In this document: positions 1-32,138 of the stretch, in pieces
How the letters are laid out: each line of letters opens with the position of its first letter
Numbering within the stretch: position 1 is the first letter of the stretch
Source of the DNA: Candidatus Cloacimonadota bacterium
GTDB taxonomy: Bacteria > Cloacimonadota > Cloacimonadia > Cloacimonadales > JAMOQM01
Reading direction: 5' to 3'
Assembly (NCBI GenBank): GCA_027064005.1
Contig: JAMOQM010000010.1
Coordinates: 1-32,138 of the forward strand
DNA: 32,138 nt
Notes under the pieces: model-generated
Databases searched by the model: none
Told to the model about the DNA's origin: nothing
The model's input: the letters and a program-made list of their open reading frames with translations, nothing else
Translations under genes and position numbers: made by a program

Positions 1-70
1 ATTGCACAACTTAGAAAGTGCAACACATTTCATAGATTGCATAACTTGTAAAGTTGCGGAACATTTCATA
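1..70. repeat. two imperfect tandem copies of a 35-bp intergenic repeat
   Basis: Units at 1-35 and 36-70 both open with ATTGCA, contain AACTT followed shortly by AAAGT, and end with ACATTTCATA. Each has internal dyad symmetry: TTGCAC/GTGCAA in the first copy and AACTT/AAGTT in the second. The opening octamer TTGCACAA recurs at 107-114, just before the tRNA. The array may continue upstream of the window. It does not look like CRISPR, because the units are adjacent with no spacers. Function unknown; a dispersed intergenic repeat family is the simplest reading. Confidence 0.55.
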
Positions 71-115
71 TAAAATTCCTTGTCAAAAATAAGCATTTTT
101 TTTTATTTGCACAAT

Positions 116-193
116 CGGGACGTAGCGCAGTCCGGCTAGCGTACACGAATGGGGTTCGTGTGGTCGCAAGTTCAAATCTTGTCGTCCCGACCA
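116..193 (+). tRNA. tRNA-Pro (anticodon GGG), CCA encoded
   Basis: Full cloverleaf. The acceptor stem CGGGACG (116-122) pairs with CGTCCCG (183-189), with discriminator A190 and encoded CCA 191-193. The D stem is 125-128/139-142. The anticodon stem CACGA/TCGTG (144-148/156-160) encloses the loop ATGGGGT, with anticodon GGG at 151-153 and the G37 typical of proline tRNAs. The T stem is 166-170/178-182 with loop TTCAAAT. It reads CCC and CCU. A TTGTCA at 80-85 could be the -35 of its promoter, but no good -10 follows. Confidence 0.97.
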
Positions 194-368
194 TATTTAT
201 TCAAAGTATTAAAATTTCTTCAAAAAGCAGTAAATTTTGTGAAAACACAATTTCCAATAATCCAACTCTGCTATTTTTTAGAAATTTCTTCAAATTTTGT
301 TTGACATAAAAAAATCTTATCAAAATCTGGAAAAAAGTTTTTAATCTAATAAAATCTAAGGAGAAAGT

Positions 369-617
369 ATGAATCGTATATCAAAACTACTTGCAATTGG
401 AATATTTGGCTCGGCATTATTTTTAGCAGCCTGTGCGCCAAAACCACCGGAAATCACTAAAACCCAACTAAGTCAATCTGAAGAAGAAGCTGTTCAAAGT
501 GAAGCTGAAGTAAAAAAATTACAAGCTGAGAAAAAACAATTACAACAAAAATTGGCTCAAAAAAAGAGCGAATTAGAAAGTTTAAAACAGTATAAAAATC
601 AAATCGACGGCGAGTAA
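369..617 (+). CDS. small coiled-coil outer-membrane-type lipoprotein
   Basis: An 82-residue protein with a lipoprotein signal peptide: basic start, hydrophobic core, and lipobox LAAC with the lipidated cysteine at residue 22. The mature chain begins with a proline-rich linker (APKPPE). From about residue 38 it is a heptad-like, Lys/Glu/Gln-rich helix that should form a coiled coil. The layout recalls Lpp-type lipoproteins, but there is no C-terminal lysine of the kind that links Lpp to peptidoglycan. A strong AAGGAG lies 6 bases before the ATG. The gene ends 11 bp before a LysM protein, so the two are probably co-transcribed and act together at the envelope. No family name can be given. A TTGACA at 301-306 is a possible -35. 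Confidence 0.8.
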   Translation: MNRISKLLAIGIFGSALFLAACAPKPPEITKTQLSQSEEEAVQSEAEVKKLQAEKKQLQQKLAQKKSELESLKQYKNQIDGE

Positions 618-628
618 TTGGGGGAATA

Positions 629-1516
629 ATGAAAAAAATAATAATTTTAACCATAGTATCAATATTAGTTTTGCCGATTATGTTAAGTGCAAAAGTTACA
701 TATCTTTCTTATGAAGATTACAAAAAATTAAGTAAAAATGAAAGAACAAAATATTTAGCAGACCTTCAAAGTAATTTGGCTGACAATCAACAAAGAAAAG
801 CTGATGCTTTAGCTCAAAAAGAAAATCTTAATAAGGAAATTGCTAAATTAAAAACTGACATTTCCAAAGTAGAAGCTGAATATAACACCGTTTACAATGA
901 AATCTTAGTAAAATTAAATGTTACTCCGGATTCAAAAGCAAATGTTCAAGCTAAAATTAATTGGTTCAAATCAAAATTTAATTCTTTTGAAAATCTTTCT
1001 GATAACGAATTATGGAAAGCTAGAAAAGATTTTAAAGCTGTTTTGAATGAATATAATAATTACAGAAAAACAAATGAAGCTAAAATGCCTGATTTCCGAA
1101 AAGATTTTTCTGATTTAGACAATAAAATTGCTAATTTAGATACCGGTATCCAAAATGCTAGACCAAAATATTACGAAGAAGAATATACTGTTCAGGCAGG
1201 TGATTATCTTTCAAAAATTTCCGGTTATAAATTCATTTATGGAGATCCTTCAAAATGGGGAATCATTTATAGAGCAAACCGCGATCAAATTAAAGATCCT
1301 AACATTATTTCTAAAGACCAAGTTATTAAAATTCCTCGCGGATTACCAAATAGCTGGAAAGTTTATCGTGGAGAATTTTTATGGAAAATCGCATCATATC
1401 CTGAAGTTTATGGTAACGGTGCAAAATGGCCTCTTATTTTTAGAGCAAATAAAGATCAAATTAAAGATCCTAATTTAATTTTCCCTAATCAAGTTTTTGA
1501 AATTCCAAGAGATTAA
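629..1516 (+). CDS. secreted coiled-coil protein with two C-terminal LysM domains
   Basis: A 295-residue protein. Signal peptide at 1-21 (cleavage near LSA-K). An alpha-helical, probably coiled-coil region spans about 45-175. Two LysM repeats follow at about 186-237 and 243-294. Each has the family pattern: YTVQAGDYL or WKVYRGEFL, then W..IYRAN or WPLIFRAN, then KDPN..., ending in an IP-type strand. LysM domains bind N-acetylglucosamine-containing glycans, so the protein should sit in the periplasm and hold peptidoglycan. The two LysM units are close copies even at DNA level around the shared GATCAAATTAAAGATCCTAA stretch, indicating a fairly recent duplication. It follows the coiled-coil lipoprotein by 11 bp and is closed by a terminator. 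No catalytic domain is visible, so a structural role is inferred. Confidence 0.9.
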   Translation: MKKIIILTIVSILVLPIMLSAKVTYLSYEDYKKLSKNERTKYLADLQSNLADNQQRKADALAQKENLNKEIAKLKTDISKVEAEYNTVYNEILVKLNVTPDSKANVQAKINWFKSKFNSFENLSDNELWKARKDFKAVLNEYNNYRKTNEAKMPDFRKDFSDLDNKIANLDTGIQNARPKYYEEEYTVQAGDYLSKISGYKFIYGDPSKWGIIYRANRDQIKDPNIISKDQVIKIPRGLPNSWKVYRGEFLWKIASYPEVYGNGAKWPLIFRANKDQIKDPNLIFPNQVFEIPRD

Positions 1517-1527
1517 TTCTCAATTAA

Positions 1528-1558
1528 AAAGTCCCTTTTCAATAAGGGACTTTATTTT
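1528..1558 (+). terminator. rho-independent terminator after the LysM gene
   Basis: A perfect 10-bp stem, AAAGTCCCTT (1528-1537) with AAGGGACTTT (1544-1553), closes a 6-base loop and is followed by ATTTTCT. It separates the lipoprotein/LysM pair from the pgpH operon. Confidence 0.88.
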
Positions 1559-1570
1559 CTATACAATTTT

Positions 1571-3643
1571 ATGCACAAATCCCTAAAATACCTTTTAATT
1601 ATAATATCTGTCATTTTTACGATAATTACTCTTTTCTATTCCGAGAAAACTTCTTCAAAATATTCGAATCTTGTTGTTGGACAAATTTCTGATAAAACAA
1701 TTTTGGCACCATTTGATTTTGATGTTTTAAAATCTCAAGAAATGCTGAATAAAGAAACTAAAAATTTGCTACATAATGTGAAACCAATTTATAAAATTTC
1801 TGATGATATTAATTTTGAAATATACAAAAGGTTAAATTCATTAACTGAAAATTTCGCAAACAACCAATCAGCAAATTCAATCCAAAAAATAGTTAATTCC
1901 CCTTTTGATCAAAAAGATATAAATTATTTGAAAGATAAAAATAACCGCTTAGAATTATATAAAAGAATTTCAGAAAAATTGCCCCAAGTTTTACAAATAG
2001 GTATTTATTCTGATTCACTTAATGTAAAAGACATCACACTTTTTACAAAAGGTCATTTTAGGACATTCAATCTTAATCGCCTTTATTCTCTTCAAGAAGC
2101 AATAAATAAATTATCTATAGAAATCAATAAATTTGATATCCCACAAAAAATAACAAAAGATGTTTTGAGCTTTGTTTTACTTTCAAATATTGTTTACGAC
2201 CCTCAATTAACGGGAGAAATAAAACAAAAAAAATTGAATAAATTAACCCCGCTTTATACAAAAATTCTTAAAAATGAAGCGATCATTCGAAAAAATCAAA
2301 AAATTACAAAAATCGACTTACTGAAAATTGAATCATTACAAAAAGAAATTAAACGCCGAAATATAAATAATGAACAGACAAAGAAACCGGCTTATATCTT
2401 TTCATTATTTTTATTCTTCTTAATTTTGAACATCTTTATCATCATTATTTTGCATTATTTTAAAATGCTGGAAAATGATTCGCTGAATAATTATTTAGTT
2501 ATATTTTCCATTACCGGAATATTTTTAATTATCTATATCTTGCTCAGTAATAATCATATCTCACCAAAATATTTTCCCTATTCATTACCTATATTTTTAA
2601 TTTATTTCATCTATAAGAACGGTATAACCATACCATTTGGAATCTATTTTATTTTCGTTATTTCAATTTTCCCAAACTTAAATATCCCGATAATGAATGT
2701 CTCAATTTTAACATCGATTCTATCAACTCTCATAGTTTGTGAAATGCGTAAAGACGAACATACTGAGATTTTTTCACTTTTTTGGATTTTCATATTTTTA
2801 TTTTCCGTTTCAATCTTTACACTTTCTTACATTAAATACCGCTCATTTGATCTTATCTTAACTAATTATTTCTACATTATTTTGTCATCTATACTTTCTT
2901 ATTTATTAGCGGCTCTAATTTATCCGTACGTTCAAAAAAGAGTAAATATTGTAAATAAACAAATTTTAGTGGAATTAATTAATTACGATATCCCCTTATT
3001 AAAAAAATTGGCGAATGTTGCCCCCGGTACTTATCATCATTCCCTAATTGTGGGAAATCTCTCCGAATCCGCAGCTGAAGCGATCGGAGCGGATCCTTTG
3101 TTAGCCAGAGTGGGCAGTTATTATCACGATATTGGTAAAATCTCGGATCCGGAAATTTTTATCGAAAATAATGAAAATGCTGTTTTAATACACTCTAAAC
3201 TTACTCCGGAAGAAAGTGCTGAAAAAATAAAGAATCATATCAATGTTGGAGTAAATTTAGCTACAGATTATAAACTTCCGAAAATTGTAATTGATATTAT
3301 TAAACAACATCATGGAAATAGTTACGTAAAATATTTTTTAATAAAAGCTAAAGAAAGCAATAGAAAAATAAATATCAGCGATTTTAAATATGACGGACCG
3401 CTCCCGAATACTAAGGAAGCAGCCATTGTAATGATTTCAGATATTGTAGAATCAACTATTAAATCTTTGAAGAATCCAAGTAGTGAAGCAATGAAAGAAG
3501 TTATTGAAAATTCAATTCAAAATCTCGTTTTAGAGAAACAATTAATTGATTCTCAACTAACTTTTTCCGACCTTGAAAAAATAAAAATGACCTTTATTCC
3601 TATTTTAGAAGGAATATACCGTCATCGAGTTGAATATAAATGA
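1571..3643 (+). CDS. pgpH: 7TM-HD family cyclic-di-AMP phosphodiesterase (PgpH/YqfF type)
   Basis: A 690-residue membrane phosphohydrolase. Order: one N-terminal membrane segment (about 7-23), a large extracytoplasmic domain (about 30-270), a block of about seven membrane helices (about 275-460), and a cytosolic HD domain (about 480-680). The HD metal and catalytic residues are visible: the His pair at 489-490, the H519-D520 of YYHDIGK, and the His pair at 580-581 of IKQHHG. Family members such as Listeria PgpH cleave cyclic di-AMP, so this organism may use that messenger; no cyclase is in the window. It leads an operon with ybeY, as in many bacteria. The ATG has no clear Shine-Dalgarno and starts 12 bases after the preceding terminator, but the first membrane segment requires this start. 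Confidence 0.92.
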   Translation: MHKSLKYLLIIISVIFTIITLFYSEKTSSKYSNLVVGQISDKTILAPFDFDVLKSQEMLNKETKNLLHNVKPIYKISDDINFEIYKRLNSLTENFANNQSANSIQKIVNSPFDQKDINYLKDKNNRLELYKRISEKLPQVLQIGIYSDSLNVKDITLFTKGHFRTFNLNRLYSLQEAINKLSIEINKFDIPQKITKDVLSFVLLSNIVYDPQLTGEIKQKKLNKLTPLYTKILKNEAIIRKNQKITKIDLLKIESLQKEIKRRNINNEQTKKPAYIFSLFLFFLILNIFIIIILHYFKMLENDSLNNYLVIFSITGIFLIIYILLSNNHISPKYFPYSLPIFLIYFIYKNGITIPFGIYFIFVISIFPNLNIPIMNVSILTSILSTLIVCEMRKDEHTEIFSLFWIFIFLFSVSIFTLSYIKYRSFDLILTNYFYIILSSILSYLLAALIYPYVQKRVNIVNKQILVELINYDIPLLKKLANVAPGTYHHSLIVGNLSESAAEAIGADPLLARVGSYYHDIGKISDPEIFIENNENAVLIHSKLTPEESAEKIKNHINVGVNLATDYKLPKIVIDIIKQHHGNSYVKYFLIKAKESNRKINISDFKYDGPLPNTKEAAIVMISDIVESTIKSLKNPSSEAMKEVIENSIQNLVLEKQLIDSQLTFSDLEKIKMTFIPILEGIYRHRVEYK

Positions 3644-3652
3644 GGAATTAAT

Positions 3653-4072
3653 TTGAAAAATATTGTTCTAATAAATAAAACAGGGAGAGATTTCTCTTCC
3701 TATAATTTCCAGAAAGTTTTTGATGCGGTTTCTCAAGGAGAAGGCTTTCCAAATAATAAATCTTTGAACCTTACCTTATCAAACGGAGACTTTATTAAAT
3801 CACTAAATAAGAAATTTCGTAGCAAAGATTCTAAGACTGATGTGCTGTCTTTTCCTACTCAAATTGATTTTTTACCAATGTTGGGAGATATAATCATTGA
3901 CATTGAAGTAGCAGAAAATCAAAAAGGAAACAGATCTTTAGAATCTGAATTGCAATACCTATTATTACATGGAATTCTCCATCTTTTAGGTTATGATCAT
4001 ATTGCAGCAAAAGATAAACAGATTATGGAATCTAAAGAAAAAAAATATTGGAAAATTATTAAGGAGTTGTAA
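3653..4072 (+). CDS. ybeY: endoribonuclease YbeY (rRNA maturation)
   Basis: A 139-residue UPF0054-family protein. The zinc site HGxLHLxGYDH is intact with H106, H110 and H116, and the family's LN..FR..D..TDVLSFP signature is at about 51-68, followed by LGDI. YbeY is a metal-dependent single-strand RNase needed for 16S rRNA 3' processing and ribosome quality control. Translation starts at TTG, supported by GAGGAA 5 bases upstream and by the match to the family's usual N-terminus. It follows pgpH by 9 bp; this pairing is widespread. Confidence 0.96.
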   Translation: MKNIVLINKTGRDFSSYNFQKVFDAVSQGEGFPNNKSLNLTLSNGDFIKSLNKKFRSKDSKTDVLSFPTQIDFLPMLGDIIIDIEVAENQKGNRSLESELQYLLLHGILHLLGYDHIAAKDKQIMESKEKKYWKIIKEL

Positions 4073-4077
4073 AAATT

Positions 4078-5352
4078 TTGGAAGATGGTATATCGTACTT
4101 AAGTATATTTATATTTTTAGTCTTGTCAGGTTTTTTTTCAGGTTCGGAAACAGCATTTTTTTCATTAACAAAAATTAAAGTAAAAACTTTCTCTAATTCG
4201 GAAGATTCTTCATTTAGAAGAATTTACAGACTATTAAGTCATCCGCATCGATTATTAATCACTGTTTTACTTGGTAATACAATTGTTAATGTCGCCGCAT
4301 CATCAGTAGCAACAATTATCGCAATTAATTTAAGCTCTAAAATTTTCGGACAAAGCAGTCAACAATACGTAAATTATTTCGTCGGTGCAGAAATCATTTT
4401 AATGACAATTTTACTTTTGATTTTCGGAGAAGTTGCTCCAAAATTAATAGCTTATTCCAAAGCGGAAAAATTTGCCAAAACTTCCGGAATTTTTGTAGAA
4501 ATGACTTATTTCATTTTCTACCCGGTTATCAAAATTCTAGAACTAATTAACAAAATATTTTCAAGGGAAACCATTACCTTGAAAACAAATTCCAATGAGG
4601 AAATAACTTCAGACGACATTCACGATTTCATTAATTCTTCAACTTCAAACCATCCTTTAATGGAAAGTGAAAAAAAAATGATTGATGGAATTTTTAAATT
4701 TAGCTCAACAAAAGTAAAAGAAATAATGGTTCCGCGAGTAGATATGGTTTCAATTCAAATTGATGAAACTCGTGAAAAAATTATTGAAAGAATTGTTCAT
4801 TCCGGACACTCGAGAATTCCTGTTTTCAAAGAAAATATTGATAACATTGTAGGATTTATTTACGCTAAAGATTTGATTCTTAATCCAAATAATAAAGATT
4901 TTTCTAAGCTTATCAGAACACCACTGTTTGTTCCCGAAAATATGAAAATCCAAACAATGCTAAATATGTTCAAAGCAAAAAAAGTTCATATCGCAATTGT
5001 TGTTGATGAATATGGCGGAACTTCCGGATTAATTTCTCTCGAAGATATTTTAGAAGAAGTAGTCGGTGAGATTGTTGATGAATCTGACATTGAAGATGAA
5101 CAAATTGTCAAATTGTCTGAAAATGTTTTTAAACTTTCCGGTATGATTTCTATTGATGATTTAAACAGTGAATTTGACCTAAATATCGATGAAGAAGAAT
5201 ATGATAACTTGGCTGAATTTCTGTATGACCAATTCAATAAAATCCCGGAACAAAATGAAAAACTCCGCTACAATGATAAAGCTATTTTCACAATTTCCAA
5301 AAAAGACAATCAACGTATTATTTTCGTTAAAATGAGGTTATTAAATTCATGA
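4078..5352 (+). CDS. CorC/HlyC-family membrane protein (DUF21-CBS-CBS-CorC_HlyC)
   Basis: A 424-residue protein. The N-terminal DUF21 domain (about 1-190) has several membrane helices and begins with the family's SGFFSGSETAFFSL motif. A CBS pair follows (about 210-325; MVPRVDMV...HSRIPVF...GFIYAKDL and VDEYGGTSGLISLEDILEEVVGEI). The C-terminal CorC_HlyC domain has FKLSGM and the conserved EEYDNLAEF. Relatives act in divalent-cation (Mg2+/Co2+) efflux or tolerance; the old name hemolysin C is misleading. Some gliding-associated GldE proteins share this layout, so the exact role is open. The start is TTG with AAGGAG upstream, 5 bp after ybeY, and the gene overlaps the next by 4 bp (ATGA). Confidence 0.93.
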   Translation: MEDGISYLSIFIFLVLSGFFSGSETAFFSLTKIKVKTFSNSEDSSFRRIYRLLSHPHRLLITVLLGNTIVNVAASSVATIIAINLSSKIFGQSSQQYVNYFVGAEIILMTILLLIFGEVAPKLIAYSKAEKFAKTSGIFVEMTYFIFYPVIKILELINKIFSRETITLKTNSNEEITSDDIHDFINSSTSNHPLMESEKKMIDGIFKFSSTKVKEIMVPRVDMVSIQIDETREKIIERIVHSGHSRIPVFKENIDNIVGFIYAKDLILNPNNKDFSKLIRTPLFVPENMKIQTMLNMFKAKKVHIAIVVDEYGGTSGLISLEDILEEVVGEIVDESDIEDEQIVKLSENVFKLSGMISIDDLNSEFDLNIDEEEYDNLAEFLYDQFNKIPEQNEKLRYNDKAIFTISKKDNQRIIFVKMRLLNS

Positions 5353-6062
5353 AAAAAATAGTCCTATTACTCATTCTATTTTCGGCTCAAATAATTTTTG
5401 CCGAAAATATTAATCTAAACATAACTTATCTTGGAATGCCGGCGGTAAATGTAAATATGGCCATTTCCGATTCATCATTAAGTGTTTCGGCGAAATCCGT
5501 TTCAATAACAAAAATGTTGGCAAAAATGGATAACCTTTACGAAGTAAAATTCACTTCAACTCAAATCCTGCCAATTTATTATAAAAAAATAATTAAACAA
5601 AATAAGTATTCGGAAGATAGAATTACTTTTTACAATCGTAAAAAACTAATCGGCAGCAGAAAAAGTTTTTTAACTCACACCTCAATTAATTACAAAATAA
5701 ATGAGGAAAGCCGTGATTTTTTTTCATCATTACTTCTTATGAGAAAAATAAACGGTCAAAAACATAAAGAAATATATTTAGATGCCAACACGCGAATTTG
5801 GAAAGCAGATTTAACTCTCGTGAAAACCGAGAATATAGCAACTAAAATCGGCAATTTCGAATGCAATAAATATCAAATAAAATTTAAAAAAATATCTCAT
5901 GAAAAAAAAGAACGCAGCGATATGTTAACAAATAATTTAGTTAATGAAAAAGGAATCCTGTATTTTTGGATTACCAATGATGGCAGAAATATTCCGGTTT
6001 TAGCAAAGTATTCTCGAAAACCATTCCCTGTATATTGGAAAATAAAATCTTATGAAAATTAA
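5349..6062 (+). CDS. DUF3108-type periplasmic protein
   Basis: A 237-residue protein with a cleavable signal peptide (about 1-18, ending IFA-EN) and no lipobox. The rest is beta-rich and begins with the YLGMPAVNVNMAI-type segment of DUF3108 proteins, which then carry paired strands around a Tyr-Lys-rich core. The C-terminus (GILYFWITNDGRNIPVLAKY) also fits that family. DUF3108 proteins are exported, often encoded beside envelope genes, and lack an established reaction. Its ATG overlaps the stop of the CorC-like gene (ATGA), and its own 3' end overlaps the VanZ-like gene by 11 bp, so translation is probably coupled through this part of the operon. Confidence 0.7.
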   Translation: MKKIVLLLILFSAQIIFAENINLNITYLGMPAVNVNMAISDSSLSVSAKSVSITKMLAKMDNLYEVKFTSTQILPIYYKKIIKQNKYSEDRITFYNRKKLIGSRKSFLTHTSINYKINEESRDFFSSLLLMRKINGQKHKEIYLDANTRIWKADLTLVKTENIATKIGNFECNKYQIKFKKISHEKKERSDMLTNNLVNEKGILYFWITNDGRNIPVLAKYSRKPFPVYWKIKSYEN

Positions 6063-6429
6063 AAAAATATCAAATCTGTATTTTATTTTATGGTTATTAG
6101 TGATAATTTCAGTCTCATCTATTCCACATCTAAAAGCTCCTGGGCCTGACAAAATCGGAATGGATAAATTCTATCACTTTTCAGAATATTTTATTCTCGG
6201 TATCATATTTCTAAAATCGGTTTATTTTAGTGTCGATCGACGAAAAGTGCATTTACTGGTTATTTTTATGTTTATTTTTCCTATCTTAGATGAATTACAT
6301 CAGCATCTAATACCGGGGCGACAATGTTCCTTCTATGATATTATAGCCGACACTTTAGGATTATTAATTCCCTTCTTGGTTGCGAAATATATTCACTTTA
6401 AAACAATTCATCATGAGAAGCTTAATTAA
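6052..6429 (+). CDS. VanZ-like integral membrane protein
   Basis: A 125-residue protein with about four membrane helices. It carries the VanZ-family pattern: DKFYHFSEYFILG in the second helix region, then DELHQHLIPGRQCSFYDIIADTLG, with conserved Asp, Glu, His and Arg at the membrane face. VanZ gives low-level teicoplanin resistance in enterococci, but most relatives are uncharacterised and often sit in cell-envelope operons, as here. A resistance role should not be inferred. Its start overlaps the DUF3108 gene and its end overlaps the kinase-like start at 6413. Confidence 0.82.
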   Translation: MKIKKISNLYFILWLLVIISVSSIPHLKAPGPDKIGMDKFYHFSEYFILGIIFLKSVYFSVDRRKVHLLVIFMFIFPILDELHQHLIPGRQCSFYDIIADTLGLLIPFLVAKYIHFKTIHHEKLN

Positions 6430-7017
6430 AATTGATTATCAAAAAAAATCGTTACAAAAAAATGTAAAACTCGGCAAGAATATTTACGTGAAATCGCAAT
6501 CTATGAAAAAAGTTTTTCCTTTGTCCCTAGGCTTTTAGCTCATGATTATTCGACATTATCTATAGAATATATAAATGGTGAAACTATCGGAAGGTTGGCT
6601 AATCCTGACTTTTCTAAATTAGGTGAAATTTTCGCCGGATTGCATTCTCATAAAAACAAATCTTCTCTTTCTATCTGTCATAACGATACAAATCCTAAAA
6701 ACTATCTCGTTGATAAAAATGGAAAATATTTCATGATTGATTTTTCAGACTGGACATTTGATTATCCCGAAAAAGATCTTATTCATTTTTTGATGTTCCG
6801 GTGCTCAATTTATTCTCATAAAAAGTTGAAATTAGCTTCTGAATTGTTTTTAAATTCTTATCAAAAAAAACAAGATATTAACCCAATAATATGGAAGAAA
6901 TTTTATCATGAAATTGAAATAAAGTTTGATGAAAGACGAAAACGCTTTAATAAAGAGGAAATCTTAGCTTCAAATATTCTCAAATCAAATCGTAGTTTTC
7001 TTAAAAATGTTTTTTAA
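6413..7017 (+). pseudogene. APH/choline-kinase-like phosphotransferase split by a -1 frame change
   Basis: ATG 6413 opens a frame (MRSLIKIDYQKK...) that overlaps the VanZ-like gene and stops near 6536. The body of a small kinase lies in the -1 frame, open from 6436 to 7017. It has a strand with candidate ATP-anchoring lysines (IVTKK), then PRLLAHD, a hinge-like SIEYINGETIG, the catalytic loop CHNDTNPKNYL (H.D....N) and the metal-binding MIDFSDW. Moving one base back in the A8 run at 6441-6448 joins the two parts into a continuous protein of about 201 residues. The joined product fits the aminoglycoside/choline-kinase superfamily; the substrate is unknown. An intact kinase start in the second frame alone is not seen. 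This may be a pseudogene, a programmed or transcriptional slip, or a sequencing error in a homopolymer. Confidence 0.65.
6440..6449 (+). other. A8 homopolymer, possible -1 slippery site
   Basis: In the frame of ATG 6413 the codons here are CAA AAA AAA TCG, which contains the classical A-AAA-AAA heptamer. A -1 slip, or one extra A in the transcript, restores the kinase frame. A second A-run of seven lies at 6456-6462. No obvious stimulatory stem-loop was found just downstream. Confidence 0.4.
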
Positions 7018-7212
7018 AATAGGATTAACTTCTCCCGAAAAAACTCAATTATTTTTGTAAAACCAAACCTCATTTTAATAGTAATTTGAACCTAAAATCC
7101 ATTCTGAAAATAAATGGAATTCAAAGGACAAAATGGTTGACAGTTAAGGTATATTTACGAAAAAAGGAAGTATGTATAAATGACTTAATAACAAAAATTT
7201 AAAGAGGTATGA

Positions 7213-9111
<1,899 letters not shown>

Positions 9112-9126
9112 AAGAACGGAGGAAAA

Positions 9127-11613
9127 ATGCTTCAGGATGAATCAAAAATTATTCATGTCCAAATAGAAGATGAATTACAAAAAAGATATATAGAATACTC
9201 GATGAGCGTAATAGTTTCGCGAGCGTTACCAGATGTTAGAGACGGGTTAAAACCTTCTCAGCGAAGAATTCTTTACGCAATGAAAGAACTTAATCTTGCC
9301 CCAAATAAAGGTTTCCGTAAATGTGCTAAAATTGCCGGTGATACTTCCGGTAACTACCATCCGCACGGTGAACAAGTTGTTTATCCAACTTTAGTTAGAA
9401 TGGCACAACCTTGGAACTTGAGATATCCCCTCGTAAACGGACAGGGAAACTTTGGTTCTATTGATGGTGACCCACCGGCTGCAATGCGTTATACAGAAGC
9501 AAAACTTTACAAGACTTCAATGGATTTGATGGAAGATTTGGATAAAGACACGGTTGATTTTCGGGCAAATTATGATGATACTCGTAAAGAACCAATCGTA
9601 TTCCCGTCAAAACTTCCTAATCTTTTAATTAACGGATCTTCGGGAATCGCAGTGGGAATGGCTACAAGTATCCCCCCCCACAATCTTTCTGAAATATGTA
9701 ATGCAGTAAAAGCTTTAATTGATAATCCGGATTTAAGCCCTTTGGATTTGATGGAAATTGTAAAAGGTCCTGATTTTCCAACCGGAGGTCAAATCGTTGG
9801 TAAAGCAGGTATTTTGGATTATTTCCAAACCGGCAGAGGAAAAATTAAACTTCGCGGTAAAGCACATATTGAGGAAAACGCAAAGCACAACGATTTTATC
9901 GTTATCACGGAAATTCCTTACCAATTAAATAAAACACTGTTAATCGAAAAAATAGTATCTTTAGTTAAGGAAAAAAGAATCGAAGGAATTAGTGATATTC
10001 GGGATGAAAGTGGCAGACAAGGAATGCGTCTCGTAATAGTTGTTAAGAAAAATTCAGATGCAAATATTGTTTTAAATCACTTATATAAATTCTCACAATT
10101 GCAATCAACTTTTAGTGTTATCAATCTTGCGTTGCTTGATAACGCTCCTAGAATTTTCACACTAAAAGAAACGATTGAGCAATATATAATTTTCAGACAC
10201 GAAGTTATTGTTCGTCGCACTAAATTTGAATTAAAAAATGCCGAGGCAAGACTTCATATTTTAGAAGGTTACAGAATTGCTCTCGACAATATTGATGAAA
10301 TAATAAAAACAATCAGAGCTTCGAAAAATACAGAAATTGCCCGCAATCAATTAATGGAGAAATTCAAACTTAGCGTAATCCAAGCAAAAGCTATTTTAGA
10401 AATGAAATTGCAAAAACTAACAGGTTTGGAACGAGATAAAATTGAGCATGAATATAATGAAATCTTAAAAACCGTTGATAGATTACGTGAAATTCTTTCC
10501 ACAAAAGAATTGAGAATGGGAATCCTTAAAGACGAAATGGATGAGTTAATCGCAAAATACGGTGATGAAAGACGTACTTCCATTATCGAAAACACCGGAG
10601 ATTTTGAAATTGAAGATTTAATCGAAGAGCAAGATATGGTTGTAACAATTTCTCACGAAGGTTATTTGAAAAGATTAGGGCTGGATACTTATCGTCAACA
10701 AAATCGTGGCGGAAAAGGATCTAATTCCACAAATCTTAAAGAAAATGATTTTATTGAAACGATCTTTGTCGCTTCAACTCATGCAAATATTCTATTCTTC
10801 ACTGATATGGGTAAATGCTATTGGCTCAAAGTTTATGAAATTCCTGAAGTTTCAAGAACTGCTCGGGGGAAATCAATTGTTAATCTTCTCAAATTAGAGA
10901 AAAATGAAAACATTAAAGCTTTTGTAACTGTTAGAGATTTCACAGATAATAAATATGTTATGATGGTTAGTGCAGCAGGAATTATCAAAAAAACTGAACT
11001 TAGTGCTTTCTCAAGACCAAGAAAAACAGGAATCAAAGCTATAAAATTATTACCGGGTGATGAACTTATTGATGCTCAAATTACAGATGGTACAAATGAT
11101 ATTATCTTAGCAACTCACACCGGATTTTCCAATAGATTTAATGAGACTGAAGTCAGATCAATGGGAAGAGTTGCTCGAGGAGTAAAAGGTATTTCCTTAA
11201 GAAAAGACGATAAAGTTGTGGCAATGGTTGTACTTCATCGAGAAGGAAGCATCTTGGCTATCAGTGAAAACGGTTTCGGTAAACGTTCTAAACCGGAACA
11301 ATATCACGCCACTCATCGTGGTTCCAAAGGTGTAATTACTTTAAAAACAACAAAACGAAACGGTCATCTTGTTTCATTAATGGAAGTTGTTGATACCGAT
11401 GATCTTATGATTGTTACTAAACAGGGTAAAATCGTAAGACTTTCTATCGGAGATATGAACACAATTGGCAGAAATACACAAGGTGTTAAATTAATTAATC
11501 TTAATGAAGACGATAAAGTTTTCGATATCACACTTATTGAAACAAACGAAGAAGAAATCGCTGAAACAAAATCAGATGCAAAAATCGAAGAAATTGTTAA
11601 AGAAGAAAAATAA
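9127..11613 (+). CDS. gyrA: DNA gyrase subunit A
   Basis: An 828-residue breakage-reunion subunit. The winged-helix core carries the catalytic tyrosine Y122 ([10 protein letters not shown]), which forms the phosphotyrosyl DNA link. The C-terminal pinwheel begins with a GyrA box, QNRGGKG, at about 524-530, the feature that separates GyrA from ParC. The protein ends in an acidic Glu/Lys-rich tail. Residue numbering coincides with E. coli through the quinolone region: H78-P-H80-G81-E82-Q83-V-V-Y86-P87. The usual Ser83 and Asp87 are therefore Gln and Pro. It is encoded 15 bp after gyrB with GGAGG as ribosome site; lipoprotein and aspS genes follow. Confidence 0.97.
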
Positions 11614-11638
11614 TCATAAACAAATATTCAGGAGTTTA

Positions 11639-12205
11639 GTGCATAAGCTCCTGTTTATTTCTTTTGTTTTCTTATTCTCTTGCACTCATTATTACCTACC
11701 ATTATCTGATGGAAAATTGCAACAAATTGACGACTTTTCTGTTTTGGAAGATGGGCAAATTATCTATGCGGTAAGTTTGAAAAATTGGTATCACGATCCC
11801 CAAGAAATTTCCGACAATTATTTTCCTGTCTTTATTACGATTAACAATCAAACTACGAAAAAATTGAAAATCAGTCGTGATGATATTATTCTTTTAGATG
11901 AAAACAATAATCAGTATGATAGCATCCCCAATCAGGAATTGATCGATTTGGTTGATAATTCCAGCTCCCAAAATTTGATTGTTGATAAATATGACATTGG
12001 TAATTTAGACAAAAAAAATGAAAGAATTCAAAGAAATATTGAAGGTAAAAATAATATTTTACGATACTCTTTTCATTTTGGATTTATTGCACCGGATGCT
12101 AAAAAAAGCGGATTTGTATTTTTTCCCGAAATTCCTTCCAAAAATAATAAGATTTCAATCATAATTAAAAATCATAAATTTAGCTATATAAAATCTAAAA
12201 ACTAA
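11639..12205 (+). CDS. lipoprotein of unknown function, GTG start
   Basis: Translation most likely starts at GTG 11639, which has CAGGAG just upstream and gives a compact lipoprotein signal: MHKLL, hydrophobic stretch, lipobox LFSC with Cys15. The product is 188 residues. The same frame is open further upstream into the 3' end of gyrA, but that extension is lysine-rich and would bury the signal peptide. The mature part looks beta-rich, with a segment NYFPVFITINNQTTKKLKI resembling an immunoglobulin-like strand pair. No family is recognised. It lies between gyrA and aspS, 25 bp after gyrA and 11 bp before aspS, apparently in the same transcript. Confidence 0.8.
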   Translation: MHKLLFISFVFLFSCTHYYLPLSDGKLQQIDDFSVLEDGQIIYAVSLKNWYHDPQEISDNYFPVFITINNQTTKKLKISRDDIILLDENNNQYDSIPNQELIDLVDNSSSQNLIVDKYDIGNLDKKNERIQRNIEGKNNILRYSFHFGFIAPDAKKSGFVFFPEIPSKNNKISIIIKNHKFSYIKSKN

Positions 12206-12216
12206 CAGGAGTTTTT

Positions 12217-14004
12217 ATGCTCGACTTATTAGAACAAAAAAAACGCACCGCATATGCGGAAGATTTAAATGAAAAAAATGTTAATCAAAAAGTAACATTA
12301 ATGGGCTGGGTTCACCGAAGACGTGATCTTGGAAATCTTATTTTTATAGATCTCCGTGACGTTAGCGGTATTATCCAAATTGTCTTTGATCCAAAAAATA
12401 AGGCAGTTCATGAAAAAGCTCATCAATTAAGAAATGAATACGTTATCGCTGTAACCGGTATCGTAAATCATAGAACCGACAAAAATATTAATCCGGATAT
12501 GAAAACAGGAAAGATTGAAATCATTGCCGAAGAAATTTTGTTTTTAAACGATTCCACACCTTTGCCGGTACAAATTAATGAAAATATTCTTCCTGAAGAA
12601 GATCTAAGATTAAAATACAGATATTTAGATTTAAGACGCGAAAAACTTCAAAATATTATGAAATTACGCAACAAAGTTATATACAAAATTAGAGAGTTTA
12701 TGCAAAATAAAAACTTTTTGGAAATAGATACTCCGATTTTGATGAAAAGTACTCCGGAAGGAGCACGAGATTATTTAGTTCCAAGTCGTATTCATAAAGG
12801 ACAATTTTTTGCCTTACCGCAATCTCCTCAAATTTATAAACAACTTTTGATGATTTCAGGTTACGACAAATATTTCCAAATAGCCAAATGCTTTAGAGAT
12901 GAAGATTTACGTGCTGATCGCCAACCTGAATTTACCCAGCTTGATATCGAGATGAGCTTTGTAAACGAAGAAGATATTTATCGCGTAATTGAAGAATTAA
13001 TGGGTAGCATTTTCAAAGATACAATCAATGTTGAACTTCCTAAACAATTTACAAAATTAACTTATAACGAATCAATGACAAGATTTGGGAATGATAAACC
13101 GGATTTAAGATTCGGAATGGAATTGATAGATTTATCTGAGACTTTGACATCTTCAGAATTCAAAGTATTCAAATCAGCTTTAGAAAACAACGGCTCTGTT
13201 CGCTGTATTGTAGCTGAAGGTTGTGCAAATTATTCTCGAAAAATGACCGATAATTTGATTGCAAAAGCTAAACATCTCGGAGCAAAAGGTCTCGCATTTG
13301 TTAAAATAAAAGAGAATGGTTTTGAAGGCGGAATTTCTAAATTCTTATCTGATTCTGAAAAAGAAAATATTTTGCATAAAACTCAAGCTAAAAACGGAGA
13401 TTTAATCCTCTTTGCTGCTGATTCAAATCCTATTGTATTTAAAGTTCTTTCCGATTTAAGAAATTATTTTGGCAAAGAATTAAAATTGTATAACCCGAAT
13501 GATTATTATTTTGCTTGGATTACCGATTTCCCATTATTTGAATATAAAAATGACCATTGGGAAACCGCTCATCATATGTTTACTCTTCCTAAAACAGAAG
13601 ATTTAAAATATTTTGATGATGAAAAAGATTACGGCAAAATAAAAGGTCAGCTTTACGATTTAGTTTGCAATGGTTATGAAATTGCATCAGGAAGTATAAG
13701 ATGCCACAGATTGGATATTCAAAAGAAAATATTTAATGTAATTGGACTTTCAGATGCAGAGTTGGAAGAAAAATTCGGATTTTTCTTAGAAGCTTTGCAA
13801 TACGGAACTCCTCCTCATGGCGGAATTGCTCCCGGAATTGACCGACTAATGATGCTTATCGCAAAAACCGATTCAATCACCGATGTAATAGCTTTTCCTA
13901 AAACTTTGAAAGCTGCTGATTTAATGAGCCAAGCACCTTCTCATGTTTCCGAAAAACAACTTAACGAACTTCATATTAAATTAGATATTAATGAAAAAAA
14001 TTAG
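12217..14004 (+). CDS. aspS: aspartyl-tRNA synthetase, bacterial type
   Basis: A 595-residue class IIb synthetase that charges tRNA-Asp. The N-terminal OB-fold anticodon domain begins GWVHRRRDLGNLIF. Motif 2 is at about 226-248 (FRDEDLRADRQPEFTQLDIE). A bacterial GAD insertion domain lies in the middle (about 280-420), and motif 3 is at about 535-547 (GIAPGIDRLMML). The leucine in RRRDLG is the residue found in discriminating enzymes such as that of E. coli, which hints at Asp-only charging; this is inference. It is the last gene of the gyrB-gyrA-lipoprotein-aspS run, with CAGGAG before the ATG and a terminator overlapping its stop codon. Confidence 0.96.
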   Translation: MLDLLEQKKRTAYAEDLNEKNVNQKVTLMGWVHRRRDLGNLIFIDLRDVSGIIQIVFDPKNKAVHEKAHQLRNEYVIAVTGIVNHRTDKNINPDMKTGKIEIIAEEILFLNDSTPLPVQINENILPEEDLRLKYRYLDLRREKLQNIMKLRNKVIYKIREFMQNKNFLEIDTPILMKSTPEGARDYLVPSRIHKGQFFALPQSPQIYKQLLMISGYDKYFQIAKCFRDEDLRADRQPEFTQLDIEMSFVNEEDIYRVIEELMGSIFKDTINVELPKQFTKLTYNESMTRFGNDKPDLRFGMELIDLSETLTSSEFKVFKSALENNGSVRCIVAEGCANYSRKMTDNLIAKAKHLGAKGLAFVKIKENGFEGGISKFLSDSEKENILHKTQAKNGDLILFAADSNPIVFKVLSDLRNYFGKELKLYNPNDYYFAWITDFPLFEYKNDHWETAHHMFTLPKTEDLKYFDDEKDYGKIKGQLYDLVCNGYEIASGSIRCHRLDIQKKIFNVIGLSDAELEEKFGFFLEALQYGTPPHGGIAPGIDRLMMLIAKTDSITDVIAFPKTLKAADLMSQAPSHVSEKQLNELHIKLDINEKN

Positions 14005-14030
14005 CTGCGAAATAATCGCAGCTTTTTTTA
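14003..14030 (+). terminator. rho-independent terminator of aspS
   Basis: An 8-bp stem AGCTGCGA (14003-14010) with TCGCAGCT (14016-14023), loop AATAA, followed by a run of seven T. It overlaps the aspS stop codon. Confidence 0.93.
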
Positions 14031-14047
14031 ATTTTACAAACCAATAA

Positions 14048-14461
14048 TTAAAAGCTTTTAAATATTCTAGCTTGAGAATTTCCGGGAGCTTGAATATCCA
14101 AATCTAAAAAATATCCAAAAGGGGTTTGAAATACTTCAAATTCCGAATTTTTCAATCTTTCTTCAGCTTTATTAAAAATTTCTTTGCTGAAATTAGGATT
14201 AGCTTTACTTTCCGAAAGATGAGCAAAAGAATGCAACACTACTTTTTTGGTAGAATTCTTTTTTGAAGCCCATTTGATATTTTTAATCAACTTTGTTACG
14301 GTTTTCCCGGAATCGTTTTCGTCGTTTTCCTCAGCTTGAATAAACGCAACTAAAGCGTTTTTTATAGATTTATCCTCATTTATTTCAGGAAAATCATCTA
14401 AAGTTTTGGTTGTCGTTTTATAGCGAAAGCTGTCGGCATAAATCATTAATAATTTCATCAT
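14048..14461 (-). CDS. free-standing archaeal-type threonyl-tRNA synthetase editing domain
   Basis: A 137-residue protein that matches the N-terminal editing domain of archaeal ThrRS over its whole length. It has the opening strand MKLLMIYADSF, then ALVAFIQAE, FAHLSESKANP (H81) and TPFGYFLDLDI near the end. In archaea this domain, related in fold to D-aminoacyl-tRNA deacylases, removes serine from mischarged tRNA-Thr. Bacterial ThrRS normally uses a different editing domain, so a separate archaeal-type copy is unusual. The archaeal FGYYK lysine is leucine here (L119), and the later KGHPLAE segment is PGNSQAR, so the known catalytic residues seem lost. The second ATG (14458) is better spaced from AAGGAAAG. 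It is the last gene of a minus-strand cluster. Confidence 0.8.
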   Translation of the reverse strand: MMKLLMIYADSFRYKTTTKTLDDFPEINEDKSIKNALVAFIQAEENDENDSGKTVTKLIKNIKWASKKNSTKKVVLHSFAHLSESKANPNFSKEIFNKAEERLKNSEFEVFQTPFGYFLDLDIQAPGNSQARIFKSF

Positions 14462-14468
14462 CTTTCCT

Positions 14469-14500
14469 TAATCTTAAATATTTAGGTAAATTTAAGATTA
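14469..14500. repeat. 11-bp inverted repeat between the two minus-strand genes
   Basis: TAATCTTAAAT (14469-14479) and ATTTAAGATTA (14490-14500) pair perfectly around a 10-base loop that contains the stop codon of the upstream gene. On the minus strand the hairpin lies directly before the ribosome site of the editing-domain gene. No T-run follows, so it is not a standard terminator. It could stabilise an mRNA end or tune downstream translation. Confidence 0.6.
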
Positions 14501-16284
14501 TTTATTTTAAATTTGAATTTGGATAATTTTTCTTTTTGTACTTCTAACTCATTCAAAATTTGTGTTTTAGAATCTTCAAAAAATCCTTTTAGATTTGAAA
14601 ATAAATCCAAATAATATTCAGTTCCTTTTTCTAAATTTTCAATGAAATTCAAATAATATTTAATTTCTTTATCAGTTAAATTATCTTGAACTTCTTCAAA
14701 TTTCTTACTTAGATAATTATAATAAATATCCAATTCTTTCACAAACATATTTGGACGGTCATTTCGCGATATTACATTAATTCTACCATAAATATGATCT
14801 ACCATTTCTTTAAGGGTCATCCGATGAGAAAAATACGCTATATTTGGTCCCGGACAAACCGACACACCTCGTCCTTCCGATCCTGTATCTATATTATTTG
14901 TAATCAAAGAAGAAGTTCCCAATCCAACGCAAATACAAGATTTCTCCACAATTTTATCAAATTGTTTTTGATATTCTTCCGGAGCGAGATTTTTTTGTTT
15001 CAATTGCTTTATTTTCAGACTTTGATATTGTCTGGAAGCTGTACACATCCCTCTGTCCGAGAATTCCCTATCTAATCCGACATATTTTTTAGGACAATTA
15101 CTGCCCGGATTCCCAATTTCGATTTGATGTCTTTTTTCAATATCTTTTGAATTATTTTTCAAACTGTTAAAAGGTACGCCGAGAGGAGAAATATTACTGA
15201 GACACAAATCATTTTCTTTGGCACTTTCCAATTTTTCCAAAGTATCTTCATCAATATTAACCACTTCAGGCACCAACAAAAAAGGTGTCCCCCAACCAAC
15301 CGAGTCAACCTTATAATGATCAAGTAAAAAATTATGCTCTTCGGAAGTTCCAACACCACCTTGAGCAGTTATTTTCATTGGTAATTCAGTATCCGGAACG
15401 GCTTTTTCTTTTTTAGCCAAACCTTTATCAAAAATTGATTTCAGGTAAGATTTTAATTCATTTTTTTTATCTTTAAATTCTGAGAGAATCGGACCTAAAA
15501 GATGACCGTCAGAAGCAAAAGCATGACCACCGCAATTTAATCCCGATTCAACTCTAAATTCCGAAACCCAAAGTCCTTTTTTAGCAAGAATCTTACCTTG
15601 AATTAAAGCTGAGCGATAATCACTTACTTTCAATACAATTTTCTTTTTTAACTCACCAAATTTATTGGGATAAAAATCTTCAAAATTTTCTAAATATTTG
15701 TAAAGATGAGAATTTAATCCCGCCGAAAAGATTATTGATGAATTCAAATCGCTGGTGGCAAATCCTCTTAAAGCGGAATGGGCATCATTAATTTCAGGTG
15801 ACAACTTACCATTTTCATCATAATGTTCTCTGTCCACTTTTGTCATAATATTAACATCGATACTGCCCATAGACAATTTGTCTTTTATCCAATTAGAAAT
15901 TTCTGATAAATCGAGTTTGGTTTTAATATTTTCAAATTCTTGTTTTAAAGTAGAATTTTCAGGCAATAAACTTAAATATTCCTTTATTCCCGAAGCTTTT
16001 TCCAAAGTAGTATTTTTCAAATCTTCAAATTTTTCTTCAGCTAATTTATTAATTAAATTCAAATAAGATTTGACTCTCTTAGCTCGAAAATCTTCTATTT
16101 TTTCTGAAATTTCTTCGTATTTAATTTTGTACTTATTACAATACATTTTTCTGATTTTCTCCATTAAAATGTCATCAACCATTGAAATAGCGGAGCTAAT
16201 TCCAAAAGGTGCGACTTTAATAGGAGTATCAATTGTAAATCCAATTCCCATTACCGGAATATGGAATGAATGTGTTTTACACAT
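14482..16284 (-). CDS. conserved-looking protein of unknown function with many cysteines
   Basis: About 600 residues, soluble, not assigned to a named family. The preferred start is ATG 16284 (MCKTHSFHIP), which has AGGTGA just upstream. ATG 16305 (7 residues longer) has no ribosome site. Glycine-rich motifs resembling TIM-barrel flavoenzymes are visible: TPIKVAPFGISS near the start, and AQGGVGTSEEHNFLLDHYKVDSVGWGTPF in the middle (about 314-342 of the longer form). Cysteines cluster in the second half (GSNCPKKY, GMCTAS, SCICVGLG, VSVCPGP; C404, C421, C457, C459, C484 of the longer form) and could bind a metal or Fe-S cluster. The ends are helical and charged. It lies between the MIP18-type gene and the editing-domain gene. 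Function is not inferable beyond a possible redox or metal role. Confidence 0.8.
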   Translation of the reverse strand: MCKTHSFHIPVMGIGFTIDTPIKVAPFGISSAISMVDDILMEKIRKMYCNKYKIKYEEISEKIEDFRAKRVKSYLNLINKLAEEKFEDLKNTTLEKASGIKEYLSLLPENSTLKQEFENIKTKLDLSEISNWIKDKLSMGSIDVNIMTKVDREHYDENGKLSPEINDAHSALRGFATSDLNSSIIFSAGLNSHLYKYLENFEDFYPNKFGELKKKIVLKVSDYRSALIQGKILAKKGLWVSEFRVESGLNCGGHAFASDGHLLGPILSEFKDKKNELKSYLKSIFDKGLAKKEKAVPDTELPMKITAQGGVGTSEEHNFLLDHYKVDSVGWGTPFLLVPEVVNIDEDTLEKLESAKENDLCLSNISPLGVPFNSLKNNSKDIEKRHQIEIGNPGSNCPKKYVGLDREFSDRGMCTASRQYQSLKIKQLKQKNLAPEEYQKQFDKIVEKSCICVGLGTSSLITNNIDTGSEGRGVSVCPGPNIAYFSHRMTLKEMVDHIYGRINVISRNDRPNMFVKELDIYYNYLSKKFEEVQDNLTDKEIKYYLNFIENLEKGTEYYLDLFSNLKGFFEDSKTQILNELEVQKEKLSKFKFKINNLKFT

Positions 16285-16308
16285 ATGTTCACCTATTTTT
16301 TTCATAGC

Positions 16309-16328
16309 TCGAATAATATATTATTCGA
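16309..16328. promoter_or_regulatory. perfect 20-bp palindrome upstream of the unknown gene
   Basis: TCGAATAATATATTATTCGA reads the same on both strands. On the minus strand it ends 24 bases before the preferred ATG (16284), a good place for an operator overlapping a promoter. Its AT core could also hold a -10. No regulator is identified. Confidence 0.5.
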
Positions 16329-16341
16329 ATGATTTATATTT

Positions 16342-16377
16342 GGTTTAACGGAAATTACCTCAGTAACGTATTAAACC
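16342..16377. repeat. inverted repeat after the MIP18-type gene
   Basis: GGTTTAA (16342-16348) pairs with TTAAACC (16371-16377). An inner TTAC/GTAA stem closes a CTCA loop, with an asymmetric bulge between the stems. It lies 7 bases beyond the MIP18-type stop codon on the minus strand. No T-run follows in either direction, so it may be a processing or stabilising structure or a second operator. Confidence 0.45.
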
Positions 16378-16384
16378 ATCGCTG

Positions 16385-16678
16385 TTACATCCCTTTCCAA
16401 CCTTCAGCTTCCAATTGGAAAAATTTATTTCCTTCTTCAGGAGTCATCACGTCAATCTCAATATTAACAATTGCCCCAATTCCTTCCAAAGGAGATTGTA
16501 AACTATTAATTAGCATATCTTTGATTGGGATATTTAATGCCGGAAGCGCTAAGACAATCTTAACATCTTTTCCATCGATTTGATAAGATCTGATAATTCC
16601 TAAATCTAATAATGAGAAATTAATTGCCGGATGTTTAACATTTTTAATTATTTCAATAGCTTGATTTTCAAAATTCAT
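16385..16678 (-). CDS. MIP18/DUF59-family protein without cysteine
   Basis: A 97-residue protein with the MIP18 (DUF59) pattern also seen in SufT, PaaD and the N-terminus of Mrp/ApbC: VKHPAINFSLLDLGIIRSYQI, then KIVLALPALNIPIKDML. Family members take part in iron-sulfur cluster assembly or delivery. The cysteine normally found in the CP of TTPxCPLKD is isoleucine here (I50-P51), and the whole protein lacks cysteine, so classical thiol chemistry is excluded. AAGGAAG precedes the ATG. It is the first gene of the minus-strand cluster leading to the unknown cysteine-containing protein, which could be its client; that is inference. Confidence 0.75.
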   Translation of the reverse strand: MNFENQAIEIIKNVKHPAINFSLLDLGIIRSYQIDGKDVKIVLALPALNIPIKDMLINSLQSPLEGIGAIVNIEIDVMTPEEGNKFFQLEAEGWKGM

Positions 16679-16802
16679 TTTTCTTCCTTTAAATTTTTTT
16701 ACTATTAATTTTTATTTGCTATAATTGTCCACAAAATTTTTCTTAAAACTTATAGAAGATAGATAAAATGCACTAAATTCAGGAATTTGGTGAATTAATT
16801 TT

Positions 16803-17075
16803 TTATTTTTTTTTAGCAATAATCTTTAAAACAGGTGCAAATAATTTTGCGAAAACTGATTTTGACCAAGCTATTCCTTGCGGTCCTGCCAAGAAAACAC
16901 CTAATCCTAACATTGCCCAACTTAATCCGTATATGGCAAATCCAATATAAGAATAGGTAGAATTATGATATTTAAAAGCGATTGAGTTAAAAAAAACCAT
17001 TCCACCCCATCCAATAGGTTGATTAATAACCAAGAGAATACAACCGATAATAAATTTTGTTCTGGATTTTTTCAT
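16803..17075 (-). CDS. small two-helix membrane protein
   Basis: A 90-residue protein starting at ATG 17075, whose first base is shared with the stop codon of the preceding histidine-kinase gene (TAATG). This implies coupled translation. A TTG 18 bases upstream would add MVASRI but would lie inside that gene. Two hydrophobic helices are visible, about 10-30 and 41-66, the second ending GVFLAGPQGIAW, with basic residues at both ends (MKKSRTK and IAKKK). No family is recognised. Being fused translationally to a soluble sensor kinase, it may recruit or modulate that kinase at the membrane, but only position supports this. Confidence 0.7.
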   Translation of the reverse strand: MKKSRTKFIIGCILLVINQPIGWGGMVFFNSIAFKYHNSTYSYIGFAIYGLSWAMLGLGVFLAGPQGIAWSKSVFAKLFAPVLKIIAKKK

Positions 17076-18193
17076 TATTCTTGAGGCAACCAAATATCAA
17101 ATTGAGCACCATGATCTTCTTTATTTTTCACAGTAATTGTCCCATTATGGTCTGAAATTATTTTTTTCACAATAGCCAATCCTAAACCGGTACCTCCTGA
17201 TTTTCCCATCGTTACAAACGCTTCAAATAATTGGTCAATTATCTTTTCGGGAATCCCTGGTCCATCATCTGAAATAACAAAATGAAGTTTCCCGTTTTCA
17301 ATTGATGCTGTAAAATAAATAGTACCTTGAAATTTCAATGCTTCTAAGGAATTTTTAATCAAATTAATAATAACTCTCTTAATTTTCTTCTCATCAAATT
17401 TGATCTTAGTTCCCGAATCAATTTCATTTTTTGTTATTACTTTAATATCTCTATCATCAGCCATTGGCATAGAATTGTCTAAAATATCAGTATAAAATTC
17501 ATCAAAATTAATATTGTCCTTCACAATACTACTTTGTTCACCTCTGGCAAATTCTAAGATCTCTCTGACCATTCCGTCCAAAGTTTTAGTTTGTTTGATA
17601 ATTTTGTCAGCTGAAATTGCTGTCTGCGGAAAAGCATCTTTTATCATTTGAGCAGTTAATACAATTATAGTTATAGGAGTTTTAATATCGTGAACAATCT
17701 TGCTGGCAGCAGTACCAATTGCCGCAAGTTTATTTTTTCTTAAAAGTGTGTCCCACGTTTTAACATAACGTTCATTAGTTTCTCTCAATCTGGAGGAAAT
17801 CTTCTTAGTTAATATTAACAAAATATTCGGGTTTTGCATACAAAGATCCAGAAAATCACTTTTTAAGAATTTGAGCAATTTACAATCTGTAAGACATAAA
17901 GCGGAAGCTGACCTTCCCTGTTCTTCAATCAAAGCCATTTCACCAAAATAATCATTACTCGTTAATTCCATAAGCCCCGTTTCATGATCATTTGCTTCTA
18001 TATTAATAATCTTCGTTATAGATACTTTTCCCTCAATAATAATATAAAAACTATCCCCTATTTCATTTTCACGAAAAATATATTTGCCTTTCTTAAATAA
18101 GACAACTTTTGCAATATTATTAAGTTTGGTTAAATATTCAGAAGATAATTCTTCAAACAAATCAACTTTTACTAATATATTTTGGTAAGTCAT
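17075..18193 (-). CDS. soluble histidine kinase with N-terminal cyclic-nucleotide-binding domain
   Basis: A 372-residue protein without membrane segments. The cNMP-binding/CRP-like domain spans about 10-130, with a phosphate-binding cassette FGEMALIEEQGRSASA (83-98) that keeps Arg94. A short linker is followed by a HisKA dimerisation helix with phospho-acceptor His168 (KIVHDIKTPIT). The HATPase domain has N-box NLIKNSLEAL, G1 DDGPGIPE and G2 GGTGLGLAIVKK. It should autophosphorylate on His168 in response to a ligand of the cNMP-type domain and pass phosphate to an unidentified response regulator; none is in the window. A strong GGAGG precedes the ATG. A TTGACA at 18245-18240 on the minus strand may be its -35. 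It is divergent from fur. Confidence 0.92.
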   Translation of the reverse strand: MTYQNILVKVDLFEELSSEYLTKLNNIAKVVLFKKGKYIFRENEIGDSFYIIIEGKVSITKIINIEANDHETGLMELTSNDYFGEMALIEEQGRSASALCLTDCKLLKFLKSDFLDLCMQNPNILLILTKKISSRLRETNERYVKTWDTLLRKNKLAAIGTAASKIVHDIKTPITIIVLTAQMIKDAFPQTAISADKIIKQTKTLDGMVREILEFARGEQSSIVKDNINFDEFYTDILDNSMPMADDRDIKVITKNEIDSGTKIKFDEKKIKRVIINLIKNSLEALKFQGTIYFTASIENGKLHFVISDDGPGIPEKIIDQLFEAFVTMGKSGGTGLGLAIVKKIISDHNGTITVKNKEDHGAQFDIWLPQE

Positions 18194-18325
18194 TAACTAC
18201 CTCCAGTTTGAATTAATCAATAAATTCAAGCTATTTACTGTCAACGTATTTTTCAAAAACATTGATACGTAAATAATTTATGTAAATCCCTAATTATTGT
18301 TCAAAAAATTAGTTTAAACTGTTTT

Positions 18326-18340
18326 TGAGAATCATTATCA
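18326..18340 (+). promoter_or_regulatory. Fur box upstream of fur-feoBAC
   Basis: TGAGAATCATTATCA matches the 7-1-7 Fur consensus TGATAATNATTATCA at 13 of the 14 defined positions. It lies 67 bp before the fur ATG and overlaps the -35 (TTGAGA, 18325-18330) of a possible promoter with -10 TATTGA (18349-18354). It implies iron-dependent autorepression of the operon. Confidence 0.82.
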
Positions 18341-18350
18341 GAAAAACATA

Positions 18351-18380
18351 TTGACAACAATTCGCAGAAAAAAATATTAG
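18351..18380 (+). promoter_or_regulatory. candidate sigma-70-type promoter of fur-feoBAC
   Basis: TTGACA at 18351-18356 and TATTAG at 18375-18380 are separated by 18 bp, 26 bp before the fur ATG and just downstream of the Fur box. An overlapping alternative, TTGAGA(18325)-18 bp-TATTGA, would place the Fur box on its -35. Confidence 0.5.
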
Positions 18381-18406
18381 AGAAAAAATATAAAAAGGAG
18401 TCAAAC

Positions 18407-18862
18407 ATGGAAAAAGCAATTGATAAATTTACGAAATATTTAAGAGAAAACCATATGAGATTAACTAAACCAAGAAGGATAATTGTAGAGTCAATTTTAG
18501 AAATAAACAAACATTTTAACGCAGAGTTACTTTATGAAGAAATAAAAAAACGTGACAAATCAGTATCCTTAGCAACTGTTTATCGAACAATGCCACTTCT
18601 AATTAAAGCAGGTTTATCAAAACAATCTTTCAGATGTTCATCAAAAGATAATTATGAGAATGCGTACAATGAAGAAAAACATCTTCACATGATTTGTGGA
18701 GTTTGTCACAAAATTGTGGAAGTGAATTCAGAAATATGTATGATAAAATTACAAGAAATGGCTCAAGCAAATGATTTTACTTTAAAAAACATAAATATCA
18801 CGATCAATGGTATTTGTGGAGATTGCAAAAGAAAATTGAAAGAAGAAGATGAAAAAATTTAA
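18407..18862 (+). CDS. fur: Fur-family ferric uptake regulator
   Basis: A 151-residue metalloregulator. The N-terminal winged helix (about 1-75) contains RLTKPRRIIVESIL and the recognition helix SLATVYRTMPLLIKAG. The dimerisation domain has HLHMICGVCHKIVEV (H92, H94, C97, C100) and the second CxxC, GICGDC (C137, C140), which form the structural zinc site. A Fur box and the feo genes in the same operon argue for iron sensing rather than peroxide (PerR) or zinc (Zur) sensing. AAGGAG precedes the ATG. The 3' end overlaps feoB by 14 bp. Confidence 0.93.
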   Translation: MEKAIDKFTKYLRENHMRLTKPRRIIVESILEINKHFNAELLYEEIKKRDKSVSLATVYRTMPLLIKAGLSKQSFRCSSKDNYENAYNEEKHLHMICGVCHKIVEVNSEICMIKLQEMAQANDFTLKNINITINGICGDCKRKLKEEDEKI

Positions 18863-21113
18863 AATTGCTCTTGCAGGAAATCCAAATTGTGGGAAAACAA
18901 CCCTTTTCAACAGCTTAACCGGTTCAAAACAATATGTTGGAAATTGGCCGGGAGTTACAGTTGAGAGGAAAGTTGGTCATTACACATATAAAGATGCCGA
19001 ATTTGAGGTAGTAGATTTACCGGGAATTTATTCATTTTCCGCCCATTCTTTAGACGAAAAAGTTTCTCGAGAATTTATTCTTTATGAAAACCCTGATTTA
19101 ATTGTCAATGTCGTAGATGGAAGTAATCTTGAACGAAACCTTTACCTCACCTCTCAGATTTTAGAAATAAAAAAGCCATTTATTGTTGCTTTAAATATGT
19201 TGGACATTGCCAAGAAAAAAGGAATAGAAATTGAAATTGATCATTTGGAAACACATTTAGATTCAAAAGTAGTTCCAATTGTTGCAGCAAAAAAAGAAGG
19301 GATTAATGTACTTTTAGAGCAAATATACAATTCCTCAAATTCCCCCAAAGTTAGTAAGACGAAAATAGAATATGACGAATATGTTGAAAAATACATAAAT
19401 AAAATTGAGGAAGAAGTCGAAAAACTTGATAATATCTCTGAATTTAATACCAGGTGGTTGGCAATAAAATTATTAGAAAACGATGAATTAGCATTAAACG
19501 TTTGCAAAAATAAAATTCCTTCTTTAAAAAATGCTAAGAAAAAAATTGAAAGCCATATAGGTTCTGACTCTGATATTGTTATTGCAGATGGAAAATACGG
19601 GTTTATTCACGGATTGGCAAAAGATGTAACAAAATCAAATAATCTCAATCGCAAAGAAATATCAGATAAAATTGATAAAGTTGTTCTAAGTAAATTTTTT
19701 GGATTACCAATTTTTATAGCTATAATGTATGCAGTTTTTATGATTACCATGAATTTAGGAAATCCTTTTATCGGATTTTTTGATAAATTTATGGGGACTA
19801 TTTTTGTTGATGGATTTTCACATTTATTATCCCAAATTCACACGCCTGATTTTCTCAATCTTCTTTTGGCAAATGGCGTTGGTGGAGGTATTCAAACTGT
19901 TTCAACATTTATTCCACCGATATTTTTCATTTTTATGTTATTGGCAATTCTTGAAGATTCAGGATATATGTCGAGAGCTGCGTTCATTATGGATAAATAT
20001 ATGAAATTTATCGGACTCCCCGGAAAAGCATTTATTCCGTTGATTGTTGGATTTGGTTGTACCGTCCCGGCAATAATGGCTTCCAGAACTCTCGAAAATG
20101 AGAATGACAGAATCCTCACGATATTAATAAATCCCTTCGTTTCTTGTGGAGCAAGATTACCTGTTTATGCTTTATTGGGATCAGTTTTTTTTGGTGCAAA
20201 AGCCGGATTAATAATTTTCTCATTATATTTTATTGGAATTTTAGTAGCTGTTTTATCAGGATTTTTATTCAAAAAAACATTCTTTTCCGGTGATACCTCA
20301 ACTTACGTCATGGAATTGCCACCTTATCATATTCCTACTATTAATGGAATAATGCTTCATACTTGGACGAAAATTAAGTCATTTATCATCAAAGCAGGAC
20401 AAGTTATTATTGTGGTTGTTATAATTTTAACCATCTTAAATTCCATAACTTTACAGGGCAAAATAGATACAAACTCCACAGAGAACAGTGTTTTGAGTTA
20501 TGTCGGAAAAACTTTAACTCCGGCTTTCAAACCTATGGGAATCAAGGCTGATAATTGGCAAGCAACTGTTGGACTTTTCACCGGAATATTTGCCAAAGAA
20601 TCAATTATCGGAACTCTAAAAAATCTCTACAGCACAAAAACTGATGCTAATGAAGAAGATAATTTAGATTTCACAAAGAAGATTAAAGAATCTTTTCTCG
20701 AAATTCCTGCCGGATTTAAAGGAATTGGTTCTAAACTAATTGACCCATTAGGATTCAAATCTAATCTTGATGATTCAAAAGAAGAAGAGAAAAGTAGCAT
20801 AAATAATACAATGAAAAATGCTTTCGGATCAAAAAACAGAGTATTTGCCTACCTTTTATTTGTTCTCTTATATTTCCCATGCGTGGCAACTTTGGGTGCA
20901 ATTTATAACGAGATTGGATTAAAATGGGCACTATTCTCAGGATTTTACACAACGACAATTGCGTGGATAATAGCGACAATTTTCTATCAGACAGCGACGT
21001 TTTTTGATCATGTTGGAACATCAATTTTTTGGATATTATTTGCTTTTTCATTAGCGACATTATTTTATTCTATATTAAGGGTAAAAAATAAAAAAAGATT
21101 AAAAAAAATATAA
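18849..21113 (+). CDS. feoB: ferrous iron transporter FeoB
   Basis: A 754-residue inner-membrane Fe2+ importer. The N-terminal G domain has G1 GNPNCGKT (10-17), the GNWPGVTVERK switch, G3 DLPG and G4 NMLD, followed by a helical GDI-like spacer to about 270. The membrane part starts at about 285 and includes both Gate cores: the cysteine motif GFGCTVPAIMASRTLE and SCGARLPVYALLG. The start is set by overlap with fur and by the G1 motif near the N-terminus. FeoA- and FeoC-like genes follow, so the order is fur-feoB-feoA-feoC rather than the commoner feoA-feoB. Expression should be repressed by Fur under iron sufficiency. Confidence 0.97.
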   Translation: MKKFKIALAGNPNCGKTTLFNSLTGSKQYVGNWPGVTVERKVGHYTYKDAEFEVVDLPGIYSFSAHSLDEKVSREFILYENPDLIVNVVDGSNLERNLYLTSQILEIKKPFIVALNMLDIAKKKGIEIEIDHLETHLDSKVVPIVAAKKEGINVLLEQIYNSSNSPKVSKTKIEYDEYVEKYINKIEEEVEKLDNISEFNTRWLAIKLLENDELALNVCKNKIPSLKNAKKKIESHIGSDSDIVIADGKYGFIHGLAKDVTKSNNLNRKEISDKIDKVVLSKFFGLPIFIAIMYAVFMITMNLGNPFIGFFDKFMGTIFVDGFSHLLSQIHTPDFLNLLLANGVGGGIQTVSTFIPPIFFIFMLLAILEDSGYMSRAAFIMDKYMKFIGLPGKAFIPLIVGFGCTVPAIMASRTLENENDRILTILINPFVSCGARLPVYALLGSVFFGAKAGLIIFSLYFIGILVAVLSGFLFKKTFFSGDTSTYVMELPPYHIPTINGIMLHTWTKIKSFIIKAGQVIIVVVIILTILNSITLQGKIDTNSTENSVLSYVGKTLTPAFKPMGIKADNWQATVGLFTGIFAKESIIGTLKNLYSTKTDANEEDNLDFTKKIKESFLEIPAGFKGIGSKLIDPLGFKSNLDDSKEEEKSSINNTMKNAFGSKNRVFAYLLFVLLYFPCVATLGAIYNEIGLKWALFSGFYTTTIAWIIATIFYQTATFFDHVGTSIFWILFAFSLATLFYSILRVKNKKRLKKI

Positions 21114-21122
21114 GGATAGATT

Positions 21123-21464
21123 ATGAGAAATGGTTCAGGTAAAGGATTTGGTAAAGGTTTCGGCAAAGGTCTCGGTCATGGTCGTAATCATAATGAAATG
21201 AGAAAATTTCACAACAATAGGAAGTGTTGGAAAGATTTTGACAATGCTTACGAATTAAGCAATATCGAAGAAGGAAATGAAGTTATCATCATCTGTAATC
21301 ATGATTTAAAGCTTATTGAAATGGGTTTGTATGTTGGTTCAAGAATAAAAATTATGCGTAACTCTTCATCTGATCCTAACATAATTATTGCTGTTGGCGA
21401 ATCACGTTATTCTTTAAGCAGAGAAATCGCTAAAGAAATATTAGTGAATAAACATGTTGCATGA
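21123..21464 (+). CDS. feoA: FeoA-domain protein with glycine-rich N-terminus
   Basis: A 113-residue protein. The FeoA SH3-like domain occupies about 38-110 (LSNIEEGNEVIII, then KLIEMGLYVGSRIKIMRNS, ending SLSREIAKEILV). The family helps FeoB in the cytoplasm. About 35 extra residues precede the domain: a GKGFGKG-type glycine/lysine repeat, then His/Asn/Arg-rich residues. This extension is low-complexity and could bind nucleic acid, membrane or metal; nothing in the sequence decides. The ribosome site is AAGGAT 6-7 bases upstream. The gene overlaps feoC by 11 bp. Confidence 0.9.
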   Translation: MRNGSGKGFGKGFGKGLGHGRNHNEMRKFHNNRKCWKDFDNAYELSNIEEGNEVIIICNHDLKLIEMGLYVGSRIKIMRNSSSDPNIIIAVGESRYSLSREIAKEILVNKHVA

Positions 21465-21678
21465 AATATTGAATTATATCCGGAAAAATAATACCGTTGA
21501 TTTGAATTCAATTGCGTTACATTTTGATTTGGATAAAACTGCAGCGGAAGGAATGCTCTTTACTTTGATACAAAAAAATAAAATTAAAGAACTTTCCTTC
21601 CATTGCGGAAATTGTAAAGGAAGTTGTGGAACTTGTCCTTTTGGCGGTTCCAATAAAACTTATATGATTGTAAAATAA
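21454..21678 (+). CDS. feoC: FeoC-like winged-helix protein with four cysteines
   Basis: A 74-residue protein. Residues 1-50 form a small winged helix (MLHEILNYIRKNNTVDLNSIALHF, then AAEGMLFTLIQKNKIKEL). A CxxCxxxCxxC cluster follows (C51, C54, C58, C61) in a Gly-rich tail. FeoC proteins from enterobacteria have a winged helix and a similar cysteine loop that can bind an oxygen-sensitive Fe-S cluster, and they modulate FeoB. The spacing here is tighter than in E. coli. Position as last gene of the feo operon, overlapping feoA, supports the call. Confidence 0.82.
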   Translation: MLHEILNYIRKNNTVDLNSIALHFDLDKTAAEGMLFTLIQKNKIKELSFHCGNCKGSCGTCPFGGSNKTYMIVK

Positions 21679-22031
21679 GACACTTATTATTGATGATTAA
21701 GATTATCTTAACTCAAAAATTTGCGTTCGCCCTAAAAATTTATATTCCGGCTCTGAAGATTAAACCTTCAAGGTTTTGAAGCCTTAAAGATTTTGCAAAA
21801 ATAAGAAATCAGCGTTGGAAAAGATAGAAATTAAGAATATCCCGAATGAACTTGATTGCGGAATAACTACAGAGATTAAAACCATTTTTTAGTTCTTGAT
21901 TTCATCTTCAATTAATTCAAAAGAAAATCTTTATCATTCTTTGATATTTGTTCTCGGAAAATATTTCCTCACAATCTCAAACAATCTCTTTTATATTTCA
22001 TAACTCTATACCTATCATACAAATAATAAAC
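21679..22031. other. intergenic region between feoC and the flagellar operon
   Basis: No convincing gene in about 350 bp. It holds a 7-1-7 dyad TTAAGATTATCTTAA (21697-21711) shortly after feoC and a repeat-like block at 21763-21781. Within the block, AACCTTCAAGGTT is a near-palindrome and CTTCAA/TTGAAG forms a 6-bp hairpin with loop GGTT. A loosely similar AAGATTTTG follows. About 30 codons are open at 21795-21890 without a start or ribosome site. Confidence 0.5.
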
Positions 22032-22046
22032 TGGCACACGGATTGC
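22032..22046 (+). promoter_or_regulatory. sigma-54 (RpoN) promoter of the flg operon
   Basis: TGGCACACGGATTGC carries the -24 GG and -12 GC exactly 10 bases apart and matches TGGCAC-N5-TTGC in full. Transcription should start near 22058, leaving a leader of only about a dozen bases that is mostly the GGAGG ribosome site of flgF. This predicts control by RpoN and an enhancer-binding protein, as in many flagellar hierarchies. Confidence 0.93.
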
Positions 22047-22069
22047 TTCTATAGTTGCCGGAGGTAATT

Positions 22070-22792
22070 ATGATACGTGGAATTTATCAGAATTCGTCTG
22101 CAATGCAGTTGTTGGAAAATAAAGTTGATGTGATTGCTAATAATTTGGCAAATATTTCAACCGCAGGATATAAAAGAAGAGATGTTTCATTTCAACAAAT
22201 GATTGAAGCGGAGCAAGCTTTAGATAGAAATATGCTTAAAGTTAAATTACCGGATGGATTTACACCAACCTATACGGATAATTCCGATGGAAGATTAAAA
22301 CAAACCGGTAACCCTTTGGATATCGCTTTGAGCGGAAAAGGATTTTTCCAAGTAAAAACAGATAACGGTTTAGCTTACACCCGAGACGGAAATTTTAAAA
22401 TAAACAGCGAAGGTCAAATGGTTACTCCTGACGGATATAAAGTTATGGGAAATTCAGGACCAATTGAAATTAATGGTAGCAAAATTGATGTCGATCAATC
22501 CGGACAAATATCTGTTGATGGAAAAGTGGTGAACCAATTTTTGTTTAAAAATATCAATATCGACAATTCAATTATAATGAAAGATAATCTCTACAAACAA
22601 AAAACTACCGGATATTTAGAAGATGCTAAACCTCGGGTAAGTCAAGGTTTTGTAGAAGAATCAAATGTAAATAATGTTAAGGAAATGGTCGAAATGATCT
22701 CCGCTCAGAGATTATATGAAGCCAATCAAAAATTAATTAAAGCTCAAGATGATACTTTAAATAAAGCTGTTAATCAAATAGCGAGAAGTTAG
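22070..22792 (+). CDS. flgF: flagellar basal-body rod protein FlgF
   Basis: A 240-residue proximal-rod protein. The start is ATG 22070 (MIRGIYQ) with GGAGG 5 bases upstream. A TTG at 22055 in the same frame would lie before the expected transcription start. The N-terminal rod motif LLENKVDVIANNLANISTAGYKRRD is present. The central FlgF/G/E core includes GNPLDIALSGKGFFQV and YTRDGNFK. The C-terminal helix EMVEMISAQRLYEANQKLI mediates axial polymerisation. It sits 10 bp before flgG and is shorter, as FlgF usually is, which supports F over G. The protein is exported by the flagellar type III apparatus, with no cleaved signal peptide. Confidence 0.9.
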   Translation: MIRGIYQNSSAMQLLENKVDVIANNLANISTAGYKRRDVSFQQMIEAEQALDRNMLKVKLPDGFTPTYTDNSDGRLKQTGNPLDIALSGKGFFQVKTDNGLAYTRDGNFKINSEGQMVTPDGYKVMGNSGPIEINGSKIDVDQSGQISVDGKVVNQFLFKNINIDNSIIMKDNLYKQKTTGYLEDAKPRVSQGFVEESNVNNVKEMVEMISAQRLYEANQKLIKAQDDTLNKAVNQIARS

Positions 22793-22802
22793 GAGGTAAA
22801 TT

Positions 22803-23591
22803 ATGATTCGAGCCTTATATAGTGCAGCAACCGGTATGTATGCCCAAGAAATGAATATTGATAATATCTCCAATAATTTGGCAAACGTCAATACAACCGG
22901 ATTTAAAAAGACACAAATTCAATTTGAAGATTTAATGTATCAAACCATAAAAGAAGCCGGTTCTTCCACAACAAAAGATACAAATAGACCTGTTGAACTT
23001 TCTGTTGGAGTGGGTGTTAAACCGGTAGCAACCGTAAAATCATTCAAACAAGGTGATTTAATTAACACCGGTAATCCTTTGGATATGGCAATTTCAGGCG
23101 ATGGATTTTTCAAAGTAACAAAAGCGGACGGTTCGGTTTTCTATTCCAGAGACGGAAATTTCAAGATGAATGAAAATGGACAAATTACAAATTCCGAAGG
23201 ATATTTTTTAGATCCCCAAATTACCATTCCATCCGATACGGAAAGTATAGCAATTACTAAAGACGGTATGGTTATGGCCAAAGTTTACGGTCAAGTTGAG
23301 AGCGAACAAGTTGGTCAAATTGAATTGGCTAGATTTATCAATCCGGCGGGATTAAAAAGTCTGGGAAGCAATTTATATTCTCAAACCGAATCTTCCGGCG
23401 AACCGATGGTAGGAAATCCGGGAGACGGAAATTTAGGAACAATCGAACAAGGTTATTCTGAAAACAGTAACGTGCTTCTCGTTGATGAAATGGTAAATAT
23501 GATAACCGCTCAAAGAGCTTATGAAGTAAATTCCAAAGTTGTTCGAACTGTTGATTCTATGATTCAAACAGCTAACGGATTGAAAAGGTAA
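22803..23591 (+). CDS. flgG: flagellar distal rod protein FlgG
   Basis: 262 residues, the usual FlgG length. It begins MIRALYSAATGMYAQEMNID, followed by NISNNLANVNTTGFKKTQIQFEDLMYQ, both very typical. The core has GNPLDMAISGDGFFKV and YSRDGNFKM. The C-terminus ends with EMVNMITAQRAYEVNSKVV. FlgG forms the distal rod that passes through the P and L rings. AGGAGG precedes the ATG. It is second in the sigma-54 operon. Confidence 0.97.
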   Translation: MIRALYSAATGMYAQEMNIDNISNNLANVNTTGFKKTQIQFEDLMYQTIKEAGSSTTKDTNRPVELSVGVGVKPVATVKSFKQGDLINTGNPLDMAISGDGFFKVTKADGSVFYSRDGNFKMNENGQITNSEGYFLDPQITIPSDTESIAITKDGMVMAKVYGQVESEQVGQIELARFINPAGLKSLGSNLYSQTESSGEPMVGNPGDGNLGTIEQGYSENSNVLLVDEMVNMITAQRAYEVNSKVVRTVDSMIQTANGLKR

Positions 23592-23597
23592 TCTAAA

Positions 23598-24518
23598 ATG
23601 AAAGCATTTCTTTTAATTTTGACATTTTTTATCTCATTAAATTTGAATGGGTTAAAGTTAGATTTTAAATCTAATGTAAAAATTAAAGGTGAAGATATTT
23701 TTGTGAAAGATATCTTAGAAAAGAAAAATTGTCCTCAAGATAAATGGAATACAATTTCAAAAATTAAAGTTGGAAACTTCGCATCCGGAGAAAATTTTCT
23801 TAATCTTAATTCAAAGACAGTTAACAAAAAACTTAAAATTTATGATATAGAAGTTAGTAAAGGATTTATCACCATCAGAAAATTCAGATACTCGATTGAT
23901 AAAAATAAATTCCAAGAAATGGCTAAAAACTATCTCAAGCAAAAATACAATTTGGGCGAAAAAGACAAGATTGAATTCGTTTCATTTCCTTCTTTATATT
24001 CTTATAAAAAAAACTATCATATTAGTTTCTCTGAAATAACTTCTAACAATTTTAATCAGATTAGAATGAAATGCAAAGTTAATGATGATGATTTTAAATA
24101 CCAGCCGGAATATTTTTCCGTCAAAGTAATGAAATTACAAAAATGTTTTGTCGCTTCCAAATCTATCAAATTAAGAGATTTGATTGAAATAGGAAAAAAC
24201 GTAAAAGAAGAAAATCAATATTTCTCGTTAAACAACAATGCAATTCATAATATTGAGGAATTGGAAAATGTGCAATCTTTAAAATTTCTGAGGAAAAATC
24301 AAATCATAAAAGAAAATAGTATAAAAAAAATACCGGATGTTAAACGAAATTCAAAAGTAAAAATTCTGGTTGAAAATAATATTATCAAATTGGAAATTAA
24401 CGCAAAAGCAACTTCTGATGGCTATATCGGTGATGTTATTGCGTTTAGAAATATTGAATCAAATAAAAATTTTAAAGCAAAAATCATAAAAAAGAATTTG
24501 GCAATTATCAAATTCTAA
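23598..24518 (+). CDS. flgA: flagellar P-ring assembly chaperone FlgA
   Basis: A 306-residue periplasmic protein with signal peptide at about 1-18 (ending NLNG). The C-terminal part contains the SAF-type domain of FlgA: VASKSIKLRDLIEIGKNVK, then LRKNQIIKENSIKKIPDVKRNSKVKILVENNIIKLEINAKATSDGYIGDVI, where the last segment is the signature. FlgA helps FlgI assemble into the P ring. The N-terminal half is poorly conserved, as is normal. It starts 6 bp after flgG and is followed by flgH at 9 bp. FlgI, its client, is not in the window. Confidence 0.88.
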   Translation: MKAFLLILTFFISLNLNGLKLDFKSNVKIKGEDIFVKDILEKKNCPQDKWNTISKIKVGNFASGENFLNLNSKTVNKKLKIYDIEVSKGFITIRKFRYSIDKNKFQEMAKNYLKQKYNLGEKDKIEFVSFPSLYSYKKNYHISFSEITSNNFNQIRMKCKVNDDDFKYQPEYFSVKVMKLQKCFVASKSIKLRDLIEIGKNVKEENQYFSLNNNAIHNIEELENVQSLKFLRKNQIIKENSIKKIPDVKRNSKVKILVENNIIKLEINAKATSDGYIGDVIAFRNIESNKNFKAKIIKKNLAIIKF

Positions 24519-24527
24519 GGAGTTACA

Positions 24528-25094
24528 ATGAAAAAATTATATATTATCGCCGGATTAATGCTTCTCAGTATAAATATTTTTGCCTCAAGTTTTGGCAACT
24601 CATTATTTGCAGATCATAAAAGTTATACTGTTGGAGACATTATTACGGTTATCATTACTGAAAAATCATCCGCCTCAACTTCTGCCAATTCAGCCACATC
24701 AAAAGATTTTTCTCACGGATTCGCCACTCAGCCGGGAGTAGGTCCTTTTGATTTCATTCCACTTTCATCTGTCTCAACTTCCTCTAAAAATAGTTCTTCA
24801 GGAAATGGTAAAACAACTCGAGATGGTAGCCTCAACGCAAAAATGACGGCGAAAATCATCAAAGTGGAAAATTCCGGAAATCTTAGAATTAAAGGTGAAA
24901 AAGTCGTTAATATAAACGGAGAAAAAGAAATCACAACTCTGGAAGGGACTGTTCGCTCACAAGATATTTTTTCAAATAATACCGTTTATTCATATAATAT
25001 TGCCGATGCAAAAATATCCTATACAGGAAAAGGTCCGATTCATGATGCATCAAAAGTTGGCTTAATTACTCGATTATTTAATTACTTATTCTAA
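24528..25094 (+). CDS. flgH: flagellar L-ring protein FlgH lacking a lipobox
   Basis: A 188-residue protein with a signal peptide (about 1-19, IFA-SSFG). The FlgH core follows: SLFADHKSYTVGDIITVIITEKSSAS, then DGSLNAKMTAKIIKV, ending with GTVRSQDIFSNNTVYSYNIADAKISYTGKG. FlgH builds the outer-membrane L ring, so the cell is a diderm. FlgH is usually a lipoprotein, but this one has no cysteine at all and so cannot be lipidated. AAGGAG lies before the ATG. It is the last gene of the operon; a terminator follows. Confidence 0.93.
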   Translation: MKKLYIIAGLMLLSINIFASSFGNSLFADHKSYTVGDIITVIITEKSSASTSANSATSKDFSHGFATQPGVGPFDFIPLSSVSTSSKNSSSGNGKTTRDGSLNAKMTAKIIKVENSGNLRIKGEKVVNINGEKEITTLEGTVRSQDIFSNNTVYSYNIADAKISYTGKGPIHDASKVGLITRLFNYLF

Positions 25095-25114
25095 ATTCCA
25101 CAAAAATATTTTAC

Positions 25115-25142
25115 AAAAGACGTCTATAAGCGTCTTTTTTTT
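25115..25142 (+). terminator. rho-independent terminator of the flg operon
   Basis: AAAAGACG (25115-25122) pairs with CGTCTTTT (25131-25138) around an 8-base loop, and the T-run extends to 25142. Confidence 0.85.
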
Positions 25143-25204
25143 ATTGCCTATTTTTCCTAAAACCTATTTGTTGAATGAAAATAAAGATATAGATTGGAGA
25201 AATT

Positions 25205-25558
25205 ATGAGCCGTAAAAGTAAGACTTGCTTTAATAAATTAAATGGGCGACCGCTATCTGAATACTATTCAAAAACAGAAGCTTTGGAAAGTGCTTCTTAC
25301 ATCAAAAAAAAATTCAGGCAAAATTTGGTTCCTTACAAATGCAGTAAATGCGGTTTTTGGCATTTGTCACCCAAAAATCGACAAACTCCCAGCACAACTT
25401 GTAAATATTGCACTGATAGAAACGGGAACTATAAAGAACTTTATCAATCAAAATCAGATGCTGAAAAAAGAGCGAAAATTCTTGCTCGAGAAAATCACGT
25501 GCGACTCAACGTCTATAAATGTCCATATTCAGATGGTTGGCATTTGACAAAGAAATAG
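25205..25558 (+). CDS. small zinc-ribbon-like protein made of a duplicated module
   Basis: A 117-residue, basic, soluble protein. Two related units are visible. Unit 1 (about 7-55) has YYSKTEALESASYIKKKFR then YKCSKCGFWHLS. Unit 2 (about 65-115) has LYQSKSDAEKRAKILAREN then YKCPYSDGWHLTK. Each pairs a charged helix with a YKC...WHL knuckle. Unit 1 has CxxC (C46, C49) and His53. Unit 2 opens with CKYC (C66, C69) and ends with C106 and His113. Metal binding is likely but unproven. GGAG precedes the ATG. It stands alone between two terminated or separated operons. Short YxC..C..WHL proteins occur in bacterial and phage genomes without known function. Confidence 0.75.
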   Translation: MSRKSKTCFNKLNGRPLSEYYSKTEALESASYIKKKFRQNLVPYKCSKCGFWHLSPKNRQTPSTTCKYCTDRNGNYKELYQSKSDAEKRAKILARENHVRLNVYKCPYSDGWHLTKK

Positions 25559-25999
25559 AGAAAAAAGGCATCCGGTATTGAGTTCAGGATGAAAGAACGG
25601 AAAAAAATCACCACCGACTAATTCAAAAAATGTAATGAAGATATTTCCACCTCAAATTTCAAGATTCTTAGTAAAATTCCAATAAATTTGAATTTTATAA
25701 TTCCTCAACATTTTTCATTATTTATTGTTATTGTTTTCTCCGGGAAAAGAAATAAAAAAAATTAGTATCAATTCATATTTTAGAGCAAAATTAATTTGGC
25801 AAAAAAAAAATATTTTCTCTCTCTTTTAAGCATATCAATGATTTAGAGTTTTTAGAAAAAAAACATTTTTTTTTATTATTGACATCTTTATCTAACAGAA
25901 CTTTTTTGCCTAAGAATTAATCATAAATTTCGGGATATTTATTTCCTGTTTTAACGTCATAAATATATTATTTTTCAATAAGTTACCTAGGAGTACCAT
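25559..25999. other. AT-rich intergenic leader before nrdD
   Basis: About 440 bp with no gene seen on either strand. It contains long A and T runs and a TTGACA at 25879-25884 without an evident -10 at standard spacing. No NrdR-box pair and no known riboswitch core was recognised. It should hold the nrdD promoter and perhaps a long leader. Confidence 0.4.
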
Positions 26000-28093
26000 A
26001 TGTTTAAATTTATCAGAAAGCGCGATGAAAGATTAGCACCTTTTGACGTAGATAAAATCACTATTGCCATTGAGAAAGCCGGTTTAGCAACCGGTGAATT
26101 CGATCATGAAATTGCCAAAAAACTTTCCCTTCGAGTTTTAAGTTTAGCTCAGCAAATTATTAAAAATGTCGAAGCTACTGTCGAAGAAATTCAGGACATT
26201 GTTGAAGATGTTTTATTAGCCTCACCTTACAAAAAAACTGCCAAATCTTATATTTTATATCGAGATCAGCATTCAAAAATGCGAGAAATTGTTGCTACTG
26301 CAAATATAGATTTAATTGATCAATATTTAGGAAAATTAGATTGGAAAGTAAATGAAAACAGTAATATGTCTTATTCTCTTCAAGGATTGAACAATTATAT
26401 CGCATCAGAAGTAAGCAAAGTTTATTGGTTAAACAAAATATATCCATCTGAAATCAAAGAAAAGCATTTGAATGGAGATTTACATATTCACGATTTGGGA
26501 CTAATTTCAGTTTATTGCGTTGGTTGGGATTTAAAAGATTTATTAATTCAAGGATTTACCGGTGTTGAAGGCAAAATTTCAAGCAAACCGGCCTCTCATT
26601 TCAGATCTGTTCTTGGTCAAATCGTCAACTTTTTCTACACCCTTCAAGGAGAAGCTGCCGGAGCTCAAGCTTTTTCCAATTTCGATACATTACTCGCACC
26701 TTTTATTTATTATGACAAATTGAGTTATAAAGAAGTAAAACAAGCAATGCAAGAATTCATTTTTAACATCAATGTTCCGACCAGAGTTGGTTTTCAAACA
26801 CCATTTACAAATATTACAATGGATCTTCTTGTCCCTAAAATGTTCAAAGATGAAAGCGTAGTTATCGGTGGTAAATTACAAGAAAAAACTTATGGTGATT
26901 TTCAAAATGAAATGGATATGATTAATCGGGCATTTTTGGAAATTATGACTGAAGGTGATGCAAACGGCAGAGTTTTTACTTTCCCAATTCCAACTTACAA
27001 CATTACCAAAGATTTTAATTGGGAAAATGAAAAATTGTCTTATCTTTGGGAAGCAACTGCAAAATACGGCATTCCATATTTTTCTAACTTTGTAAATTCT
27101 GATATGAATCCTGAAGATGCTCGTTCAATGTGTTGCCGACTTAGACTTGACACAAGAAAATTGGAAGCTCGGGGCGGAGGACTTTTTGGAGCCAATCCTT
27201 TAACCGGATCTATTGGCGTTGTTACTTTGAATTTACCGCGAATTGGATTTACTTCCGAAACTGAAGAAGAGTTTTTGGAAAATGTTGAAAATCTGATGTT
27301 AATTGCGAAAGAAAGTCTTGAAATCAAAAGAAAAATATTAGAAGGTTTAACAGAAAACAATCTTTATCCTTACACAAAATATTATCTGAAAAGTATAAAA
27401 TCACGTTTTAACCAATATTGGAAAAATCACTTTTCAACAATTGGATTGGTTGGAATGAATGAAGCTTGTCTGAATCTTTTTGGTGAAGATGTTGGAAGCG
27501 AAAAAGGTCAAAAATTTACTCTAAAAGTAATGAATTTTATGAGAGATAAACTCGTTGAATTTCAAGAAGAAACCGGTAACAATTATAATCTTGAAGCAAC
27601 TCCGGCGGAAGGAACTTCCTATAGATTGGCAAGATTAGACAAAAAAAATTATCCGCAAATTATCTCTGCCAGTGATTTTAAGGATGGTAATAATGAACCT
27701 TTTTATACCAATTCCACTCAATTGCCGGTAAATTATACCGATGATGTTTTTGAAGCGTTGGATAAACAAGATGAAATTCAAACCAAATACACCGGCGGAA
27801 CTGTAGTCCATATTTTTGGAGGTGAAAGAGTTTCCGATCCTAATAATATTAAAAATTTAGTTAAAAAGATTTGTGATAATTATCATTTGCCATATTTCAC
27901 AATTTCGCCTACTTTTAGTATTTGTCCTCAACACGGATATTTGAACGGAGAACAAAAAACATGCCCAATTTGCAAATCAGATTGCGAAGTTTATTCCAGA
28001 GTTGTTGGTTATTTGCGTCCGGTTTCTCAATGGAATAAAGGCAAGAAAGAAGAATTTAGCATTAGAAAAACTTTTGCAATCAGTGGTAAATAA
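26000..28093 (+). CDS. nrdD: anaerobic ribonucleoside-triphosphate reductase, large subunit
   Basis: A 697-residue class III reductase that makes deoxynucleotides from NTPs in the absence of oxygen, using a glycyl radical. The N-terminal ATP-cone (about 1-95; RKRDERLAPFDVDKITIAIEKA) gives allosteric control. The alpha/beta barrel follows, with NVPTRVGFQTPFTNITMD. The C-terminal zinc site is formed by SICPQHGY...GEQKTCPIC and a nearby SDC. The radical glycine is G670 in RVVGYLRPVSQWNKGK. AGGAG precedes the ATG. The activating enzyme gene nrdG follows one base after the stop. With no aerobic reductase in view, it supports an anaerobic lifestyle. Confidence 0.98.
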   Translation: MFKFIRKRDERLAPFDVDKITIAIEKAGLATGEFDHEIAKKLSLRVLSLAQQIIKNVEATVEEIQDIVEDVLLASPYKKTAKSYILYRDQHSKMREIVATANIDLIDQYLGKLDWKVNENSNMSYSLQGLNNYIASEVSKVYWLNKIYPSEIKEKHLNGDLHIHDLGLISVYCVGWDLKDLLIQGFTGVEGKISSKPASHFRSVLGQIVNFFYTLQGEAAGAQAFSNFDTLLAPFIYYDKLSYKEVKQAMQEFIFNINVPTRVGFQTPFTNITMDLLVPKMFKDESVVIGGKLQEKTYGDFQNEMDMINRAFLEIMTEGDANGRVFTFPIPTYNITKDFNWENEKLSYLWEATAKYGIPYFSNFVNSDMNPEDARSMCCRLRLDTRKLEARGGGLFGANPLTGSIGVVTLNLPRIGFTSETEEEFLENVENLMLIAKESLEIKRKILEGLTENNLYPYTKYYLKSIKSRFNQYWKNHFSTIGLVGMNEACLNLFGEDVGSEKGQKFTLKVMNFMRDKLVEFQEETGNNYNLEATPAEGTSYRLARLDKKNYPQIISASDFKDGNNEPFYTNSTQLPVNYTDDVFEALDKQDEIQTKYTGGTVVHIFGGERVSDPNNIKNLVKKICDNYHLPYFTISPTFSICPQHGYLNGEQKTCPICKSDCEVYSRVVGYLRPVSQWNKGKKEEFSIRKTFAISGK

Positions 28094-28094
28094 A

Positions 28095-28778
28095 ATGTTA
28101 ATCGGAGCGTTACAGAAATTTTCTTTGATTGATTTTCCGGGTAAAATATGTGCTACCGTTTTTACTCAAATGTGCAATTTCAGATGTCCATATTGTCATA
28201 ATCCGGAATTAGTTAATCCCGATTTATTTGTTGAACCGATTTTAGAAGAAGATATTTTCTCTTTTTTGGAATCAAGACGAGGCAAATTAGACGGAGTTAC
28301 AATTACCGGTGGTGAGCCTACTCTTCATCCTGATTTACCCGAATTTATCAGAAAAATAAAGGCGATGAATTTTTTGGTAAAATTGGATACAAACGGCACA
28401 AATCCAAATATGTTGGAATATTTATTCAAAGAAAATTTGGTAGATTTTGTTGCAATGGATTTAAAAGCTCCCAAAAATATTTATTCCAAAATTACCCGTA
28501 ATAATTGCCAAATTGAAAATATCATAAATAGTGTGAATATCATTCGGGAAAACTCACCCGATTATGAATTTCGTACTACAATTGTGAATGAATTGTTGAA
28601 TGAAGAAGATATTTATCAAATTGAAAAAGATTTCGGTCCTTTCAAAAAATATTCACTCCAAAAATTTCACAGCGATAAAATCTTAGATTTATCATTTAAA
28701 AACAACACATCTTTCTCCGATGAAACTTTTGAGAAAATCAAATCCAAACTCAAAACTAAAAATTTTCTGATAAGGTAA
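28095..28778 (+). CDS. nrdG: anaerobic ribonucleotide reductase activating enzyme (radical SAM)
   Basis: 227 residues from ATG 28095 (MLIGALQKFSLIDFPGKICA), the natural start one base after nrdD's stop. The same frame opens earlier inside nrdD, but that part has no coding sense. The radical-SAM cluster motif CNFRCPYC (C27, C31, C34) binds a [4Fe-4S] cluster, and the SAM-binding GGEP motif is in ITGGEPTLHPDL. It generates the glycyl radical on NrdD G670. The sequence is closest to the NrdG2/PflA-like anaerobic activases. Translation is likely coupled to nrdD. A terminator follows. Confidence 0.95.
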   Translation: MLIGALQKFSLIDFPGKICATVFTQMCNFRCPYCHNPELVNPDLFVEPILEEDIFSFLESRRGKLDGVTITGGEPTLHPDLPEFIRKIKAMNFLVKLDTNGTNPNMLEYLFKENLVDFVAMDLKAPKNIYSKITRNNCQIENIINSVNIIRENSPDYEFRTTIVNELLNEEDIYQIEKDFGPFKKYSLQKFHSDKILDLSFKNNTSFSDETFEKIKSKLKTKNFLIR

Positions 28779-28782
28779 AATT

Positions 28783-28811
28783 TGGGCGGAATTTCACCGC
28801 CCATTTTTTTT
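28783..28811 (+). terminator. rho-independent terminator of nrdDG
   Basis: TGGGCGG (28783-28789) pairs with CCGCCCA (28797-28803) around a 7-base loop, followed by eight T. The converging minus-strand gene ends at 28810. An AAATTTT on the other side may give weak termination in that direction too. Confidence 0.92.
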
Positions 28812-30582
28812 AAACATTTTGCGTTTTCTTTTCCAACCATTTTCTCTCATCATCATCCAAATATGGAGATATTTTTTCCCAAACTTGCTGATGATATTCA
28901 TTTAAGAATTTTTTTTCTTCAAAAGTTAAAAGCTCGGAAATAATCGCATCAATATCAATTGGAATAAAGTTTAACACTTCAAAATTCAAAAATTTCCCGG
29001 ACTCTGTTTGACCGTAATTTTTTACCAAAAGGTCATTTTCAATTCTAATTCCGTGTTTCCCTTCCAAATAAATTCCCGGCTCATCAGTGATTATCATTCC
29101 CTCAATAAAAGGTACATCGATTAATGCTTGATTCAATCTGTGCGGTCCTTCATGAACCATTAAATTAAATCCAACTCCGTGCCCGGTTCCGCATTTATAA
29201 TCAATTTGTTCTTGCCAAATTGGTTCTCTCGCTAAAATGTCAAGATTACAACCGCGAGTTCCTTCTAAAAAAACCGCTCTGTTAATTCCAATATATCCTT
29301 TAACCACGAGCGTAAAATGCCGTTTTGCTTCATTGCTGACATTTCCAATCACAACAGTTCGCGTTACATCGGTTGTTCCGCCCGGATATTGTCCGCCGGA
29401 ATCAACCAATAGAAAATTACCGGCTTTAATTTCGGCATTACTATCTTTTTTGGGAGCATAATGCATCATCGCCGCATTTTCTCCATAAGCAGCAATTGTC
29501 GTAAAACTTACACCTTGGAAATCCTCAATTTGCTTTCTAAATTCCAATAATTTTTCCGATACGGATAATTCGGAAAGCTCCATTTTATCATAACTTGTAT
29601 CCACCCAATAAAGAAATTTTGTAACAGCAACAGAATCTTTCAAACAAGTTTTTTTCAGATTATCAATTTCAATATTATTTTTAACAGCTTTCATCATTCC
29701 GGTAAAATCGGTAATTTTGATTTTTTTTACTTTTCGATTAAAACAATGCAAATAATAAACACCTGTTTTTTGAGGGTCATAAACCAAACTTCCGTATAAT
29801 TTATTTACATCCTTGCAGATATCGCTTTGTTTTTTCAAAATAATTCCATCATTATTAAGAATTTTCTGAGAATTTTCATCAACTTTATCCAAATCTAAAT
29901 AGAGAGTTATTTTAGACATTTCAATTATTAGAAAAGAATCCACCACCGGAAAAGCATCAATATCATTTCCACGAATATTCAATGCCCACGCAATATCATC
30001 CAAAGAAGATAAAAAATAAATATCGGCTTTCTTCAACCGCATCTTTTCCCGAATCTCCTCTATTTTTTTATGACGAGATTTACCGGCAAATTTTATATCT
30101 TGAATACGCAATTTATTTTTAGATAATTTTGGACGATCCAGCCAGATTCTATCAACCAAATCATTATTTGCAATAAAACCAATTTCTTTCTCATAAAATT
30201 GATCTTTTAAAAGGTCAAAATCTTGTGAAGAATAAACCTTGCCATCAAAACCAACCACATCTTCATTATTAAGTTCTGACAAAAGCCATTCCCGGTAGGT
30301 CGGAAATCCCGGAATACCCATTTTAAATAATTTGATCCCGGTGTTATTCAATTGCTTTTCAGCTTGGATAAAATATCGCCCATCCGTCCACAAACCGGCT
30401 TTTTCCATTGTTACAACCAAAGTTCCTGCCGAACCTGTAAATCCGGATAACCATTGTCTTGATTTCCAATGATCTTCAAAATATTCACTTTGATGATTAT
30501 CCGAACTTGGAATAATATAAGCTGAAATTTCTTCAACTCTCATCTCATTTCGCAAAGCAGCGATTCTTTCTTTAACATCCAT
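28810..30582 (-). CDS. Xaa-Pro aminopeptidase, M24B (XPNPEP/AMPP-like)
   Basis: A 590-residue cytosolic metallopeptidase that removes an N-terminal residue preceding proline. Two creatinase-like N-terminal domains (about 1-300) begin IAALRNEM...AYIIPSSDNHQSEYF, the signature of the long, eukaryote-like three-domain form. The catalytic pita-bread domain has all five metal ligands: D394 and D405 (VDSGGQYPGGTTD), H468 (GTGHGVGFNLMVHEGPH), E501 (TDEPGIY) and E515 (IRIEND). AGGAGGG lies just before the ATG. It starts 11 bp after the glycyl-radical enzyme gene on the same strand, so the two are probably co-transcribed. It would fit a peptide- or amino-acid-fermenting metabolism (inference). Confidence 0.95.
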   Translation of the reverse strand: MDVKERIAALRNEMRVEEISAYIIPSSDNHQSEYFEDHWKSRQWLSGFTGSAGTLVVTMEKAGLWTDGRYFIQAEKQLNNTGIKLFKMGIPGFPTYREWLLSELNNEDVVGFDGKVYSSQDFDLLKDQFYEKEIGFIANNDLVDRIWLDRPKLSKNKLRIQDIKFAGKSRHKKIEEIREKMRLKKADIYFLSSLDDIAWALNIRGNDIDAFPVVDSFLIIEMSKITLYLDLDKVDENSQKILNNDGIILKKQSDICKDVNKLYGSLVYDPQKTGVYYLHCFNRKVKKIKITDFTGMMKAVKNNIEIDNLKKTCLKDSVAVTKFLYWVDTSYDKMELSELSVSEKLLEFRKQIEDFQGVSFTTIAAYGENAAMMHYAPKKDSNAEIKAGNFLLVDSGGQYPGGTTDVTRTVVIGNVSNEAKRHFTLVVKGYIGINRAVFLEGTRGCNLDILAREPIWQEQIDYKCGTGHGVGFNLMVHEGPHRLNQALIDVPFIEGMIITDEPGIYLEGKHGIRIENDLLVKNYGQTESGKFLNFEVLNFIPIDIDAIISELLTFEEKKFLNEYHQQVWEKISPYLDDDERKWLEKKTQNV

Positions 30583-30593
30583 TTTCCCTCCTA

Positions 30594-32138
30594 TTAGAAA
30601 TTTGTATGTTCTGTTCTTTTAATAATTTCATTCTGAAGCTCTTCTCCCAAATCGACAAAATAATCACTATAACCCGCAACTCTCACAATCAGGTTTTTAT
30701 ATTTTTCAGGTTCTTTTTGGGCTTTATGTAAAGTTTCCGCCGTAACAACATTAAATTGAATATGATGTCCATCCATTCGAAAATAGGTTCTAACCAAATG
30801 CAAAACGCTATTTATTCCCGCTTCATCATTTAGAATTTGCGGTGTAAATTTCTGATTCAAAAGTGTTCCTCCCGTTTTCAAATGGTCAATTTTCCCGGCG
30901 GATTTTATCACGGCAGATGGTCCGTTAATATCGGCTCCTTGAACCGGTGAAATTCCTTCTGAAAGAGGTGTTTGGGCAAATCTGCCATCGGGAGTTGCTC
31001 CGGTAACTTTTCCAAAATAAATATGAACGGTTGTCGGCAAAAGATTAATTCGGTAATGCCCACCTTTAGTATTTTTTCTACCATCGACAGCTTTGAAATA
31101 AGTTGCAAATATTCTTTTTAGAATTTCATCAGCGAAAATATCATCATTACCATATTTGGGAGTTTTATTTAAAAATCTTTGTCTTAAAATTTCATCATTA
31201 GAATAGTTTTCCCTCAAAATAGAATTTAATTTTTCAAGAGAAATTTTGTTTTTTTCAAATACGTTAAATTTTATGGAAGCCAAAGAATCGGTAATCGTTC
31301 CAATTCCGACACCTTGAATGTAACTATTGTTGTATCTCGCACCACCATCATTATAATCTTTCCCGCTTAAAATACAGTCATCAACCAAAATTGAGAGAAA
31401 TGGAACCGGTAAATATTTTGCATAAAGTCTTTCTATCAAACGATTTCCTTTAATTTTTACATCAATAAAATAATTCACCTGTTTTTCAAAAGCTTGGTAA
31501 AATTCTTCATAAGTTTGAAAATCTTTTAACTCTCCCGTTTGTAATCCAATCAATTTTTGAGTATTCGGATCGACACCATTATTCAAAGTAATTTCCAGTA
31601 TTTTAGGTAAATTGAAATAGCCGGTCAAAATATACGACTCTTTCCCAAAAACTCCGGCTTCTACGCAACCACTCGCTCCGCCAAGACGAGCATCTTCAAT
31701 ATTTTTTCCCTGTCTGAGATGTTCTTGGATAATCGCATCCGTATTAAAAATCGAAGGTTGTCCAAATCCGGTTTTGACAATTTCAAGAGTTTTTTTGAGA
31801 AGAAGATCCGGATTTTTTTTACTAATTTGAACCATCGAACTCGGTTGTAAAATCCGCATTTCTTTAATAACTTCCAGAATTAAATAGGTCATTTCGTTTA
31901 CAGCATCCAAACCGTCTTTGGTAACTCCGCCCAAATTTATCAAAGCAAAATCTGTATAAGTTCCACTTTCTTGAGCAGTAACACCAACTTTTGGCGGTGC
32001 CGGATGATTGTTAAATTTCACCCAAAAAGCTTCTAATAATTCCTTAAAATATTCTTTTGATTTACCATTGTTCCCAATCTCATTTTTATAAAAAGGATAA
32101 AGATGTTGGTCTAATCTTCCGGGATTAAATGAATCCCA
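30594..32138 (-). CDS. glycyl-radical enzyme, PFL2/dehydratase-like, 5' end outside window
   Basis: The frame is open to the window edge, so about 514 C-terminal residues are seen and the N-terminus is missing. A GTG at 32021 is internal; coding continues upstream with NPGRLDQHLYPFY, a conserved family segment. The catalytic cysteine is in GGASGCVEAG (codon 31665-31667). The radical glycine is in VRVAGYSDYFVDLG near the C-terminus (codon 30672-30674), followed by LQNEIIKRTEH. The single cysteine followed by Val-Glu is the pattern of glycerol/diol dehydratases, hydroxyphenylacetate decarboxylase, choline lyase and hydroxyproline dehydratase. True pyruvate formate-lyase has Cys-Cys. The substrate cannot be told. 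Its activase is not in the window; the aminopeptidase gene follows. Confidence 0.93.
   Translation of the reverse strand, partial: WDSFNPGRLDQHLYPFYKNEIGNNGKSKEYFKELLEAFWVKFNNHPAPPKVGVTAQESGTYTDFALINLGGVTKDGLDAVNEMTYLILEVIKEMRILQPSSMVQISKKNPDLLLKKTLEIVKTGFGQPSIFNTDAIIQEHLRQGKNIEDARLGGASGCVEAGVFGKESYILTGYFNLPKILEITLNNGVDPNTQKLIGLQTGELKDFQTYEEFYQAFEKQVNYFIDVKIKGNRLIERLYAKYLPVPFLSILVDDCILSGKDYNDGGARYNNSYIQGVGIGTITDSLASIKFNVFEKNKISLEKLNSILRENYSNDEILRQRFLNKTPKYGNDDIFADEILKRIFATYFKAVDGRKNTKGGHYRINLLPTTVHIYFGKVTGATPDGRFAQTPLSEGISPVQGADINGPSAVIKSAGKIDHLKTGGTLLNQKFTPQILNDEAGINSVLHLVRTYFRMDGHHIQFNVVTAETLHKAQKEPEKYKNLIVRVAGYSDYFVDLGEELQNEIIKRTEHTNF

Follow-up and report, generated by a model that had tools for sequence, protein, structure and literature searches.

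The window analysed here, a 32,138-nucleotide stretch of a 'Candidatus Cloacimonadota' genome, encodes a small free-standing protein related to the editing domain of archaeal ThrRS. Judged from its sequence, the protein belongs to PF08915 as an intact, free-standing bacterial member, and its active site is altered in a way that recurs throughout the bacterial family. On the combined evidence of sequence and predicted structure we lean toward an active, trans-acting aminoacyl-tRNA deacylase with a shifted specificity, probably toward tRNAs carrying U73.

Gene, family and predicted fold

The first-pass annotation of this DNA described a 137-residue open reading frame. The frame exists, but its coding strand is the minus strand (stops are abundant on the plus strand in this interval), and translation probably starts at the second methionine (14458), giving 136 amino acids. 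This start is favoured because the M-K-L-L beginning of the relatives falls there and because it is better spaced from AAGGAAAG (Table 1). The gene is single-copy in the source genome, which was scored 100% complete. It has other genes on both sides, and it is fused neither to ThrRS nor to an anticodon-binding domain.

Table 1. Features of the window that bear on the editing-domain gene
Feature	Position	Strand	Remarks
Editing-domain gene	14048..14461	(-)	PF08915 E=1.1e-41; AF2 pLDDT 93.2; Foldseek TM 0.94 to P. abyssi NTD
Ribosome-binding-like AAGGAAAG	14462..14469	(-)	immediately 5' of the start codons; from sequence
His81 codon	14219..14221	(-)	equals P. abyssi His83; invariant, 55/55
Leu119 codon	14105..14107	(-)	replaces P. 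abyssi Lys121; Leu in 50/54 relatives
Arg132 codon	14066..14068	(-)	replaces P. abyssi Glu134; Arg in 52/54 relatives, Lys in 2
607-aa gene	14482-16305	(-)	20 bp upstream of the editing-domain gene, between it and the MIP18-like gene
MIP18-like (FeS_assembly_P) gene, 97 aa	16385..16678	(-)	PF01883 6.9e-6; 55-57% identity to phylum cluster copies

A search with the PF08915 profile (archaeal ThrRS editing domain), proposed earlier as a check, gave a significant match over the full length (E=1.1e-41), with profile positions 1-136 of 137 covering residues 2-136 at 142.6 bits; the curated cut-off is 30.2 bits. The only convincing sequence matches in the PDB are the editing domains of P. abyssi, M. 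jannaschii and A. pernix, and these are found at E=1e-25 when the family profile serves as the query. The AlphaFold2 model, built from a 49-sequence input, has a pLDDT of 93.2. Foldseek places P. abyssi editing-domain entries at the top (TM 0.92-0.94, 1.5-1.8 Å), followed by M. jannaschii, A. pernix and then Plasmodium DTD (E about 1e-7). Overlaid on the P. abyssi domain, as had also been suggested, the model gives TM 0.94 at 1.6 Å, and its fold is DTD-like, as in DTD and ATD. The earlier description of a free-standing archaeal-type ThrRS editing domain in a bacterium is thus borne out by both the full-length profile match and the fold. The DTD profile (PF02580) does not match the protein, and the relation to DTD rests on fold, since sequence-profile comparison by hhalign gave a probability of 2%.

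A literature search for PF08915 by accession or name returned no papers. Stand-alone tRNA-Thr-ED beside archaeal SepCysS and bacterial SepRS-fused ED have already been described (PMC5424206, PMC8762117), so that both stand-alone and bacterial cases were known before the present protein. It resembles the archaeal examples in being a small stand-alone protein and the SepRS fusions in having a bacterial host. However, SepCysS (TIGR02539) exceeds the cut-off in none of the 125 source-phylum genomes, which show weak partial hits only, and a SepCysS partnership was rejected on this ground; the SepRS-fused domains reportedly keep the serine recognition motif completely (PMC5424206, PMC8762117). The crenarchaeal ThrRS-ed, or Ser-tRNA(Thr) hydrolase (NCBIfam NF011500), is likewise a trans-acting editing domain, and its N-terminal 123 positions are matched. 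The score is 55 bits, where the cut-off is 362, and the window protein differs in having no anticodon-binding domain and in its altered site.

Active-site residues

The C-terminal third of the protein aligns with the P. abyssi domain without gaps. Compared with the archaeal ThrRS editing domains (P. abyssi 1Y2Q/2HL1, M. jannaschii 4RRF, A. pernix 4RR6), which are matched over the full length at TM about 0.9, the Phe-Ala-His motif (Phe81, Ala82 and His83 of P. abyssi, the last being His81 here) and PFGY are retained. The unfused window protein differs from them in four replacements: Lys121 by Leu119, Glu134 by Arg132, Tyr120 by Phe118 and Pro80 by Ser78. The alignment confirms the change of Lys to Leu119 and the retained His81 that were noticed at first reading. 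The reported change of Glu to Arg is also real, although it falls at residue 132 and not 131. The gap-free C-terminal alignment does not show the catalytic Lys and Glu at shifted positions.

Both lost residues had been taken to be important for Ser-tRNA(Thr) hydrolysis. This holds for Lys121, which positions the catalytic water; in three archaeal enzymes K121M, or the equivalent change, severely impairs activity because this water moves (PMC4491819). It does not hold for Glu134, which is dispensable in vitro, as Y120A, E134A and their double mutant retain activity and specificity (PMC4491819). The H83A enzyme is inactive in P. abyssi, while the same change leaves moderate activity in A. pernix, and Met occurs naturally in DTD at the Lys121 position (PMC4491819). 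Since K121M compromises the archaeal enzymes, yet DTD works with Met, Leu119 speaks against efficient Ser-tRNA(Thr) editing but not against deacylation itself. A change of the K121M type might also merely lower activity.

The bacterial family

In a set of 55 bacterial sequences, the family signature consists of Leu at the Lys121 position (50/54) and Arg at the Glu134 position (52/54). His77, His81, Leu82, Gly127, Trp64 and Lys63 are invariant, or nearly so, where covered. Because this collection was gathered with peptide patterns derived from the window protein, the signature was rechecked in copies found by PF08915 alone. It is present in all 16 such copies (15 genomes) of the source phylum and in four of six new copies from the phylum of an Aminicenantes-labelled locus (the phylum of G128); in the other two, the Lys position is occupied by Asn or Tyr. 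Lys itself occurs at this position in 0/22 profile-found bacterial copies. Values of dN/dS for close pairs are mostly 0.03-0.13, indicating purifying selection; higher values were obtained for L014/L016 (0.21) and for pairs that include the N-terminally altered L054 (0.29-0.43). Genome G121 holds two divergent copies, L054 (= L080:7973-8368) and L056 (= L081), of which the one with the altered N-terminus and dN/dS of 0.29-0.43 against its kin is sirtuin-linked. Another divergent copy, L103:4034-4576 (-), from a genome in the phylum of G128, has PFGWFNTLEIKAKGHPLSR and stands midway between the archaeal and bacterial signatures.

The distribution of the family is patchy. The PF08915 cut-off is exceeded in 15 of 125 source-phylum genomes, the editing-domain gene is carried by 7 of 247 genomes in the phylum of G128, and the sample of 396 Bacteroidota genomes holds two carriers, both already known, and no new one. 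Sunxiuqinia dokdonensis is an example of a carrier in culture. A weak PF08915 hit in G291 (L109) lies within a 246-aa protein of unrelated look and was rejected as a family member. Searches of phages, plasmids and viral contigs found no relatives, and a phage or plasmid origin was therefore dropped. In the tree, the window protein groups with two copies from the same order (support 99/96), both of which retain genes of the cluster described below. The sole archaeal sequence, that of P. abyssi, sits on a very long branch; the family could have arisen either by transfer from archaea or by an older split.

Translation background of the source genome

One alternative to a shifted specificity is that the archaeal job has been kept, and that the protein backs up ThrRS by clearing serine from tRNA-Thr in trans. 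Family and fold are shared with the archaeal domain, the tRNA-Thr of the source genome has the archaeal-type U73, and the archaeal activity needs neither Glu134 nor Tyr120. However, the ThrRS of the source genome, in contrast to the archaeal system, is complete and of bacterial type and itself carries a tRNA_SAD editing domain, so plain Ser-tRNA(Thr) editing by the stand-alone protein would be redundant. The severe effect of the Lys121-to-Met change in three archaeal enzymes and the lack of Lys in every profile-found bacterial copy also tell against such a backup, which we regard as unlikely.

A second alternative, that the protein stands in for DTD by clearing tRNAs of D-amino acids or glycine, draws on the source genome (G000), where no PF02580 match was found by profile search even though the assembly was scored 100% complete. 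In addition, Leu at the Lys position is a hydrophobic residue akin to the Met of DTD. However, DTD coexists with the editing domain in 14/14 other carriers of the source phylum, on which ground DTD replacement was rejected as a general rule. The Gly-cisPro motif of DTD, which rejects L-amino acids, is also missing. Gly127, placed against DTD by eye via the shared FG motif, is followed by Asn here and by Lys, Tyr, Phe, Ile and others in the relatives. This role seems improbable.

The discriminator bases of the source genome bear on the substrate. Among 33 distinct tRNAs read in this one genome (40 matches, 10 of them not read as loci of their own), U73 is limited to tRNA-Thr (3/3), tRNA-Gly (3/3) and tRNA-Cys (1/1). 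The editing domains of archaea seem to depend on U73, whereas bacterial DTD needs a purine at position 73 (PMC11295145). Together these observations suggest that the family may cover U73 tRNAs. The relatives' loci, in which tRNA-Thr was sought for an association between gene presence and N73, contain none.

Genomic context

In 12 loci of the source phylum a CobB-like sirtuin gene starts at the stop of the editing-domain gene (gaps of -1 to 5 bp, mostly 0), and in three Bacteroidota loci it lies 11-48 bp downstream. Across these 15 loci the upstream gene varies while the sirtuin is constant. Genes that recur around the relatives encode an MFS transporter, a class I methyltransferase, a FadH/OYE-type flavoenzyme, Nitro_FeMo-Co proteins, MinD/ParA ATPases with ferredoxin domains, a MIP18-like protein, a radical SAM protein, an aminotransferase and a C1-like peptidase. 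Five loci (L067, L071, L074, L075 and L076) share a cluster of DUF1684, C1-like peptidase, MIP18, MFS, methyltransferase, Nitro_FeMo-Co, OYE/FadH-type flavoenzyme, editing domain, sirtuin, aminotransferase, UDG and M24 peptidase. This cluster makes up no evident single pathway and is partly common to Bacteroidota L013 and L028.

In the window, the MIP18-like gene is, by its similarity to the cluster copies, a remnant of this neighbourhood and the sole one left. It is preceded at 16803-18193 (-) by a histidine kinase gene with an N-terminal cyclic-nucleotide-binding domain, which overlaps a gene for a small membrane-like protein. The 607-aa gene matches no Pfam family, and the model of its product (pLDDT 75) resembles FabX/FabK/nitronate-monooxygenase flavoenzymes (E about 1e-9). 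It occurs in 0/124 other phylum genomes and in 143/396 sampled Bacteroidota genomes, with up to 64% identity; it was therefore probably acquired horizontally and was rejected as a functional partner.

The constant sirtuin raises the question of whether the substrate could be a non-tRNA ribose ester, such as the O-acyl-ADP-ribose produced by the neighbouring enzyme. The tight spacing in the 15 loci and the ability of the DTD-like fold to cleave esters on a ribose hydroxyl would fit such a role. However, a profile search of the source genome found no sirtuin, and most loci outside the phylum have none adjoining. Moreover, the ester of O-acyl-ADP-ribose does not sit on the adenosine ribose, and this is the part at which the DTD-like fold binds its substrate. 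We therefore consider this explanation more doubtful still than a substitute for DTD.

Decay into an inactive remnant, proposed at first reading on the strength of the replaced Lys121 and Glu134, is very improbable, because the changed residues are fixed across the family in several phyla, His77, His81, Gly127, Trp64 and Lys63 are (nearly) invariant, the codons are under purifying selection and the model shows an undamaged fold; nor does anything point to decay of the window copy itself. The consistency of the change suggests a working enzyme with another target rather than a broken one, and re-purposing for another substrate, the other option then put forward, is plausible.

Proposed function

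What the analysis establishes is homology, predicted fold, family-fixed residues, purifying selection, the redundancy with ThrRS and the set of U73 tRNAs; the catalysis, dimerisation and substrate of the proposed deacylase we infer. Counted in favour of a tRNA deacylase is the gene directly upstream in a few relatives: a CCA-adding tRNA nucleotidyltransferase in three Calditrichota loci (L021:4622-6004, where the genes overlap, L029:4622-6004 and L034:3992-5380) and ArfB in one Bacteroidota locus. Against it, the neighbours are mostly non-translation genes (sirtuin, MFS, methyltransferase, flavoenzyme, Fe-S/metal proteins).

The DTD-like fold has been described as an RNA-assisted catalyst that uses the A76 2'-OH (PMC4880308). 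By this scheme, the bacterial deacylase would act as a dimer in which mainly the protein backbone contacts the 3'-terminal adenosine of the aminoacylated tRNA, and the A76 2'-OH would activate a water molecule for cleavage of the aminoacyl ester. As Leu occupies the place of the water-positioning Lys and Arg that of the cross-subunit Glu, the substrate has probably moved away from plain Ser-tRNA(Thr). The likeliest substrates would be wrongly charged U73 tRNAs (tRNA-Thr, -Gly and -Cys here), which bacterial DTD handles poorly. A more far-reaching proposal, which we hold only tentatively, is that the family forms a distinct bacterial class of DTD-fold deacylases with a Leu/Arg site, either a counterpart of DTD for U73 tRNAs or acting on a ribose ester that derives from the sirtuin, and that it belongs to a conserved sirtuin and Fe-S/redox neighbourhood.

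Published accounts divide the DTD-like fold by domain of life (PMC4880308, PMC5802732), assigning DTD to bacteria and eukaryotes and the ThrRS editing domain to archaea. In the present family, DTD and a ThrRS-type editing domain occur together in bacteria, and the active site of the latter has been altered and then maintained. Because the exchanged Lys is the published water-positioner, the family amounts to a natural experiment on catalysis and selection by this fold. It also suggests a testable answer to how mischarged U73 tRNAs, which bacterial DTD disfavours, may be cleared.
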